In this document: piece by piece, positions 1 through 64,000 of the stretch
Layout of the letters: every line of letters begins with the position of its first letter
Numbering within the stretch: position 1 is the stretch's first letter
Source: Pedobacter sp. PF22-3
GTDB lineage: Bacteria; Bacteroidota; Bacteroidia; Sphingobacteriales; Sphingobacteriaceae
Assembly: GCF_026239555.1 (NCBI RefSeq)
Contig: NZ_JAPIVP010000014.1
Span: forward strand, 1 to 64,000
DNA length: 64,000 bases
Reading direction: 5' to 3'
Made by a program: the position numbers and the translations under genes
The notes under the pieces: model-generated
Seen by the model: the letters and a program-made list of their open reading frames with translations, nothing else
Told to the model about the DNA's origin: nothing
Databases searched by the model: none

Positions 1-69
1 TCATTTCAGGGTCTTAAAAGCATGAAAGATGCTGACCACGAAGTAGCTATTAGGCCTTTAAAACAATAA
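1..69 (+). CDS. 3' end of an upstream gene (partial)
   Basis: An open frame enters from outside the window and stops at TAA 67-69, leaving 22 C-terminal residues ending in ADHEVAIRPLKQ. The composition is protein-like, but the piece is too short to identify. It sits just before a REP-like repeat, as is usual for a gene end here. The alternative is chance openness over 69 bases. Confidence 0.4.
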   Translation, partial: SFQGLKSMKDADHEVAIRPLKQ

Positions 70-81
70 AAACTGCTAATA

Positions 82-102
82 AAATAAATTCAGCATGACG
101 AT
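82..102 (+). repeat. REP-like repeat, copy 1
   Basis: These 21 bases (core TTCAGCATGACG) recur exactly at 1801-1821. Copy 1 keeps only the right half of the hairpin that is complete in copy 2. The two copies flank the PL9 lyase gene in the same orientation. Confidence 0.6.
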
Positions 103-318
103 CGCGTGAGATAATGCTGCTGTAAACATTAACTATGATTCAAATATTAATCGAACTCAGGTTACAAGTAATGCATATAAGCAAGAGTTTGATATTTGTA
201 ATTTTATTTCGTTTTTAGTTACGGGAACGATTGCATAGATATATATGATTTATTATACGTTTTTGTAGTTATATTACTAATTTCATGTTCATTAATAACC
301 AAATATAATTCTACAATC

Positions 319-1221
319 ATGAAAAAAAAATCAGGTATTCTCGTACTCGGGATGGCTATTGCATTGTTCGGATGCAAAAAAGACAACACTACAATGACTG
401 ATGTTGCAGATGGTAAATCCATCGTTCAGCCAAACAAACTAGGGCTTGCAGCTGCGGCAGTGAGTGCTACTGTAACTACTGAAGCTGCTTTAAAAGCAGC
501 GATATCAAATGCGCAACCAGGCGATGTGATCACGGTGAGTGGTACCATTTACCTCACCAGCACCCTTCAGTTACTTAAAAGCGGTACATCCAGCTCTAAA
601 ATTAATTTTACCGGCGGTATATTGGATTGTTCAGGTATTTCTGGTGCCAACTGGGGTGTAAAAGTAAATGGAAGTTACTGGAATATTACCAATATGACCA
701 TCAGAAACGCACCCGACTGCGGGATTGTTTTCCAGACAGGTGGCTATAATTATGTGAATAAGGTAACCACACATGGAAATAAGGATTCCGGACTTCAGAT
801 TTATAACGGCGGTCACCACAACAGCATCAATAATTCTACTTCTTATGATAATTATGACGTGGCCAACGGTGGTGAAAATGCAGATGGTTATGCCTGTAAA
901 TTATCTGCCGGTGCAGGTAATCAGTTTAACTCCTGTAATGCCTACCACAATTCTGATGACGGATGGGATTTATACGGACAACCTTATACTGTTGTAATCA
1001 ATAATTGTACTGCCACTAATAATGGTTATGGTACAAATGGTGATGGAAATGGTTTTAAACTGGGTAGTGCCGGACAAAATGTTCCGCATACCGTTACCAA
1101 TTGCAAATCCAATAACAACAAAGGAAGCGGTTACGACGGAAATGGAAACGCCGGCCATATCACTACTACTGGCAGCGGTGGTTCTGGAAATGTAAAAGGA
1201 CTTTTTAACCGGATTAATTAA
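319..1221 (+). CDS. PL9-family pectate lyase-like lipoprotein
   Basis: This is a 300-residue lipoprotein. A short hydrophobic signal ends in the lipobox LFGC (Cys19), so it is probably anchored in the outer membrane. The rest is a right-handed parallel beta-helix rich in Asn ladders. Residues 187-222 carry the PL9 signature ENADGY...NSDDGWDLY. By pattern, D189, D213, D214 and D217 match the calcium ligands of Pel9A, and K247 in DGNGFKLG matches its catalytic lysine. PL9 enzymes cleave polygalacturonate or related acidic glycans by beta-elimination with calcium. It is shorter than classical Pel9A. It stands alone with its own terminator and no SusC/D partner. Fold and family are secure; the substrate is inferred. 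Confidence 0.82.
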   Translation: MKKKSGILVLGMAIALFGCKKDNTTMTDVADGKSIVQPNKLGLAAAAVSATVTTEAALKAAISNAQPGDVITVSGTIYLTSTLQLLKSGTSSSKINFTGGILDCSGISGANWGVKVNGSYWNITNMTIRNAPDCGIVFQTGGYNYVNKVTTHGNKDSGLQIYNGGHHNSINNSTSYDNYDVANGGENADGYACKLSAGAGNQFNSCNAYHNSDDGWDLYGQPYTVVINNCTATNNGYGTNGDGNGFKLGSAGQNVPHTVTNCKSNNNKGSGYDGNGNAGHITTTGSGGSGNVKGLFNRIN

Positions 1222-1237
1222 GATTGTTCTCCCCGTA

Positions 1238-1276
1238 AAAAGGTTCAGTTGGAAACAGCTGAACCTTTTGTTTTAT
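1238..1276 (+). terminator. Rho-independent terminator of the PL9 gene
   Basis: An 11-bp perfect stem, AAAAGGTTCAG (1238-1248) with CTGAACCTTTT (1259-1269), is followed by a T-rich run. It lies 17 bases after the lyase stop codon. Confidence 0.8.
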
Positions 1277-1491
1277 TGAATCAGATTTATTTTATAAAAG
1301 GCATGTACTTGTTTAACAGAAAAGCTTTTCATTTATTCATACTTTACAACAGTTCCACAATTCGTTATGGTCTCAACCTAAAGTTCTGCTCGTAGTGCAT
1401 TTTTCTTAGAATAGTTAAGGCACCACGCTAGCTTGCTTCAATAACAAACAGGTTTTACCGAAGGATGCCGTCAATCCCAAGAGCCGGAGAA

Positions 1492-1624
1492 ATCAAAAAA
1501 ACAGTTGCAGTTAAAGTAAGTTGGCACTGACAAGCCTGAAACGCAGTGGTTTTGTGTTCATAAGAAATGATTCAAAGCTTTGAATAGAATTGAACACAAA
1601 ACGAAGTGCCGCTGTTTTTTTGAT
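1492..1624. repeat. Long nested palindrome in the 1222-2035 spacer
   Basis: Four nested pairs of complementary blocks fold the stretch into one hairpin: 1492-1504 with 1612-1624 (13 bp), 1523-1528 with about 1605-1610 (6 bp), 1549-1560 with 1591-1602 (12 bp), and a perfect palindrome TTCAAAGCTTTGAA at 1571-1584. No protein frame explains it. The remaining spacer (about 1277-1490 and 1700-2035) holds only further repeats and no convincing gene. Confidence 0.65.
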
Positions 1625-1674
1625 GTGTGTGTGATTGTGTAAAAGGCTCATTGCTGGATTGACAAAGCGCTTTG

Positions 1675-1698
1675 GGTACTTTGGCGCTCCAAAGTACC
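1675..1698. repeat. Perfect 10-bp hairpin
   Basis: GGTACTTTGG (1675-1684) pairs with CCAAAGTACC (1689-1698) around a 4-base CGCT loop. It has no T tract, so it looks like a dispersed palindromic repeat rather than a terminator. Confidence 0.6.
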
Positions 1699-1794
1699 TT
1701 GCCCCCGCGGCATAGAGCGGTAGAAGAATGTTTTACTTAATTGTGTCCACATGATAGTTTCTAAGATATAAGAGCGCATTATTTAGCAGTAAAG

Positions 1795-1821
1795 ATGCTG
1801 AAATAAATTCAGCATGACGAT
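1795..1821 (+). repeat. REP-like repeat, copy 2 (complete hairpin)
   Basis: ATGCTGAA (1795-1802) and TTCAGCAT (1808-1815) form an 8-bp hairpin with a 5-base loop. The right part (1801-1821) is identical to 82-102. Confidence 0.65.
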
Positions 1822-2035
1822 TACCTAGAATATGTACTAAAAAACAAATCCAGACTAACAATAATTTCTTACGCGATAGGACATTGATCAGGATGAGTAA
1901 GCAGATGCAGAACTTTCGCAACCGATTGATTCATAGCCCTGATTTTCTAAATATTTTAGAAGCAAACATCGCAGTTGATAAATTTTTCATCATGTGTTTA
2001 TGAATGCTGCGCAGATTTATCTAAGTTTGTTTCCA

Positions 2036-2308
2036 ATGTCATTGCCACTAACAAACCATACTTTAGAGAAATTAGAAACCCTGCTTTTTGCAATGGGTTA
2101 TAAGGTACGTTATGAGAAAGGGAACTTTAAAACGGGTTCCTGTCTGCTCGAACACAATAAGGTTATTGTAGTCAATAAGTTCTCCAATCTGGAAGGAAAA
2201 ATTGCCGCATTGGTTACATTGGTAAAACAGACCAATGCGGAGGAAAACCTGCTGGACGAGAAGCAACGCCAGTTTTATCAATCTTTACAACAAACCGAAT
2301 TATTTTAA
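2036..2308 (+). CDS. Conserved hypothetical protein
   Basis: A small soluble protein of about 90 residues with no signal or membrane segment. The start at 2036 (MSLPLTNHTLEKL) is preferred over the in-frame ATG at 1994, because the extra N-terminus looks non-conserved. The middle reads as a compact alpha/beta domain (GYKVRYEKGNFKTGSC, then KVIVVNKF), with a helical C-terminus. It lies 49 bases upstream of the MBL-fold gene on the same strand, so the two are probably co-transcribed. I do not recognise a family with a known function. Confidence 0.6.
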   Translation: MSLPLTNHTLEKLETLLFAMGYKVRYEKGNFKTGSCLLEHNKVIVVNKFSNLEGKIAALVTLVKQTNAEENLLDEKQRQFYQSLQQTELF

Positions 2309-2357
2309 TGAAGATACAAAGCAGGGATTACTTATTTAGAAAGGAAAGTTTAAGCAG

Positions 2358-3122
2358 ATGAAAGTTACTTTTTTAGGTACCGGTACATCACAAGGCGTTC
2401 CTGTAATTGCCTGTACTTGTGAGGTTTGTAGATCTACTGATAAAAGAGATAACCGTTTAAGGACTTCTATATTGGTGGAAACGGCTGATAAAACCATTGT
2501 AGTAGATAGTGGACCGGATTTCCGTTACCAGCTTTTGCGCGAAAAGGTAAAAGACCTGGATGCGGTGTTGTTTACCCACGAACACAAAGATCACATTGCC
2601 GGTTTAGATGATATCAGGCCCTTTAATTACCTGCTCCATAAGGTAATCGATGTTTATGCTACCGAAAGGGTACAAACCGCATTAAAAAGAGAGTTTTATT
2701 ACATCTTTGCCGAAACCAAATACCATGGTTTACCACAGATTAATTTACATAAGGTAACCAATGGCGAAGATTTTAAGATTGGCGAAACAACCATCACTCC
2801 ATTTGAAGTCATGCACCATTTACTGCCTATTACCGGCTACCGGATTGGCGATTTTACGTACATCACCGATGCTAAAACCATATCAGAACAGAGTTTTGAG
2901 AAAATAAAGGGAACAAAAATATTGGTGCTTAATGCTTTGCAGAAAGAACCACATATTTCACATTTTACCTTGGGCGAGGCCATTGCCTTTGCAGAAAGGG
3001 TAGGGGCAGAAACCACTTACCTGACGCACATCAGCCATAATCTGGGTAAACATGCAGATGTGGAAAAGGACTTGCCGTCGAACATCAGGCTGGCTTACGA
3101 CGGGCTTAGTTTCGAATCTTAG
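2358..3122 (+). CDS. MBL-fold metallo-hydrolase (PhnP-like)
   Basis: A 254-residue metallo-beta-lactamase fold protein. It opens with MKVTFLGTGTSQGVP, has the paired cysteines CTCEVC typical of PhnP/RNase Z-like phosphodiesterases, and the metal motif H74-x-H76-x-D78-H79 in THEHKDH. Further metal ligands fit VMHH, ITDAK and LTHISH near the C-terminus. Relatives hydrolyse cyclic phosphodiesters or nucleic acid ends using two metal ions in the cytoplasm. Its substrate here cannot be read from the sequence, and no phn genes are nearby. It follows the 90-residue hypothetical gene and converges on the DUF6266 gene. Confidence 0.85.
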   Translation: MKVTFLGTGTSQGVPVIACTCEVCRSTDKRDNRLRTSILVETADKTIVVDSGPDFRYQLLREKVKDLDAVLFTHEHKDHIAGLDDIRPFNYLLHKVIDVYATERVQTALKREFYYIFAETKYHGLPQINLHKVTNGEDFKIGETTITPFEVMHHLLPITGYRIGDFTYITDAKTISEQSFEKIKGTKILVLNALQKEPHISHFTLGEAIAFAERVGAETTYLTHISHNLGKHADVEKDLPSNIRLAYDGLSFES

Positions 3123-3156
3123 CGTTATTTAATATAAAAGCTTCATTCGTTTGTGA

Positions 3157-3795
3157 TCAAAAAACGAAACTGCCGCAATACGTACTCGCAGATATCCCCA
3201 TTCTGTCGTCTGCAATGAAAGCCATCCAGGTGTGGAATGTACTTCCTTTATAAAAGGAAGGAATTTCCAGGCTTTCCCTTTCTTTTAACCGCCTGGCGCC
3301 ACTTGTTTCATAGATGGCCGTTTTGTTGTCCACATCATAAACCATTAGCATCACCTGGTCATGCTTCCTGGTGTAATTGCCGTTAGCATTATCCGTCCAG
3401 CTGAAATGTACACCCGCATCGTCGTGTTCCAGCTTAACCCCCTCCGCACCGCTGAGGTTTCCAAAGCTCAAACGCACAGCGGCATAGTCGATTTCGCCGG
3501 CGGCATTCTGGGCATTCAGCATATTATAGGATTTCGCCACATTATGGGCGGTCATCATGCGTTTTTTCGACTCCAGGTTAAAACCAATCCGGATAAAGGC
3601 AACAATAGGGCTTAAAAAGGTCTGCATGATGGTAAAACGCGATCTGCAGGCCTTTTGATCAGCACTACCGGTTTTGTTTTTGATAGATTTTCTGCGTTTG
3701 CTCCTGATCACCCATTTCCCGTTCAGGTAATAACCGGTTACGGCGCCCACCGTCCCGGTGAAACCTCCGTTAATTCCGTTTTCTATTTTTCCCAT
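3157..3795 (-). CDS. DUF6266 family protein
   Basis: A 212-residue protein starting MGKIENGINGGFTGTVGAVTGYY, the typical glycine-rich N-terminus of DUF6266 proteins, which are abundant in Pedobacter and relatives. A basic stretch (RSKRRKSIKNK) follows. The C-terminal half looks like an Ig-like beta domain (FSWTDNANGNY ... VMLMVYDV). There is no signal peptide or membrane segment. The function of the family is unknown. The gene is transcribed alone and converges on the MBL-fold gene. Confidence 0.75.
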   Translation of the reverse strand: MGKIENGINGGFTGTVGAVTGYYLNGKWVIRSKRRKSIKNKTGSADQKACRSRFTIMQTFLSPIVAFIRIGFNLESKKRMMTAHNVAKSYNMLNAQNAAGEIDYAAVRLSFGNLSGAEGVKLEHDDAGVHFSWTDNANGNYTRKHDQVMLMVYDVDNKTAIYETSGARRLKERESLEIPSFYKGSTFHTWMAFIADDRMGISASTYCGSFVF

Positions 3796-3974
3796 GATTC
3801 AATTAATTTATGTAATACAATATAGCAAATAGCTGATTTATAAACAAATAAGTTGTATTTTCTTCTGATTTAAGCCGACTTTTATTCGGGTACAATTGTC
3901 ATAAGTCCGACGAAACCCCGTCTTAAGTGCGTCGAAAGTCCGTTATAACATTTACACTTTTATGTTAGTGTGCT

Positions 3975-4020
3975 ATACTGGAATAAGTTTACAAGTTGTC
4001 CGATACTGGAAAAGGTTTAC
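3975..4020. repeat. Tandem imperfect 18-bp direct repeat
   Basis: ATACTGGAATAAGTTTAC (3975-3992) recurs as ATACTGGAAAAGGTTTAC (4003-4020), 16 of 18 identical with a 28-base period. It lies upstream of the tRNA promoter. Repeated units like this occur at the ends of some IS elements, so this may be the remnant of one. The rest of 3796-4072 shows no gene. Confidence 0.5.
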
Positions 4021-4072
4021 TATGTTAAGATTTGCTTTCCGAAATTTTAGTTCAAAAAATATTTTATGAATG

Positions 4073-4104
4073 TTGCAGTGCACTAGCGTTAATTTATATA
4101 TTTG
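4073..4104 (+). promoter_or_regulatory. Promoter of the tRNA-Leu locus
   Basis: TTG at 4073-4075 and TATATTTG at 4097-4104 match the Bacteroidota -33 and -7 elements with a 21-base spacer. The predicted start, near 4111, falls just before the tRNA remnant, so remnant and intact tRNA would share one transcript. Confidence 0.6.
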
Positions 4105-4114
4105 CAAACTTCAA

Positions 4115-4161
4115 ACCCAGGTGGCGGTCCCGATAGCAATCGGGATGGTAGACGCACCATC
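4115..4161 (+). pseudogene. Truncated tRNA-Leu copy with a REP insertion in the D loop
   Basis: ACCCAGGTGGCG (4115-4126) and GGTAGACGCACCATC (4147-4161) are identical to the 5' half of the intact tRNA-Leu at 4191. They are separated by about 20 bases holding the palindrome TCCCGAT/ATCGGGA (4128-4145). Similarity stops around the anticodon loop, and there is no T arm or 3' acceptor strand. It cannot form a functional tRNA and looks like a tandem duplication that was then invaded and decayed. Confidence 0.75.
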
Positions 4162-4190
4162 AAATTGGGAGTGACAGTATGATAAAATAA

Positions 4191-4274
4191 ACCCAGGTGG
4201 CGAAATTGGTAGACGCACCATCTTGAGGGGGTGGCGCTGGCAACGGCGTGGCAGTTCGAATCTGCTTCTGGGTA
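4191..4274 (+). tRNA. tRNA-Leu (anticodon GAG)
   Basis: A complete 84-base cloverleaf. The acceptor ACCCAGG pairs with TCTGGGT and the discriminator is A. The anticodon stem CCATC/GGTGG carries the loop TTGAGGG (anticodon GAG, reading CUC/CUU). There is a long variable arm typical of leucine tRNA, and the T stem GGCAG/CTGCT has the loop TTCGAAT. CCA is not encoded. It is preceded by a dead partial copy and followed by an AT-rich accessory segment. tRNA genes often serve as integration sites, but I found no repeat of its 3' end downstream. Confidence 0.93.
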
Positions 4275-4275
4275 C

Positions 4276-4310
4276 AAAGAGTTTGGTTTTTGCCAAACTC
4301 TTTTGTTTTT
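4276..4310 (+). terminator. tRNA-Leu terminator
   Basis: The 11-bp stem AAAGAGTTTGG (4276-4286) with CCAAACTCTTT (4293-4303) is followed by a T run. The 4311-4573 interval beyond it shows no gene. Confidence 0.8.
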
Positions 4311-4573
4311 ATGGTGTGGCAATTACGCGGCTTTAATAAGGCTAATAAAAAAAGCGGCGAGTAGTAATCTGTTGACCTAATTAAGGTACAAGTCAAGCCA
4401 TTGCTTAAACCTGGCTGCACTAAACTCGCGTCAGTGAGTAAATCATGTTTATAAATTTCCCATCTCATCCTAAATAAATATGCGCTTTATGATGTATCTC
4501 TTTGACTTTTCAAATTTATTTACTCAGATGATAAATAAATTTGGAAAATCTTTATATTCGCCAATTATTAAAA

Positions 4574-5392
4574 ATGAAAATAACCTCTCAATCCTATTAT
4601 CTTCCTGACGTTCTAGCCGTTGAGGCTCATCATGAACTTCCAAATAGTGCCAATAAACCATTAATAATTACCGGTATAGATAAAAAAAGTGGCACGAAAA
4701 ATGATTACATTGTAAAGTTAAATGGCGCTGAGCGAATGCATAAAGAAGGGCGCTTGCGAGAAATTTTAGCTGCTTTCATTGCACTTGAACTCGAATTGGA
4801 TGTGGTTGAGCCCGTAGTTGTTGATATTACAGATGATTTCGTTAGAGCACAATTAGGTCAGGATTTTTATTTGAAAACTAGCAAAAGTTTAGGATTTAAT
4901 GTTGGCTCAAAATACATTGCGAAGTTCATAACTTTAGAGAATGATGTATCGCTCACTAGACAGCAGGAAGAGGCAGCACAGTATGTTTTTGCATTTGATT
5001 TGTTGATTCAGAATAACGACCGAAATCGTTTAAAACCTAATATGATTACCGACGGAAATCAGTTAATAATGTTGGACCATGAATTAGCTTTTGGATTTCA
5101 TCTAGTTCTGTCTTTTTTAAGAAATCCAAAACCTTGGACCTTTCCAGATGTTGATATGGTTTGGGTAAATCAACATTGTTTGATCAAGCGTCTCAAAAAT
5201 AAACATTCTCAACTAGATGATTTTGGTAAAAAAATGATTAATTTAAATGATGCATTTTGGGTACGGTGTAGAGAATTGATACCGGCAGAGTGGATGGATG
5301 AAGAGATATTTATATCAGTCAAAAATCATGTTGACCTTATTAACGTAAATAGAGAAGAATTTATATCTAATATAAAACTCATACTATCATGA
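4574..5392 (+). CDS. HipA-like kinase (DUF3037-associated)
   Basis: About 272 residues. The ATG at 4574 (MKITSQSYYLP) is preferred over the one at 4541 because the extra 11 residues do not look conserved. The fold resembles the C-terminal kinase part of HipA. YIVKLNG is the nucleotide-binding strand. D149 in QNNDRNRLKPN fits the catalytic loop, and D168 in MLDHE fits the metal-binding aspartate. The HipA N-terminal subdomain and a HipB partner are absent. Such short HipA-like kinases are typically found next to DUF3037 proteins, as here, where the stop overlaps the next start by ATGA. The role is unproven; a toxin-antitoxin or phage-response function is inference. Confidence 0.72.
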   Translation: MKITSQSYYLPDVLAVEAHHELPNSANKPLIITGIDKKSGTKNDYIVKLNGAERMHKEGRLREILAAFIALELELDVVEPVVVDITDDFVRAQLGQDFYLKTSKSLGFNVGSKYIAKFITLENDVSLTRQQEEAAQYVFAFDLLIQNNDRNRLKPNMITDGNQLIMLDHELAFGFHLVLSFLRNPKPWTFPDVDMVWVNQHCLIKRLKNKHSQLDDFGKKMINLNDAFWVRCRELIPAEWMDEEIFISVKNHVDLINVNREEFISNIKLILS

Positions 5393-6237
5393 AAAGCTTC
5401 CAATATCAATTATTAAGATTTCTTCCAGATAGGATTACTGGTGAATTTGTTAATCTTGGGGTTGTTGCTTATGATCCTGATGAGAAGAGAATTGGCGTTA
5501 GACTTATTGACAAAACAACCAGATTATCACAAGTTTTTCCCAATACCAACTCCCGATTTATAATCAAAACAGTGAGGTTTATAGAGGAGCAGCTTAAAAA
5601 GCTTGACAATCAGTTATCTTCCGAATTGGAATTTGAATCTTTTGTTTCTTTGGAAGAAGTTACTCGAAGAGTTTTACCAAAAGATGATTCTGCGCTTTTT
5701 TTTACTGAAACCACTTTGAGCTTGGATGTCAGTATTAATGCTTTAGTTGATTATCTCTATAATAGACAAGTAAATATTAATTTAACTGAGTCTGACCGGG
5801 AATATCAAAGTGATAAAGACATATGGAGTAAAATTTATAAAGAATATTTCGACCAATTAAATATATCCAGATATTTAAAGCCTGTCAGTATCAAAACTAA
5901 ATTTGAAGAGGTTAGATTTGAACATTCATGGAAAAATGGGCATTTGAATTTTTTTGAAACCGTCAATTTTGATCTGCAGAAAACTGAATCCATAAGAAAC
6001 AAGGTATTCAGATGGGCAGGGCAGATTGATGAACTCAAGACTTCTAAAGAACCTTCACATCTGTATTTATTGGCACTACTTCCAAAGGATGATATTTCAA
6101 CAAATAACTTTATCAAAGAGTTTTTACAATCTAAATCCTCTTCAAAAGTAACTGTTGAAGTGATCGTACCAGAGAACGCCCGCAGTGTAGCTTTAGATAT
6201 AAAAAATGAGATAGATGCGCACGCTAGTACTCATTGA
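5389..6237 (+). CDS. DUF3037 domain protein
   Basis: A 282-residue protein starting MKSFQYQLLRFLPDRITGEFVNLGVVAYDP, the DUF3037 opening. The rest is mixed alpha/beta with a central segment rich in charged helices. It overlaps the HipA-like gene by four bases (ATGA), so the two are translationally coupled and probably act together. The family has no established biochemical role; pairing with a HipA-like kinase suggests an antitoxin, adaptor or substrate partner, which is inference. Like its partner it is visibly AT-richer than the flanking core genes. Confidence 0.72.
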   Translation: MKSFQYQLLRFLPDRITGEFVNLGVVAYDPDEKRIGVRLIDKTTRLSQVFPNTNSRFIIKTVRFIEEQLKKLDNQLSSELEFESFVSLEEVTRRVLPKDDSALFFTETTLSLDVSINALVDYLYNRQVNINLTESDREYQSDKDIWSKIYKEYFDQLNISRYLKPVSIKTKFEEVRFEHSWKNGHLNFFETVNFDLQKTESIRNKVFRWAGQIDELKTSKEPSHLYLLALLPKDDISTNNFIKEFLQSKSSSKVTVEVIVPENARSVALDIKNEIDAHASTH

Positions 6238-6548
6238 TCTATAATTTTTTATCTATTAAATTTTTTTGTTTCCCTACAATAGATTCATTGTAAGTTTTTG
6301 ATTATCTGCATTTGTAAATTGGCGAGGAGGGGTCAAATTTATTGGCATGTCCACTGAAACTAAACTTTACAAAATATTTTTATAACATATCAAAAATTTA
6401 TGTTTTAATTTTTCAATTAAGCGCGGCTATTGTTTTGGTTTTTAGGATGTTATAAATAAATCCTTTGCTTTTTAAGTCATCAAAAATTGGTTGTAATGCC
6501 TGTAAGAAGTCACTTAAGTGTTCAAAGTAATCTTCATTTAGGGTACTT

Positions 6549-6580
6549 AAAAAGCTTCGGTAGCACCGAAGCTTTTTTGT
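6549..6580 (+). terminator. Orphan terminator
   Basis: The stem AAAAAGCTTCGG (6549-6560) with CCGAAGCTTTTT (6566-6577) is followed by T. It is about 310 bases after the DUF3037 stop, so it may end that transcript or an unseen small RNA. The stem is symmetrical enough to work on both strands. Confidence 0.65.
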
Positions 6581-6736
6581 TCTTTATGGCATCAGTTTAT
6601 ATCCTTTTTTCTAAAAAAATAAATCGGTATTTACACAGGTATCTGTCTGGATTTGCTACAGCGATTACAATCGCATAAGGATAAAAATTTTAAGGATAGT
6701 TTCACATCTAAGATAGATGATTGGAAACTATTTTTT

Positions 6737-6880
6737 CCCATCTGTCCGCGTAGTCTTAAGCCTTAAGTTGAGCGTAAGGAGACTACGGATATTGGAGAAA
6801 ACCAAATTGAGTTTAGAAACTCAAAACTATACCATAATCCGTAGAGTCGCTATGCTTAACTCTATGGACAGATAGGGAAT
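6737..6880. repeat. Composite inverted repeat of the 'CCATCTGTCCGTAGTCT' family, copy A
   Basis: A left unit (6737-6790, from CCCATCTGTCC to GACTACGGAT) and a right inverted unit (6837-6877, from ATCCGTAGAGTC to TGGACAGATAGG) face each other. Each unit is itself an inverted repeat around GTAGTCT/GACTAC. Related single units occur at 8284-8336 and 20996-21044. Confidence 0.65.
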
Positions 6881-6945
6881 CTTCTATTTTAAGTTAGTAA
6901 ATTTTAAAAGCTTAGATTAGTAATTCAATATGAGAGTAAAAAGGA

Positions 6946-8175
6946 ATGTATAAGTCAGGACAGTTCTTCAATATTAAGCAACAGGAAAATGCAGAAAGAA
7001 TTGACAAAGAGCTTCGGCATGAACATGCTGGTATATGGTATATTAGTGATAGCTATGGATCAAAGATTTTAGTTAAACTGCCTTCATCTACGATTAAGGC
7101 GATTATTAAAGGCTGTCGTTTTGAACTATTATTTGCTATTGATGAGGATTGTACCCCTAAGGTGCTACATACAGGTTTACGTATTTTCGACGATCAGCAA
7201 AATCCTCAGTTGGTAATGAATACCCAGCGGTTCTTAAGAGATCATTTTGCGCTTTTAAAGATTATGTATCTTGAATGTGTTCAGGTTCAGTTTTGTAACG
7301 AGCTGAGCGTGGTACAGACATTTGGAGATCTAAAACTTGATGAGTGGGACCGACATCGGGTACTTGCATTCTTGGGTAACCCAAAGCAGATGTATGTGGG
7401 TGATTTTAATGGGCACTTAAATCGTTCACTGGATAAATTTCAGGCAATTCTTAATCCGCGCGAAGACGAACCTATTAAGGTTAATATGAGAGATTTATCG
7501 ATAGTAGGATCTTACGAGCATTTAGAAAATATTAACCATTCATTTTATGGTGGTGAGGAGCCTGTTCACACTAATATTGGAGATGCTCTTGAAGGTGAAC
7601 AATTTGAAAAAGAAATTTTCGTTGTTTTGCAGTCTCTATTCACTGATCGCAATTATCATGCTCCGAAGGTCAAATCTAAGTCCAGTTTACGGGAATTAAT
7701 AGATATTTTCGCTATTTCAGATTACGGTGTTTTTCTTATTGAGGCTAAGGCTCTTGGCGTTTATGAGGCTACTGGTGATAGGACTATGGCCAGAAAGATT
7801 TTGGGACTTCAAAAGCAAATAAAAAAAGCGATAGGGCAATTAGTGGGAGCTTCTAAAACAATAAAAGAAGGCCAAGGAATCTTTGATTCAAATAATAGTG
7901 AGATCGTATTTGACCGCGGACTTTTTCCGCACGGAATTGTCCTGATTTCCGAAATGATGCATTTTGGGGATTGGAGCAGTACCGTTCAGCTGATAATTGA
8001 AACCATGTCTGAGTGCAAAATGTTTATCCATGTTATGGACTTACAGGAATTTTTGCAATTTATTGGCTACTCGAACCAAGATAAAGATATCTTTGATTCG
8101 CTATTGATGCAACGAGCAGAGAGATTTGTTTCCAACCCTAAACTGGATATAAGATGGGAGTTTTTTGCTAAATAA
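6946..8175 (+). CDS. PD-(D/E)XK nuclease-like protein, unknown
   Basis: A 409-residue protein with no signal or membrane segment. The N-terminal 200 residues match nothing I recognise. The C-terminal half begins ALEGEQFEKEIFVVLQSLF and has D253 in LIDIF and E266-A-K268 in LIEAKALG, which fits the E...D...ExK core of the PD-(D/E)XK/NERD nuclease superfamily. The following helix (RKILGLQKQIKKAIGQL) fits that fold too. It would therefore bind or cut nucleic acid. It stands alone between two copies of a palindromic repeat, in the segment after tRNA-Leu. The fold is moderately supported and the role is unknown. Confidence 0.6.
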   Translation: MYKSGQFFNIKQQENAERIDKELRHEHAGIWYISDSYGSKILVKLPSSTIKAIIKGCRFELLFAIDEDCTPKVLHTGLRIFDDQQNPQLVMNTQRFLRDHFALLKIMYLECVQVQFCNELSVVQTFGDLKLDEWDRHRVLAFLGNPKQMYVGDFNGHLNRSLDKFQAILNPREDEPIKVNMRDLSIVGSYEHLENINHSFYGGEEPVHTNIGDALEGEQFEKEIFVVLQSLFTDRNYHAPKVKSKSSLRELIDIFAISDYGVFLIEAKALGVYEATGDRTMARKILGLQKQIKKAIGQLVGASKTIKEGQGIFDSNNSEIVFDRGLFPHGIVLISEMMHFGDWSSTVQLIIETMSECKMFIHVMDLQEFLQFIGYSNQDKDIFDSLLMQRAERFVSNPKLDIRWEFFAK

Positions 8176-8283
8176 CTTATTTTGCGTTTCAGCTACGTTT
8201 TTAGTCCATGCGAGAACTTACGTTAAAGATACTCTGGGTGGTGACTTTCAATTCAATTATTCCAAGTTTTCATTTTTTATACT

Positions 8284-8336
8284 TCCCATCTTTCCGTAGT
8301 CTTGTGGGTTGGAAGTGGGCATAAGGAGACAACGGA
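8284..8336. repeat. Palindromic repeat, copy B
   Basis: Begins TCCCATCTTTCCGTAGTCTT and ends AGGAGACAACGGAT. It aligns with copy A and copy C through CCGTAGTC and the GA(G/C)(A/T)ACGGAT end. It lies in the 280-base spacer after the nuclease-like gene, which holds nothing else. Confidence 0.6.
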
Positions 8337-8455
8337 TTTCTAAAGAAAAATATTAGCGATTCAGATCCCCCCCTTTTTGCTTATCACACTAGCAACATCT
8401 TTAGTATTTAAGCCCTCACCAATCCGCAAGAGCTTAAATTTAGTTTACCCATTCC

Positions 8456-9094
8456 TCACTCAAAACTTCCCTTCCCATCAGCAACATAGCTGTAAATCAC
8501 GATATATTCGATTCCATTTTTTTGAAAATGCCCGATAGGGATATCACCTTTTTCAAAGTAAGCTGATTTGCTTTCGAAAGGAATGCCGCAAAGCATGGTA
8601 TTCGGTTCTATTTGATGATAAACAACATCATTTCTAGTGCCTGCAATAGCCATCAATGTTGATAAATTTTTACTCGATCCTTTTTGGTGATATTTTGGAT
8701 GATGCGGGTGCTGATTGGCGGTTACCCAGGCGCCGGGCGCCATTGGTTTATAAAATTTGCCTAAAGGGATATCGAAGCGGCGAGGCAAAAAACAAGATGC
8801 TATTGTCCCATTGGGGCTGATGGTTCCGGTTTCGATAAAGAAATGGCTAATCTGTATCCAATGCCGGGTGAGCTGATACACATATTCCCGAATGGAATTT
8901 TGCCCGTCCTCTAGAAATTCTGCCCATCCGGTGTAGCGTGGCAAAGTCATCATGATTTCAGAAACATGGCCATCAATATGATGTAAGGTAGCCTTAACTG
9001 CGCAAATGGCAGGTAATACATTCGTGTTGGCTGTTTCAGCTGCAACCTGAGCAGGGAGCTGTGTGTTTTGATTTTTACTTTTGGTACTTCGCAT
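8456..9094 (-). CDS. Hypothetical protein, unknown family
   Basis: About 212 residues from the ATG at 9094 (MRSTKSKNQNTQL). An upstream in-frame start at 9136 is less likely because it reads through an inverted repeat. The N-terminal 40 residues are low complexity and Ala/Thr/Gln-rich. The body has conserved-looking aromatic and histidine stretches (HHIDGHVSEIMMTLPRYTGW, then HPHHPKYH) and ends in GKGSFE. There is no signal, membrane segment or nuclease motif. I do not recognise it. It faces the DUF1016 gene across a 390-base spacer inside the accessory segment. Confidence 0.6.
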   Translation of the reverse strand: MRSTKSKNQNTQLPAQVAAETANTNVLPAICAVKATLHHIDGHVSEIMMTLPRYTGWAEFLEDGQNSIREYVYQLTRHWIQISHFFIETGTISPNGTIASCFLPRRFDIPLGKFYKPMAPGAWVTANQHPHHPKYHQKGSSKNLSTLMAIAGTRNDVVYHQIEPNTMLCGIPFESKSAYFEKGDIPIGHFQKNGIEYIVIYSYVADGKGSFE

Positions 9095-9136
9095 GACCTT
9101 AAAAATTAAAATATCCCGGCCGCTGCGAAGTACCAA
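9080..9136. repeat. 13-bp inverted repeat over the start of the unknown gene
   Basis: TTTGGTACTTCGC (9080-9092) pairs perfectly with GCGAAGTACCAAA (9124-9136) across 31 bases. The left arm contains the start codon, and the same core GTACTTCGCAT recurs at 9251-9261. It could be an operator for autoregulation or a leader hairpin controlling translation. The rest of 9137-9470 shows no gene beyond a 22-codon minus-strand frame starting with the same MRST codons at 9261. Confidence 0.5.
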
Positions 9137-9475
9137 ATAACTCTTTTCAGAGACATAGGAAATGAGGGGCTGCCTCTCGGCCGGGAATATCGTTAAAAAT
9201 AATTTACTGGATTTTCTGTCTCCTGATTTAAATGAAAAAATATATTATTTGTACTTCGCATAGGCAATTTAGAAACAAAATCTCAAATCTCAAAGAAAAA
9301 CCTTAATTATTAAATTTGGTTTCTCATCAGCGTTTAAAGTAGCTTCGGTTATCCTCTTTTGTTGCTGTAATTTCTTCATGTGGGTCAATACCCAAATCAA
9401 TTATCTCGCCGGCTTAAGTTTCATTATACAGTTTGGATTCTTTTTCAATATTAACGACTCATCGATTGTTTTGTT

Positions 9476-9483
9476 TAAATTTG
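9476..9483 (+). promoter_or_regulatory. -7 promoter element, possibly for a leaderless mRNA
   Basis: TAAATTTG matches the Bacteroidota -7 consensus and ends only four bases before the ATG at 9488, so transcription would start at or next to the start codon. No good -33 element is seen at the usual distance. Confidence 0.4.
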
Positions 9484-9487
9484 AAGT

Positions 9488-10492
9488 ATGACCAATTATA
9501 TCGAAGAAATCAGAGGTATATTAGCTGCAGCCAGACAAAACGCCTATACTGCTGTGAACGCGGCAATGGTTGAGGCATATTGGCTGATCGGAAAACGTAT
9601 TGTTGAGCAAGAACAGCATGGTGAAGAAAGAGCCATTTATGGAGAAGCTATCTTGAAAGAACTTTCCAAAGCTTTGACAGCTGAATTTGGGAAAGGTTTT
9701 TCTTACTCTAATTTGCGTAATTTTCGTCAATTTTATCTCACCTACCGTGATAATGAGATTTGCTACACACTGTGTAGCAAATTGACATGGAGCCATAACC
9801 GGTTAATTATGAGGGTTGAAAATGAGGCTGCAAGAGGATTTTATTTAAACGAAGCTGCTGAACAGAATTGGAGTGTTCGAACTCTGGAGCGTAATATTAA
9901 CACTTTCTATTATCACAGGCTTCTATCTTCAAATGATAAAGCTATAAATCAAGAAGATAGTAAAGTATTGGAGAAACAGAGACCTGAAGATTTCATTAAG
10001 GATCCCTACATTTTTGAGTTTCTAAATATTGAGCAACCTTCAACTGCAAATGAGTCTGAGATTGAAACAGCATTAATAGAGAACTTACAGCAATTTTTGC
10101 TTGAGTTAGGAAAAGGATTTTCTTTTGTGGGCAGGCAATTTAGAATCAGCACCGAGATAGATCATTTCTATATTGATTTGGTATTTTATAACTATCTACT
10201 TAAATGTTTCGTGTTAATTGATTTAAAAGCTGGCAAACTTACCCACCAGCATGTGGGGCAAATGGATATGTATAGACGGATGTTTGATGATTTAAAGAAA
10301 CCAGAAGGCGATAATCCAACAATAGGTATTATTCTTTGTACAGAGAAAAGTGAAACGGTAGTTAAGTATTCTGTGATCAACGATAATCCCAGACTCTTTG
10401 CTACTAAATACATGCCTTATCTACCTACAGAGGAAGAATTGATTGCCGAAATAGAACGGGAAAAGATAAAACTTAACCTTTTTAATAGTTAA
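9488..10492 (+). CDS. YhcG/DUF1016 family PDDEXK nuclease
   Basis: A 334-residue protein with both parts of the YhcG/DUF1016 family. The N-terminal helical domain (residues 1-140, ARQNAYTAVNAAMVEAYWLIGKRI ... GKGFSYSNLRNFRQFY) is followed by a C-terminal PD-(D/E)XK nuclease domain (about 175-330). D230 in FYIDLVFYN and D245-x-K247 in LIDLKAG fit the catalytic site. Members are frequent on mobile elements and near restriction-modification or toxin-antitoxin loci. Length and motifs look intact. It is the last gene of the accessory segment, and its stop is followed in the same frame by a broken SnoaL-like gene. Confidence 0.88.
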   Translation: MTNYIEEIRGILAAARQNAYTAVNAAMVEAYWLIGKRIVEQEQHGEERAIYGEAILKELSKALTAEFGKGFSYSNLRNFRQFYLTYRDNEICYTLCSKLTWSHNRLIMRVENEAARGFYLNEAAEQNWSVRTLERNINTFYYHRLLSSNDKAINQEDSKVLEKQRPEDFIKDPYIFEFLNIEQPSTANESEIETALIENLQQFLLELGKGFSFVGRQFRISTEIDHFYIDLVFYNYLLKCFVLIDLKAGKLTHQHVGQMDMYRRMFDDLKKPEGDNPTIGIILCTEKSETVVKYSVINDNPRLFATKYMPYLPTEEELIAEIEREKIKLNLFNS

Positions 10493-10498
10493 AATACT

Positions 10499-10786
10499 AG
10501 TTTATATTGCCAAATTTTTGCAGGTAATTACATCGGATTGGCAGAAGTTACCAAGAACGTTTTTAGCAGATTAGCAAGCAAATGGATCGATTATAAATTC
10601 ATGCCCGAAGATTATGTAGGCAGCGAAGACAAAATAGTAGCTTATGGAACTTATACTGGAACCTATAAAATTACAGGAAAGCCATTCATGGCAAGAGTGG
10701 CCCATGTTTGTAAACTGAAGGAGGGAAAAATAATCAGTTTCGAGCAGTTTGTAGATAGCCAGCCGGTAAACGATGCAATAAAATAA
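10499..10786 (+). pseudogene. SnoaL-like (NTF2 fold) gene missing its 5' part
   Basis: The frame reads IFAGNYIGLAEVTKNVF ... ITGKPFMARVAHVCKLKEGKIISFEQF, the second two thirds of a SnoaL-like domain of the ketosteroid isomerase fold. About 40 N-terminal residues expected in this family are absent; the frame runs straight into the DUF1016 stop codon with no ATG, only TTG at 10538. It is probably the remnant of a core gene cut by insertion of the segment to its left. Confidence 0.65.
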
Positions 10787-10790
10787 GCTC

Positions 10791-10991
10791 AAAGTAATAT
10801 TAATAAACACAGGTTATCACGATAAAGATCCTCAAGCAAATTATAGCAGAAATAAAGAATACGAAAGAAGAAGACACGCATCAATTGCAGGATTTGATAT
10901 TGAAGTACATTTGTTATGCTCCAAAGATGCCTTTGATGATTTTCAGAATAAAAAGCGATTTAAATGTTCAATTATTCCTGCTCATGGTTAG
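10791..10991 (+). pseudogene. Gene fragment, unknown
   Basis: A 66-codon open frame without a normal start begins 5 bases after the SnoaL-like stop and reads KVILINTGYHDKDPQANYSR ... FKCSIIPAHG. The composition is convincingly protein-like. The family is not recognised. The lack of an ATG next to another broken gene suggests a decayed locus, although translation from an unusual start cannot be excluded. Confidence 0.35.
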
Positions 10992-11140
10992 TCTGGTAAA
11001 GTTGAAATAGGAGATTAGTTTAGAACAACTTAGTTGTTGTTGTAACTGAAGCTTATCGTTAAACTATGCGAAGCCTGTAAAATTGGAATTAATACTAATT
11101 ACGGATAACAATTAACCTTTGGGTTAGGGCTGTTAATCAT

Positions 11141-11593
11141 TTAATGCTGTCTGGTGTCTTTAAATTGCCATAACACATTGATGATTTTCCAGCTTCCATT
11201 TAGTTTGACGATGTGCAGGTAGTCTATCCATTGATCAGCAATTAATTTTACAGATGCGGTCCGTTCTGAAACATCCAGCAATTTTACTTCTTTCTTTGGG
11301 GAGGACGGAAACTTATCATTGTTTTTATTATAGCTTTCGGCCAGTAAAACCATAGATTCTGTGCTTGTCTCCCTGATATAGTCTTTTCCTGTTGGCTTAT
11401 CTTTCCAAAATGTTCTCTTTACCATTCTTGGATGCAAGGCACCTTCCATTTGTGCCGGGTTTGGTTTGTGCTGCGATTCGATATAATCGAGGGCTGTTTG
11501 CCTTATTTCTATACTGTCTTGCCTGGTTTGCGAAAAGATAGCGTTACTGATGAAAATAAGTGTAATGGTAAATAAGAGGGGTTTTAGAGTCAT
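11141..11593 (-). CDS. Secreted NTF2-like / lumazine-binding-type protein
   Basis: A 150-residue protein with a clear signal peptide (MTLKPLLFTITLIFISNAIFSQ). The mature part is typical of the NTF2-like 'putative lumazine-binding' family: ALDYIESQHKPNPAQMEGALHPRMVKR, then TASVKLIADQWIDYLHIVKLNGSWKIINVLW. Such proteins are small periplasmic cone-fold domains, usually without a known ligand. It lies downstream of the S12 serine hydrolase on the same strand with a 70-base gap, so the two may be co-transcribed. Confidence 0.78.
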   Translation of the reverse strand: MTLKPLLFTITLIFISNAIFSQTRQDSIEIRQTALDYIESQHKPNPAQMEGALHPRMVKRTFWKDKPTGKDYIRETSTESMVLLAESYNKNNDKFPSSPKKEVKLLDVSERTASVKLIADQWIDYLHIVKLNGSWKIINVLWQFKDTRQH

Positions 11594-11664
11594 TTATTTT
11601 GGATTTTTGTTTAACAAACGGTTTTCATCAGTTCTGGCCTGTTGGTTAGCATTCATCTTTAAAT

Positions 11665-13287
11665 TTAATTTGTTATAGTTGGGAGCAATACTGCCGGAAG
11701 AATATATTTTTCCAAAATCTGATCTGCCTGTTGATGGGCAAAAGAAGTTCCATACGCCGATGCATTAACCACTACCACCAGGTCAATTTGCTTAAAGATG
11801 TAAATTTTATTTCCACCATTTCCGGAGCTGTACCAGACTTCCAGATTTTTGCCGTCGATTTTAATGGTCTTGTTCCAGAAAAGAAACCCATAAAAGCCGG
11901 GCCTATCCGCAGGGAGGGTTTGCAAATGGCGGAACGACTTATTTATCCACGATTTGGGAACAATTTGTTTGCCATTCCAAACACCGGCATTGCAGTAAAG
12001 TTGCCCGAATTTCGCAAAATCTAATGCTTTTAGGCGTAATCCTCCACCGGTGAATGGTTTACCCATTGGGGTACGTGCCCATTCGAGCGAGTCGATCCCC
12101 AGTGGATCAAATAATTTCTTTTTCGCATAAGGTTCCAAACCACCTGTTATCACCTTATCCATGATATCTCCAAGAAGCATTGTGCCAACGGTGAAATAAG
12201 ACCATTGTTTCCCATTCTGCTTGTTTGCTGCCATGGGCAGATCAAGCGCAAATTTAACGTAATCGGCAGTAGGATACATATTCTCTTCATTGCCGGGAGA
12301 TTCCATCACATCGTCATTTCCATCAAAAGCAGCGCTCATTGTTAACAGATCAACAAGTTTTACACTATCCTTTTTCGCAGATGGATGTCCGAATTGCTTT
12401 AAATTATAAAACTCACTTAATTTCTGCTGCTCGGATTTAAGGTACCCGTCTCTAATGGACAAACCAAGTAAAGTGCCCGTAAAAGACTTGCCAACGGAGC
12501 GTGCATCGTGAAGGCTCGTTCTGGAAGATCCGTTAAAATACTCTTCCAATAATAAGGACCCTTTTTTAATCACAACAATTGAATTGATCTTTTTGTAAGA
12601 CTGATCGAGTATTTTGGTATTGAGCTGTTCAATTAGCTCCTGATTATATTTTCCCGCATATAATGGCCAACCGCTTCCTGGCCTAATCGGTTGTGGCTTT
12701 ATTAATTTTGCATCAATAGGGGGGAGGATTCTGGTCATGTTAATATCTGTTGCCAGCAAAATCGGAGAATAGATTCTATGGCCTGCATCGATATAGACCC
12801 TAATTTGGATGCTCAGTTTTTTTGGTGTCTGTCCGAATAAACTTATACCCGAATTAATCATAAAACGGTCCCACATATTCAGGCTCCACAGCCCGGATCT
12901 GCTCCCGCTAATCAAGACTACCGGGAGTGGTTTTCTAACGATTTTATCCTGTAAAAGAATGGCGCCGGGATGTAAATCTTCCTTATAAACGGGTTTGCCC
13001 TCTATCAAAAAGGAAAACTGAAAATTTCCGATTTTTAAGGCAGAATCGGTGGGTAGGCCGGGTGCCAGCTTTTCGAGTTCCTCAGCAAGTGATTTTCCGG
13101 TGTTGATCTTCAGGTAGAGGTCTTGACTACTTCCAATATTATAACTGGTAATAGCGGTTTCTTTTGATACAGAATCAGTTGGATCAGGCCGATGATCGAG
13201 AAACTCCAGGTTTTTTAATTGAGCGCTTGCGGTAAAGCAAAGGCCAATAGATGCGACAAATACGGTTAAAAATAAAAATTGCTTCAT
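11665..13287 (-). CDS. Serine hydrolase, class C beta-lactamase/S12 family
   Basis: A 540-residue secreted protein (signal MKQFLFLTVFVASIGLCFTASA). Residues 20-220 form an N-terminal beta-rich domain not found in minimal S12 enzymes. The catalytic domain follows, with S264-V-G-K267 as the SxxK motif, WSYFTVGTMLLGDI in the place of the YxN motif (the Asn is not obvious), and SSGNGGNKIYI near the C-terminus. Relatives are D-amino-peptidases, esterases and penicillin-binding proteins. The odd second motif leaves the activity uncertain. An AraC regulator gene lies just upstream on the same strand. Confidence 0.82.
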   Translation of the reverse strand: MKQFLFLTVFVASIGLCFTASAQLKNLEFLDHRPDPTDSVSKETAITSYNIGSSQDLYLKINTGKSLAEELEKLAPGLPTDSALKIGNFQFSFLIEGKPVYKEDLHPGAILLQDKIVRKPLPVVLISGSRSGLWSLNMWDRFMINSGISLFGQTPKKLSIQIRVYIDAGHRIYSPILLATDINMTRILPPIDAKLIKPQPIRPGSGWPLYAGKYNQELIEQLNTKILDQSYKKINSIVVIKKGSLLLEEYFNGSSRTSLHDARSVGKSFTGTLLGLSIRDGYLKSEQQKLSEFYNLKQFGHPSAKKDSVKLVDLLTMSAAFDGNDDVMESPGNEENMYPTADYVKFALDLPMAANKQNGKQWSYFTVGTMLLGDIMDKVITGGLEPYAKKKLFDPLGIDSLEWARTPMGKPFTGGGLRLKALDFAKFGQLYCNAGVWNGKQIVPKSWINKSFRHLQTLPADRPGFYGFLFWNKTIKIDGKNLEVWYSSGNGGNKIYIFKQIDLVVVVNASAYGTSFAHQQADQILEKYILPAVLLPTITN

Positions 13288-13369
13288 AGGAAAATATTAC
13301 CTGACAAGGTTAGCTTTTTTTGACTCTAAAAAATAGTACAGAATTAACATGCAACAACTTATTCCATTT

Positions 13370-14176
13370 TTACTTTAAATAACGCTGATACTGATGCGGG
13401 GTAAACCGAAACTCTTCTTTGAAACACCGGATGAGATGGGTCTGGTCGTAAAAACCACATTCAAAAGCAATCTGGATGGCAGTTTTTTTTCCGGCATTGA
13501 GTTCTGCCGCTGCCCGGCAAAGTCTGATGCTTCGGATGTATGCTCCAAGGTTACATCCAAAATACTTTGGAAAGTATCTGGATAGATGGACAGGGTGTAT
13601 GCCTATGGTACCGGACATAGATTCGAGAGAATGACTTTGATCAGGACTATCATGAAGCATTTGGGTGAGTTTATCAACCCATTCCGGAGGTTGTTTATAT
13701 CTGCGATAATTCGAACTGCTGGAAAGCCTGTCTATCGCATTAACAGCTAGCGCATGGAGCGATAGTGGCGTGGTATCATCGGGATTTTTAGTAGAAATTA
13801 AGATTTGATGGAAGAGCGATTTTACCAGGGGATTGATTACTTCAAGGCTGCCTTCGGCCATATTTTTGCCGGCAAATTCCAAAAGCCATTTAGCAGACAA
13901 TTCCAGGTGCATTCCCCTTGTGTAGCCCTTTGGCTTTACATTGTAATGCGGTTCCTGACAATTATGGAAAAGTAAAGTGCCCGGAACACATTTATGGTGA
14001 TCTTTTTTATTTATTTCAGAAACCTTGCCAGCGATTAGGAAAGTAAAGTAAGCATTGTCATGATAGTGCCAATCAACGAATTCGTGAGTATATTCAGTAT
14101 TGGTGATGATGAGCCCATCCAATTTGATGGTTTGATCAGTATTACCAAAAAAAATTCCCGATGTGAGCTTTTTCAT
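13370..14176 (-). CDS. AraC family transcriptional regulator
   Basis: A 268-residue regulator. The N-terminal half is a cupin-like effector domain (EFVDWHYHDNAYFTFLIAGKV). The C-terminal 100 residues hold the double helix-turn-helix of AraC proteins (SLESMSGTIGIHPVHLSRYFPKYFG; IAFECGFYDQTHLIRCFKEEFRFTPHQYQRY). It is 82 bases upstream of the secreted serine hydrolase on the same strand and may control it. The 220 bases beyond its start (14177-14399) show no convincing gene. Confidence 0.88.
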   Translation of the reverse strand: MKKLTSGIFFGNTDQTIKLDGLIITNTEYTHEFVDWHYHDNAYFTFLIAGKVSEINKKDHHKCVPGTLLFHNCQEPHYNVKPKGYTRGMHLELSAKWLLEFAGKNMAEGSLEVINPLVKSLFHQILISTKNPDDTTPLSLHALAVNAIDRLSSSSNYRRYKQPPEWVDKLTQMLHDSPDQSHSLESMSGTIGIHPVHLSRYFPKYFGCNLGAYIRSIRLCRAAAELNAGKKTAIQIAFECGFYDQTHLIRCFKEEFRFTPHQYQRYLK

Positions 14177-14399
14177 GAATGATTTTAGCTTTAAGACACA
14201 AAAAACAGGTGGGAGTTACAAGTGATTTCTGTATGTCAATTCCTGGCCACAGCAGCTCCCAAACCGCTAAGACTTGCGGCAGGAAAGGGAAATCTTAAAA
14301 TACGTAATTGTTTAATGGCTTTGGAATACGCAGGAACTACGCTTACGGTATCTCTTTGTTCTACATTTGGAACATTAGAGACGACCGCTTCAATGATAA

Positions 14400-14843
14400 T
14401 CAATTAGAATAGGAGGTGGACATTTGATAATGCAACTCGGTCTGGCCGGTTGTGCTGAATCCCAATCGTTCGTACAAAGCTTTAGCTCGCTTGTTTACTT
14501 TGAAAACCTGTAATTCGATTTGTTTTGACTTAGATTTTGCTTGCTTAATTAAGTCACGTAAAATTTCGGTACCAATACCTTTGCCTTGAACCTTGTCGCA
14601 TAAGAGAAGGCTTTGAAGGTAAATATGAGTTTTGTTCTCTGTAGTAATAATAAGCCCGATAGCATCATCGCTTTCATCCATTATAATTTTAATTTTTTCA
14701 GAATTGAAGTCTTCAATGTGGAATTCTAGCTGCACTGCATCATCCCAACCCCATATTTTCTCTATATATGGCTTGATTGACTTTCTTTTAATTTGAAAGA
14801 TTAAATCGAAATCAGCATCTGTAGCTTTTCTGAAACGTATCAT
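14400..14843 (-). CDS. GNAT family N-acetyltransferase
   Basis: A 147-residue single-domain acetyltransferase of the GNAT fold. It starts MIRFRKATDADFDLIF. The acetyl-CoA-binding loop appears as CDKVQGKGIGTEILRDLI (the Q/RxxGxG/A motif), and the C-terminus has KVNKRAKALYERLGFSTTG. The substrate cannot be deduced. Transcribed alone. Confidence 0.88.
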   Translation of the reverse strand: MIRFRKATDADFDLIFQIKRKSIKPYIEKIWGWDDAVQLEFHIEDFNSEKIKIIMDESDDAIGLIITTENKTHIYLQSLLLCDKVQGKGIGTEILRDLIKQAKSKSKQIELQVFKVNKRAKALYERLGFSTTGQTELHYQMSTSYSN

Positions 14844-15196
14844 GCAAATATGTATTTCCAGTACGGAGACGATAAAGATAAATCAATATTTACTTTTTTT
14901 TTGGCAAAAAAAATGTCACACTGATAGCAGCTCTTCACCAAAAATGGGGAAAAAACACTTTTAGCGAAATTCCCAGTTAATTATTATTTATTTAGATTGA
15001 TTTGATTAGGTTCGACGACCTATTGATCGAAAAAACAATATTCCCTTCCTTTAAAAGGATAACCGAAAGACATGCTGATATGCTAAATTAACCTTTTTTT
15101 GTGCTTCTATCGAAATTTGTATATTACTGAACTAAGGTATCAAATCCCGCCCTTTGGAGATAACTGGCCCATTACAGGCAATTCTAAAGACATGCT
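14844..15196. other. Intergenic, nothing recognised
   Basis: A 350-base AT-rich spacer between divergent genes. No clear TAnnTTTG promoter, repeat or RNA structure stands out. Confidence 0.5.
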
Positions 15197-16297
15197 ATGA
15201 GAAGAACATTTTTTCTGATTACAATTGGACTGTTATTATTTAATCTCGCTTTTGGTCAATCTAATCATTATAAGCAACTTGATAGCTTATTTGGCGCGCT
15301 TTATAAACAGAAAATGTTCAATGGGAATGTGCTGATTGCAGACAAAGGAAAAATCATATTTGAAAAAAGTTATGGCCTTGCCAATGAGCAAACCGGGCAA
15401 AAAATTAATAGCCAAACCATATTTGAGTTGGCATCTGTTTCCAAACAATTTACTGCTATGGGAATTGTTTTGTTGGAAAAACAAGGAAAACTGAACTATG
15501 ACGACAAAATTTCAAAATATATTCCCGAACTAGCTTTCTACGGAAACATCAGCATCAGAAATTTACTTAATCATACTGGCGGGCTTCCCGATTATATAGC
15601 GTTTTTTGAACAAAAGTGGGATAAAACAAAAATTGCTACCAATCAGGATATTGTAAATGTCTTCGCGAAATACAAACCAGAAGTTATTTTTCAACCCGGC
15701 GAAAAATACGAGTACAGTGATACAGGTTACACTTTACTAGCGTTGATCATAGAAAAAATATCAGGTAGGACATTTGGACAATTTTTGAGTGAAAATATCT
15801 TTCAACCATTAAAAATGAAAAGTACGTTTATCTACAGAAGTAGATTTGAACCAAAAAAAATAGATAATTATGCTCTTGGTTATGTTACAGATAGCTTAGG
15901 ACACAATGTGCTTCCCAATAGTTTTGGAAAAGAATTTTACACTTATTATCTGGATGGGATCGTGGGCGACGGAACAGTAAATTCTACAACAGCGGATCTA
16001 TTAAGATGGGACAGAGCACTTTATACCGATAAATTGATAGATTCAAAAGATAAAAAACTCCTATTTAATGCTGTAAAAACCAACGATGGAAAAGAAACTA
16101 ATTATGGATTTGGGTGGTTTGTGGGGAATTCGAAAAAATATGGCAAAATCGTCTATCATTCCGGAGGTTGGCCAGGGTATTCCACGTATATAGAAAGGCA
16201 TTTAGACAATGATAAAACAATAATAATCCTACAAAATCATTCGGAAGCAAAAATAAATTCATTTTTGCAAAAAGTAAGAACGATATTGTATAATTAA
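15197..16297 (+). CDS. Serine hydrolase, beta-lactamase family (S12)
   Basis: A 366-residue secreted enzyme with a signal peptide (MRRTFFLITIGLLLFNLAFGQ). S80-V-S-K83 is the catalytic SxxK. YEYSDTGYTLL stands in the YxN position with Asp in place of Asn. YHSGGWPGYSTY near residue 320 supplies the third motif (HxG). The length is normal for a single-domain class C-type penicillin-binding protein or esterase. Unlike the 540-residue homologue at 11.7 kb it has no N-terminal extension. Transcribed alone. Confidence 0.87.
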   Translation: MRRTFFLITIGLLLFNLAFGQSNHYKQLDSLFGALYKQKMFNGNVLIADKGKIIFEKSYGLANEQTGQKINSQTIFELASVSKQFTAMGIVLLEKQGKLNYDDKISKYIPELAFYGNISIRNLLNHTGGLPDYIAFFEQKWDKTKIATNQDIVNVFAKYKPEVIFQPGEKYEYSDTGYTLLALIIEKISGRTFGQFLSENIFQPLKMKSTFIYRSRFEPKKIDNYALGYVTDSLGHNVLPNSFGKEFYTYYLDGIVGDGTVNSTTADLLRWDRALYTDKLIDSKDKKLLFNAVKTNDGKETNYGFGWFVGNSKKYGKIVYHSGGWPGYSTYIERHLDNDKTIIILQNHSEAKINSFLQKVRTILYN

Positions 16298-16352
16298 TCT
16301 TTAAACAGGAAAATGTATGCTTTTTAAGGGACGACCAGGATTGTTGATTGAT

Positions 16353-16481
16353 CTAAATTTTAGTTTTTAGCTTTTTCAAAGACCCAGCTCCTTTTTTTTT
16401 CGGTCGATCATCTTGTGCCTCTGTCATTGTCATGCCTATATTGGCCATCACAATCAAGGTAGCTGTCTGAACCAATTTCAT
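16353..16481 (-). CDS. Small ORF, 42 residues, with canonical Shine-Dalgarno
   Basis: Reads MKLVQTATLIVMANIGMTMTEAQ then DDRPKKKGAGSLKKLKTKI: a hydrophobic N-terminus that could be a signal peptide with cleavage near TEAQ, and a strongly basic tail. GGAGGTG lies six bases before the ATG, a near-perfect ribosome binding site and rare among the genes here. The product could be a small secreted cationic peptide or a membrane-active toxin-like peptide; no family is recognised. Confidence 0.45.
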   Translation of the reverse strand: MKLVQTATLIVMANIGMTMTEAQDDRPKKKGAGSLKKLKTKI

Positions 16482-16487
16482 TCTTAT

Positions 16488-16494
16488 CACCTCC
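16488..16494 (-). promoter_or_regulatory. Strong ribosome binding site
   Basis: GGAGGTG on the minus strand, with 6 bases to the ATG at 16481. A second purine-rich GGGAGGAG lies just upstream. This decides the start of the 42-residue ORF. Confidence 0.5.
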
Positions 16495-16868
16495 GTACTC
16501 CTCCCGGAGCCGTGTTTTTCTCTGGCAACAGTAACAGCGGGGAAGCTTAACTAACAATATATCAATATTTTGCCGCTTTTAGTTAATATACGATCAGAAT
16601 GGCCGCCTTTTGTGGTGTATATTTAAATATTACAAATTTTTTATACAACACTGTAATAAATCCCGGAGTGAAGTGGGCCCGCGCCTTACCACTTTATGCT
16701 GAATGCGGAGGTGTATTGTAAAATCTTTTATTTAAGTATTAACCCATCATAAAAATATTTTTCACGAACAGCCTGCTGATCTTCTGAGGTAATCAACCCC
16801 TATAGAGATGAGTACACTGTGTGATAAAATTTAATCAATCTATAAACCTAATCAACTAAAAAACCAAA

Positions 16869-18257
16869 ATGAAAAAACAAATTTTATTATTCCTGATCAT
16901 TGTATTGTTATCAGGCTGTAAAGAGGAATTCAACTCCATTCAGCCCACTTCGCTAATTAAGCCGCAAAAGCAGGCCAACACAGCAGCGGTTGCAGCAGCT
17001 GCTGCTCCTGAAGTATATATTCCGCAGGAACTCAGCTCGAATGATTTTAATAATTCGGCCAGCACATGGAGTTGGTCAAGATCCCGCTCTTCCGATCACT
17101 TTATTGTTTTCTGGGCTAAACCCTATGGCACTAACGACCCAAATTCAACCGCTGTACCAGCAGCATATCGGGTGAACATTACCGACCTGCTGAGCAAAGC
17201 AGAAGGCTTTTTTCAATTAAATGTAACTCAATTAGGTTTTGCCAATTTAGCTACATCCAAGCTGAATAGATATAAGATGATGATCTTTATCAATTATCAA
17301 ACGGAATGGCTGGCTACTGGTTCTGGCTATGATAACGTCATTGGTGCCCTGTGGGTTAGCCCGGCTACCATGCAGCCGGTTGGTCATGTAATCGGTCATG
17401 AGATTGGGCATAGTTTTCAATACCAGGTTTTTGCTGACCAGGGTGTTGGCGGGTTCCGCTATGGGTTTGGCGGTAATGGCGGTAATGGCTTTTGGGAGCA
17501 AACGGCTAATTTTCAGGGATTCCAGAGTTATCCGTCGACGGTTTTTAGCGCATATGATTTCACCGTCTACAAGGATAATTACCACCGCCATGTTCACCAT
17601 GAATGGTATCGTTATGCCAGTTACTTTATACTCTACTATTGGGAATTTAAAAGAGGGCGCGATTTTATCGGAAAATTATGGCGCGAGTCTCGCCAACCGG
17701 AAGATCCGATCCAGGCATATATGAGGCTTAATGGTATTAATGTGGCTACTTTTAATGGAGAAATTTACGATCAGGCTGTAAGATTTGTGACCTGGGATAT
17801 TCCTTCACTACGATCTTACGGTACCAATTACCATGGCGCTCAAACCTGGAATTACACAAGGCTGACTGATGGAAGCTACCAGGTAGCATATAATCGTGCC
17901 CCGGGTACTACTGGTTACAATGTTATCCCTTTAACTGTTCCTGCCGCAGGTACGGTGGTTTCAACCGTGTTTACCGGTATGGTTAATGCGCCTGGGTATA
18001 ATCAGGTGGCAAATCCGGCAAGAGCAGGCTGGCGCCATGGATATGTTGCACTTTTAAATACAGGAGAACGCAGGTATAGCGGCATGTGGACCAATAATGC
18101 CACCAGTAGCTTTACTGTGCCGGCTGGTACTGTAAAATTATGGTATGTAGTAACGGGAGCGCCGACTACCTATGCCCCACATCCATGGGATGAAAACGAA
18201 GCCAATGATGACCAATGGCCTTACAAGGTAAAATTCACGAACAGCTCCGTGTTGTAA
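16869..18257 (+). CDS. DUF6055-type metalloprotease-like lipoprotein
   Basis: A 462-residue lipoprotein (signal ending LLSGC, Cys17). After an Ala-rich linker comes a domain with H177-E-I-G-H181 in IGHEIGHSFQYQ, the zincin HExxH site, preceded by a Trp-rich strand (WSWSRSRSSDHFIVFW) typical of DUF6055 proteins. FILYYWEFKRG and a C-terminal beta domain (GERRYSGMWT ... FTVPAGTVKLWYVV) follow. It is likely a surface or periplasmic zinc peptidase acting on glycoprotein or plant polymer. The substrate is unknown. Its terminator overlaps the promoter of the GH2 gene downstream. Confidence 0.75.
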   Translation: MKKQILLFLIIVLLSGCKEEFNSIQPTSLIKPQKQANTAAVAAAAAPEVYIPQELSSNDFNNSASTWSWSRSRSSDHFIVFWAKPYGTNDPNSTAVPAAYRVNITDLLSKAEGFFQLNVTQLGFANLATSKLNRYKMMIFINYQTEWLATGSGYDNVIGALWVSPATMQPVGHVIGHEIGHSFQYQVFADQGVGGFRYGFGGNGGNGFWEQTANFQGFQSYPSTVFSAYDFTVYKDNYHRHVHHEWYRYASYFILYYWEFKRGRDFIGKLWRESRQPEDPIQAYMRLNGINVATFNGEIYDQAVRFVTWDIPSLRSYGTNYHGAQTWNYTRLTDGSYQVAYNRAPGTTGYNVIPLTVPAAGTVVSTVFTGMVNAPGYNQVANPARAGWRHGYVALLNTGERRYSGMWTNNATSSFTVPAGTVKLWYVVTGAPTTYAPHPWDENEANDDQWPYKVKFTNSSVL

Positions 18258-18297
18258 GACATCGCTAAATAATACATTTTATGTAAATTAGGATTAT

Positions 18298-18328
18298 GCC
18301 GTCTCATATTGTTGAGGCGGCTTTTTTG
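18298..18328 (+). terminator. Terminator of the DUF6055 gene
   Basis: The stem GCCGTCTCA (18298-18306) with TGAGGCGGC (18313-18321) is followed by six T. Confidence 0.8.
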
Positions 18329-18356
18329 TCGTTATGACGTTTATTTTTTAATTTTG
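18325..18356 (+). promoter_or_regulatory. Promoter of the GH2 gene
   Basis: TTTG (18325-18328) and TAATTTTG (18349-18356) match the -33 and -7 elements with a 20-base spacer. The -33 box is the end of the upstream terminator's T tract. The predicted start leaves a leader of about 19 bases. Confidence 0.7.
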
Positions 18357-18380
18357 GTTAAACCAAACCTTCAATCAGCT

Positions 18381-20786
18381 ATGCTCAGGCTAACCAAACT
18401 GCTATCTCTTTACACTTTATTTTTATTTGGCATTTCCTTAAACATTCAGGCCCAGGAGCGTAAGCAGCTTTTTGATTTTGACTGGAAATTTAAACTGGGT
18501 GATGCTCCAGAAGCCAGGGCAAAAGATTTTAATGATCAGGATTGGAGCACATTAGATCTTCCGCACGATTGGAGTATTGAAGGGAAGATCAGCCCTGAAA
18601 ATCCTATGGGGGGAGATGGGGGATTTTTCCCTTCGGGAGTTGCCTGGTACCGCAAAACATTTACTGTACCAGCTAACTGGAAAGGTAAATTGGTTTCCAT
18701 CAATTTTGAAGGGGTATATATGAATGCGGAGGTTTTCATTAACGGCAAGTCTTTAGGTGTATATCCTTACGGATATTCTGCATTTACATACGATCTTACG
18801 CCTTATCTTCACTTTGATCAGGAAAACGTAGTTGCTGTCCGCGTAGATAATGCCAAACAGAAAAATAGCAGGTGGTACAGTGGTTCGGGTATTTACAGGC
18901 ACGTTTGGATCAAAATTACAAATCCCATTCATGTTCCAGATTATGGTGCTGGCATTACTACCCCACAAGTTTCTACTGCTAAGGCATTGGTTCAGGTAAA
19001 AACAAAGATAAAGAACGATGCTTCGGTAATGAAGACAGTGGTTGTTCGTACCCATATTATGGGTCCAGATACCAAAGAAGCCGCTGCTCATCAGGTTTCC
19101 ATAAAATTAGCGCCGCATAGTGAACAGGAACTCCTTCAGCAAATAGCTGTAGTTAAACCTAAATTATGGTCGATAGCGCAACCAAATTTATATCAGGTTA
19201 AAACAGAAATATTTTCTGATCAGAAGTTCATGGATTCGAATACTGAAAATTTTGGAATTCGCGATATTAAATTTTCTACCACAAATGGTTTCCAGCTGAA
19301 TGGCAAAACCATAAAATTAAATGGCGGTTGCGTACATCATGATAATGGTTGTTTAGGGGCAGCTGCATTTGACAGGGCAGAAGAGCGACGCGTAGAATTG
19401 TTAAAGGCAGCCGGTTTTAACGCGATAAGAACAGCTCATAATCCACCATCAGCAGCATTTTTGGCCGCATGCGACCGTTTAGGAATGCTGGTGATTGATG
19501 AGGCCTTTGATGGCTGGAAAACAGCCAAAAACAAGTATGATTATGCCATGTATTTCGATGAATGGTGGGAAAAAGATGTCGAGGCGATGGTACTGAGAGA
19601 CAGAAACCATCCGTCGATTATCATGTGGAGCATCGGCAATGAAATTATTGAGCGAAAAGAAGCGCAGGCCGTGCAAACAGCAAAAATGCTGGCTGGCAAG
19701 GTACGTCAACTCGATCCTACACGTCCGGTTACTTCAGCCATGACTACCTGGGATAAAGATTGGGAGATTTTTGATCCGTTAATGGCCGAGCATGACATCG
19801 CTGGCTATAATTATCAATTGCACAGAGCGATAGATGATCATAAAAGGGTGCCATCCCGGATTATTGTTCAAACAGAATCTTATCCCAGAGATGCCTTTGC
19901 AAACTGGAAACTGGTTAATTACAACAATTATATTCTTGGCGATTTTGTTTGGACGGCAATGGATTACTTAGGCGAATCTGGTATTGGCAGGTGGTATTAT
20001 GCTGGCGAAGCGGCAAATTTTCATTCGTCTGCAGCGCTATTTCCCTGGCATGGTGCTTATTGTGGTGATATTGATTTGCTTGGGCACCGCAAACCGATTT
20101 CCCATTACCGAAGTATGTTATACAACAATACCGAAAAGCTTTATGTAGCGGTTAAAGAGCCAAATCTGGCGCCTCTGGAAATTAAAGAAACGGATTGGTC
20201 TGTATGGCCAACATGGGAAAGCTGGACCTGGCCAGGTTATGAAGGGAAGAATATACAGGTTGAGCTGTACTCGAAATATCCTAAAGTGAGGTTATATCTC
20301 AATAAAAAACTGATTGGTGAGAAAGAAACAACAGAAAAACAGGAGTTTAAAGCCATTTTTACGCTGCCTTATGCCCCCGGAGAATTAAGCGTTGCTGGTG
20401 TACAGGATGGTAAAGAAGTAGCGCATAAAATTTTAAAAACGGCTGAAAAAGCCAGTACTGTAAAAGTATTTTCAGATCGGAACAGGATTACTGCCAATGG
20501 ACAGGACCTTGCCTTTGTAACGGTCGAAGTTACCGATAGCAACGGGGTGTTTCAACCCAATGCGGAGAATAGGTTGCACTTTGTAGTAGAAGGCCCCGGA
20601 ACGATTGTGGGGGTAGATAATGGAAACCTAAAAGATACAGATCCGTATACAGGCAATTCCCGCAAGGCCTGGAAAGGTCGGGCCTTAGTTGTGATTAGAA
20701 CAACAAATAAAGCCGGCAATATTAAACTTAAGGTAAGTTCAGCAGATTTAGTGGGTATGGAAATCACATTGAAATCAAATAAGTAG
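18381..20786 (+). CDS. Glycoside hydrolase family 2 (beta-galactosidase-like), secreted
   Basis: An 801-residue GH2 enzyme. The ATG at 18381 starts a good signal peptide (MLRLTKLLSLYTLFLFGISLNIQAQ); the in-frame start at 18309 would lie before the promoter. Domains in order: sugar-binding jelly roll (to about 190), Ig-like domain, TIM barrel with acid/base E421 in SIGNE and nucleophile E499 in VQTES, then DUF4982 and a C-terminal GH2 Ig-like domain (ITANGQDLAFVTVEVTDSNG). This architecture is common in Bacteroidota exo-glycosidases acting on plant or host glycans. The exact sugar (galactoside, glucuronide or other) cannot be fixed by eye. It is a single-gene unit. Confidence 0.9.
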   Translation: MLRLTKLLSLYTLFLFGISLNIQAQERKQLFDFDWKFKLGDAPEARAKDFNDQDWSTLDLPHDWSIEGKISPENPMGGDGGFFPSGVAWYRKTFTVPANWKGKLVSINFEGVYMNAEVFINGKSLGVYPYGYSAFTYDLTPYLHFDQENVVAVRVDNAKQKNSRWYSGSGIYRHVWIKITNPIHVPDYGAGITTPQVSTAKALVQVKTKIKNDASVMKTVVVRTHIMGPDTKEAAAHQVSIKLAPHSEQELLQQIAVVKPKLWSIAQPNLYQVKTEIFSDQKFMDSNTENFGIRDIKFSTTNGFQLNGKTIKLNGGCVHHDNGCLGAAAFDRAEERRVELLKAAGFNAIRTAHNPPSAAFLAACDRLGMLVIDEAFDGWKTAKNKYDYAMYFDEWWEKDVEAMVLRDRNHPSIIMWSIGNEIIERKEAQAVQTAKMLAGKVRQLDPTRPVTSAMTTWDKDWEIFDPLMAEHDIAGYNYQLHRAIDDHKRVPSRIIVQTESYPRDAFANWKLVNYNNYILGDFVWTAMDYLGESGIGRWYYAGEAANFHSSAALFPWHGAYCGDIDLLGHRKPISHYRSMLYNNTEKLYVAVKEPNLAPLEIKETDWSVWPTWESWTWPGYEGKNIQVELYSKYPKVRLYLNKKLIGEKETTEKQEFKAIFTLPYAPGELSVAGVQDGKEVAHKILKTAEKASTVKVFSDRNRITANGQDLAFVTVEVTDSNGVFQPNAENRLHFVVEGPGTIVGVDNGNLKDTDPYTGNSRKAWKGRALVVIRTTNKAGNIKLKVSSADLVGMEITLKSNK

Positions 20787-21152
20787 TTCGCTTAAATTTT
20801 TGATTGCAAGGAGGTCAGGGTTTAGCTGTTCATTGTTACGCTGCCAATTTTTTTCCATCATAATCTGATCAAGGTGTTTAAATCAAAAATTACCTTGGTT
20901 TTCGATGCCTGATTGAATGATTTTTTTCTGCTCAAATCCGCTATCATCGGCTCGATACGCAATAAAAACCGAGATTTTTGAAAACCGCCTATTTCCCGTC
21001 TGTCCGTAGTCGTGAGCCTTTGGATTGCGCGAAAAGACTACGGATTAACCGAGATAAATATATTTCCTAATGCCAAAGGCAATGATTACCTTTCAAGAAA
21101 TATAAGTCCAGTGCCGGATGTCGAGTGTAAAACCTTAACCATTCATCTAAAA
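20787..21152. other. Spacer upstream of the stressosome operon
   Basis: 365 bases between the GH2 gene and rsbR. It contains palindromic repeat copy C. No confident promoter was found; TATATTTC near 21058 is a near match to the -7 box. Confidence 0.4.
20996..21044. repeat. Palindromic repeat, copy C
   Basis: Starts CCCGTCTGTCCGTAGTCGTG and ends AAAAGACTACGGAT; CCGTAGTC and GACTACGG can pair. It is clearly related to copy A (6737-6880) and copy B (8284-8336). Confidence 0.65.
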
Positions 21153-22022
21153 ATGTCATTTAATACGCTGAAATTGCTACAGAAACAACAACAAAACATC
21201 CTGGAAATCTGGATGAAAAACCAACTCTCTGACGATGGGCTCAGGGAAGATCTTATCAGCAACGAAGACCTTCGTGGTCAGTCTGAAGAGTTGATTTCTG
21301 CCCTGGTAACCAATCTTTCGAAAGAAAATCTGGAGGATTTTAATTCAGATAGCTGGGATCCGGTGATCGAAATTCTGGGCGGGATCGCCATAACCCGTGC
21401 CCGTCAGGGATTCTCTCCAAGAGAAACCGGCAGATTTGTCCATAGTCTCAAAGAGGCGCTGCTGGAGGTTTTGCAGCGTGAAATCCAGGATACTAAACAG
21501 CTGTTTGATGAAAGCATGAAGATCATTAAGGTGATGGACAATCTGAGTATTGTGACTTTTGAAACCTTTATTAAGGGACGTGAGGAAGTCATCCTTCGTC
21601 AAACCGATGAGATTGCAGAAATATCTACGCCTGTGATCAGGGTTTGGGATGGCATACTGGCCCTTCCGATTATCGGTACATTGGATAGTTCGCGTACACA
21701 GATCGTCATGGAGAACCTGCTTCAGGAAATTGTTGAAACCGGGTCAAGCATTGCTATTTTAGATATTTCAGGCGTTCCTGCGGTCGATTCCCTTGTTGCA
21801 CAGCACCTGATCAAGACCGTAAGCGCAACGCGTTTAATGGGCGCAGAGTGTATCATCAGTGGTATCCGCCCTGAAATTGCACAGACCGTGGTACATCTTG
21901 GTATCGATCTTTCGAACATCATTACCAAGGCCTCTCTGGCCAGTGCGCTTGCCTATGCCTTTAAAGTGCTTAGGCTGGAGGTGCGCAAAAGTAGTTTAGT
22001 CAATAAAGCAAACAATTTATAA
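21153..22022 (+). CDS. rsbR: RsbR-like stressosome scaffold protein (STAS)
   Basis: 289 residues from the ATG at 21153 (MSFNTLKLLQKQQQNILEIWMKNQL); an in-frame ATG at 21012 lies inside a repeat and adds non-conserved sequence. The N-terminal 150 residues are an all-helical RsbR-type sensor domain. The C-terminal STAS domain (about 175-280) has the phosphorylation loop ILDISGVPAVDS with S213 after D212. In Bacillus, RsbR and RsbS co-assemble into the stressosome and sequester the kinase RsbT until stress. It is the first gene of a five-gene operon, with a 3-base gap to rsbS. Confidence 0.88.
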   Translation: MSFNTLKLLQKQQQNILEIWMKNQLSDDGLREDLISNEDLRGQSEELISALVTNLSKENLEDFNSDSWDPVIEILGGIAITRARQGFSPRETGRFVHSLKEALLEVLQREIQDTKQLFDESMKIIKVMDNLSIVTFETFIKGREEVILRQTDEIAEISTPVIRVWDGILALPIIGTLDSSRTQIVMENLLQEIVETGSSIAILDISGVPAVDSLVAQHLIKTVSATRLMGAECIISGIRPEIAQTVVHLGIDLSNIITKASLASALAYAFKVLRLEVRKSSLVNKANNL

Positions 22023-22025
22023 AAG

Positions 22026-22433
22026 ATGGATAAAATTCCTATTCTCAGGATGGGAAGCTTTCTGCTGGTAACCATTCAGGTTGATCTTTACGACCGGCTT
22101 GCCCTTGATCTGGAAGCAGATCTGGTACAGATGGTGAACAAAACCAGTTCGAAAGGCGTACTGATTGATATTTCGGCAGTTTCGATCGTCGACTCTTTTA
22201 TGGGCCGGATAATCGGAAATATTGCCAGCATGTCTAAGATTCTGGATGCTGAAACGGTGGTTGTGGGTATGCAGCCCGCAGTGGCCATTACTTTAATCGA
22301 ACTTGGACTTCCTCTAAAAGGGGTTCATACCGCACTAGATGTGGAAAAAGGAATGAATTTACTAAAGTCGATGATAGGAGATGATCACGGGGACGATGAC
22401 GAAACCGATGATGATGATACTTTCGCTGAGTAA
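22026..22433 (+). CDS. rsbS: RsbS-like STAS protein
   Basis: A 135-residue single STAS domain protein. LIDISAVSIVDSF gives the phosphorylatable Ser57 after Asp56, matching the position of Ser59 in Bacillus RsbS. This is the antagonist that binds RsbT in the stressosome core. The last 17 residues are an unusual Asp/Glu tail (GDDHGDDDETDDDDTFAE), whose codons overlap the start of the next gene. It is encoded between rsbR and rsbT as in Bacillus. Confidence 0.88.
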   Translation: MDKIPILRMGSFLLVTIQVDLYDRLALDLEADLVQMVNKTSSKGVLIDISAVSIVDSFMGRIIGNIASMSKILDAETVVVGMQPAVAITLIELGLPLKGVHTALDVEKGMNLLKSMIGDDHGDDDETDDDDTFAE

Positions 22434-22827
22434 GGATACCATTCAGGTAATGAGGGAACAGGACGTAGTCTTGTTGCGGAACCGTGTACGTGAAGTTGCC
22501 GTAAAGATTAAAATGGGCCTGGTTAATCAAACCAAACTCATTACTGCAGCAAGTGAACTCTTGAGGAACATGCTGCGTTACGGCGGGGGTGGAAGCTGCC
22601 TGATTGAGGTGGTGACCAGGGGCCGCGACAACGGCGTGCGCCTTACCTTCTCTGATAATGGCCCGGGCATTCCCGATATTGCGGCCGCCATGCGTGACGG
22701 TTTTTCTACCGGAAAAAGCCTTGGCCTCGGACTACCCGGAGCAAAGCGGCTCTGTAATGAATTTGATTTAAAAAGCAAGCCAGGAGAAGGCACAGTGGTG
22801 ATGATATTAAAATGGGCAAATGGTTGA
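22408..22827 (+). CDS. rsbT: RsbT-like serine/threonine kinase
   Basis: About 139 residues of the GHKL anti-sigma kinase type. ELLRNMLRYGGGG is the N box, DNGPGIPD the G1 box and GKSLGLGLPGAKRL the G2 box. RsbT phosphorylates RsbS and RsbR and, when released, activates a downstream phosphatase. Several ATGs lie in frame (22381, 22396, 22408, 22411, 22414). The cluster at 22408-22414 is preferred because family members begin shortly before the sequence equivalent to VMREQDVVLLRN. It overlaps rsbS by about 26 bases and the next gene by 8 bases. Confidence 0.87.
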   Translation: MMMILSLSKDTIQVMREQDVVLLRNRVREVAVKIKMGLVNQTKLITAASELLRNMLRYGGGGSCLIEVVTRGRDNGVRLTFSDNGPGIPDIAAAMRDGFSTGKSLGLGLPGAKRLCNEFDLKSKPGEGTVVMILKWANG

Positions 22828-23827
22828 TGCAACACATATAAGCTTACAGGCAAACGACAGGAGTTACTTTTCGCTGTTAAAAAAAGAAATTCACCAAAGG
22901 CTCATTGCCGCTGGAATGGAAAATAACAGGATTGCTGAAGTAGACATTATTGTTGCTGAAATGACCAGCAACCTGTTTAAATACGCCGACAATGGCGAAA
23001 TCCTCTTCGGTTCGTTTGTCGAAAACGGCGTTCCTTATATCGAGTTAATCAGTATCGACAGCGGGCCCGGCATGCAGAACACGAAACGAATGCTCATTGA
23101 CGGTATGTCAACAAGCAATACCCTCGGTGCAGGCCTCGGCAGTATTAAAAGGCTTTCTGATGTTTTTGATCTGTATTCCCAGCCAGGTTGGGGTACGGTA
23201 TTGCTCAGCAGAATCTATATCGGTGCTTTGCCTCCTCAGAAAAAGGGTTTGGTCATCAGGCCAATGGTAGTGAGCAAACCAGGTGAAAAAGTGAGCGGAG
23301 ACGGTTTTGTATTCCGTACCAATGGTTCCGATTTTAAGTTTATGCTGGGAGATGGCCTCGGACATGGTCCGGAGGCAAATTTGGCCGTCAATGAAGCCGC
23401 TAAAGTCTTTAAGGTGTTTCCGGATAACAGTCCGGTAGAAACCCTTCGTTTTATCCACAGTGCAACCAGGAAAACACGTGGGATGGTTGCAAATGTCACA
23501 CATTTCAACGCCGAAAGAGGAGAGTGGTCGCTAAGCGGTATTGGCAATATTGCCGTCAAACTGATTGGTCCGACAACTTCAAAAAACCACATGTCCTATA
23601 ATGGTATCGTGGGGCATAATATTCCCAACACCATGAACGATCAGGTGTATAGTGTCTCTGACTATAGTCAGCTGGTGCTTTGTTCAGATGGAATCAAAAC
23701 GCGCTGGGAAGTTGCAAAATATCCCAATATTTTAAAATATGATCCTGCAGTACTTGCGGCTTGCATTTATAAAGACCATGCCCGCAGAACCGATGACATG
23801 TCTATAGTGGTGATTAAAGCGCGTTGA
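22820..23827 (+). CDS. Fused GHKL ATPase / SpoIIE-type PP2C phosphatase
   Basis: A 335-residue protein with two domains. Residues 1-130 are an RsbT/RsbW-like ATPase (VAEMTSNLFKYA N box, DSGPGM G1 box, GAGLGSIKRL G2 box). Residues 145-335 are a PP2C phosphatase like RsbX, with LGDGLGHGPEA at about 177-185 and LVLCSDGIKTRW and RTDDMSIVVI at the end. RsbX-type phosphatases reset the stressosome by dephosphorylating RsbR and RsbS; the attached ATPase domain is the common arrangement outside Bacillus. It overlaps rsbT, which implies coupled translation. Confidence 0.87.
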   Translation: MVDATHISLQANDRSYFSLLKKEIHQRLIAAGMENNRIAEVDIIVAEMTSNLFKYADNGEILFGSFVENGVPYIELISIDSGPGMQNTKRMLIDGMSTSNTLGAGLGSIKRLSDVFDLYSQPGWGTVLLSRIYIGALPPQKKGLVIRPMVVSKPGEKVSGDGFVFRTNGSDFKFMLGDGLGHGPEANLAVNEAAKVFKVFPDNSPVETLRFIHSATRKTRGMVANVTHFNAERGEWSLSGIGNIAVKLIGPTTSKNHMSYNGIVGHNIPNTMNDQVYSVSDYSQLVLCSDGIKTRWEVAKYPNILKYDPAVLAACIYKDHARRTDDMSIVVIKAR

Positions 23828-23828
23828 T

Positions 23829-25031
23829 ATGAAAGAAATTTTAAATATTTCACTGGAAAACGAGATGGATCTTGTGCTTGCCCATCGCCGCTCCATGCAG
23901 GTGGGAGAGCAGATTGGCTTGACCGTTGCTACCCGCACTACTTTTGCCACTGCGGTTTCAGAGGTTGCCCGGACCGCAATCGAGTATACCGATAACGGGA
24001 AACTGCACCTGATTATTTCCGGAAACTTTCCACGTTACTCGCTTTATGCACGCATTGATTTCAAAGCTGATCAAGTTTTCCGGGCCAGTGATGAAGGTTT
24101 TTTCTATGCTAAAAAACTGTTGCCTGATTTTACTTTTAATAGTTCCGGCAATGCCTATGAAATTGAAATGGGGCTAAGTTTGCCCCGTTCGCTTAAGCTG
24201 GACGAATCCAGGATTAGTATGTTAAAGGATTTCTTTAAAGAAGTTGACCCGCTGAATGCATATGAGAAAATCAAAAAGCAAAACAGCCATCTCAGCAGGC
24301 TGACCGGTGAGCAGGAAGAGGAAATCAGGATGCGGCGTGAACTGGATGAAAAAAAGAGTGAGTTTATCTCTGTCGCCAGCCATGAACTTAAAACACCGCT
24401 TACCGTGATCAAAGCATATACTCAGATGCTTAGGGCATTGAAAGATCAGTATTCTGAAAAGGTTGCACAGGTTCTTGAAAAATTGGATTTACAGACCACT
24501 AAGCTCTCTTTATTGACCCACCAGCTGATGGATGTTTCCAAAATGGAAAACGGAAGCCTGCAGTACGATCTTGTCGAAGTCGATCTTAACGATTTTATCC
24601 AGGAAACTGTGATGATCTTATCCAATGTTTATCCAGGTAATACCATCACGATACAGCTGGGAACGAAATGCCGTGTAATGGCCGACCCTATGCGCCTGGA
24701 ACAGGTATTGACAAATTTATTGGGCAATGCGGTAAAATATTCTGCCCGAAATTCACCCATACAGATTGAAACTGATCTTTCTAAAGATCAAGATCATATC
24801 GTAGTGAAGGTTATCGACAACGGCCTTGGTATGTCTGAGGAAGGAATCGCACATATTTTTGATAAATTTTACCGCCTTAAGGCTGTTGCTGCTTCTCATC
24901 CGGGACTTGGTATGGGGCTTTATATTTCTTCAAAAATAATTTCTGATCATGGCGGAGAAATTTGGGTGGAAAGCGTGCTAAATGAGGGATCCACTTTTTT
25001 CTTCACCCTTCCGGTTCAAAATCACTTATAA
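23829..25031 (+). CDS. Histidine kinase of the stressosome operon
   Basis: A 400-residue soluble histidine kinase with no membrane segment. Residues 1-130 look like a degenerate anti-sigma-type ATPase (VATRTTFATAVSEVARTAIEYTDNG; the G1/G2 boxes are not recognisable). A short coiled coil precedes HisKA with H185 in VASHELKTPLTVIKAY and a HATPase_c domain (N box NLLGNAVKYS, G1 DNGLGM, G2 GLGMGLYI). It starts 1 base after the phosphatase stop. No response regulator or sigma-B gene follows, so the output must be encoded elsewhere. Confidence 0.88.
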   Translation: MKEILNISLENEMDLVLAHRRSMQVGEQIGLTVATRTTFATAVSEVARTAIEYTDNGKLHLIISGNFPRYSLYARIDFKADQVFRASDEGFFYAKKLLPDFTFNSSGNAYEIEMGLSLPRSLKLDESRISMLKDFFKEVDPLNAYEKIKKQNSHLSRLTGEQEEEIRMRRELDEKKSEFISVASHELKTPLTVIKAYTQMLRALKDQYSEKVAQVLEKLDLQTTKLSLLTHQLMDVSKMENGSLQYDLVEVDLNDFIQETVMILSNVYPGNTITIQLGTKCRVMADPMRLEQVLTNLLGNAVKYSARNSPIQIETDLSKDQDHIVVKVIDNGLGMSEEGIAHIFDKFYRLKAVAASHPGLGMGLYISSKIISDHGGEIWVESVLNEGSTFFFTLPVQNHL

Positions 25032-25038
25032 TTTTTAA

Positions 25039-25590
25039 CCTGTTATATCCAGTTTTGTAAGCAGCACAGGAAATTGGCTGCAAGCGAATAGCTGCATCAT
25101 CAGCGCATTCGGTAGAGGCTATAGTATGCTTTCAGTCGATTTGCGGTCAGAAACCTTACCCGATAAACGTTACAAGCTTCCCATCGGCTTAAGGATGAAC
25201 TATTTCCTGGATGATCATTTTGTAATTCGCACTTTTTACCGCTATTATATGGATAACTGGGGTATCAGGGCCCACACAGCCGAACTTGAAATTCCGGTTA
25301 AGATCAATTCTTTCTTTTCGATCAGTCCTTTTTATCGCTATAACAACCAGGTTGGTACTAAATATTTTGCACCATATGGACAGCATGCGCCTTCAGCACA
25401 ATATTTTACCAGTGACTATGACTTATCTACACTGACGAGTGATTTTTATGGTGCAGGTATTCGTTTTGCTCCACCCAAAGGTGTTTTTGGCTGGCAAAGA
25501 CTCAATATGTTGGAATTAAGATATGGGCACTATTCGCGGTCTACAAGTTTGGTTTCCAATATTGTATCACTAAATCTTAAATTTAAATAA
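25039..25590 (+). pseudogene. DUF3570 gene, 5'-truncated
   Basis: An open frame runs from after a TAA at 25036 to 25590 and reads the C-terminal half of a DUF3570 protein, an outer-membrane beta-barrel: NWLQANSCIISAFGRGYS, then LPDKRYKLPIGLRMNYFLDDHFVIRTFYRYYMDNWGI, ending in NLKFK. The family is normally around 400 residues with a signal peptide; here the N-terminal half is absent and the first ATG (25126) is internal. The usual partner genes (DUF4266, thioredoxin-like) are missing too. It is best read as a remnant left beside the stressosome operon. Confidence 0.6.
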
Positions 25591-25725
25591 GACGGTTTAA
25601 ATGTTCATATCCTTTTAATATGACAGGAAATTTTATTCCTGTTATATCAATCTTTTTTGTCCTGAATCCTAAATGATGGACTAAAAAAGCGATTAGATGT
25701 TCAAGGTATTCGAACTGATCGGTAC

Positions 25726-25759
25726 AGCCGGGCTTTGATTTTCAATGTCCGGCTTTTTG
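25726..25759 (+). terminator. Terminator-like hairpin
   Basis: AGCCGG (25726-25731) pairs with CCGGCT (25749-25754), followed by TTTTT. Confidence 0.5.
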
Positions 25760-25829
25760 TTTAAAATCGTTGCTTTTAGTTGTTCTGATTTATTCAAGAT
25801 ATCCATGATCCTGGTTCTTTCTGATAAAG

Positions 25830-25946
25830 GTGGTGGAGATTATTTACGAACGGCACACCTTCGATCTTTGTGATGGGAAAAAATTCGATATCGAAGTGGA
25901 GGATCTATTTCGACTGATTAGCGAAGAAAATAATCTGATCAAATAG
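25830..25946 (+). CDS. Possible small acidic protein, 38 residues
   Basis: From GTG at 25830 the frame reads VVEIIYERHTFDLCDGKKFD then IEVEDLFRLISEENNLIK. The composition is convincingly protein-like, but there is no ATG and the frame upstream is closed, so it may be a gene remnant instead. No family recognised. Confidence 0.25.
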   Translation: MVEIIYERHTFDLCDGKKFDIEVEDLFRLISEENNLIK

Positions 25947-26002
25947 AAATGAGCATTGATGATTTGCCAGATAAAAGCAAAAGATTTTACCATAGGTCAA
26001 GA

Positions 26003-26030
26003 TTGATTTACTTTCACGATACTACATTTG
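26003..26030 (+). promoter_or_regulatory. Promoter of the alpha/beta hydrolase gene
   Basis: TTG (26003-26005) and TACATTTG (26023-26030) fit the Bacteroidota -33/-7 pattern with a 17-base spacer. The leader would be about 60 bases. Confidence 0.55.
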
Positions 26031-26098
26031 ATATATATTAAGAACAAAAAACGTTTTTAAATAAAATAATCGACCATAAACAAAAAAAACTTAAAACG

Positions 26099-26920
26099 AT
26101 GAGCTTACTAAAATTAAAAGACGGAACAGAGATTTTTTACAAAGACCAGGGTGAAGGGCCAACTTTAATGTTTCACCACGGATGGCCTTTATCCTCAGAT
26201 GATTGGGACGCACAGGTTATTTTCTTCTTACAGAAAGGTTACCGTGTGGTAACGCATGACAGGAGAGGTCATGGTCGCTCCAGCCAGGATATTTACGGGC
26301 ACAATATCGAAACTTATGCTGCTGATGCTGCAGAACTGGTTGCATTTTTGGATTTGAAAGATGTGGTTCATATCGGGCATTCTACAGGTGGTGGCGAGGT
26401 GATTCGTTATGTGAACAAATATGCCAATGGTAGGGCAAAAAAAGCAGTGTTGATTAGTGCTGTTCCGCCGATAATGGTTCAAAGTGACAGCAATCCGGAT
26501 GGTGTGCCCATGTCTGTTTTTGATAATATCAGAGACCAGACTTTAAACAACAGGCAACAGTTTTATATCGATTTAACCATTCCTTTTTATGGATATAATA
26601 GAGCAGGTGCAGATATAAAAGAAGGAATACAAAGAAACTGGTGGAGACAGGGGATGATGGGTGGAATTGTTGCACACTACGAGGGCATTAAAGCTTTTTC
26701 TGAAACGGATTTTAATGAAGATTTAAAAGCTGTTGATATCCCGGTACTGGTGCTTCATGGTGAAGATGACCAGATTGTTCCTTACCAAAATGCAGGTGTA
26801 AAATCTGCCAAATTGTTGAAAAACGGAAAACTGATTACTTATCCTGGTTTCCCGCATGGTATGCCTACAACGGAGGCAGCAACCATTAATAAAGATATTT
26901 TAGCATTTATTCAGTCTTAG
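26099..26920 (+). CDS. Alpha/beta hydrolase (chloroperoxidase/arylesterase-like)
   Basis: A 273-residue cytoplasmic hydrolase of the non-heme chloroperoxidase group. It has the oxyanion loop FHHGWPLSSDDWD, the nucleophile elbow GHSTGG with S95, D224 in GEDDQIVP and H253 in FPHGMP, completing a Ser-Asp-His triad. The length is normal and all catalytic residues are present. Family members act as esterases or perhydrolases. Transcribed alone from its own promoter. Confidence 0.9.
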   Translation: MSLLKLKDGTEIFYKDQGEGPTLMFHHGWPLSSDDWDAQVIFFLQKGYRVVTHDRRGHGRSSQDIYGHNIETYAADAAELVAFLDLKDVVHIGHSTGGGEVIRYVNKYANGRAKKAVLISAVPPIMVQSDSNPDGVPMSVFDNIRDQTLNNRQQFYIDLTIPFYGYNRAGADIKEGIQRNWWRQGMMGGIVAHYEGIKAFSETDFNEDLKAVDIPVLVLHGEDDQIVPYQNAGVKSAKLLKNGKLITYPGFPHGMPTTEAATINKDILAFIQS

Positions 26921-27062
26921 TGAGTAAAGTTTTGGAGGGTGATTAATGGTTTCCGCTCCAAATCTTGCAATTTAAATGTTCAAAATACGCCTGCCGATGG
27001 TTAAATTGAGGCTTTGTCAAAATAACAGATTCAGAGCTGGCAAAAGAATTCAATTTGGCAGT

Positions 27063-27164
27063 GTCGTCATGCTCAGCTTGACTGGGCATCTTAATGATTT
27101 GGTAGGGGCTTACTTATCTGCCTTTCTATCTTATTAAGATTCCCGTTTTCACGGGAATGACGAC
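27063..27164. repeat. Composite REP element
   Basis: GTCGTCAT (27063-27070) and ATGACGAC (27157-27164) are outer inverted arms. An inner hairpin TTCCCGT/ACGGGAA lies at 27140-27157. The pattern is that of paired REP units. Confidence 0.6.
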
Positions 27165-27329
27165 ATTTCAAAACATTATTCTTCCAAAAATCTCCAAAAT
27201 CATTTCTGATACAGCCTTTTGTTTTTTTACGACACTTTTAACTTTTGAGCGATTCAGATAAAAGGAATTAAAGCTTATGTTTTTTTTAAATTTTCAAAAA
27301 CCAAATGCTTATGATTTCGTTTCTTCGAC

Positions 27330-27431
27330 ATGGAAACTTTTAAGAAGCTACTTTCAATCATTTTACATGTATTTTTCATTTGTTTATTCATCAGTGCGAT
27401 TCTTGGGATGACCTTGGCTAAGCTGTCTTAA
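27330..27431 (+). CDS. Small membrane peptide ORF, 33 residues
   Basis: Reads METFKKLLSIILHVFF then ICLFISAILGMTLAKLS: a charged N-terminus and one long hydrophobic helix. It lies 49 bases before a second ORF of the same kind (27481-27606). No family recognised; single-helix peptides of this type can be toxins of type I systems or regulators of membrane complexes. It could also be chance. Confidence 0.35.
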   Translation: METFKKLLSIILHVFFICLFISAILGMTLAKLS

Positions 27432-27480
27432 TTTTCCATCTGATTTTTATAAACCATTATTTAATACTTCGTTTATTTTC

Positions 27481-27606
27481 ATGGAAAGTTTAGGTTCATT
27501 TGAAAGATTACTGGCCATACTGCTTGCAACTATCTTTTTGCTTGGTGTCTTGATCGGCACTGCGATCTATTTACTTGTATTAACTTTTGCTTTTCTGCTA
27601 GGCTAA
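27481..27606 (+). CDS. Small membrane peptide ORF, 41 residues
   Basis: Reads MESLGSFERLLAILLATIFL then LGVLIGTAIYLLVLTFAFLLG, almost entirely hydrophobic after residue 10. It resembles the ORF just upstream in layout (ME-, an early basic/acidic patch, then a helix). No ribosome binding site is seen. Function unknown. Confidence 0.4.
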   Translation: MESLGSFERLLAILLATIFLLGVLIGTAIYLLVLTFAFLLG

Positions 27607-27649
27607 TTGATTGTGCATGTTGTTCAATGTCTGTCAGAATTAATACCCA

Positions 27650-28840
27650 TCAAAAAAATGCCTCACTGATCAATTTAAGCAAGTCGTTACGGTTTGATTT
27701 TATAAAAATCACATCGCGACATTTATTGAACAGGATAAATTCCTTTAAATTGTCTATCAGTTTATCAATGGTTTGCATGTCAATATCAATAGACTCAAAA
27801 TGGAGATTATGGATAATTAGTGTTTTCTTTTTCCGGTCGGCTTTAGCATCCATTCTGGCAATAAATCTTTCTCCAGATATGATCGGTAAAGAGAAATAGC
27901 CAAATTTTCGTTTAGGAGCGGGTACAAAACATTCAATTTGATAATCGAAGTCAAAAAAATCTTTTAAACGGGAGCGGAAGACATTCAAAATATCAAAAGG
28001 AGACAGAATAAAAACTTCGTCTTCTATATTAAGGTTAACATCAGTGTCCGAAAGCATATATAATGGTCCTTTAACGCCATCAACAATCACTGTTTTAACT
28101 TCTCCCGCCTGAAGCATCTTATCCAGTTCTTTTTTTACCAGGTTCCCTTTTACACGGCGGGAACGCCAGGCCATTTCTTTTACAGCAGAAATTCCCAATG
28201 CGCCGAGGGTACGTTGGATCACATAACGGGCATACTCTTCATCTGTAGGCATGGTTTGGTCGGTATCTGGTGGCACAACGTCCAATGGAAGGTGGTAAAC
28301 TTTTTGGAAAGCACTATTCCGGCTGATCATTAATTTACCTTGAAAGTAAAGTCTTTCTAATGCAACCTTGGCAGGTCGCCAATCCCACCAGCCCGAGCTG
28401 GCTTCTACGCGGTCGTTTTCAAAATCGCCAACCATCACTGCGCCATCCCGTTCAACCTGATTTAAAATCTGCTTCATTAAATCCGATTCTCTTTTTGTTA
28501 AGCTACTACCTTTCGTTGCAAATGCCTTTTTTACCGGCAGCGAAAAGCGGAAATCGGGCATAGGCAAAAAACCTGCATCAGAAGTAAAATATTCGAAAAC
28601 ATCACCATGCTCACCAAGTGTTGAAAGCCATTCTGTTTGATAATCTGGAACCCTTGTAAATATAGCGTGATGGTGGGCACGTTCTACAACGTAGTTGGTA
28701 TCTAACTGTATATAGCCTAAATGATCAATTACCTTATAAACTGCCTCAATTCCAGTTCCAAACTGTTCTTTTTTTGAAAGTCCTGCCGCATGTAAAATGA
28801 TTTTTCGTGCCTGCGATCTGTTGAGTACAATAGCTTCCAT
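27650..28840 (-). CDS. YcaQ-type DNA glycosylase (winged helix, HTH_42)
   Basis: A 396-residue protein of the YcaQ/AlkX crosslink-repair glycosylase family. LGYIQLDTNYVVERAHHHAIFTRV near residue 37-60 contains the QLD catalytic motif (QxD) and the following conserved His/Arg segment. WRPAKVALERLYFQGKLMISR is the winged-helix region, and FSLPIISGERFIARMDAKADRKK is typical of the C-terminal domain. Family members excise damaged or crosslinked bases. It lies 43 bases downstream of the EamA gene on the same strand and may be in that operon. Confidence 0.87.
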   Translation of the reverse strand: MEAIVLNRSQARKIILHAAGLSKKEQFGTGIEAVYKVIDHLGYIQLDTNYVVERAHHHAIFTRVPDYQTEWLSTLGEHGDVFEYFTSDAGFLPMPDFRFSLPVKKAFATKGSSLTKRESDLMKQILNQVERDGAVMVGDFENDRVEASSGWWDWRPAKVALERLYFQGKLMISRNSAFQKVYHLPLDVVPPDTDQTMPTDEEYARYVIQRTLGALGISAVKEMAWRSRRVKGNLVKKELDKMLQAGEVKTVIVDGVKGPLYMLSDTDVNLNIEDEVFILSPFDILNVFRSRLKDFFDFDYQIECFVPAPKRKFGYFSLPIISGERFIARMDAKADRKKKTLIIHNLHFESIDIDMQTIDKLIDNLKEFILFNKCRDVIFIKSNRNDLLKLISEAFF

Positions 28841-28883
28841 TATACTAATATATCGATCATTTATCGGGTGTCAAAAATTGTAC

Positions 28884-29786
28884 TTAAGCCTTTTTTTGTT
28901 TTGATAGGCTTGGCATTGCCATTTTGTTAGGTATTCTCCATTTAAGCTCCGAAATCAGCGTGGCGATAAAAATCAGTCCGCCACCCATTAAAAGCCGTGA
29001 TGTAATGGCTTCACCCAACATAAAATGTGCTGCAAAGGCGCCGAAAATTGGCTCGAAAAGATAAATGATCGATACCCTTTCGGCACTAATGTATTTTTGA
29101 GCGACGTTTGATATGGTATACATGTATGCGGTCGAAAATAACGCACAAAAAATAATGCCTAACCAAAAAGTTTGCGTTTGAGGGAGCCAGACGGTATCAT
29201 TTTGAAATAAGGCCAGTAAAAAAGTGAATAGGGCGCAGCTGGCAAACATAGGCACAATGGTAGGCACAATATCGCCCGCTTTTGATGCCTTTTCAACCTG
29301 AATTAAATATATGGCGAAGCAAAAGGCACCAATTATGGTATATAAATCACCGATGCCAATACTCAATTTATTAGTAACCGATATTACAAAAAGACCAGTT
29401 AGGGCTGTGCCTGCGGCAATCCATATTTTTAGGGCTGCTGCTTTTCGGTAAATCATAAGTTTAATTACGGGAATCATCACCACGGTTATTCCAGCTACAA
29501 ATGAGCATTGCGATGCTGAAGTATGTGTAATGCCCAGTGTTTGCAGATAAATGCCAAGTACAAGTGACACTGCCAGGCTGGCACCGGTTTTTATAGTGGC
29601 TGCATTAAGCTTGTTTACATGTTTCCAGAAAATTACCGATAAAACCATGGTGGCTAAAAGGAAGCGATAGCATAAAAATAAAAGTGGCTGACCCTGGCCA
29701 ATGGCAAGTTTGGTAACCGAAAAAGAAATGCCCCAGAAAGCAGTACCAATAATCAGCAAGATTAGAAAAAGAGTTCTTTTTTCCAT
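28884..29786 (-). CDS. EamA/DMT family transporter
   Basis: A 300-residue inner-membrane protein with about ten hydrophobic helices in two repeated EamA halves (LLIIGTAFWGISFSVTKLAI at the N-terminus; IICALFSTAYMYTISNVAQ in the second half, then SIIYLFEPIFGAFAAHFML). Members export amino acids, metabolites or drugs. It sits 2 bases after the GNAT gene stop, so the pair is an operon, divergent from a LysR regulator; this suggests inducible detoxification or efflux of a small molecule. Confidence 0.9.
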   Translation of the reverse strand: MEKRTLFLILLIIGTAFWGISFSVTKLAIGQGQPLLFLCYRFLLATMVLSVIFWKHVNKLNAATIKTGASLAVSLVLGIYLQTLGITHTSASQCSFVAGITVVMIPVIKLMIYRKAAALKIWIAAGTALTGLFVISVTNKLSIGIGDLYTIIGAFCFAIYLIQVEKASKAGDIVPTIVPMFASCALFTFLLALFQNDTVWLPQTQTFWLGIIFCALFSTAYMYTISNVAQKYISAERVSIIYLFEPIFGAFAAHFMLGEAITSRLLMGGGLIFIATLISELKWRIPNKMAMPSLSKQKKA

Positions 29787-29788
29787 TA

Positions 29789-30328
29789 CTATGCTTTTAA
29801 TTCGTTGGTATTGGCCAATTCTTTTTTCATCAATAGATCTGTTTGCTCATCGTTGCCAAGCCAGAAAGAATGTTTACCAAAGGCCTTAAAGCCGTTTTTC
29901 TCATAAAACCTTAAAGCCCTGTAGTTTTCTTCCCAAACGCCAAGCCATACACATTTTACCTTTATTTCGTAAGCAATATCAATGGCTTTTTGATAGAGTG
30001 TTTGCGCTACATTTTTACCATGGAATGCCTTTAAAACGTAAATGCGTTCAATTTCTAGGGCATCATCTATTTTTTCGTTTTGTGCTTGGCCAAAATTGAT
30101 TTTTAAGTAGGCCACTACGTTTCCATCTACCCGTGCAAAATAAAATTGTGAACATTGATTATTCAATTCTGTTTTCAATTGCTCATCAGAAAAGCTGTTT
30201 TCCAAATAATCGCTCATGTTTTCGGCTGTGTTTACATGAGCGAAAGTTTCAAAAAATGTGCTTCTTCCTATTTCCTGTAATTTTTGGATGTCGTTTGTGG
30301 TTGCCCTTTCAATGGTGGTCTGATTCAT
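29789..30328 (-). CDS. GNAT family N-acetyltransferase
   Basis: A 179-residue GNAT protein. It starts MNQTTIERATTNDIQKLQEIGRSTF. The coenzyme A loop is KAFHGKNVAQTLYQKAI, and WLGVWEENYRALRFYEKNGF is the typical C-terminal element. The full-length fold resembles spermidine/spermine-type acetyltransferases with the TFFETFAHVNTAENMSDYL region, but the substrate is not certain. First gene of the minus-strand unit with the EamA exporter. Confidence 0.88.
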   Translation of the reverse strand: MNQTTIERATTNDIQKLQEIGRSTFFETFAHVNTAENMSDYLENSFSDEQLKTELNNQCSQFYFARVDGNVVAYLKINFGQAQNEKIDDALEIERIYVLKAFHGKNVAQTLYQKAIDIAYEIKVKCVWLGVWEENYRALRFYEKNGFKAFGKHSFWLGNDEQTDLLMKKELANTNELKA

Positions 30329-30350
30329 GGCACGAATGTAACAAGTAATT

Positions 30351-30400
30351 AAATGATTAAAAATGTTATTAAATCATTTATTAATGCATATTTTGCATTA
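30351..30400. promoter_or_regulatory. LysR-type operator between divergent genes
   Basis: TAATGCA (30382-30388) and TGCATTA (30394-30400) form a palindrome with the T-N11-A core TGCATATTTTGCA, ending at the LysR start codon. A second pair AAATGATT/AATCATTT lies at 30351-30379. This is the expected layout for autoregulation and control of the divergent GNAT-EamA unit. Confidence 0.6.
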
Positions 30401-31267
30401 ATGGATCTTCAGCGAATCAAATATTTTTTGGCATTATCAGAGCAGCTTCACTATTGGAAAACTGCAGAAAAGGTGAGCATCACACAATCGGCACTTAGCC
30501 GCCAGATCCAATCGCTGGAAAACGAACTGGGTGTACAGCTTTTTGAACGAAATAAGCGCAATGTGAAACTCACACCGGCAGGTAAATTCTTAAAAGAAAA
30601 GTGGGAAGTCGAATTAAATGAACTCGAATATATCCATCAGTTTGCTAAACAGATTCATTTAGGTGAGCGTGGAACCATAACCATTGCGCATCCCGATTCT
30701 ATATCGGCTTCCATCATGCCCGATATGCTAGCTAAAATCACGCAGGCATTTCCTCAGCTTCAGATTAAGCTGGTGCAGGTTTTATATGAAAATCAACTGG
30801 ATTTTTTAAAAAATTATAAGATTGACCTGGTAATTACAAGAGATATCAACAGCGAACCGGGGATCAGGGCAAAAAAAATATATGCTGATCATCTCGCCCT
30901 GGTGGTTCCTTTAACACATCCTTTTCAGGTATTTGAAGATCTATCGACCGAAAACCTAAAGCAGCAGAAATTTATCCTGCCCACAAAAGATGAGGGGAGT
31001 AGTTATAGCGAAATTATCCAGGCATTATTCAAATCTTATGATTTTGCTCCTGATGTGTTTCTGCACTCCGAATTTGGTTCTACAATTATAGCATTGGTGA
31101 GGAAAGGTTTGGGGATAGCCATTTTGCCAGACTCCTATATGCACCATCAAAGCCCTGGTTTGCGCTTTATTCCGCTGCCTTTTAAAACTGATTTATTGAT
31201 TAATTGGCGGGCAGACGATCACAATCCTGTGCTGGCAAATATTTTAAAACTTTTATTTGAGGAATAA
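30401..31267 (+). CDS. LysR family transcriptional regulator
   Basis: 288 residues from the ATG at 30401 (MDLQRIKYFLALSEQLHYWKTAEKVSITQSALSRQIQSLE), where the LysR winged helix begins; the in-frame ATG at 30353 would run through the operator. The N-terminal HTH is followed by a two-lobed effector domain (ITIAHPDSISASIMPDML ... GLGIAILPDSYMHH). It is divergent from the GNAT-EamA genes and likely controls them. Confidence 0.9.
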   Translation: MDLQRIKYFLALSEQLHYWKTAEKVSITQSALSRQIQSLENELGVQLFERNKRNVKLTPAGKFLKEKWEVELNELEYIHQFAKQIHLGERGTITIAHPDSISASIMPDMLAKITQAFPQLQIKLVQVLYENQLDFLKNYKIDLVITRDINSEPGIRAKKIYADHLALVVPLTHPFQVFEDLSTENLKQQKFILPTKDEGSSYSEIIQALFKSYDFAPDVFLHSEFGSTIIALVRKGLGIAILPDSYMHHQSPGLRFIPLPFKTDLLINWRADDHNPVLANILKLLFEE

Positions 31268-31340
31268 AAGTTAATCAAAAAAATATTTTATTGCAGTATA
31301 TAATTTACATTCTTTAAGCAAAAAAAGCATTAAGTTTAAA

Positions 31341-31348
31341 TAACTTTG
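31341..31348 (+). promoter_or_regulatory. -7 promoter element of the TMEM220-ebo operon
   Basis: TAACTTTG matches the Bacteroidota -7 consensus, giving a leader of about 55 bases before the ATG at 31410. The -33 region is weak (TTTA). Confidence 0.45.
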
Positions 31349-31409
31349 TTTTTCTTCAAAAAAAAATCGAAAAAATCGATTTAGTTGCTTCTTAAACCAA
31401 ATAACTAAA

Positions 31410-31790
31410 ATGCTTTTACTTATTCTCAACATTATTTTCTGTATCTCGTTTTTAGGCTTTGCTTATGTAAATTTAAATGATAACGATGCTTTTCTCTGGG
31501 TATCTATTTATTTAAGCGCCGCAATATGCTGCGGATTAGCTGCATCTGGTAGGTTTTATCCATTTGCTTATCTGTTTTTAACTGCTTTTTATTTGATTTA
31601 TGCTGTGATCCTCTTCTTTGCAAAAGATGGTGTTCGCGATTGGATTACCAAATACAGGCGCGAGAGCCTGGTGCAGAGTATGCAGGCTACTAAACCTTAC
31701 ATTGAGCAAACGCGAGAATTCTTTGGTCTGTTAATTATTGCAGGCGCACTATTGATCAATTATTTCGTTTCTGCAGGTATTACTGCATAG
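31410..31790 (+). CDS. TMEM220-like membrane protein
   Basis: A 126-residue protein with four predicted membrane helices (starting MLLLILNIIFCISFLGFAYVNLNDNDAFLW; last helix FFGLLIIAGALLINYFV). The N-terminal helix followed by LNDND-x-x-LW is the TMEM220 family pattern. The function of the family is unknown. It lies 23 bases upstream of eboA on the same strand, so it appears to be the first gene of the ebo operon here. Confidence 0.72.
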   Translation: MLLLILNIIFCISFLGFAYVNLNDNDAFLWVSIYLSAAICCGLAASGRFYPFAYLFLTAFYLIYAVILFFAKDGVRDWITKYRRESLVQSMQATKPYIEQTREFFGLLIIAGALLINYFVSAGITA

Positions 31791-31813
31791 ATACCTTTCA
31801 ATATTTTTTATTT

Positions 31814-32671
31814 ATGAGAGATGATCATTTAAAGGTGGTAAAAGAAATTATTGCATCTGTTGTTAAAAACAATATCAGCTTGGAGGCCGAAAAATGGCTG
31901 GAAAATTTTAACCGATCTACAGACCAATCGGCGCAGTTAGCCAAAGTATTTGTTATGCTGCCGCGTAAAACTGGCAAATTGCCGGTTGCAATTAACGAAG
32001 ATCAGCAAGAAGCACTTCATGCAGCCGGCTTCGGCTATATTCGTAACTGGACAATAGATAGGTTAAGTCGCGTATGGTTATTGGCAGGTTTGGATCTGAA
32101 AGATAAAGAGCTGTTATTTTCAGCCATTAACAGATTATTTCTGTCGGCAGAGGTGAATGAAGCTGTAGCTTTATATTCGGCTCTTCCATTTTTGCCTCAT
32201 CCCGAAATTTGGGTAAAGCGCTGCGCCGAAGGGATCAGGAGCAATATTGGTTCTGTACTTGAAACCATTATGGAAAACAACCCTTATCCGGCAGCAAATC
32301 TGAACGAAGCCGCCTGGAACCAACTGGTACTAAAAGCTTTTTTTACAGAGAAAAATATCAACCTGATTGTAGGTTTAGATCAACGCGCTAACCTGCCGCT
32401 TGCTTTAACGCTGGTAGATTATGCCAAAGAACGCTGGGCTGCGGGCAGAGAAGTGCATCCACAGCTATGGCGCATGGTAGGTAAATTTATTAATGCCGAA
32501 ATTTTTGAAACCCTTAAAACCGGTTTGCAGCATTATAACCAGATGGAACAACGGTCCATCGCGCTGGCCATTTCACAATCCGGTTACCAGCCAGCAAAAG
32601 ATTATATCAATACTTTTCCGGAACTGAAATTGGCCCTGGCTGATGGGAGTTTAAACTGGAATTCATTTTAA
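31814..32671 (+). CDS. eboA: EboA domain protein
   Basis: A 285-residue all-helical, soluble protein with no signal peptide. Features such as VFVMLPRKTGKLPV, WTIDRLSRVWLLAGL and ALPFLPHPEIWVKRCAEGIRSNIG are typical of EboA. Its identity is supported by the five genes that follow, which are eboB to eboF in the standard order. Ebo proteins are required for export of the scytonemin monomer to the periplasm in Nostoc and form the nematode-repellent EDB cluster in Pseudomonas. The EboA activity itself is unknown. Confidence 0.85.
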   Translation: MRDDHLKVVKEIIASVVKNNISLEAEKWLENFNRSTDQSAQLAKVFVMLPRKTGKLPVAINEDQQEALHAAGFGYIRNWTIDRLSRVWLLAGLDLKDKELLFSAINRLFLSAEVNEAVALYSALPFLPHPEIWVKRCAEGIRSNIGSVLETIMENNPYPAANLNEAAWNQLVLKAFFTEKNINLIVGLDQRANLPLALTLVDYAKERWAAGREVHPQLWRMVGKFINAEIFETLKTGLQHYNQMEQRSIALAISQSGYQPAKDYINTFPELKLALADGSLNWNSF

Positions 32672-32696
32672 CCAAATATAAAATTTAGATAAAGAT

Positions 32697-33677
32697 ATGT
32701 GTTGTAGCAGTTCAATAGAAAGAGATAAAGCAATGATGGGAGCGCCTGAGGCTTTTGATATCAATGTGGTAAAGGGAATGAAGTTCTTCGACCCACATGT
32801 GCACATGACCTCGAGAACAACGGACGATTACCAGGCAATGGCCGATGCCGGTGTTGTTGCTTTGATAGAACCCGCATTTTGGCTGGGTCAGCCACGCACC
32901 GGATTGGATAGTTTTAATGATTATTACAGCAGCCTTATTGGTTGGGAACGCTTTCGTTCATCTCAATTTGGCATTAAACATTATTGTACCATTGGTCTTA
33001 ACTCAAGAGAAGCCAATAACGAGAGCCTGGCCGAACAGGTAATGGAAATCCTACCTTCGTTTATTTATAAAGAAGGGGTGGTTGGCGTTGGCGAGATCGG
33101 TTTCGACGACCAGACCGCTGCTGAAGAAAAATATTACCGGTTACAGCTAGAACTGGCTAAAGAAGCAGGTTTGCCCGTACAGGTGCATACACCACACCGC
33201 GATAAGAAAAAGGGTACCCAGCGCAGTATGGATATTGCTTTGGAGCATGGCCTTGATCCTTACAGTATCATCATTGATCACAATAATGAGGAAACGGTAA
33301 AAGAAGTATTAGATAGGGGCTTTTGGGCTGCTTTTACGATTTATCCATTTACCAAAATGGGTAACGAGCGTATGGTAGAAATTGTAAAACAATATGGCGC
33401 AGCGCGTATTATGGTAAATTCTGCTGCCGATTGGGGTATTAGCGATCCATTGGCAGTGCCTAAAACTGCTGCCTTAATGAAAATGCGTGGTTTAAGCACT
33501 CAGGATATTGAATTGGTTACTTATAGCAATGCAATTACAGCCTTTGCGCAGAGCGGACAACTGGATGAAGCCGATTTTAACGCTCAGATAGACCTTACCA
33601 AGAAATTTGAAGGAAATACCATTCTACGTGGCGGACAACAACCAAGAACAGATAAATCATCTATTATCATTAGTTAA
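32697..33677 (+). CDS. eboB: EboB, TatD-like metal-dependent hydrolase
   Basis: A 326-residue amidohydrolase-fold protein. FFDPHVHMTSRT supplies the HxH metal site, GVVGVGEIGFDD the barrel glutamate, VQVHTPHRDKKKGT and SIIIDHNNEE further His ligands, and NSAADWG the late Asp. This is the EboB version of the TatD family. The start at 32697 (MCCSSS) is kept; MMGAPEAFD at 32733 is an alternative. The substrate is unknown. It lies 25 bases after eboA. Confidence 0.87.
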   Translation: MCCSSSIERDKAMMGAPEAFDINVVKGMKFFDPHVHMTSRTTDDYQAMADAGVVALIEPAFWLGQPRTGLDSFNDYYSSLIGWERFRSSQFGIKHYCTIGLNSREANNESLAEQVMEILPSFIYKEGVVGVGEIGFDDQTAAEEKYYRLQLELAKEAGLPVQVHTPHRDKKKGTQRSMDIALEHGLDPYSIIIDHNNEETVKEVLDRGFWAAFTIYPFTKMGNERMVEIVKQYGAARIMVNSAADWGISDPLAVPKTAALMKMRGLSTQDIELVTYSNAITAFAQSGQLDEADFNAQIDLTKKFEGNTILRGGQQPRTDKSSIIIS

Positions 33678-33681
33678 AGTA

Positions 33682-34563
33682 TTGAAAAGAATAATAATCT
33701 ATCTGCGCATGATGCGCCCAGCTAATATTGTTACTTCAGTAGCAGATATTTTAGCAGGTATTGCCATTTCAGGGGTTTTAAGCAATGGCGCTTCCATTCC
33801 ATGGTTGTCTATAATCTTATTGATTATATCAACAGCCTGTTTATATGGTGGAGGAATCATTTTTAACGATGTTTTTGATGCCGATCTGGATAAAATAGAA
33901 CGTCCGGAACGGGTTATCCCCAGTGGGATAATCAGTTTAAAGCATGCCGCCATATTAGGAAGTACATTACTTTTTGCCGGAGTTGCTCTGGCTACGGTGA
34001 ATAGTTTAACTTCCGGATTATTGGCCCTTTTGGTAGCTGTGTTTGCTTTACTTTATAATAAAATTGGCAAACATCATTCTTTTTTCGGTCCGTTGAATAT
34101 GGGCCTATGCCGTGGGTTTAACCTGTTGTTGGGTTTGAGTATTGTGCCTGAAATGCTATCCAATCACTATCTGGCTATTATTCCGGTCATTTATATTTTC
34201 TCCATCACCATGACCAGCCGTGGTGAAGTTCATGGAGGCCGTACTAAAAACTTATATGTGGCTGCCTTACTGTATGCTACGGTGATCTGTGCTATTGCTT
34301 ATTTTGCATTTGTAAATGAAAGGTTGCTGCTGTCGCTGCTGTTCCTGATCCCTTTTGTCATCATGATTTTCAGGCCACTTTTAAAAGCTATAAAAGAGCC
34401 TATTGGTAAAAATATTGGTGGGGCGGTGAAATCCGGCGTAATTTCACTTATTTTAATGGATGCCGCCTGGGCCGTAACTTTCGATGCCTTGTTTCTGGCT
34501 TTTATAATATCAGCTTTACTGCCACTATCCCTTTGGCTCTCTAAATTATTTGCAGTTACTTAA
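33682..34563 (+). CDS. eboC: EboC, UbiA-like prenyltransferase
   Basis: An integral membrane protein of the UbiA superfamily with about eight helices. FNDVFDADLDKIERPERVIPSG is the first Asp-rich motif; the second Asp motif of classical UbiA enzymes is not obvious (TSRGEVHGGRTKN in its place). The start is uncertain: TTG at 33682 (LKRIIIYLRMMRPANIV), five bases after the eboB stop, fits the usual N-terminus; ATG at 33709 is the alternative, while ATG 33607 would overlap eboB by 71 bases. It could attach or carry a lipid for the ebo metabolite. Confidence 0.87.
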   Translation: MKRIIIYLRMMRPANIVTSVADILAGIAISGVLSNGASIPWLSIILLIISTACLYGGGIIFNDVFDADLDKIERPERVIPSGIISLKHAAILGSTLLFAGVALATVNSLTSGLLALLVAVFALLYNKIGKHHSFFGPLNMGLCRGFNLLLGLSIVPEMLSNHYLAIIPVIYIFSITMTSRGEVHGGRTKNLYVAALLYATVICAIAYFAFVNERLLLSLLFLIPFVIMIFRPLLKAIKEPIGKNIGGAVKSGVISLILMDAAWAVTFDALFLAFIISALLPLSLWLSKLFAVT

Positions 34564-34587
34564 CCCTCAAACACCTTAGCAATTGTT

Positions 34588-35751
34588 ATGGAACATTTAC
34601 ATCAATCCTTTACTGTACAATATAATTATAATGTTTTTTTTACTTCATCGCTTTTTTTGCCTGAAAACGAATTGTTGAACAGTTTCTTAGTTAGGTTAAA
34701 TCCGGCTGTTGCAGTAAAGAAAATTTTATTTGTAATTGATGAAGGCGTAGCCGATGCACATCAAGCGCTTATTACTCAAATTAAAGCCTATTTTTCAAAG
34801 CACAATAAAACGCAGCTGGTTCAGGATATTCTCGTTATCCCCGGCGGTGAACAGGTAAAAAATGATAAGAAACACTTTGATCAGGTATTAGAAGCCATTA
34901 ATACTTATGGTATAGACAGGCATTCGTTTGTGGCTGCGATTGGCGGTGGCGCAGTGCTTGATATGGTGGGTTATGCGGCTACGGTTGCACACCGCGGTAT
35001 TAAGCACATCAGGATTCCAAGTACCGTGCTTTCGCAGAACGATTCGGGAGTTGGCGTAAAAAACGGGATCAATTATTTTAATAAAAAGAACTTTTTGGGC
35101 ACTTTTTCGCCACCTGTTGCTGTTTTTAATGATGAAATATTTTTAAGCACATTGTCAGATCGCGATTGGCGTTCAGGTATTGCCGAAGCGATTAAAGTAG
35201 CGCTGATTAAAGATGCTGAATTTTTTGAGTGGCTGGAATCGAATGCTATAGCACTTACAAATCGCGATACCATAGCCATGAATTACCAGATCTGGAAATG
35301 TGCAAAACTCCATATGGAGCATATTCGCAGTGCTGATCCTTTTGAGAATGGTTCTGCCCGACCATTGGATTTTGGCCATTGGAGCGCGCATAAATTAGAG
35401 TACCTGACGAATTTCGAAGTGAGGCATGGTGAGGCGGTTGCCATGGGCATTGCTTTAGATACTGTATATTCCAATTTATCGGGCAGGATAAGTGCCGAAG
35501 ATGCACAAAGGGTAATCACCCTGATCCAGCAACTTGGTTTCGAACTCACGCACCCGCTGTTGCAGGTTACCGAAGGCAATAGTCCAATTTTGGATGGACT
35601 GGAAGAATTCCGCGAGCATCTTGGTGGCCAGCTTACCATTACCTTGCTTACCGGTTTGGGAAGTGGAGAGGAAGTTCATGAAATTGATGCCGACATCTTA
35701 AAGCAAGCTGCGGAAATTTTAAATAGACAGGCGGCTATTATTCAACATTAA
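34588..35751 (+). CDS. eboD: EboD, 3-dehydroquinate synthase-like
   Basis: A 387-residue protein of the dehydroquinate synthase superfamily: VIPGGEQVKND, AAIGGGAVLDMVGYAA (NAD-binding), RIPSTVLSQNDSGVGVKNG, and DFGHWSAHKLE then RHGEAVAMGIALD (metal His residues). It differs from housekeeping AroB in its N- and C-termini and is found only in ebo clusters in this form. It probably acts on a cyclitol- or sugar-phosphate-like substrate. The core aro genes at 59-64 kb are separate. Confidence 0.87.
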   Translation: MEHLHQSFTVQYNYNVFFTSSLFLPENELLNSFLVRLNPAVAVKKILFVIDEGVADAHQALITQIKAYFSKHNKTQLVQDILVIPGGEQVKNDKKHFDQVLEAINTYGIDRHSFVAAIGGGAVLDMVGYAATVAHRGIKHIRIPSTVLSQNDSGVGVKNGINYFNKKNFLGTFSPPVAVFNDEIFLSTLSDRDWRSGIAEAIKVALIKDAEFFEWLESNAIALTNRDTIAMNYQIWKCAKLHMEHIRSADPFENGSARPLDFGHWSAHKLEYLTNFEVRHGEAVAMGIALDTVYSNLSGRISAEDAQRVITLIQQLGFELTHPLLQVTEGNSPILDGLEEFREHLGGQLTITLLTGLGSGEEVHEIDADILKQAAEILNRQAAIIQH

Positions 35752-35754
35752 GCG

Positions 35755-36921
35755 ATGAAATTAACTTCAGGACATTTAACCTTCTGTACCAATATTTATC
35801 CGGGCGAAAATTGGATGGCACATTTTGCTGTATTGAAAGATAGTTTTCCAGTATTAAAAGCACAATTATCGCCAGATGCCCCGATGGGTATCGGTTTGCG
35901 CCTTTCCAATCTTGCAAGTATCGAATTGTTGGAAGAAAATCATCTCGAAGTATTTAAACAATGGCTTAAGCAGGAAGGTGGCTATGTTTTTACCATGAAT
36001 GGATTTCCATATGGCGGTTTTCACCATACCAGGGTGAAAGATCAGGTACATGCACCCGATTGGACAACAGAAGAACGCGTTGAATATACATTGCGTTTGG
36101 CCAAAATCATTTCACAATTATTGCCTGATAATGTGGATGGTGGCATTTCAACCTCGCCTTTGAGTTATAAGCCCTGGTTTACAGCTGCTGAAGCCAGAAA
36201 AGATGCCACAGCTAATGCAACAGCAAATATTATAAAGGTGGCCGAGGGTTTGCATCATATACACAGCCAAAGCGGCAAGATGATCCATTTGGATATTGAA
36301 CCTGAACCAGATGGTTTTCTTGAATCCGGTCCGGAATTTATCGATTGGTACCAAAATGTACTTTTACCTGCTGGAAATGATGAAGATATGATTAAAAAAC
36401 ATGTCCGTTTGTGTTATGATGTTTGTCATTTCGCAATCGGTTATGAACCACATACAGCCATCATTAACGAATTGCAGCAGAAAGGCATCCAAATTGGAAA
36501 AATCCAGATCAGCGCTGCATTAAAAGCAAAATTGCCAGTATCCATTTCTGAAAGAAATGTAGTATTGGATCAGCTGGGCCGCTTTGATGAACCAACTTAT
36601 CTTCATCAGGTAATCGCCAGGAAAAATGATGGTAGTTTAATCCGTTATCCTGATCTTAAAGAAGCACTGGCAGAAAGCGATAATATAGCGGTAGAGGAGT
36701 GGAGAGCACATTTCCATGTCCCTATTTTTGTAGAAGATATGGGTTTGATCCAGTCTACTCAATCGGATATTATGGAAGTGTTAAAACTGCAAAAAAATAA
36801 TCCTTTCACTGCTCATTTAGAAGTAGAAACCTATACCTGGGAGGTTTTGCCAACTGCTTTAAAAGCACCGTTAAACGATTCCATTATCAGAGAACTGGCC
36901 TGGGTTAAAAATTTATTATAA
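35755..36921 (+). CDS. eboE: EboE, TIM-barrel metabolite traffic protein
   Basis: A 388-residue xylose isomerase-like TIM barrel. FTMNGFPYGGFHHTRVKDQVHAPDW, HLDIEPEPDGFLE and RLCYDVCHFAIGYE carry the His, Glu and Asp residues that would hold metal in this fold, and EVETYTWEVLP near the end is characteristic of EboE. The enzymatic activity is not established. It starts 3 bases after eboD and ends 6 bases before eboF. Confidence 0.88.
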   Translation: MKLTSGHLTFCTNIYPGENWMAHFAVLKDSFPVLKAQLSPDAPMGIGLRLSNLASIELLEENHLEVFKQWLKQEGGYVFTMNGFPYGGFHHTRVKDQVHAPDWTTEERVEYTLRLAKIISQLLPDNVDGGISTSPLSYKPWFTAAEARKDATANATANIIKVAEGLHHIHSQSGKMIHLDIEPEPDGFLESGPEFIDWYQNVLLPAGNDEDMIKKHVRLCYDVCHFAIGYEPHTAIINELQQKGIQIGKIQISAALKAKLPVSISERNVVLDQLGRFDEPTYLHQVIARKNDGSLIRYPDLKEALAESDNIAVEEWRAHFHVPIFVEDMGLIQSTQSDIMEVLKLQKNNPFTAHLEVETYTWEVLPTALKAPLNDSIIRELAWVKNLL

Positions 36922-36927
36922 AAGAAT

Positions 36928-38277
36928 ATGCACAAAACCGTTGTTATTGATATCGTAGCCCTATCTGCTTCCGTAATTGGAGTGCATACACCATTTCTTC
37001 AAAAATATATTAGTGAGAATCATCTCACAAGCATAGAACCTTTGTTACCCGCAGTTACAACGGCTGTACAATCGAGTTATCTGACGGGTAAATATCCTTC
37101 AGAGAACGGTATTGTGGGAAATGGCTGGTATGACCATGATGATGCTGAAATTAAATTCTGGAAGCAGTCTAACAAACTGGTAAATGCTGAAAAAATATGG
37201 GATCAGGCTAAAAAGGAAGATCCTGATTTTACCTGTGCCAATATGTTCTGGTGGTATAATATGTATTCTACCGCCGATTTCTCGGTAACGCCACGTCCAA
37301 ATTACCTTGCTGATGGCCGTAAATTACCTGACTGTTATTCGCAGCCGGCTGAACTGCGCGACCATTTACAGGCTAAGCTGGGACAGTTCCCCTTATTTCA
37401 GTTCTGGGGACCTGGTGCAAATATTAAATCAACAAGATGGATTGCAGATGCCTCAATGGAAACCGAGAAGCTTCATAATCCAACACTTACTTTAATTTAT
37501 TTGCCCCATTTAGATTATTGTTTACAGAAGTTTGGTCCTGCGCTGGATAAAATCAGTACGGAACTAAAAGAAATTGATCAGGTGGTAGAAGAATTGGTAC
37601 GCTTTTACGAAAGTAGGGGGGCGCGCATCATTTTGCTTTCTGAGTATGGCATTGCCCCGGTAAATAACCCCATCCACCTTAACCGTTTGTTCAGGGAAAA
37701 TGGCCTGATCCAGATCCGTGAAGAAAGAGGATTAGAATTGCTTGATCCGGGTGCTTCTAAAGCATTTGTAGTGGCCGATCACCAGGTTGCACATGTATAT
37801 ATTAATGATAAAAGTGTAACTGAACAGGTAAAAGCATTATTAAAGATTGTTCAGGGAATTGATTTGATACTCGATAAGGCAGAACAGGAGCAACACCACA
37901 TTAACCATAAACGTTCTGGTGATCTGGTACTTGTTGCAAAAGAAAATAGCTGGTTTACCTATTATTTTTGGTTGGATGATGCTAAAGCGCCTGATTATGC
38001 CAGGGTAGTTGATATCCATAAAAAACCTGGTTATGATCCGGTAGAAATGTTTATGACCTCAAAATTGAGGGCTGGGTATAAACTTTTAAGAAAAAAGGCA
38101 GGATTTCGTTATGTGATGGATGTGATTCCACTTGATGCTACATTAGTTAAAGGATCGCATGGTGGTATAAATATCGCTGATCAATATAAACCTGTTCTGG
38201 TTACTTCAAAAGCAATAGATAAAACATTGCAGGCGCCAGATGTTTATCAGGTGATTTGGGATAGTTTAACTGTTTAA
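36928..38277 (+). CDS. eboF: EboF, nucleotide pyrophosphatase-like
   Basis: A 449-residue protein of the alkaline phosphatase superfamily (type I phosphodiesterase/nucleotide pyrophosphatase). TTAVQSSYLTGKYPSENGIVGNGWY contains the nucleophile region, IYLPHLDYCLQ and LLSEYGIAPV carry metal ligands, and KGSHGGI near the C-terminus gives the last His. There is no signal peptide, so it acts in the cytoplasm. Last gene of the ebo operon; followed by a repeat-rich spacer. Confidence 0.88.
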   Translation: MHKTVVIDIVALSASVIGVHTPFLQKYISENHLTSIEPLLPAVTTAVQSSYLTGKYPSENGIVGNGWYDHDDAEIKFWKQSNKLVNAEKIWDQAKKEDPDFTCANMFWWYNMYSTADFSVTPRPNYLADGRKLPDCYSQPAELRDHLQAKLGQFPLFQFWGPGANIKSTRWIADASMETEKLHNPTLTLIYLPHLDYCLQKFGPALDKISTELKEIDQVVEELVRFYESRGARIILLSEYGIAPVNNPIHLNRLFRENGLIQIREERGLELLDPGASKAFVVADHQVAHVYINDKSVTEQVKALLKIVQGIDLILDKAEQEQHHINHKRSGDLVLVAKENSWFTYYFWLDDAKAPDYARVVDIHKKPGYDPVEMFMTSKLRAGYKLLRKKAGFRYVMDVIPLDATLVKGSHGGINIADQYKPVLVTSKAIDKTLQAPDVYQVIWDSLTV

Positions 38278-38371
38278 ATATGATGTTCTGCTGATCTGAT
38301 GACAAACGTAAAGGCAGGATTAACGTATTTAACGTTATTAAATTGAGGAGAAAAAAATATGTAAAAAATCG

Positions 38372-38484
38372 TCATTGCGAGAAGGAACGACGAAGCAATC
38401 TTTTAATCAAATATTTCTTGTTGTAAAGATTGCTTGCCCTAAGATCGGGGCAGGCTATCGGCTGAAAAAGCCTTCTCGCAATGA
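38372..38484. repeat. Composite inverted repeat, 'TCATTGCGAGAAGG' type
   Basis: TCATTGCGAGAAGG (38372-38385) and CCTTCTCGCAATGA (38471-38484) are perfect 14-bp outer arms. GAAGCAATCTTT and AAAGATTGCTT are inner arms (about 38392-38436). The motif is a REP sequence known from many bacteria. Confidence 0.75.
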
Positions 38485-38502
38485 AAACATTCCTTAGGTA
38501 TC

Positions 38503-38580
38503 TGTCAATTCTAGCCTATCGAAGGACAAATATTTTTTTGTTTTCAACTATTAAAAGATCTTCGATAAGCTCAGACTGAC
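38503..38580. repeat. Composite inverted repeat, 'TTCGATAAGCTCAG' type
   Basis: TATCGAAG (38517-38524) pairs with CTTCGATA (38560-38567), and the match extends imperfectly outward to GTCAATTCT and AGACTGAC. A different REP family from its neighbour. Confidence 0.55.
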
Positions 38581-38685
38581 CGTGTATACTATAATTTAAT
38601 TGCCAAGTGATTGCATTAGAGAAAGATTTTTTTAATTTCAGGCTTAATGAAATTACTTTCTAAAAACGCTGCAATAAAGGGATTA

Positions 38686-39078
38686 TTAATCTCTTGAAAA
38701 CCTATACCCGCAACCTTCGATACAAGGTGGATTAAGCTCTAGCGAATTTGCAGAAACTTGATATCTAAAAATTGTTGGCATTTGATAGTTGCTACTGTAA
38801 ACCTCCATCCTTATACTGTCCAAAATCTTAAATGAAATTAAATTTGGCATAGCATCCCCTTTGAATTTCCCAGCCTGATTTCCTGATTTTTCTACCTTAA
38901 GATATTTGGCTTCGCCGGTAACTTTTGTGTACTTACCCTGTCCATTACCAATATCATATAAGGTTTCGGTCAGTTTCCATTTTCCATAAACTTCACCAGG
39001 TCTGTCATTATTGTTATCTGATTTTTTGCAGGATACAATTATGGTTACAATTGCTAAAAGAAGTAATATTTGTTTCAT
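38686..39078 (-). CDS. Small lipoprotein, lipocalin-like
   Basis: A 130-residue lipoprotein with signal MKQILLLLAIVTIIVSC (Cys17) followed by KKSDNNND. The mature part is beta-rich, with YGKWKLTETLYDIGNGQGKY and alternating strands, as in the lipocalin-like families common in Bacteroidota, and has two cysteines near the C-terminus (PPCIEGCGY). No partner genes. The function is unknown. Confidence 0.7.
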   Translation of the reverse strand: MKQILLLLAIVTIIVSCKKSDNNNDRPGEVYGKWKLTETLYDIGNGQGKYTKVTGEAKYLKVEKSGNQAGKFKGDAMPNLISFKILDSIRMEVYSSNYQMPTIFRYQVSANSLELNPPCIEGCGYRFSRD

Positions 39079-39499
39079 AAAGCTTTAATTTACAGCTTAT
39101 ACGTTGCTGAACCCAAAAACGCTACCAGATACCTCCGTTTAATTTTATTTTTTTGAATAATTGGCTTTTAAAAGTTATAGAAGCACGATCGCTATCGAAT
39201 TTATTTTACACGTAAAAATGTTTTTTAACTGCTTTGTATTTGTTAGTGAAGCAGTCGTTCTTGTTGCTTATAAAGGGTCTATGCAGCTAAGAAGACTTTT
39301 TGATGGGCGATTAGATAGTATTGATTCTGTGTAGCACTAGCCTTTGGGTCGCCGCCAAAACTCTCAAAAATTTCTGCTCCATGTTTGGAGCGTTCTGATG
39401 TACAATTTTAATTCTTCCTCAAAATGAGGATATATTGGTCAGTTTATCAATAGCTGCAGCTCATTTTTAATAGCGTGCAATTTGTAAATGAGTCATTTA
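39079..39499. other. Intergenic, little recognised
   Basis: 420 bases. One 6-bp hairpin GCTCCA/TGGAGC lies at 39376-39391. No convincing gene or promoter. Confidence 0.4.
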
Positions 39500-39757
39500 C
39501 TATTCCAGTCCAGCACTAAAGTCTATTCCATAATTAAAATCAAGAAGTACTGTTGGATGGATTTTTAAACCGATGGCCAATCTCATTATGGTAATAAAAT
39601 TCGGACTGGTTTCTCCATTTTCATATTTAATGATATCGCCTGTATTAACACCGCTTCTTTTATAAAATTCACGATAAGAAAGTTCCTGTTTTTCTTTTAA
39701 GGATTTTAAATGCTCACCAAAGTTTTTCAGAATTGTTTTTTCTTTCTCACTTATCAT
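39500..39757 (-). CDS. XRE-type helix-turn-helix protein
   Basis: About 85 residues from the ATG at 39757 (MISEKEKTILKNFGEHLKSLK); a TTG at 39778 is the only upstream in-frame start. The body is a lambda-repressor-like HTH: LSYREFYKRSGVNTGDIIKYENGETSPNFITIMRLAIGL. It is a lone DNA-binding domain with a short C-terminal tail. It is divergent from the structured element at 39.9 kb, which might be its target. Confidence 0.82.
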   Translation of the reverse strand: MISEKEKTILKNFGEHLKSLKEKQELSYREFYKRSGVNTGDIIKYENGETSPNFITIMRLAIGLKIHPTVLLDFNYGIDFSAGLE

Positions 39758-39823
39758 TTCATTGCTAATAAAATACAATTGCCAATGTCTTTTATATTTT
39801 ATTTAAAATCGTCATGCAATTAC

Positions 39824-39854
39824 TTGACATTTGTCTTTTTTTTATTTACATTTA
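39824..39854 (+). promoter_or_regulatory. Possible promoter of the 39.9 kb element
   Basis: TTG (39824-39826) and TACATTTA (39847-39854), 20 bases apart, match the -33/-7 pattern except the last base. The predicted start near 39861 is about 34 bases before the structured element. Confidence 0.4.
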
Positions 39855-39894
39855 CGTAACAAAAAAAATAGACTAATAAAAAGATAAAATTTAA

Positions 39895-40188
39895 GAGTCT
39901 TGCAACCTCAAATCTCACGCCGTTGGAGCAAGACAGCAGATTTTATCCCATTTCTTATAGCGGAATTGCTATCTTTAGCTTTCCTAAATAAGAGTGGGCT
40001 TCTGCTGTAATTCCATTTCAACGTAAGGCGTGAGAAACATTATGAGGTTATGGTTTGGGAAGCCCACTTTTCTTCTCTCCGGCAAGACTCATAACATATG
40101 GTTATGGGCAAGCAAAAAATAAATTGGATGAATTGGTTGGTACTTACCGAAGTAAGTATGCGCCAATATGCTGTTTTAATTGTTTGCC
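39895..40188 (+). ncRNA. Candidate structured RNA, class unknown
   Basis: Many complementary blocks fold this gene-free stretch. GAGTCTTGC (39895-39903) pairs with GCAAGACTC (40082-40090) and AACCTCA (39904-39910) with TGAGGTT (40043-40049). TCTCACGCC (39913-39921) pairs with GGCGTGAGA (40027-40035), CGTTG (39921-39925) with CAACG (40019-40023), ACAGCAGA (39933-39940) with TCTGCTGT (40001-40008), and ATAGC with GCTAT (39957-39972). AGTGGGCTT (39993-40001) can pair with AAGCCCACT (40060-40068), making a pseudoknot. A second domain closes by GGCAAGCAA (40107-40115) with TTGTTTGCC (40180-40188) around TACTTAC-CGAA-GTAAGTA (40141-40158). It does not show conserved tmRNA, RNase P or SRP sequences. 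The strand is not certain. Confidence 0.45.
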
Positions 40189-40359
40189 ATTTCCAAATAT
40201 TTCTACACCAGTCTCTGTTAAGTTGTCCATTCGATCGGCTTTATGCCCTAAAACCCAAAAATCCAGAATAATTTTTTGATAAGGCAGGCTAGCCTTTAAG
40301 GTTAATGATGATTTAGGTTTTTTAATGATGCTGGTCTGCCTTATTCCTCTTTGCAGAGA
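40144..40359 (-). other. 71-codon open frame without start, possible gene remnant
   Basis: The minus strand reads open from 40359 to a stop at 40144, with protein-like text such as ILDFWVLGHKADRMDNLTET and GVEIFGNGKQLKQHIGAYLL, but no ATG until residue 43. It overlaps the second domain of the RNA candidate. An inverted repeat ATAAGGCAG/CTGCCTTAT (40279-40344) lies inside it. It is either a decayed gene or a by-product of the RNA sequence. Confidence 0.25.
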
Positions 40360-40540
40360 TTATTTGATATGCTGATAAAACTTATGTTTTAACGGAATAT
40401 TTTATAAAAAATGAGTGGCTTATGCTGCAATGGGATTGTTATTTCTGAATTTTCGCCTCATACCTGCTTTTATCCTTTAAATCAACTTTCAATAAGCCTA
40501 ATTTTTACGGTTCAATTAACCAATCATATCAATCAAAACA

Positions 40541-40834
40541 ATGAAATTCAACAATGCTTATTTGCCGCTATTTTTCTTTTGCTGGGCTTTGTTGTACAGT
40601 CCATTGGCGATGTGGTACGCTTTTGAACGAAATGAAAATCTGAGCACTATTAATACGAAAGTTATTCAAAATCTTAACAGTGATAAGGTAGGAGATGTTT
40701 ATTGTTTTCCAGGTATTTATACATCATCCAGGTTTACAACGGGGCATTATAATAAAGGCTGTGCTTTTTACGATAGCAACATTCCATTTGTTTTTTATAA
40801 ACCTGATCAATGCGGAGTGCATAGCACAAATTGA
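40541..40834 (+). CDS. Hypothetical exported or membrane-anchored protein
   Basis: 97 residues: a hydrophobic N-terminus (NAYLPLFFFCWALLYSPLAMWY) that is a signal anchor or signal peptide, then a polar domain with two cysteines and aromatic residues (VGDVYCFPGIYTSSRFTTGHYNKGCAFYD). No family recognised. It stands alone between the RNA candidate and the TlpA-SusCD operon. Confidence 0.5.
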   Translation: MKFNNAYLPLFFFCWALLYSPLAMWYAFERNENLSTINTKVIQNLNSDKVGDVYCFPGIYTSSRFTTGHYNKGCAFYDSNIPFVFYKPDQCGVHSTN

Positions 40835-40933
40835 TTGGTTTACGCTCGGCTGCTACGTGCTGTAGCATCTAAACCAAAATAAAATTGTTGGACCTGCTTT
40901 TATTGTTTGTGCAAAACATGGCTCATTCATAAC

Positions 40934-40953
40934 AGAACCTGCCGGCAGGTTCT
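40934..40953. repeat. Perfect 20-bp palindrome
   Basis: AGAACCTGCC and GGCAGGTTCT abut with no loop, followed by TCTTATT. It lies 100 bases after the 97-residue ORF and could be a terminator or a dyad protein-binding site. The rest of 40835-41087 shows no gene. Confidence 0.55.
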
Positions 40954-41087
40954 TCTTATTAATAGCTCAACTAACCAATACAAAACCATTAGCAATGATT
41001 TCGGTGTAGCATCCTTATCCTTAAAATGTTAAGCGGATTAACACATTATCTGATGCCGGTACGCCTGATCCGCAAAGCAGGTACGGC

Positions 41088-41128
41088 AAGCTTTAGTGCA
41101 GTTTTAGAACTGCCTAAAGCTTTTTTTT
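41088..41128 (+). terminator. Strong terminator
   Basis: AAGCTTTAG (41088-41096) with CTAAAGCTT (41114-41122), extended by GCAGTT/AACTGC, is followed by a run of T. It insulates the operon that starts at 41161 from upstream transcription. Confidence 0.8.
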
Positions 41129-41160
41129 AAAATCCGATTCAGGCTAATTAACTCAACTTT

Positions 41161-42414
41161 ATGAAAGTATTTATTGCAACAGGCATGATGCTTGTTTTTT
41201 CTGTTTTTTTATACGCCCAGGGGCCTGTAAAGGCTTTGCAAGTGGGTGATCGGGTGTCAGATGCTTTCTGGACCAGTCCCAGAAATTTTATCGTAGATGG
41301 TAAGGTAGTGCGGAAGGATATGCAGCAATTTAGGGGTAAGCCATTGATTATTGATTTTTGGGCTACCTTCTGTATTCCATGTATTAAAGGGATGCCGGAA
41401 CAGGAAAGGCTTTCCAAGTTGTTCCGTGGAAAACTAAATATTGTAAGCGTAACAACGGATAACGAGAAACTGGTTTCCACTTTTTATTCCTCAGAAAGAA
41501 ATCCCATCGGCCGGGATTTTACTTCAATTGTAGATGATAAAGAGTTAAATTCTTTCTTTCTACACAACAAGATTCCACATCTGGTTTGGATCGATAACCA
41601 GGGAATAGTGAAAAATACGACAGACGGTGATGCACTATCTGAAGCGAATATTAAGGCAGCCTTATCTGGAAATTTAAGTTTATCCCCCTTAAATTACATT
41701 TACCCAAATACGGTTTTGATGATGAACCGGAATCCCGAGGGAATGCAATCGTTTAACCTGTTAATTAAAGGTAGAATACCAGGTGTTTCGAGCTCCACGT
41801 TTCGCTCAAACGGGGCAAATACTGGAATGATCATTTTTAACCATCCGCTACGGTGGATTTACACTGTGCTGGCAATGGGCGAATATCCGTGGTTTTCTGA
41901 TCAGCGGTTTAAACTTGATTTTGATGAGATAGATGGATTTAATAATCCGTCTTTAAAGCCAGAAGATCTTTGGACTGTAGACTTATGGGTACCAAAGGAA
42001 AAATCTGCTTTATTAAAAAAACTGACGATGAAGTACCTGAACGAAAATTCAGGATACTCGGCTGCGGTAAAAGTAATCAATACCGCAGTGTATAAGTTAA
42101 AGTATTTACCATCAAAGGCTACCCGTCAGCTGAAAACAAAGGGTGGACAACCCGCTAATTTGGGTTTTCATAAAGGATCAAAATTTATCAACCAACCCAT
42201 AGCCAACCTGATCAATGATATTCAAGATTGTGGCTTTGTCAAATATCCGGTTTTGAATGGTACTAATCTCGATTTTTTAATTGATCTGGAGCTTTCAGCG
42301 GTAAAGGATATGGCAGGATTGAATATAATTCTCAATCCCTATGGCTTATTCCTCGTGGCCGATCATCAGGAGCTGGAAATGCTTGTCATTAATAAAACCG
42401 ATAAAACAAACTAA
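41161..42414 (+). CDS. TlpA-like thiol-disulfide oxidoreductase with extra C-terminal domain
   Basis: A 417-residue secreted protein (signal MKVFIATGMMLVFSVFLYAQ). Residues 25-170 are a thioredoxin fold with the redox pair C71-I-P-C74 in FWATFCIPC, followed by PHLVWIDNQG (cis-Pro region). The C-terminal 220 residues form a second domain without cysteine pairs, seen in TlpA proteins encoded next to SusC/D. It probably keeps cysteines of imported or surface partners reduced in the periplasm. Its stop is 1 base before the susC start. Confidence 0.85.
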   Translation: MKVFIATGMMLVFSVFLYAQGPVKALQVGDRVSDAFWTSPRNFIVDGKVVRKDMQQFRGKPLIIDFWATFCIPCIKGMPEQERLSKLFRGKLNIVSVTTDNEKLVSTFYSSERNPIGRDFTSIVDDKELNSFFLHNKIPHLVWIDNQGIVKNTTDGDALSEANIKAALSGNLSLSPLNYIYPNTVLMMNRNPEGMQSFNLLIKGRIPGVSSSTFRSNGANTGMIIFNHPLRWIYTVLAMGEYPWFSDQRFKLDFDEIDGFNNPSLKPEDLWTVDLWVPKEKSALLKKLTMKYLNENSGYSAAVKVINTAVYKLKYLPSKATRQLKTKGGQPANLGFHKGSKFINQPIANLINDIQDCGFVKYPVLNGTNLDFLIDLELSAVKDMAGLNIILNPYGLFLVADHQELEMLVINKTDKTN

Positions 42415-42415
42415 T

Positions 42416-45400
42416 ATGAGATACATTCTATTTTTAACAGCTTTCCTCTTTTCATTAAACACAGTTGCCCAAGAGAAGTTAGCTGGGGTACGTGTTTTTA
42501 ATACAGAAACAAAAACACCGTTGGAAGGAGCAATCCTAAAATTTACAACAATTAACAAAACATTATTTAGTGATAGCACGGGAAAGGTTTTAATCCCGAA
42601 ATATACTGGAGACTATTTAATTGAAGTAAGCCTTATGGGATATGAAAAAACTTTAGTTAAGCTAAGTTTGCCCCTTAAAGCTGATCTGATTATTTACTTA
42701 CAGCCTGCGGTAAGGCTTCTGGATGATGTGCAGGTGTATACAGGTTACCAGACTTTGCCAAAAGAACGCTCTACAGGCTCGTTTACCACTTTAGACAACA
42801 AACTATTGGCACAACAAGTGGGGCCTAACATTATCTCAAGATTAGAGGCGGTTTCATCTGGTCTGATCGTTGATCGATCTACTAATAGCGGTGGAAGGCT
42901 TATGATAAGGGGATTAAGCTCTATACAGGGGCCAAAAACGCCATTGATTATCCTGGATAATTTTCCTTATGAGGGCGACATCAACAATATAAACCCTAAC
43001 GATGTGGAAAATATCACGATTTTGAAAGATGCTGCTGCTTCAAGTATCTGGGGCGCGCGTGCTGGAAACGGAGTGGTAGTTATTACATCGAAAAATGGAC
43101 GGTTTAATTCGAAAGTAAAAATCGATGCCAATATCAATACCAGTTTTGTTCAAAGCCCTGACCTTTCGAGGTTAAAGCAGATCACCTCTGCAGATTATAT
43201 TGACAATGAAATCTTTCTTTATTCAAAAGGTTTTTATCAGTCTCAAATCAATAATGCTCAACAGCCGGCCTTAAGCCCGATTGTGGAACTTTTGTTGAAA
43301 AAGGAAAAAGGAACAGTATCGAATAGTGGCGCGCAGGCAGAGATTGACCGGTTAAAATCGCTGGATGTAAGGGATCAATACCAACAATATTTTTATTCAG
43401 CAGGATTGAACAACCAGGCTTCTGTAAATATCTCCGGTGGGAGGGAATTATTTAAATGGTACTCTTCGGTTGCCATTGATGACAACAGATCAGTAACAGA
43501 TGCTGTTTTTAGGAAATTGAATTCAAAAATGAGCATGACTTACAAGCCCTATAAAAGTCTCGAGGTTAGCACCGGATTTTATTATACCAATAGTACTGCG
43601 CGCACAGGGAAACCAGATTATGGCAGCATCAGTTCCATATCAGGGAATCTTTATCCTTATGCAGAATTCGCGGATGCTGATGGCAATGCCCTTGCTATTC
43701 CAAAGGATAGGCGCGCATCTTATCTGAGTGGATTGGCGGGTGGCCTTTTAGGAGATTGGAAGTACTATCCATTGACGGATTACCAGCATGTTAGCAACCG
43801 GACTAAGATCGGAGACCTGATTCTTGATGCCTCTTTAATACAAAAATTGCCACTCGGGTTTTCTGTGACGTTAAAATACCAATATGAAAATCAGGAGCGG
43901 AAAAATACGGTGCTTAGTGATGAGCAAAGTTATTTTGCCCGTAATCTGGTTAATGATTTTGCGCAGTATGCAAACAACATTTTAACCTACAAAATTCCGA
44001 AGGGAGGAATTCTGGATAATTCGTTCAATTCTTTACAGGTATATAATCTGCGGGGGCAGCTTAACTATGGCTTAAATACACCGGCCCATGTTATAGCAGG
44101 GTTTATTGGTGCAGAAACAAGGGAGTCGTCGGTTAATGGACTATCTTCCAGGTTGTATGGTTTCAGGGATGATATTATTTCTGCCGGGACGGTTGACTAT
44201 ACGACCGCATATCCCTCGCTAATCACCGGAAACAATTCATTTATACCAGATAGAAACGGAATAATAGCTACCAACACGAGATTCGTTTCCGTTTTTTCCA
44301 ATCTATCTTATTCCTATAAATCCAGATATACCATTACGCTGAGCGGTAGAAGGGATGCCTCAAATCTTTTTGGCGTCAATACAAATGATAAATGGAACTT
44401 ACTTTGGTCGGCAGGGCTATTATGGAACCTATCAAATGAGCATTTTTTTGATAAAGACCTGTTTAGTTCGCTAAAGATCAGGGCAACTTATGGGCTTACC
44501 GGCAACATTGATCCCGCTATGACCTCCATTTCAACTATCGTTTACGTAGGAAATTCTTCCAATACCGGACTGCCATATTCCAGATTCAATACCTATTCAA
44601 ATCCTTCTTTGAAATGGGAAACATCCGCAATGACAAATCTCGGCGTCGATTTCTCTACGCTAAAAGACCGCTTGTCGGGTTCTCTGGAGTATTTTCATAA
44701 AAAAGGAAAAGATCTGTTTGGTGTCGCAAGTTTGGATTATTCGGGTGGTGTAGGACAATCAATTGTCAAAAACGTGGCTGAGATGAGCGGGAACGGTTGG
44801 GAGATTCAGCTTAATTCCATCAATACCGAAGGCAGGTTGACCTGGACAAGCAGTTTTAATATAAGCGGTTATAGGGATAAAATCGATAAATATTTATTGT
44901 CAAATTACCAGGGGAGCAATTTTTTGGGCATTGCAGGGGGACCTTCAGTTTCGGGAATAATTGGAAGTCCGGTTTACTCGATATTTGGTTATCGGTGGGG
45001 CGGCTTGGATCCTGCTAACGGCGATCCCATCGGGTATGTTAATGGCAATACCAGTAAGGATTATAATTTGATTACAGGGCAAGGTACTCAGCTTTCAGAT
45101 CTGGTTTATTATGGTTCTGCTGTGCCCAGGATATTCGGTGGCTTAGGCAACGGTTTTAAATACGGCAACCTCGAACTTAATGTTCAGTTTAGCTTTAAGC
45201 TCGATTATTTTTTTAGAAGAAATTCCATCCAGTATGCTAACCTGAATACTACCGGTTTGGGCCATACTGATTATGGATTGCGTTGGAAGCAACCAGGAGA
45301 TGAACTCAACACGGACGTGCCTTCCCAAATATACCCAACAGTTAGTGCCAGAGATAATTTTTACAGGGGGTCAGAGGTATTAATCACAAAAGGCGACCAT

Positions 45401-45604
45401 ATTCGCTTGCAGTATATCAATTTGGGTTATAGCCCAAAAATTCAGTCAAAGGTATTCAGAAGTTTTACGATTTATGCTACCGTTTCAAATTTATGCCTGA
45501 TATGGGCGGCAAATAAACAGGGCCTGGATCCTGATTATGAAATTGGTTTGAATGGCCTAATTCCGCCTAAAACAATTTCAATTGGCCTGAGGACAAGCTT
45601 TTAA
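42416..45604 (+). CDS. SusC/RagA family TonB-linked outer membrane protein
   Basis: About 1,062 residues from the ATG at 42416, which gives a clean signal peptide (MRYILFLTAFLFSLNTVAQ). Domains: carboxypeptidase regulatory-like domain (GVRVFNTETKTPLEGAILKF), plug with the SusC text LMIRGLSSIQGPKTPLIILDNFP and ILKDAAASSIWGARAGNGVVVITSKNG, then the 22-strand barrel ending in IGLRTSF. It imports a ligand captured by its SusD partner using TonB energy. No FecR/sigma or glycosidase is attached, so the ligand is open; the TlpA/MauE neighbours suggest something other than an ordinary glycan. Confidence 0.93.
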   Translation: MRYILFLTAFLFSLNTVAQEKLAGVRVFNTETKTPLEGAILKFTTINKTLFSDSTGKVLIPKYTGDYLIEVSLMGYEKTLVKLSLPLKADLIIYLQPAVRLLDDVQVYTGYQTLPKERSTGSFTTLDNKLLAQQVGPNIISRLEAVSSGLIVDRSTNSGGRLMIRGLSSIQGPKTPLIILDNFPYEGDINNINPNDVENITILKDAAASSIWGARAGNGVVVITSKNGRFNSKVKIDANINTSFVQSPDLSRLKQITSADYIDNEIFLYSKGFYQSQINNAQQPALSPIVELLLKKEKGTVSNSGAQAEIDRLKSLDVRDQYQQYFYSAGLNNQASVNISGGRELFKWYSSVAIDDNRSVTDAVFRKLNSKMSMTYKPYKSLEVSTGFYYTNSTARTGKPDYGSISSISGNLYPYAEFADADGNALAIPKDRRASYLSGLAGGLLGDWKYYPLTDYQHVSNRTKIGDLILDASLIQKLPLGFSVTLKYQYENQERKNTVLSDEQSYFARNLVNDFAQYANNILTYKIPKGGILDNSFNSLQVYNLRGQLNYGLNTPAHVIAGFIGAETRESSVNGLSSRLYGFRDDIISAGTVDYTTAYPSLITGNNSFIPDRNGIIATNTRFVSVFSNLSYSYKSRYTITLSGRRDASNLFGVNTNDKWNLLWSAGLLWNLSNEHFFDKDLFSSLKIRATYGLTGNIDPAMTSISTIVYVGNSSNTGLPYSRFNTYSNPSLKWETSAMTNLGVDFSTLKDRLSGSLEYFHKKGKDLFGVASLDYSGGVGQSIVKNVAEMSGNGWEIQLNSINTEGRLTWTSSFNISGYRDKIDKYLLSNYQGSNFLGIAGGPSVSGIIGSPVYSIFGYRWGGLDPANGDPIGYVNGNTSKDYNLITGQGTQLSDLVYYGSAVPRIFGGLGNGFKYGNLELNVQFSFKLDYFFRRNSIQYANLNTTGLGHTDYGLRWKQPGDELNTDVPSQIYPTVSARDNFYRGSEVLITKGDHIRLQYINLGYSPKIQSKVFRSFTIYATVSNLCLIWAANKQGLDPDYEIGLNGLIPPKTISIGLRTSF

Positions 45605-45619
45605 TCTTAAATAAATCAT

Positions 45620-46975
45620 ATGAAAATATTATATCTAGTAGCTATTGTGCTGACCATGTCATTGCTTAGCTGTAAAAAGTTTTTGGATGAAAAATCTGAT
45701 ATGAAGTTGGCGGTACCAGAGCGACTGGACGATCTGCAGGCGTTGCTCAACAACGAAAATTTAAATAATGCTGTAGATCCGGGTGCCGCTGAAGTTGGTG
45801 CTGACGACTATTTTGTTACGGATGCAGACTTGAACAGTTTATCAAATGAGCAAAATAGAAGACTTTACACATGGGAAAAGGATAATTTATTTACGAGTGT
45901 GAGCTTTCCCAACGACTGGGAATACCTGTACACTTTAATTTATACCGCCAATACGGTTTTGGAGAATCTGGAGAAAATTGAGCGGACTTTATCGAACGCT
46001 GCCCAATACGATAATATAAAAGGGCAGGCATATTTTAATCGCGCCCGTGCGTATTACAATGTGTTACAACTTTGGTCTGTGGGTTATAATAGCAGTACGG
46101 CAGATAGCGATTTAGGGCCTGTGATAAGGGAATCTACCGATTTTAATAAAACTTCGGTCAGATCATCGGTGGCCAAGGGCTACAATTACGTTCTTTCTGA
46201 TCTTCTTGAGGCCAAGCGCTTGCTGCCAAATTTATCGGTACATCCGCTCCGCCCTGGCAGGCAGGCATCTTTTGGCTTGCTTGCCCGTGTATATCTAAGC
46301 ATGAGAGAATATAGAAATGCAGCTTTATATGCAGATTCATGTCTTAAGATTAAAGCTGTGTTATTGGATTATAACCAGATCAGTACTACGCCTACATTTC
46401 CTTTTGCCAGGTTTAATGCTGAGGTTATTTACGAATGTGCTGCTTCTATCCCGCAGATTCTGAATAATTCAAGGGCAAAGATTGTTCCTGAACTTATTAC
46501 CCAATATACCGATAACGACCTGAGGAAAGTGCTTTATTTTAAAAATAACAATAACGGAACCTTTGGCTGGAGAGGGAGTTACCGGGCAGGACAGGGTGTA
46601 TTTCCAGGTATTACTGTTGATGAGCAATACCTCATCCGGGCGGAATGTAATGCCCGTTTAGGAAATCTCCAAGCTGCGGTAGATGATCTGAATACGCTAT
46701 TGATCAAACGTTTCAAAAGTGGTACTTACATTCCTTATGCAGTAAATTCGTTGGATATTTTAGGCGTGATTTTAAAAGAGCGGAGAAAGGAACTTGTGAT
46801 GAGGGGCATGCGTTGGACTGATTTAAAGCGGTTTAATCTGGAGGGTGCAAATATCACCTTGAGAAGAACAGCCAACGGAATCAACTATGAACTTAAACCC
46901 AATGATAAAAGGTATGCCCTGGAAATTCCGCAAGATGTGATTGCAATAAGTGGTATTGAGCAGAATCCAAGATAA
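45620..46975 (+). CDS. SusD/RagB family lipoprotein
   Basis: A 451-residue outer-membrane lipoprotein (signal ending LLSC, Cys18, then KKFLDEK as in most SusD proteins). The N-terminal TPR-like helices (WEYLYTLIYTANTVLENLEKI, GQAYFNRARAYYNVLQLW) and the C-terminal ILKERRKELVMRGMRWTDLKRFN are signature elements. It caps the SusC barrel as the surface ligand receptor. It is 15 bases after susC, and the stop codon overlaps the terminator stem. Confidence 0.92.
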   Translation: MKILYLVAIVLTMSLLSCKKFLDEKSDMKLAVPERLDDLQALLNNENLNNAVDPGAAEVGADDYFVTDADLNSLSNEQNRRLYTWEKDNLFTSVSFPNDWEYLYTLIYTANTVLENLEKIERTLSNAAQYDNIKGQAYFNRARAYYNVLQLWSVGYNSSTADSDLGPVIRESTDFNKTSVRSSVAKGYNYVLSDLLEAKRLLPNLSVHPLRPGRQASFGLLARVYLSMREYRNAALYADSCLKIKAVLLDYNQISTTPTFPFARFNAEVIYECAASIPQILNNSRAKIVPELITQYTDNDLRKVLYFKNNNNGTFGWRGSYRAGQGVFPGITVDEQYLIRAECNARLGNLQAAVDDLNTLLIKRFKSGTYIPYAVNSLDILGVILKERRKELVMRGMRWTDLKRFNLEGANITLRRTANGINYELKPNDKRYALEIPQDVIAISGIEQNPR

Positions 46976-47007
46976 AATTAGTGGGGAAGAATTTCCCCAC
47001 TAATTTT
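46974..47007. terminator. Bidirectional terminator
   Basis: AAAATTAGTGGGGA (46974-46987) pairs with TCCCCACTAATTTT (46994-47007), a 14-bp stem with T runs on both strands. It serves the SusD gene and the convergent DUF6520 gene. Confidence 0.85.
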
Positions 47008-47011
47008 TTGA

Positions 47012-47329
47012 CTATTGTTCTGGTGTACGTTGAGCAGATAACGCAAGAATCTCGTTGTCGGTTTTTCCTGCAAAAAAATCTTGAAGATCTGATTGGGTAA
47101 CAACTGTTTCCGGAACCTGGATAACACATGGTAACGGCTCATTATCTTCAGTGCACTGTGCCGAAGGCGCTGAGGTATGCATGTACTTTGTGTAATCTCT
47201 TAAGTTATTTTCTGCATTTGGCTGGTAAGCCCAGAAGGTAGTTGATCTGGTAGTAAAAGCACTTTGTGTTGCGATAAGGCCGAACCCCAATACGAGGGCT
47301 GCGAAGCCTAAATTGATTTTTTTTAACAT
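47012..47329 (-). CDS. DUF6520 family protein
   Basis: A 105-residue exported protein with signal MLKKINLGFAALVLGFGLIATQSAFT. The mature part holds two cysteines (QCTEDNEPLPCVIQ), typical of DUF6520 proteins, which occur beside MauE/DoxX and TlpA genes in Bacteroidota. No function is known. A MauE-like gene lies 130 bases upstream on the same strand, so one transcript is likely. The paired cysteines may be a substrate for the neighbouring redox proteins, which is inference. Confidence 0.7.
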   Translation of the reverse strand: MLKKINLGFAALVLGFGLIATQSAFTTRSTTFWAYQPNAENNLRDYTKYMHTSAPSAQCTEDNEPLPCVIQVPETVVTQSDLQDFFAGKTDNEILALSAQRTPEQ

Positions 47330-47459
47330 GTTTTTTTTAGTTTGATATCCTGCTTATCAAATAGGGCTTAAGCAGCTAGCCTGGCTGTTTGTTTTTCTTG
47401 GCCATCAATACAGCTTGTGGTTTTTTTATTTTTGGTTTGGCCAGGTCCATCGTATAACC

Positions 47460-47885
47460 TTAATCTTTGTCACGTACCTCCTGCTTTAGTGTAATAAATA
47501 GTGAGAGAATTGAGGCGCTAATAAAAAAAATATTGAAAATGAGGTGTGCTTTCCAGCCCATTGCCTTAATTATACCACCACAACTGCATGGTGTTTTTGG
47601 AAAATAACCTAAAATAATGAGTAGAATATATCCCGTAAAAACCAGCATGAGTAAGAGCGATAAGGCTAAGCCCAGCTTATTGGTTTTTTTGATCAATAAC
47701 AGTATCGCGCATAATATTTCAAAAAATGGTATTGCGTATACTAGTACAGCTGCAAAATCCGGACTGAAAACCTGCAGACTCATTTCCTGTTTGTAAGACT
47801 GGAAATCAGTCAGCTTACTTCCAGCTGTATATACCCAGAGCAAAATAAATGCTGCCGAAATAACTTGTGCTATCGTTTTCTTCAT
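47460..47885 (-). CDS. MauE/DoxX-like redox membrane protein
   Basis: A 141-residue protein with four membrane helices (QVISAAFILLWVYTAGSKL; AVLVYAIPFFEILCAILLLI; LALSLLLMLVFTGYILLIIL; HLIFNIFFISASILSLFI). PKTPCSCGGIIKAMGW between helices 3 and 4 is the cysteine motif of the MauE family. Related proteins pass electrons or protect cysteines during maturation of periplasmic redox proteins. The placement near a TlpA-SusCD operon supports a linked redox function. Confidence 0.85.
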   Translation of the reverse strand: MKKTIAQVISAAFILLWVYTAGSKLTDFQSYKQEMSLQVFSPDFAAVLVYAIPFFEILCAILLLIKKTNKLGLALSLLLMLVFTGYILLIILGYFPKTPCSCGGIIKAMGWKAHLIFNIFFISASILSLFITLKQEVRDKD

Positions 47886-48029
47886 ATCTGATTTTTCTTT
47901 GCTATTTCGAAATTGGCGCTTTGCCTGCTAAATCAAGTCACATATACATGGGAAAAACATGAATCTTGGAGAGAAGGGATGACAGCTGCATGGACTATCA
48001 GGGCGTAATTTATCAACTGGTAACTTTAA

Positions 48030-48620
48030 TTATCGTGTATGCTTTTTATTTCCATTTCGCATTGCACTCAACGTACTGCTATGAATGCCCAGGTATGATG
48101 CCACATCTTTTACTGCGGTTTGGCTAAAAACTGTCGGAAAAAAATCAAGTAGTTTATTTAGCCTTTGCTCAGCATTTTGGATTTTTAGTCCAGTTAGTAT
48201 ATTGATTATTTTAGCCAATATTTCCGCATTTATTTCAGCACACAAAGTGGCAGATTCGCGGAAGAGCTTGTGCATATTATCGATGTGTTTAATTGGTATG
48301 CTAAGGAGCGTAGTGTTTTCTGAGAATTGTATAAAAAGCTGCCCTTGTACATATTTAGAGATCGATTTAAGGTCTGGTAATATATCTTGCGACTGAAAGA
48401 ACATGATGGTAATTTCTTTCTCGTTCTCAGTATCATAAATAAAGATTCTTCCAAAGCCTTTGGCCAGGTAACAAAAACGGCCAAGTTCAATACTATTGAA
48501 CGAAATTTTTTCCATTCTGCTGAAATCAGTTTGCCATATCGAATAATTGAGGTAGGCTTTGAAACCGACCGAAAGTTTTTGATAGGACGATAATTTGGAG
48601 AGGTATTGTTCTTTTTCCAT
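48030..48620 (-). CDS. Crp/Fnr-type transcriptional regulator
   Basis: About 196 residues from the ATG at 48620 (MEKEQYLSKLSSYQKLS); ATGs at 48650 and 48686 are alternatives. The N-terminal half is a cNMP-binding-like beta roll (GRFCYLAKGFGRIFIYDTENEKEITIMFFQSQDIL) lacking the PRExxARS phosphate cassette, so cAMP is unlikely to bind. The C-terminal HTH is short (VFSQTAVKDVASYLGIHSSTLSAMR). It lies upstream of the MauE and DUF6520 genes on the same strand and may control them. Confidence 0.78.
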   Translation of the reverse strand: MEKEQYLSKLSSYQKLSVGFKAYLNYSIWQTDFSRMEKISFNSIELGRFCYLAKGFGRIFIYDTENEKEITIMFFQSQDILPDLKSISKYVQGQLFIQFSENTTLLSIPIKHIDNMHKLFRESATLCAEINAEILAKIINILTGLKIQNAEQRLNKLLDFFPTVFSQTAVKDVASYLGIHSSTLSAMRNGNKKHTR

Positions 48621-48939
48621 AACCAGTTTTTCAGGTAAAGAAATAAACATTTTCAGGTTTGTCAAGTTGCTTATGGAGCAACCCATGGCAACCCTTTTAT
48701 TTTTTTGTTTTAAGGAAATAAAAGGCTTAGATCTGTTATATTTGAGCCATGAAATAAAAAATAATTACATATTGATATTGTAGCAATAGCTATTTTACTG
48801 TTTTAGAAAACCGCAAAACTTCAAAAGACACAGGAAAAAATAGATGGTTGCCTACGCTACGCGTGGGTGCCTGTTTATCTTGTGTCTGGGCATTTTGCGG
48901 TGCCTCTAAAGCGGATATCGGGTTAACCCACGCTTTTTT
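48621..48939. other. Regulatory spacer
   Basis: About 320 bases between divergent genes. TATATTTG at 48737-48744 is a good plus-strand -7 element, though without a -33 box at the right distance. Confidence 0.4.
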
Positions 48940-49170
48940 ATGGACACTTCTTCCCAGCCAAATTATTTTCTCCTCAACTTGCCTATTGCAGAACTTCCGC
49001 TATCCGAGAATTTTAAGCTCAGAAGTAAATTAATGGGTTTTTTTACCCTCCAGGATATTGTTGGAACCCAGCAAAAACAATTACATATGCTGGATGATTA
49101 TTCAGAACATTGGTATTTTGAATTTGTAGATTTTTTACGCAGAAAAGATTTATTAAATCTTCTTGGTTAG
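48940..49170 (+). CDS. Small hypothetical protein, helix-hairpin-helix-like
   Basis: 76 residues. NLPIAELPLSENFKLRSKLMGFFTLQDIV resembles the helix-hairpin-helix of the RNA polymerase alpha C-terminal domain (a short 'L-S-R-x-x-N-x-L-x-x-x-G-x-x-T-L' pattern); the rest is helical (DYSEHWYFEFVDFLRRKDLLNLL). The end overlaps the convergent 380-residue gene by four bases. It could bind nucleic acid; the function is unknown. Confidence 0.55.
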   Translation: MDTSSQPNYFLLNLPIAELPLSENFKLRSKLMGFFTLQDIVGTQQKQLHMLDDYSEHWYFEFVDFLRRKDLLNLLG

Positions 49171-50309
49171 CATTTTTCCTCGGCGATAGCCAACATGGTG
49201 ACGATTTTGTCAATCACTTTTTGAACATCTTTCTCCACATTTCCGTAGTACGCATTTTTAAAGCTTTTTTCTGATATGATTGCTTTTTCTGCGGTACTAT
49301 AATGTTTTGTAACGTATTGGTGTAGCGCCTTGGGGCTGTTTGTTATGATAATGCCTGCTTCAACTTGTAAGTTAATAAATATGGCAAGCTGTCTAACCGT
49401 AAAGGATACTTTAAAATTGCTTTCTAAAATACCACCACGACTGAGGTCTTCGGCTATGGTATCTATTGATCTGAGGTAGCTGATTTCACTTTCAATATAC
49501 CTTAATATAGATTCATCAATGTTGGACAAATTTCTATTGTACGGTACGCTGATAGTTTTAAAAACCTGTCCAATGAGCTTTTTAAAGAAATGGATTAATC
49601 TATATTGCTCGCTAATGTTTTCGCATTTCTGAAGTTCGTGATTGAGGTGGCTACAGCAGAAATGATAAAAAGAGGGATGATTAAAATTTAAAGAGACGAG
49701 CAGCAGTATCATTTCGGATAGATCTAAAGGTAGCAATGATTTATTTAATGTGATTTTAAGTGACGCTAAAAAATCATGCAGATACCTAGCCTGTTCGAAA
49801 GTAAAACGACGTGGGCTGCTATTCATATGTTCGAAGATATGCTTAAATAAGGTCATGGTCTCATTATCTGCATGTAGCTCTTCGATGTGTTTTAGGATCC
49901 GGCTGGAACTTTCTGTAATATTTAATAAGAGCTTTTTCTGGCTAACCGCCGAAATGGGGCAGTCATAGTCAAAATAATAGGGGAACAGCTGCTGGAGATC
50001 CAAAACCATCTGGTTGAGCAGGTTTGCTATGTTACCAATTCCGTTTTTTCGATTGATGTTTGGCGCATCCTCATTCATCATAGCTTCTAGCTCATCCATT
50101 AACTGCAGCAATCCTCTTTGATGTTGCCTGATGTAAGCCTTAGCCCTATCAGGCTCAACTTGGATAACATGATGTAGGATGGAACTGATTATCCGTTTAC
50201 TTTCCTCTAAAATTTCGCCATGTAGTTCTTTGCAAGGGCACTGAAGAGTTGCACCTGCCTTAATCACATCCAAAATTAACTCCCTGAAACTGATAAGTTC
50301 GTATATCAT
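49167..50309 (-). CDS. Hypothetical protein, RteC-like C-terminus
   Basis: A 380-residue, all-helical, cytoplasmic protein. Residues 1-260 show no motif I recognise. The C-terminal 110 residues (SYLRSIDTIAEDLSRGG ... KVSFTVRQLAIFINLQVEAGII ... VTKHYSTAEKAIISEKSFKNAYY) resemble the helical domain seen in RteC, a regulator of Bacteroides conjugative transposons, and in other Bacteroidota proteins. No mobile-element genes accompany it, so regulation of transfer is unlikely to be its present job. Transcribed alone; 230 bases upstream of its start show no gene. Confidence 0.6.
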   Translation of the reverse strand: MIYELISFRELILDVIKAGATLQCPCKELHGEILEESKRIISSILHHVIQVEPDRAKAYIRQHQRGLLQLMDELEAMMNEDAPNINRKNGIGNIANLLNQMVLDLQQLFPYYFDYDCPISAVSQKKLLLNITESSSRILKHIEELHADNETMTLFKHIFEHMNSSPRRFTFEQARYLHDFLASLKITLNKSLLPLDLSEMILLLVSLNFNHPSFYHFCCSHLNHELQKCENISEQYRLIHFFKKLIGQVFKTISVPYNRNLSNIDESILRYIESEISYLRSIDTIAEDLSRGGILESNFKVSFTVRQLAIFINLQVEAGIIITNSPKALHQYVTKHYSTAEKAIISEKSFKNAYYGNVEKDVQKVIDKIVTMLAIAEEKC

Positions 50310-50539
50310 TTGCTTAATAGCCGATTGCCTAATTCTAAGTTTTTTATTTTAATTTCTCGAATTAACGTGGTAAAACGAAGCGTTAACTTGGTGAAACTAA
50401 ATTTTAACAATTGTTGGCTGTTATAAGCAGTATTGCGTTGATATTAAAAGCTAGGTATATTTAAATAACCATTGGAAGGGAGGAATAGATGGTATTATCA
50501 CACTATTTAGCGGGCATTAACCTTGATGTGATACATCTG

Positions 50540-50812
50540 TTATTGTAGGTGGTTTTCTATTGCGCCAGAGATCTGATTGATCTCGGCCACACCTAAAGAA
50601 AGGTGATGACCATTTCCAGCCAGTTTATGATCAGCGGCCAAGCCCTCAGTATCGATTTCTTCTGCTTTCAATAAAATCCAGTCAGATTCCTGTTTTTTGA
50701 TTACGCCTAAAGTATCTTCTAAATAAACAATCTGAAAATAATCATCTTTAGGAATAATGGTCAGTATTATTGCCTGATCATTATGGTTAATTTCAATATT
50801 AAATGCAGTCAT
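50540..50812 (-). CDS. Conserved small hypothetical protein
   Basis: 90 residues, soluble, no cysteines. The N-terminal part is beta-rich (FNIEINHNDQAIILTIIPKDDYFQIVYLED) and the C-terminal part helical (LGVAEINQISGAIENHLQ). Small proteins of this kind are widespread in Bacteroidota without assigned function. It stands alone, upstream of the aminotransferase 3' end. Confidence 0.6.
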   Translation of the reverse strand: MTAFNIEINHNDQAIILTIIPKDDYFQIVYLEDTLGVIKKQESDWILLKAEEIDTEGLAADHKLAGNGHHLSLGVAEINQISGAIENHLQ

Positions 50813-50878
50813 GATTTCAGAACCATTGCATTTCGCTTATTGTTTTGTTAACCGTCGTAAACCAGCATTTACTAAAAT

Positions 50879-50937
50879 GTTTAAACCGATTAATTGTTTG
50901 AAATTGAAGCGCTGCTCAACAACTAATCGGTTTAAAC
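50879..50937. terminator. 14-bp inverted repeat after the aminotransferase gene
   Basis: GTTTAAACCGATTA (50879-50892) pairs perfectly with TAATCGGTTTAAAC (50924-50937). It begins 10 bases beyond the minus-strand stop at 50947. The loop is long (31 bases) and there is no T tract, so it may be a transcript-end or stability hairpin. Confidence 0.5.
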
Positions 50938-50946
50938 GATTATATT

Positions 50947-52146
50947 TTAGTCCACTCTTCCCGGATATTGCTTCAATGCTATTTCCAAACAGTTCATAGC
51001 TGCATTTAAATCGTCGGTATTTAGTACGTATGCCATACGGACCTCATTTTTACCAGAACCAGGGGTAGAGTAGAAGCCGGTAGCAGGCGCCATCATTACC
51101 GTTTGATTATTATGGTTAAAGTCCTCTAAAATCCACTGACAGAATTTATCGGCGTCATCAATTGGGAATTTGGCCACTACATAAAAAGCACCACCCGGAT
51201 TAGGACAGAAAACACCTTCAATATTATTTAACCGATTGACCAAAGTATCTCTACGTAAAGTATATTCGGTATTTACTTTTTCAAAATAACTATCTGGCGT
51301 ATCTACAGCCGCTGCACCAGCAATTTGTTCTACCATACCAGGGCTTAACCTTGCCTGCGCAAATTTTAACCCTGATGCAATAACGTCCTTGTTTTTGGTA
51401 ATTAAACAGCCTAAGCGCGCACCACAGGCACTATAACGTTTAGAAACCGTATCCATAACCACCACATTTTCATCTAAGCCATCTAGATGCATAGGCGAAA
51501 TGAATTCCCTTCCATCATAACAGAATTCGCGATAAGCTTCATCAGAGAATAAAAATAGATCGTATTTAACACAAAGTGTTTTTAAGGCCTCTAGTTCTTC
51601 TTTAGAATATAAATAACCCGTAGGGTTATTAGGGTTACAGATAATAATCGCTTTGGTTTTTTCCGTAATCAACTTTTCGAATTCGGCGATCGGAGGTAAT
51701 GCAAAGCCATTTTCAATATAAGAAAGGATTGGTTTTACCACTACATTGCTCATGCAGGCAAAGCCATTGTAGTTAGCATAAAAAGGTTCTGGGATAATAA
51801 TTTCATCACCTTCGTTTACACAGGTTTGCATGGCAATGGTAATGGCCTCAGAGCCACCAACGGTTACCAGGATATTTTCTGGTGTAATATTGTAACCCAG
51901 TTTATTGTAGTATTCGGTCAGTTTTAAACGGTAGGCAAGCGTCCCTTCAGATGGTGTATAGGCCCAAACATTAAAATCAATGTTTTTGATGGCGTTTAAC
52001 ATTCCTTCTGGTGTTTCTATATCTGGTTGACCAATATTTAAATGGAAAACTTTCTTACCATCTTTTTTAGCTTGATCTGCAAATGGAGTTAACTTTCTGA
52101 TTGGTGATGCAGGCATCTGCACACCTTTTTGTGAAATTTTTGGCAT
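50947..52146 (-). CDS. PLP-dependent aminotransferase (aspartate-type, class I)
   Basis: A 399-residue class I aminotransferase. VGGSEAITIAMQTCV, ICNPNNPTGYLYS, FSDEAYREFCYD and K236 in DTVSKRYSACGARLG (the pyridoxal phosphate lysine) are all intact; R385-equivalent residues lie in NEVRMAYVL. This type in Bacteroidota is usually annotated as aspartate aminotransferase but may also act on aromatic or other amino acids. It lies upstream of a small hypothetical gene and downstream of DUF1573 on the same strand, separated by a terminator. Confidence 0.9.
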   Translation of the reverse strand: MPKISQKGVQMPASPIRKLTPFADQAKKDGKKVFHLNIGQPDIETPEGMLNAIKNIDFNVWAYTPSEGTLAYRLKLTEYYNKLGYNITPENILVTVGGSEAITIAMQTCVNEGDEIIIPEPFYANYNGFACMSNVVVKPILSYIENGFALPPIAEFEKLITEKTKAIIICNPNNPTGYLYSKEELEALKTLCVKYDLFLFSDEAYREFCYDGREFISPMHLDGLDENVVVMDTVSKRYSACGARLGCLITKNKDVIASGLKFAQARLSPGMVEQIAGAAAVDTPDSYFEKVNTEYTLRRDTLVNRLNNIEGVFCPNPGGAFYVVAKFPIDDADKFCQWILEDFNHNNQTVMMAPATGFYSTPGSGKNEVRMAYVLNTDDLNAAMNCLEIALKQYPGRVD

Positions 52147-52158
52147 GGCACAAAAATA

Positions 52159-52188
52159 AAAAAGTCCAGATGAAAATCTGGACTTTTT
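52159..52188 (-). terminator. Terminator of the DUF1573 gene
   Basis: AAAAAGTCCAGAT (52159-52171) with ATCTGGACTTTTT (52176-52188): a 13-bp stem with a 4-base loop, and A/T runs on both sides. Confidence 0.8.
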
Positions 52189-52208
52189 AAATATTATCGT
52201 CTAAAAAA

Positions 52209-52601
52209 TTATTTTGAAGATGCGGCAACTGTTTCACCTTTAATGTAAAGCACTTTAATTGGTGTTTTAGCATTTGAAGTAATGGTTACGGCTTTAGAAA
52301 AAGTTGATGGACCAGCAGCAGCGTTAAAAGTTACAGAAATTACACCGGTTTCACCTTTTTTTAGTGGAGTAGAAGTATATTTAGGTACCGTACATCCACA
52401 GCTAGCCTCAGCTTTGGAGATAATTAAAGGCGCCTCACCAATGTTAGTGTATTTAAAGTCGTAAGTTACTGGTTTATTTAAAACAATTTTACCAAAATCG
52501 TGCGTTTCGGATTCAAATTTAAACTCCGCAGGTTTAGTTTGTGCGTTTACTGCAAGCCCTAAACCTAAAACAAAAGCGAATAATACTAAGATCTTTTTCA
52601 T
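52209..52601 (-). CDS. DUF1573 domain protein, secreted
   Basis: A 130-residue protein with a signal peptide (MKKILVLFAFVLGLGLAVNAQ) and one DUF1573 Ig-like domain: HDFGKIVLNKPVTYDFKYTNIGEAPLIISKAEASCGCTVPKY ... ITSNAKTPIKVLYIKGE. The SCGCT cysteine pair is the family hallmark. The periplasmic role is unknown. It is divergent from the E1 dehydrogenase gene; the 170 bases between them hold both promoters. Confidence 0.88.
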   Translation of the reverse strand: MKKILVLFAFVLGLGLAVNAQTKPAEFKFESETHDFGKIVLNKPVTYDFKYTNIGEAPLIISKAEASCGCTVPKYTSTPLKKGETGVISVTFNAAAGPSTFSKAVTITSNAKTPIKVLYIKGETVAASSK

Positions 52602-52744
52602 GTTATGTGGGTATATTTTATTTTTTTAAAATTACTAAAACAAATTTAATGTTTTCTGAGTAAAACAAAAACTATTCCAATTATATTTTGCAAATCGATA
52701 TATAATTTTACAATGGAGGATAAAGGCAAGCTTTTAATTTTGCA

Positions 52745-52752
52745 TATATTTG
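52745..52752 (+). promoter_or_regulatory. -7 promoter element of the E1 gene
   Basis: TATATTTG fits the -7 consensus and gives a leader of about 15 bases to the ATG at 52775. No -33 box stands out. Confidence 0.5.
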
Positions 52753-52774
52753 CCGCAACCAATCTTTGATTACT

Positions 52775-55195
52775 ATGCCGAATGAAAAATTGATGACCAA
52801 AACTATTGATGCTTCCGAACTCAGTTTTAACGATTTTAAATCTATTGTTATAAACGACTATAAAATCGCCTTCGAAAGTAGGCAGGCCAGTGTTTTAGGC
52901 CGTAGGGAAGTATTAACAGGGAAGGCTAAATTTGGCATTTTCGGCGATGGTAAAGAGGTTCCGCAGTTGGCCATGGCGAAAGCCTTTAAAAATGGCGATT
53001 GGCGCTCTGGTTATTACCGCGATCAGACGTTTGCCTTTGCTACAGGGATTTCTACTATTAAAGAATTTTTTGCACAGCTCTATGCCAATCCTACCGAAGG
53101 GGCTGATCCATTTTCGGGGGGAAGACAGATGAACTGTCATTTTGCAACAAAATCTGTAAATGAAGATGGTAGCTGGAACGATTTAACGCAGATTAAAAAC
53201 TGCTCATCAGATATTTCGCCAACAGGTGGCCAGATGGCACGTTTGGTAGGTCTAGCTTACGCCTCTAAATTATTCAGGCAAAATAAAGAACTCGATTACT
53301 TAAAGCACTTTTCTGTAAACGGAAATGAGGTTGCTTTTGGTACCATTGGCAATGCGTCAACCTCTGAAGGGGTATTTTTTGAAGCTATTAACGCCGCTGG
53401 TGTTTTACAGATACCAATGGCCATTTCTATTTGGGATGATAATTATGGCATTTCAGTTCCCGCAAAGTATCAAACTACTAAAGAAGATATTTCTGAGGTT
53501 TTAAAAGGCTTTCAGCGTAATGCCGATCAATTGGGTTACGAAATATACAAGGTAAAAGGTTGGGATTATCCGGCTTTATGTGAGGTATATGAAAAAGCAA
53601 TAAATGTTTGTAGAGACGAACATGTACCTGTTTTAATTCATGTAACCGAACTTACTCAACCTCAGGGTCATTCTACCTCTGGTTCGCACGAACGATACAA
53701 ATCAAAAGACCGCTTATCTTGGGAAACTGAGCACGATTGTATCCTGAAAATGCGCTCCTGGATGCTGGATTCTGCAGTAGCAACTGAAGAGGAAATTGCA
53801 GAGGTGGAGAAAAATGCAAAGGTTTTTGTGCGCAACGCACAAAAAGAAGCCTGGAATGAGTTTTTGGATAGCATTAAACCAGAACAAAAACAAGTGGTTG
53901 ATTTAATCGGAGGCATAGCTAAACACCAACCCGAACTGGCTAAAATTGCTGCTAATCTGGCTTCAACTGCCGATGCACAACGTAGAGAGGTTTTTGCTGC
54001 TGCACGCAAATCCATACGTTTATCTGCCGGTTTTAATTCTCCAGAACGCGATGAACTGTTAGCCTGGTATAAGCAGCAAGCTAAGTTTAATTATGACCGT
54101 TATAATTCTAAACTGCATACCAACGGCATGGAAAGTCCGGATATGATTGCAGTAGTTGATGCCGTGTATGATGAGCAGTCGAAAATGGTTGACGGTAGAG
54201 AAGTGCTTAATGCCTGCTTTAATGAAAACTTCGCGCGCGATCCGCGTTTGGTTGCTTTTGGAGAAGATCTAGGAAATATTGGAGACGTAAACCAAGGTTT
54301 TGCGGGTTTGCAGGCCAAATATGGCGAATTAAGAATTACCGATACCGGAATCAGAGAAATGACCATCATGGGCCAGGGTATTGGATTGGCCATGAGGGGT
54401 TTAAAACCGATTGCCGAAATACAATATCTTGATTATTTAATTTTTGCATTAAATGTACTTAGCGACGATTTAGCATCGCTTTCTTATCGTACCAAAGGGA
54501 TCCAGAAGGCACCGGTTATTGTGCGCACTCGCGGTCATCGGTTGGAAGGAATCTGGCATTCGGGTTCACCAATCAGCATGATTTTGGGCGCTTTAAGAGG
54601 AATGCATTTATGTGTGCCGAGAAATATGACCCAAGCTGCCGGTATGTATAATACCCTTTTTAGGGCTGATGAACCGGCAATAGTAATTGAGTGTTTAAAT
54701 GGTTACAGGCTTAAAGAAAAACTACCAAATAACGCTGGAGATTTTACAGTGCCGTTGGGCAGAGCAGAGGTTTTAGAAGAAGGAACAGATATTACAGTTA
54801 TATCTTACGGTTCTTCTTTAAGAATTGTTCAGGAGGCAGCCGAAGAACTGAGCTTAATGGGTATTTCTGTAGAAATTATTGATCCACAAACGCTCTTGCC
54901 TTTCGATACCACACAGGTTTGTGTAAACTCGCTTGCTAAAACCAGTAAACTATTGGTGGTAGATGAGGATGTTCCGGGGGGAGCATCTGCATATATCCTT
55001 CAAAAGGTATTGGAAGAACAAAAAGGTTATTTCCATTTAGATGGTCAGCCGAAAACTTTGACGGCTAAAGCGCATCGGCCACCATTCGGATCAGACGGTG
55101 ATTATTTCAGTAAACCATCTGTTGATGATGTGATCGAAACTATTTACCAAATGATGCACGATGCAAATCCAACTAAATACCCATCAATTTTTTAA
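52775..55195 (+). CDS. 2-oxoacid dehydrogenase E1, fused alpha and beta subunits
   Basis: About 806 residues; the ATG at 52775 (MPNEKLMTKTIDASE) follows the promoter, whereas 52766 is TTG. Residues 1-400 are the E1 alpha part, with the thiamine diphosphate region FGTIGNASTSEGVFFEAINAAG ... IWDDNYGISVP. Residues 450-806 are the E1 beta part (REVLNACFNENFARDPRLVAFGEDLGNIGDVNQGFAGL ... IDPQTLLPFDT). The enzyme decarboxylates pyruvate-type or branched-chain 2-oxoacids and passes the acyl group to E2. Fused E1 of this kind in Bacteroidota is usually assigned to branched-chain 2-oxoacids; the substrate is inferred. E2 and E3 are not in the window. Confidence 0.88.
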   Translation: MPNEKLMTKTIDASELSFNDFKSIVINDYKIAFESRQASVLGRREVLTGKAKFGIFGDGKEVPQLAMAKAFKNGDWRSGYYRDQTFAFATGISTIKEFFAQLYANPTEGADPFSGGRQMNCHFATKSVNEDGSWNDLTQIKNCSSDISPTGGQMARLVGLAYASKLFRQNKELDYLKHFSVNGNEVAFGTIGNASTSEGVFFEAINAAGVLQIPMAISIWDDNYGISVPAKYQTTKEDISEVLKGFQRNADQLGYEIYKVKGWDYPALCEVYEKAINVCRDEHVPVLIHVTELTQPQGHSTSGSHERYKSKDRLSWETEHDCILKMRSWMLDSAVATEEEIAEVEKNAKVFVRNAQKEAWNEFLDSIKPEQKQVVDLIGGIAKHQPELAKIAANLASTADAQRREVFAAARKSIRLSAGFNSPERDELLAWYKQQAKFNYDRYNSKLHTNGMESPDMIAVVDAVYDEQSKMVDGREVLNACFNENFARDPRLVAFGEDLGNIGDVNQGFAGLQAKYGELRITDTGIREMTIMGQGIGLAMRGLKPIAEIQYLDYLIFALNVLSDDLASLSYRTKGIQKAPVIVRTRGHRLEGIWHSGSPISMILGALRGMHLCVPRNMTQAAGMYNTLFRADEPAIVIECLNGYRLKEKLPNNAGDFTVPLGRAEVLEEGTDITVISYGSSLRIVQEAAEELSLMGISVEIIDPQTLLPFDTTQVCVNSLAKTSKLLVVDEDVPGGASAYILQKVLEEQKGYFHLDGQPKTLTAKAHRPPFGSDGDYFSKPSVDDVIETIYQMMHDANPTKYPSIF

Positions 55196-55447
55196 TTAAA
55201 TGGTAGCAGAGGCATAAAATTTAACGATTGGAATAGTATAAAAGGTTTATCATCAGTTTCTTATTTGAGGTTTTGATGAGATGTAAAAAAATGGTTACTA
55301 TTGATCATTTTTTTATTTACTTTTAAAGACCAAACTCTATTTTGTTATTTCAGTATGTTTTGTTTAATTCCCGTTCTAAAACACTGTAATTTTCAAGATC
55401 TTTCGTGGTATTTTAAGATAAAGCAAATAATTAGTTGATCTGAAATA

Positions 55448-57760
55448 ATGCGATATCTTGTAAATATACAGTTAGTTAGTAAAGTATGTTCTTTTAAAAA
55501 AGGCGTGCTGTTTCTTTTTTTTTTATTTCTAAGCACATTTGGCTTTAGCCAGGTAAGCGCACCACAGAAAAAACTTGATAGCCTATTAAATTTAAATCAA
55601 AAGAATCTAAAATCAGATTCCACTAAAATCAAAATATTGACGGAGGTTTACCGCCAATACATGAGAATGAAAAACGTTGAAAAGGCGAATGAGTACGTGG
55701 ACAAAACCATTCAGCTTTCTCATGAAAAAAATCTCAAAAAATTTTCTGCATTTGCTTATTACCGTAGAGGCTTAATGTACCATGGAAGGTCTGAATATCA
55801 AAAAGCGGAAGAAAATTATCAATATGCAGTAACTGAGTATGCTTCGGTAGGGAATTTGGATATGGTGGCTGGTACTTACCTTAATCTAGGTGCTTTATAT
55901 AGCAGCATTCCTGATTATGTTAAATCGCTGGAAGTAAATCAGAAAGCGATAGCTATTTATGAAAAAATGGGTAATGAAGTTGATCTGGCAAGTTGCTATA
56001 CCAATATTTCTACTATTTATCAGCGTTTGGGCAATCAAAGTCAGGCATTGGTTTACATGCACATGGCGCTAAAAATATTTACCAAAGATGGCGAAAATAC
56101 AAGAGGGGCAGCAGTTGTTTATGGCTTAATCGGAAGCAATTACTTTGAGGCTTCGGATCGTGAATTGATGGAGATGAATGTACTGCCCAGCCAAAAAATA
56201 AAACTGGCATTAACCTATTACAACAAATCTTTAAAGGTATCAGAGGCTATTGGAGATTTAGGTTTAATCGCTACGATTAAAAGAGATCTTGCCGACTTAT
56301 ACAGTTCAACAGGACAAAAGGATATCGCGTTAAAATCATATCAAAAATCGGTCGAGTTAAATAAATCTGGAGATGATAGAGAAGCCTATGCTGCAAGTTT
56401 ATATGCTTTGGGTAATTTTTACCAAAAAGAAAATGATTTTGAAAATGCCATTACATTACTCAATACCAGTTTGAAAATTGCAGAAGACAATAAACTGCTG
56501 GATATAGAAAAACAATCTACCTTGGGCCTGAGTGCTGTATATGAAAAACTAAAAGATTATAACAAATCGTTAGCTTATTACAGACAGTATATTGCGGTTA
56601 GAGATAAAATTTTTGATGAGGAAAAGGAAAAGGAAATTACCAGAAGGCAAATGCAGCTCGATTTTGGCATTAAAGAACGCGATTATTTATTGAAACAAAA
56701 ACTTACAGCGGGCGAGTTAAAAAGACAGCAGCAGGAACTTGAGCTTAAAAGACAACAGTTAGTCTTGAGTGATAAGGAAAAAGTATTGGATCTGTTAACT
56801 TTTCAAAAAGCAAAAGCTGACCTCGATATCCAGCGCTTGGCTCAGGATAATAAATTTGCAAAAGCCAAGTTTGAAGCTCAGCTAGCCAGCGGCGTAAAGG
56901 ATAAGCAAATCAGTAAGCAGGTACAACAGATTAAATTTGATAGTCGTGTTAAATTATTCCTTACCATTGCTACCATACTGATTCTGATTATTGCCCTTGT
57001 TATATTTTACAATCAGCGGAAAACAAAGCGGCTGAATATAATCATCAATAACCAAAAACGAGAGTTAGAGCAGTTAAGTAAGGTTAAAGACCGCATTTTT
57101 AGCGTAGTCAGTCATGATATGCGTACCCCGGTAAATTCGTTAATTTCCTTTATGCAATTGCTTGAAGGTGGTAATATTGAGCAAGAGAAGTTAAAGCGGT
57201 ATGCGGTTTCGCTAAAAAATAACCTTACCTATACCTCCACAATGATGGAGAACCTCCTGAATTGGGCAGCCAGCCAGATGCAGGGTTTTAACCCATATTT
57301 ACAATCCTTGGATATTTGTGAACTGATTAATGAAGTTATTCTTTCTCTGCAGCATCACGCCGATGAAAAAAGTCTGACTATTCAAAATTTAGTGCCAGCC
57401 AAAACATTTTGCAAGGCAGATTCGAATATGTTTATGCTGGTTATTCGAAATATCGTCAGCAATGCCATTAAATTTACACCCGATGGTGGTACGATTACCA
57501 CTGGAGCAATTTCAATTGAAAATATGCTTGAAATTAAAATTTCTGATACGGGCATCGGTTTAACATCTGCACAGATTGAGCACTTTAATAAGCAGGGTTA
57601 TTCAGGTGTTGGAGTGAGCACTTTGGGTACAAATAAAGAAAAAGGAACTGGCTTAGGTTTATTGCTCTCCAGAACCTTTACCAGCTTAATGGATGGAGAA
57701 ATTAGTGCAGGCAGTAATCCAGCAGCTGGCAGTTATTTTAAAATAATCCTGAAGAAATAA
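55448..57760 (+). CDS. TPR-containing sensor histidine kinase
   Basis: A 770-residue membrane kinase. A signal/anchor (GVLFLFFLFLSTFGFSQ) is followed by about seven tetratricopeptide repeats in the periplasm (60-400), a long coiled coil (400-490), one membrane helix (KLFLTIATILILIIALVIFY), HisKA with H556 in VVSHDMRTPVNSL and a HATPase_c domain (IVSNAIKFTPDGG; SDTGIGL; GTGLGLLLS). It faces a LytTR response regulator with only 1 base between the two stop codons, so the two form a pair. The signal it senses is unknown. Confidence 0.9.
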   Translation: MRYLVNIQLVSKVCSFKKGVLFLFFLFLSTFGFSQVSAPQKKLDSLLNLNQKNLKSDSTKIKILTEVYRQYMRMKNVEKANEYVDKTIQLSHEKNLKKFSAFAYYRRGLMYHGRSEYQKAEENYQYAVTEYASVGNLDMVAGTYLNLGALYSSIPDYVKSLEVNQKAIAIYEKMGNEVDLASCYTNISTIYQRLGNQSQALVYMHMALKIFTKDGENTRGAAVVYGLIGSNYFEASDRELMEMNVLPSQKIKLALTYYNKSLKVSEAIGDLGLIATIKRDLADLYSSTGQKDIALKSYQKSVELNKSGDDREAYAASLYALGNFYQKENDFENAITLLNTSLKIAEDNKLLDIEKQSTLGLSAVYEKLKDYNKSLAYYRQYIAVRDKIFDEEKEKEITRRQMQLDFGIKERDYLLKQKLTAGELKRQQQELELKRQQLVLSDKEKVLDLLTFQKAKADLDIQRLAQDNKFAKAKFEAQLASGVKDKQISKQVQQIKFDSRVKLFLTIATILILIIALVIFYNQRKTKRLNIIINNQKRELEQLSKVKDRIFSVVSHDMRTPVNSLISFMQLLEGGNIEQEKLKRYAVSLKNNLTYTSTMMENLLNWAASQMQGFNPYLQSLDICELINEVILSLQHHADEKSLTIQNLVPAKTFCKADSNMFMLVIRNIVSNAIKFTPDGGTITTGAISIENMLEIKISDTGIGLTSAQIEHFNKQGYSGVGVSTLGTNKEKGTGLGLLLSRTFTSLMDGEISAGSNPAAGSYFKIILKK

Positions 57761-57761
57761 C

Positions 57762-58517
57762 TTATTTTAAAAATCTCGACAGAATTTTCTTATCGATTGA
57801 TTTTTCCAATAATTCCTGCCGGTTGGAAGCGCTTATGGGAACCAAAAAGTTATTTTCTAAATGAACTTCGTGATTAGTTAAAGTTACAATATGGTTTACA
57901 TTAATGATGTACTGTTTATGTACCCTGGAGAAAATTTTAGAAGGTAATTGTTTTTCTAAATTTTTTAAGCTTACTAAAATAATATGTTTATCTATACGGG
58001 TAAACAGTTTTGAGAAATCGCCCATGCTTTCGATATAAATCACATCATTATATTTCAGCTTCGTTATACCTTTAGTCTCTCTAAAAAAGAAATAATCGTC
58101 ATCTGTTTTATCGTCAATGTTTAAGTTTTCTACAGGAAGTTTATTGACCTGTTTCCTTAACACAATATATTCTATTGCTTTGTTGGTGGCCTTTAATATA
58201 CGTTCAAAAGTCGCGGGCTTAACAATAAAATCCAGGGCATCCAGGTTAAAGCTTTCTGCTGCGTACTCGCTAAATGAAGTAATAAAGATAAATAAAGGTT
58301 GTTTTTTTAAGCTCTTTAATAAATCCATACCAGAAAGTTCTGGCATATCAATATCAGAATAAACAATATCTATGGCAGTGGTTGATAAAATTTGTGAGGC
58401 CTCTATGCCATTACTACAAACAGCAACAATATTTAATGATGGAATTTTTTTTAGATGCATTTCTACGGCATCTCTTTCAATTTCATTATCATCAACAATT
58501 AAGCAGCTGTATGTCAT
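57762..58517 (-). CDS. LytTR family response regulator
   Basis: A 251-residue regulator. The receiver domain has the acidic pair D9-D10, phosphoacceptor D55 in VYSDIDMPELSG and K in DFIVKPATFERIL. The C-terminal LytTR DNA-binding domain begins near residue 150 (YFFFRETKGITKLKYNDVIYIESMGDFSKLFT ... FSRVHKQYIINVNHI). It converges on and is probably phosphorylated by the TPR histidine kinase. Confidence 0.9.
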   Translation of the reverse strand: MTYSCLIVDDNEIERDAVEMHLKKIPSLNIVAVCSNGIEASQILSTTAIDIVYSDIDMPELSGMDLLKSLKKQPLFIFITSFSEYAAESFNLDALDFIVKPATFERILKATNKAIEYIVLRKQVNKLPVENLNIDDKTDDDYFFFRETKGITKLKYNDVIYIESMGDFSKLFTRIDKHIILVSLKNLEKQLPSKIFSRVHKQYIINVNHIVTLTNHEVHLENNFLVPISASNRQELLEKSIDKKILSRFLK

Positions 58518-58632
58518 TTAGATATTAGGATATGTAATTTATTTACAGAACAGTATTTCCAGTTAAAGTTACATTAAAATATGGATTATAATATAATTTG
58601 GCTAGTGCTCTATTGAAAACGTAAAGTTAACT

Positions 58633-59241
58633 TTAATTTTGGTGTTTTTTTTCTCCCGTATATAATTTCTCCCCAGCTTTTACAGGCAATTGTAAGTCGT
58701 TTTCTTCTGGTGGTACAGGGCAGCGGTAGCCGTCACTATAAGCGCAGTAAGGGTTATAGGCTTTATTAAAATCGATTTCGATATGATTATCCACAATTTC
58801 TTTCGTATCCAGATCAATGTACCTGCCACCGCCGTAAGTTTCCTTGTTGTTGGTTTCGTCTGTAAAGGGCAAAAAGAGGTGGTCTTTATAAATAGGATTA
58901 GTAGATAAAGAAACACTTTTATACAAAGTCATCTGGATTTTCTCGTTATGGAGAACGAAGTTTACATGAGCATATTTATAGTAATCGCTGCTAGTGCCAT
59001 TAAATGTAGGCATTTTGAAAACTTTTTCGTTTTTTAATAATTCTACAGCAGCCAAAATTTTATAAGTACTGTCTGCATCATAAAAGTGTAGATTTTGCAG
59101 GTCGCTATTCTTAAGCGGCGACCGATTATCTTTAATGAAATCCTGTTTATAAGCTTCACGGTGTTTAGCAATCTGTTTAGCGTAACTTTGGGCAAAGCTA
59201 TTCATGCTGAACAATAGTAATAAGAAGGTGATGGTTTTCAT
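58633..59241 (-). CDS. DUF1684 family secreted protein
   Basis: About 202 residues from the ATG at 59241, which starts a good signal peptide (MKTITFLLLLFSMNSFAQ); the in-frame ATG at 59262 lies inside aroC. The domain reads HREAYKQDFIKDNRSPL at the start and ends with NPYCAYSDGYRCPVPPEENDLQLPV, the DUF1684 signature. The family has no proven function. It follows aroC on the same strand with a 10-base gap. Confidence 0.85.
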   Translation of the reverse strand: MKTITFLLLLFSMNSFAQSYAKQIAKHREAYKQDFIKDNRSPLKNSDLQNLHFYDADSTYKILAAVELLKNEKVFKMPTFNGTSSDYYKYAHVNFVLHNEKIQMTLYKSVSLSTNPIYKDHLFLPFTDETNNKETYGGGRYIDLDTKEIVDNHIEIDFNKAYNPYCAYSDGYRCPVPPEENDLQLPVKAGEKLYTGEKKHQN

Positions 59242-59251
59242 TGGCGGAATA

Positions 59252-60349
59252 TTAAATAACACAGGCTTTGTTCCTTAAAAACTGATCGGCTAAAACCAGG
59301 GCAGCCATAGCCTCAACAATGACTACTGCTCTTGGTACCACACAAGGATCATGTCGGCCTTTGCCTTTAATCTCCGAAGCTTCGCCAGCTGCATTGATGG
59401 TTTGTTGGTTATGCATAATGGTTGCTACTGGTTTAAACGCTACTTTAAAGGTAATATCCATTCCATTAGAAATGCCTCCTAAAATACCACCTGCATAATT
59501 GGTGGTGGTTTTAAATACTTTAGAATCTGCAGCTTTGGGTTGAGGGATATCATTGTGCTGCGATCCGCGTAATTCGCTTCCGGCAAAACCCGAGCCATAT
59601 TCGAAACCATGAACGGCATTAATGCTGAGCATGGCCTTGCCTAAATCTGCATGCAGTTTATCAAAAACAGGTTCGCCTAAGCCTGCAGGACAGCCTTTTA
59701 CGATGCAGCCAATTTTTCCGCCAACGGTATCGCCATCTTTTCTAACTGCATCAATAAATTCGATCATTTCATGAGCGGTTGCGGGGTCTGCACAGCGCAC
59801 AATATTCTCTTCTCTGATTTGCAATAAGGCAGATAAATCATTGCTTTCTAAATTAGGCGCTTCAATTGTTCCTACTGAAGTTACATGGGCAAAAATTTCG
59901 ATACCTTGTTGTTTTAAAAACAATTTTGCAATTGCTCCGGCTGCTACACGGGCTGCAGTTTCGCGTGCTGAAGAACGCCCTCCACCTCGGTGATCACGGA
60001 TCCCATACTTTGCATCGTAAACATAATCAGCATGGCTCGGACGGTAAACATCAACATTATGTCCATAATCTTTTGAACGCTGATCTTCATTAGGGATTAA
60101 AAGCGCAATCGGTGTACCGGTACTTTTTCCTTCAAATACACCCGATAAAATTTGAACGGTATCGCTTTCTTTTCTTTGCGTGGTGATCTTGGATTGGCCT
60201 GGTTTACGTTTGTCTAGTTCTGATTGGATAAAATCCAGATCAATATCCAATTGCGCCGGACAGCCATCAATAATTACCCCAATGGCTACGCCATGAGATT
60301 CGCCAAAAGTAGTGATGCGAAAAAGTTGTCCGAATGAGTTGCCTGCCAT
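59252..60349 (-). CDS. aroC: Chorismate synthase
   Basis: A 365-residue enzyme that removes phosphate from 5-enolpyruvylshikimate-3-phosphate to give chorismate, needing reduced FMN. Family signatures are all present: [18 protein letters not shown] at the N-terminus, [41 protein letters not shown] in the middle, and [19 protein letters not shown] near the end. Full length. It lies downstream of aroA on the same strand, separated by 150 bases of repeat-like sequence, in a shikimate pathway cluster. Confidence 0.97.
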
Positions 60350-60498
60350 ATTTGATTTTAGATGTGAGAAGCCAGATATGAGATTTGAGCAGTACCCATT
60401 CTATCTAAACTTCAGATTTTAATTTTAATTATTTTACGTTAAGAGGTTAGCATTGAGCTATGTGATTTGAGAATTTCAGCTGTCTCAAATCTAGTGTA
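60350..60498. repeat. Spacer with GATTTGAGA-type repeats
   Basis: GATTTGAGA (60464-60472) pairs with TCTCAAATC (60483-60491), a 9-bp hairpin between aroA and aroC, and further 'GATATGAGATTTGAG' text lies at 60377-60391. It looks like a simple dispersed repeat. Confidence 0.5.
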
Positions 60499-61788
60499 TC
60501 AAATCTCACTGACCTCAAACCCTGCTTTTTTCAAATCTTCCCAATAATAAGGATAAGATTTTTCTACTACCTGCATTTCTTCAATTTCAACTTCGTTAAT
60601 CAATAGTGCAAGAGGAGCAAAAGCCATTGCCATACGGTGGTCCTCGTAGGTTGCAAAAGTAACTTTATCAGGAAAATGAAGGTTATCTGTATTTAAAGTA
60701 TAAACGAGATTATTTTCAGTTAAAGTAACGCCAATTTTGGCCAATTCGTTCTGAAGGGCTGCAATACGGTCTGTTTCTTTAATTTTTAAGGTTTCTAAAC
60801 CTGTAAAAGCCATATTTTTACCTAAGGCTGCAGCAATAACGATAATTGTTTGTGCTAAATCCGGACAGGTTTTTAAGTCTAAAACTTGCTTTGTATCTAA
60901 AGAAAGGCCTAAGTTGCTAACCGCTATTCCATTATCGGTTTTGCTGGTGGCTATACCAAAAATCTTCATGATATTTTTGATCTGGCTATCACCCTGTAAA
61001 CTTTTTTCTTTTAAGGCAGGCAAACTAATTTCTGCCTCATCAGCTAAAGCTGCAATGCTATACCAATAGGAAGCTGCACTCCAATCGGGCTCAACAACTA
61101 AGGTACCTGGTTTAAAAGCCTGCGGTTTAATGGAAATTGAATTTCCATCCCAGTGATGTTCGATACCAACTTCTGCAAGCATATCCAGGGTCATATCTAC
61201 ATATGGCTTAGAGGTAAGCTCCCCCTCAATTTCTAAAGTTAAACCTTGAGGTAGGATAGGGGCAATCATCAGCAAGGCTGAAATATATTGACTACTGATA
61301 TCACCTTTAATTTTTACCTGGTTCGTTTTCTGGTCCAACGGGCCATTAATGTTTAGTGGTGGAAAACCTTCAGCCTCCGCATAGGAAATGTCAGCGCCTA
61401 TGGTTTTTAATGCTTCAGCCAGAATACCGATAGGGCGTTGTTTCATACGCTCGGTTCCGGTAAGTAAGAAATTCCCGTTTTTGGCCGAAAGATAAGCAGA
61501 TAAGAAGCGCATAGCGGTTCCTGCAGGACCAACGTCAACCAGTTCGGAGTTTTCAGTTTTCAGTTTGGAGTCTGCTCCCAACTCACTGGTTTCAATTCCC
61601 AACTTGTTTAGGATACCATTTAATGTTATTGTATCAGCTGCATTGGAGAGATTTTCAACTTTAACCAATTTCTTGCTTAAAGCGCTAATAATAAGTGCTC
61701 TGTTGCATTCGCTTTTCGAGCCTGTTAATTGGATTTCCGTATTAATATTCTTGGTTCCTTTAAAAGAAACTAAGGCATTTTTAGACAT
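60499..61788 (-). CDS. aroA: 3-phosphoshikimate 1-carboxyvinyltransferase (EPSP synthase)
   Basis: A 429-residue enzyme joining phosphoenolpyruvate to shikimate-3-phosphate. LTGSKSECNRALIISAL is the substrate-binding N-terminal motif, VDVGPAGTAMRFLSAYL the PEP-binding loop, IKGDISSQYISALLMIAPIL the central motif, and LKIKETDRI and YEDHRMAMAFAPL the C-terminal ones. Residues about 68-83 (SELGADSKLKTENSEL) look like an insertion encoded by dispersed-repeat-like DNA. It lies between the DAHP synthase-chorismate mutase gene and aroC. Confidence 0.95.
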   Translation of the reverse strand: MSKNALVSFKGTKNINTEIQLTGSKSECNRALIISALSKKLVKVENLSNAADTITLNGILNKLGIETSELGADSKLKTENSELVDVGPAGTAMRFLSAYLSAKNGNFLLTGTERMKQRPIGILAEALKTIGADISYAEAEGFPPLNINGPLDQKTNQVKIKGDISSQYISALLMIAPILPQGLTLEIEGELTSKPYVDMTLDMLAEVGIEHHWDGNSISIKPQAFKPGTLVVEPDWSAASYWYSIAALADEAEISLPALKEKSLQGDSQIKNIMKIFGIATSKTDNGIAVSNLGLSLDTKQVLDLKTCPDLAQTIIVIAAALGKNMAFTGLETLKIKETDRIAALQNELAKIGVTLTENNLVYTLNTDNLHFPDKVTFATYEDHRMAMAFAPLALLINEVEIEEMQVVEKSYPYYWEDLKKAGFEVSEI

Positions 61789-61815
61789 TTTATTCTGTTT
61801 TATGCTTAAATGTAA

Positions 61816-61839
61816 GTGTCAGATGGAAACATCTGACAC
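61816..61839. terminator. Hairpin with GAAA loop between DAHP synthase and aroA
   Basis: GTGTCAGATG (61816-61825) pairs perfectly with CATCTGACAC (61830-61839) around GAAA (plus strand). It lies 28 bases upstream of the aroA start. Without a strong T tract it may be a processing or attenuation hairpin or a REP rather than a terminator. Confidence 0.5.
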
Positions 61840-61922
61840 CACATCAATAATGTTATATGTAGAGGATTTCTTTTTTAGGATTTTGTTTTTACCCTCCACC
61901 TTAAACCCCTCAACCCTTTACC

Positions 61923-63062
61923 TTATTTACTAACTTCAGTATGTTGTTCAGCAGCAATGCCTTTTTCAGCTTTGCCAGCATTCATAATTTCAGTTTGCTT
62001 ACGGATAGATTCACCGTGCATTAATTCTAAGAATTTCTCTGTAAAGTTTAAATCTAATTTTAAAGCTTTTGCAAAAGCATGACCTTTTTTGATGATGGCA
62101 TCCCAACGGTTAACCTGTAAAATCGTTACCTGGTTATCACGCTTAAATTCACCGATTTTCTCTACAATAGCCATACGCTCACCCAATTTTTGTAATAAGA
62201 TATCATCAATTTTATCGATTGATTTACGTAGTTCAGCTAATTTATCGGCAGATGCTTCGTTTGGTGCTTCTGGTTCACGCACAGTTAAACGCTCTACCAA
62301 TTCTGCTAAAGCAGCTGGTGTAACTTGTTGTTTAGCATCTGTCCAGGCAACTGAAGGATCTACGTGAGATTCGATCATTAAACCTTGCATATCTAAATCT
62401 AGTGCTTTTTGAGAAACATAAGGGATCAACTCACGGTTACCGCAGATATGGCTTGGATCGTTGATGATTGGAAGTTCAGGGCATAAAGTTTTTAACTGGA
62501 TAGCCATTTCCCACATCGGTTCGTTACGGAAAGAACTTTTTTCGAACGAGGAGAAACCGCGGTGGATAGCACCGATTTTAGTAATGCCCGCACCATTGAT
62601 CCGCTCAATTGCACCGATCCATAACTGTAAATCCGGGTTTACCGGGTTTTTGATCAATACCGGAACATCATGGCCTTTTAAAGCATCAGCAATTTCCTGA
62701 ACAGTGAAAGGATTTACCGTAGAACGTGCGCCGATCCAAAGGATATCAACACCAGCTGCTAAAGCCTCTTCAACATGTTTTGCATTGGCAACCTCAACAG
62801 CCGTTGGCAAACCTGTTTCTGCTTTAGCGCGCTTTAACCATTCTAAACCAATACTTCCGATTCCTTCAAATTCTCCCGGACGGGTACGTGGTTTCCAGAT
62901 ACCTGCTCTCAATACAGATACTTTACCGGTAGCGGCTAATAAATGCGCTGTAGTTAATAATTGTTCTTCAGTTTCTGCACTGCAAGGACCAGAAATGATT
63001 AATGGTTCGTTGTTTACGTTTAACCAGGTGTTTAAAGGCTGAATGTTTAAATTAAGTTTCAT
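61923..63062 (-). CDS. DAHP synthase fused to chorismate mutase
   Basis: A 379-residue bifunctional enzyme. Residues 1-265 are a short DAHP synthase of the type I-beta (KDPG-aldolase-like) group: IISGPCSAETEEQLL, LRAGIWKPRTRPGEFEGIG, LIKNPVNPDLQLW, IINDPSHICGNRELI. Residues 275-365 are an AroQ-type chorismate mutase (LAELRKSIDKIDDILLQKLGERMAIVEKIGEFK). It makes the first committed shikimate-pathway intermediate and converts chorismate to prephenate; the fused mutase often gives feedback control by prephenate. It lies 120 bases downstream of pheA. Confidence 0.95.
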   Translation of the reverse strand: MKLNLNIQPLNTWLNVNNEPLIISGPCSAETEEQLLTTAHLLAATGKVSVLRAGIWKPRTRPGEFEGIGSIGLEWLKRAKAETGLPTAVEVANAKHVEEALAAGVDILWIGARSTVNPFTVQEIADALKGHDVPVLIKNPVNPDLQLWIGAIERINGAGITKIGAIHRGFSSFEKSSFRNEPMWEMAIQLKTLCPELPIINDPSHICGNRELIPYVSQKALDLDMQGLMIESHVDPSVAWTDAKQQVTPAALAELVERLTVREPEAPNEASADKLAELRKSIDKIDDILLQKLGERMAIVEKIGEFKRDNQVTILQVNRWDAIIKKGHAFAKALKLDLNFTEKFLELMHGESIRKQTEIMNAGKAEKGIAAEQHTEVSK

Positions 63063-63181
63063 GATGACGGGTTTATTTAAAGTCCAGAGTCCCTTGGCGG
63101 AAGTCCGGTTTATATTTTATATTGTTTATTTGTGATGTTGTTGGATTGAATTGCCAACTGAAAATTGTTTACTGCTGGCTG

Positions 63182-64000
63182 TTACACTTTATCGTTCTTT
63201 TGATACTCGCCTAATATGTTAAAGTTCGATGTATATTTTAGTGCCTTTCTAATGGCTTTATCATACTTTTCGGTACTTGGCCATTCTAAATCAACGTAAA
63301 AGTAATATTCGTTTCTTTTACCTAGAACAGGCATAGATTGTATTTTTGTTAAGCTTACCTCTTGTTCAGCAAAAATATTTAACACAGTTGCCAATGAGCC
63401 GGCTTTGTGTCCAACCTGAAAGCAAATGGAGGCTTTATTTATTTTCTTTCCTTCGTCTGTTTTGTCTTTTTTAAGAATCAAAAAACGCGTGTAATTTTTT
63501 TTGTTTGATTCTACACGGCGTTCTAAAATATTTAAGCCGTAAAGTTCTGCAGCTAAGTTATTTGCGATAGCCATGGTGTCTGTTAGTTGCTCTTGCTGGA
63601 TGCGTTTTGCACATGCAGCAGTATCGTTGCTTTCTACAATTTTAATGTGTGGATAATCGTAAAAGAAATCGATGCATTGACGAATGGCAATAGGGTGTGA
63701 AGTAACTACTTTAATATCTTCAAACTTTACGCCTGGTAGCGCCATTAAGTGCAATTGGATAGCTAAATAGACCTCGCCCACAACAGAAAAACCAAAATCC
63801 CTGATCAGTGTATAGTTTGGCAACAAACTGCCGGCAATAGAGTTTTCTATAGCCATTACTACGAAATCGGCTTCGTTTTTCTCTAGCTTATCGCAAGTCT
63901 CTTTAAAAGAATTACACTCCACAGTTTCAATGTCTTTACCAAAGAATTTGTATGCAGCTTCTTCGTGGAAAGATGCTTTAATACCCTGAATTGCTACTCG
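63182..64000 (-). CDS. pheA: Prephenate dehydratase (5' end beyond the window)
   Basis: The frame is open to the window edge (VAIQGIKASFHEEAAYKFFG at 64000 reading left), so the first few codons are missing. The catalytic domain has DFVVMAIENSIAGSLLPNYTLI and the active-site TRF in NYTRFLIL. The C-terminal ACT domain (KASICFQVGHKAGSLATVLNIFAEQEVSLTKIQSMPV) gives phenylalanine feedback control. It converts prephenate to phenylpyruvate and heads the minus-strand aromatic cluster seen here. No chorismate mutase domain is attached; that activity is on the next gene. Confidence 0.95.
   Translation of the reverse strand, partial: RVAIQGIKASFHEEAAYKFFGKDIETVECNSFKETCDKLEKNEADFVVMAIENSIAGSLLPNYTLIRDFGFSVVGEVYLAIQLHLMALPGVKFEDIKVVTSHPIAIRQCIDFFYDYPHIKIVESNDTAACAKRIQQEQLTDTMAIANNLAAELYGLNILERRVESNKKNYTRFLILKKDKTDEGKKINKASICFQVGHKAGSLATVLNIFAEQEVSLTKIQSMPVLGKRNEYYFYVDLEWPSTEKYDKAIRKALKYTSNFNILGEYQKNDKV

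Follow-up and report, generated by a model that had tools for sequence, protein, structure and literature searches.

The window analysed here, a continuous stretch of 64,000 nucleotides of Pedobacter DNA, carries on its plus strand an RNA of about 200 nt, one of three copies in this genome, followed by a small open reading frame (ORF), a terminator-like hairpin and genes for a thioredoxin-fold protein and an outer-membrane transporter. A regulator gene lies upstream in divergent orientation (Table 1); when started at a TTG codon it reaches position 39778. The ORF of 97 aa that follows the terminator-like hairpin had NCBIfam matches only far below the cut-off. One member of the TlpA-like protein cluster scored above the Pfam cut-offs for Redoxin and AhpC-TSA.

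Table 1. Genes and RNA elements at the locus; positions are those of the window.
Feature	Position	Strand	Remarks
Divergent XRE/Cro-type HTH regulator gene	39500-39757	-	85 aa from ATG; Pfam HTH_3, E about 1e-7
Promoter-like region	39824-39854	+	TTG 39824-39826; TACATTTA 39847-39854 (Bacteroidetes TAnnTTTG-like box)
Structured, likely leader RNA	39891-40092	+	Full-length match to models R1 and R2
Strand s1	39895-39903	+	Forms P1 with s3 (40082-40090); P1 97.3% of cells paired
Strand s1, as GUCUUGC	39897-39903	+	Pairs alternatively with s2 (39928-39934)
P2, 5' strand	39904-39909	+	Pairs with 40044-40049; 6/6 pairs change on both sides, 98.6% of cells paired
P3, 5' strand	39913-39921	+	Pairs with 40027-40035; 3/9 pairs change on both sides, 100% of cells paired
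P4, 5' strand	39922-39925	+	Pairs with 40019-40022; 4/4 pairs change on both sides
Strand s2 (GCAAGAC)	39928-39934	+	Alternative partner of s1
P5, 5' strand	39933-39939	+	Pairs with 40002-40008; 2/7 pairs change on both sides, 100% of cells paired
P6, 5' strand (strand a)	39947-39958	+	Pairs with 39988-39998 (strand b); 10/11 pairs change on both sides
P7 hairpin	39962-39984	+	7/8 pairs change on both sides, 71.6% of cells paired; alignment imperfect in this region
Strand b in the alternative helix	39990-40002	+	Pairs with strand c (40059-40071); excludes P6 and part of P5
Pseudoknot strand CCAU	40013-40016	+	Pairs with AUGG 40050-40053 across P2-P4
Strand c (GAAGCCCACTTTT)	40059-40071	+	Alternative partner of b
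Strand s3, 3' strand of P1	40082-40090	+	Last three bases (CUC) also in start hairpin
Start hairpin CUCAUAAC/GUUAUGGG	40088-40108	+	Contains start codon AUG 40104-40106
Leader ORF	40104-40271	+	55 aa, ends in LYALKPKNPE-stop; pN/pS 0.31
Terminator-like hairpin	40280-40343	+	Arms 40280-40293/40330-40343, then U-rich tail; 8 nt after leader stop
97-aa ORF (cluster c6)	40541-40834	+	Cluster in 5/60 loci, recurrent after window-type copies
TlpA/ResA-like thioredoxin-fold protein	41161-42414	+	NF002854, E=1e-11, below curated cut-off
SusC/RagA TonB-linked outer-membrane transporter	42341-45604	+	TIGR04056, E=8.8e-135

It is nearly certain that positions 39891-40092 represent a real conserved structured RNA. 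A first-pass annotation made from the letters alone had proposed an unannotated structured RNA at this place, and the comparison with Rfam and with homologues confirmed it. Searches against Rfam 15 gave no match at the gathering threshold for the window and 16 diverse loci, and a permissive scan of 701 bases returned only four sub-threshold matches of the snoRNA/XIST type. No earlier description of this Pedobacter RNA was found in the accessible parts of the literature. On the plus strand, the region 39855-40200 had a fold energy of -109.2 kcal/mol (z = -7.4), which none of 100 shuffled sequences equalled; the opposite strand gave z = -4.2. The RNA is not covered by any ORF of at least 50 aa on either strand, and one from 40055 overlaps its end.

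Comparison of homologues revealed strong covariation, with none of 500 shuffles reaching the observed value in either of two alignments. In a sequence-only alignment of 23 homologues, 93.3% of the cells of the first structure (fold A, P1-P7 and the pseudoknot) were paired and 17 of 57 pairs changed on both sides; covariation was 0.215 compared with 0.115 after shuffling and 0.03-0.06 when partners were slid. This alignment omits nine of the first 32 loci, namely the near-identical L006, L007, L009-L012 and L014, the hybrid-looking L018, and L032. An alignment of 60 homologues, which was fitted to the model built here and therefore leans towards the structure, had 92.0% of the cells paired, 34 of 53 pairs with changes on both sides and a covariation of 0.367 against 0.164 after shuffling. 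Its rows comprise 20 of the first 32 loci and 40 copies hand-picked for diversity from the listed model matches. When RNAalifold was applied to the 60 rows and no structure was supplied, it recovered P1-P5 and part of P6.

The five nested arms read in the first pass (39895-39903/40082-40090, 39904-39910/40043-40049, 39913-39921/40027-40035, 39921-39925/40019-40023 and 39933-39940/40001-40008) are present and, as P1-P5, are kept with covariation in the homologues. A small hairpin that had been placed at 39957-39972 was not confirmed; inspection of the aligned homologues instead shows P7 to be the one that is conserved. Helix P6, with 84.4% of the cells paired in the 60-row alignment, and the pseudoknot, with 100% paired in the 23 sequences, were absent from the initial list. 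Compensatory changes preserve the pairs, G-U pairs counted in, across the 60 diverged copies. P2, for example, varies between lineages yet stays paired (AACCUC/GAGGUU versus GGCUAC/GUAGCC), and P4 is paired in 100% of the cells that hold letters, up to 19 of 60 rows being gapped at a pair.

Two strands of the RNA, s1 and b, have a second partner (fold B). The first pass had noted a possible pseudoknot between 39993-40001 and 40060-40068. This pairing is real and larger than claimed, with 13 consecutive pairs between strands b and c in the window, and its formation comes at the expense of P6 and of part of P5. A b/c duplex of 14-20 predicted pairs was found in all 60 copies. Likewise, s1 can pair with s2 in place of s3: all seven s1/s2 pairs hold in the 23 sequences, two of them with changes on both sides. 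Over the 23 homologues, 93.4% of the cells of the alternative pairs were paired, 7 of 20 pairs had changed on both sides, and none of 500 shuffles showed covariation as high.

The pairings were also analysed by giving each of the 60 sequences the partner strand of another one (2000 permutations). None of the permutations reached the value of the true partners for s1/s2 (z = -9.3), s1/s3 (z = -5.8), a/b (z = -10.0), the pseudoknot (z = -9.3), or b together with the P5 strand against c (z = -16.3; mean -27.7 kcal/mol, weakest -22.6). The combination a/c, which is not expected to pair, gave z = -2.2 (25/2000). In 40 hold-out copies, which were drawn from the other listed matches, unexamined before the test and in some cases near-identical to each other, b/c again scored beyond all 2000 permutations (z = -8.8). 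As b is not able to pair with a and c at once, nor s1 with s2 and s3, two structures are kept, and comparison of the copies makes it very likely that these exclusive pairings are maintained by compensatory change. Fold B was the computed minimum in 0 of 60 copies, and forcing it cost 7.7-34.7 kcal/mol above the minimum in a pseudoknot-free model. Since fold A is the more stable one, fold B would have to be reached during transcription, by means of a bound factor, or in trans; for the b/c helix, formation in trans or solely in the course of transcription is conceivable.

By blastn, 66 of 145 genomes of the genus gave a match to the RNA. A covariance model built here was positive in 144 of 399 genomes of the family and in 155 of 400 of the order, in both cases from 11 genera, and each positive genome had 1-6 copies in varied places. 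Among the matches listed, the positives of the order sample belonged to the same family, Sphingobacteriaceae. A search with a pattern of the RNA core matched 39 stretches, 36 of which were from Pedobacter or Mucilaginibacter. No match beyond the family was obtained in the phylum sample (4/395 positive, all Sphingobacteriaceae) or, with a broader model, in the class sample (4/295, all Sphingobacteriaceae), both run with Infernal's stricter filters, so that weak matches could be missed. Within the samples searched, the RNA family appears to be confined to Sphingobacteriaceae. Two copies looked unusual by eye. L018 (G143 contig 1, 483435-483637) is 98% identical to the window RNA in its first part and sharply divergent in its 3' part, as if recombined, and is still matched by the model. 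L032 carries, at about 1700-1800, a tandem duplication from the 3' strand of P3 to strand c, which precedes a normal RNA end with start hairpin.

The 3' end of the RNA differs from the first-pass reading, which assumed about 300 bases, two domains and no protein frame. Only the first domain of about 200 nt is a conserved structure. The supposed second domain (40107-40188) is instead coding and lies inside the leader ORF; it was rejected as an RNA domain, the proposed arms keeping all nine pairs in 2 of 14 sequences, the window and one relative. The pN/pS ratio of the ORF was calculated among 14 equal-length sequences including the window, and the end CPFDRLYALKPKNPE is identical in 13 of them; the set represents 14 of 15 window-type copies, L009 having been missed by the start-codon pattern. 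The start codon of this conserved ORF sits in the hairpin that ends the RNA. A hairpin following the RNA from the end of P1 was present in 97 of 100 loci, compared with 472 of 1749 control positions. With ATG or GTG 0-3 nt from its 3' foot it was found in 76 of 100 loci and at 44 of 1749 control positions. The RNA copies keep one orientation relative to the start codon and are consistently placed 5' of a coding sequence that runs on the same strand. Of the computed minima of 60 copies, 39 contain P1, 44 contain the start hairpin and 24 contain both of them. The predicted link between P1 and the start hairpin is weak, and their predicted competition over three bases mild, since only CUC is common to both and 24 of the 60 minima hold the two helices together.

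Judged from the loci compared, the first ORF usually appears to be a leader-peptide gene of 14-108 codons, in which the body varies (examples are MKKQLFKNIIRNPE and MSLKKRTKNIISAPE) but the Pro-x-stop end is conserved. Many of the peptides are basic and only 14-18 aa long. An ORF that starts within 40 nt and ends in Pro-x-stop occurred in 47 of 60 loci, compared with 74 of 1973 control positions (3.75%); a stricter rule, taking the first ATG within 40 nt, gave 41 of 52. The hold-out copies displayed such an end in 36 of 40 cases, one of which (L202) may be an out-of-frame coincidence, against 33 of 1336 control positions (2.5%). The proline codons of the 47 loci were CCT (14), CCC (13), CCA (11) and CCG (9), and the last six residues existed in 33 distinct versions. 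All four codons being used about equally, it seems to be the amino acid, not the RNA, that is selected. Of the 13 loci without a Pro-x-stop ORF, four have a protein of 425-434 aa and five an HEPN-cluster gene at this position, and L024 runs into the contig end. In short-peptide loci such as L071, L075, L077 and L079, the Pro-Glu-stop codons are located inside a small hairpin (e.g. CCGAG-UAAU-CUCGG) with the stop codon in its loop.

In about half of the first set, the leader ORF appears to have a terminator-like hairpin behind it and, beyond that, mostly TlpA/SusC genes. Long hairpins of this kind were detected after the stop codon in 23 of 47 loci but in only 3 of 141 shuffles; 21 of them have a U-rich tail, and they start at a median of 8 nt after the stop. 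By the criteria used, they are absent from the other 24 loci. Short-peptide loci showed a short hairpin with a T-tract in 14 of 41 cases (15/820 shuffles), and 13 of these start 11-13 nt downstream of the stop codon; with the short-loop criterion, long-peptide loci yielded 2 of 42, like shuffles (27/840). A simple terminator scan of 39780-41200, which considered loops of 3-8 and did not list the hairpin at 40280-40343, found one site versus 1.3 expected, no excess over shuffles. The distance of the hairpins from the stop codon corresponds approximately to the front of a ribosome standing there, which suggests that attenuation may be at work. Two further sites were noted in the window. A perfect 8-bp hairpin at 40934-40953 (AGAACCTGCCGGCAGGTTCT) with a T-rich tail after the 97-aa ORF is terminator-like; one such site is expected by chance. 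By eye, a hairpin with a T run was seen at 41089-41128 just before the TlpA-like gene; it is not listed by the simple scan, and a second attenuator or terminator may thus lie in the operon.

At its other end, the RNA appears from the compared loci to be bordered by a promoter-like box, next to which a regulator gene, mostly of XRE type, lies in divergent orientation; this would place the RNA between the box and the start-codon hairpin. A TAnnTT[TC][GA] box, which like TAnnTTTG we take to be the Bacteroidetes promoter type, preceded the RNA by at most 60 nt in 50 of 60 loci, against 146 of 1504 control positions (9.7%). The sigma-70-type match at 39824-39852, within the near-consensus promoter of the first-pass annotation, is by itself at chance level, a sigma-70 scan of 39780-41200 that lists it giving 3 sites versus 5.6 expected from shuffles. 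Of the 60 loci, 56 have a divergent ORF at a distance of 80-200 nt upstream, which matches HTH_3 in 42 of these 56; the proteins are very diverse, with 14% mean column identity. A general palindromic operator at the promoter was rejected, arms of at least 8 occurring in only 6 of 60 loci (34/1200 shuffles). These six, L021, L030, L031, L092, L073 and L082, have striking promoter palindromes with arms of 10-11.

Downstream of the RNA, TlpA-like genes were found in 27 of 60 loci, SusC genes in 33 and either of them in 41; in the other 19 neither was found, with only about 1.5 kb of flanking sequence covering 20 of the 60 loci. HEPN proteins (PF05168) follow in seven loci, a family of 425-434 aa in six, and a sigma factor with a dead Cas12f in three. 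The 425-434 aa family (c5) starts directly at the start hairpin in L002 (1736-3013), L003 (119-1423), L019 and L099 and follows an HEPN protein in L090 and L100; it had no match in Pfam (two members), NCBIfam or PHROGs. Gene pairs for a sigma factor and a nuclease-dead Cas12f, presumably an RNA-guided transcription system, were present in L092, L093, L032 and genomes of the genus, amounting to 27 of 144 genus genomes. The Cas12f was identified by its match to PDB 9n9c, a nuclease-deactivated Cas12f (E=1.6e-101), and the sigma factor by Pfam. The dead-Cas12f gene is preceded within about 2 kb by the RNA family or a diverged form of it in at least 13 of these 27 genomes. The diverged form (46-48 bits) directly precedes the sigma gene in L114 and L117, and in L115 an ORF of 160 aa with only a weak sigma match. 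The sigma protein of L114 is 38% identical to that of L092.

These arrangements make it likely that the RNA serves as an mRNA leader rather than as a free-standing non-coding RNA. We favour, with modest confidence, a bistable cis-regulatory leader which would gate the leader ORF and, at some of the loci, also a hairpin resembling an attenuator. From its sequence, the RNA probably acts as a genetic switch. The transcript might instead end at the hairpin 40280-40343 and release a trans-acting or stand-alone small RNA, with the ORF as a passenger or second product. The terminator-like hairpin in 23 of 47 loci and the 19 of 60 loci in which TlpA/SusC was not found are compatible with such a product. 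However, 76 of 100 loci have a start codon at the foot of the hairpin that closes the RNA, versus 44 of 1749 control positions, and in some loci full-length genes start right there (425-434 aa in L002, L003, L019 and L099; sigma in L114 and L117), which fits a 5' leader. Because the RNA runs into the start codon, we rejected a stand-alone RNA of 300 bases as the main reading and regard this explanation as rather improbable. Type I toxin mRNAs are kept silent by their own structure, and in a conflict or toxin-antitoxin module the structured mRNA would similarly silence a mini-protein or HEPN effector that the XRE protein represses. The variable ORF behind a conserved RNA would suit such a module, as would a conserved sensor with swappable effectors, the HEPN proteins in 7 of 60 loci and the diversity of the regulators (14% mean column identity). 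Nevertheless, many peptides, being basic, 14-18 aa long and fixed in their Pro-x-stop end, do not look like membrane-spanning toxins, and a TlpA/SusC gene follows in 41 of 60 loci. Moreover, plasmid and phage collections, queried once each by blastn, and viral contigs, searched with one exact pattern, contained no match. We therefore consider the module unlikely.

The proximity of the RNA family or its diverged form to dead-Cas12f genes described above would also be explained by a guide RNA, or guide precursor, of the dead-Cas12f/sigma-factor system. This is very unlikely. In the genome of the window, which carries three copies of the RNA, no dead-Cas12f match was obtained, and only 16 of the 80 RNA-bearing genomes of the genus are among the 27 of 144 with dead-Cas12f; the guide reading was rejected because neither the own genome nor 64 of these 80 figure among the genomes with the protein. 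Furthermore, the sequence after the RNA is usually coding and not a guide, and in L114 and L117, where the sigma gene starts at the RNA end, the RNA looks like a leader of the system's own operon. The presence of 1-6 copies per genome in varied places is reminiscent of a mobile or DNA-level repeat, such as an insertion-element end or a degraded gene, whose inverted repeats would have no RNA function. Such a repeat hardly comes into question: we take it as refuted by the covariation, with compensatory changes preserving the pairs, including G-U, in 60 diverged copies. A single orientation to the start codon is kept, both strands of the RNA are free of ORFs of at least 50 aa except for the one overlapping its end, and the plasmid, phage and viral searches described above were negative.

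The preferred bistable leader may be compared with known regulatory systems. Riboswitches and bistable leaders consist of a folded 5' leader with exclusive pairings, in which one strand is common to the domain and an expression hairpin. Attenuators of the tnaC type encode a leader peptide with a Pro-containing end that stalls at the stop codon. In plan, the Pedobacter RNA seems to resemble both, and we file it as a member of neither. With riboswitches it shares the conserved folded 5' leader, the exclusive pairings and, to the extent of three bases (CUC), a strand common to the domain and the start-codon hairpin, but in most loci examined a leader ORF, not directly the main gene, follows the RNA, and no Rfam 15 family matched the window or the 16 loci at the gathering threshold. 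The short ORF with variable body and fixed Pro-containing end, succeeded in part of the loci by a terminator-like hairpin, is like the tnaC type; here, however, the proline is next to last instead of last, and a folded RNA of 200 nt precedes the ORF. A C-terminal proline motif is reportedly also present in a copper-sensing nascent exported protein, for which we know of no large conserved RNA. Copper sensing by this protein, as described in the accessible part of the report (PMC9973294), is similar in that a small translated ORF would be the sensor, but the peptides found here are mostly too short for export. The accessible part of a study on Mycobacterium tuberculosis (PMC11260477) describes a B12 riboswitch plus a uORF; this also combines a structured leader with a small upstream ORF, in a different taxon and with another RNA and other downstream genes. 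Another structured RNA described in Pedobacter, according to the part of the source available, is the Pedo-repair motif (RF01715; PMC2864571), which differs from the present RNA in that the Rfam models gave no match to the window or the 16 loci.

Bacterial RNAs of about 200 nt that are conserved and in which all alternative pairings covary are usually sensors. As a working model, the fold of the RNA would decide on access to the start codon, and a ribosome at Pro-x-stop would decide on the downstream hairpin. The RNA would switch between fold A (P1-P7) and fold B (s1/s2 and b/c) in response to a signal that may be a metabolite, a protein, the state of translation or the kinetics of transcription. 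Release of s3 from P1 would free CUC for the start hairpin and thereby reduce translation of the leader ORF. Ribosomes pausing at Pro-x-stop could alter the downstream hairpin and so determine whether RNA polymerase continues into the operon or not. The amount of leader made would be set by the regulator protein. More tentatively, and possible rather than probable, a new class of bistable riboregulator and new stop-codon arrest peptides (basic body, Pro-[Glu/Asp/Val]-stop) could together constitute one two-step sensor, a plug-in control unit in Sphingobacteriaceae of which each copy has its own XRE-type regulator.

An RNA that occurs in 155 of 400 genomes of the order, often in several copies, has so far had no model in Rfam 15. 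The peptide tails form a collection of Bacteroidota sequences that are candidates for arrest at the stop codon; the accessible parts of the literature that joins arrest peptides with Bacteroidota contained none on such sequences. At the locus, a promoter-like region next to a regulator gene is followed by a switch-like RNA, a hairpin at the start codon, a Pro-x-stop peptide, sometimes a hairpin like that of an attenuator, and in most cases a transporter operon. This order of elements offers a route into the control of SusC-type transporters in Pedobacter and its relatives and into how sigma/dead-Cas12f operons may themselves be regulated. If the plug-in unit is real, its targets would include outer-membrane transporters and HEPN proteins and extend to RNA-guided transcription systems.
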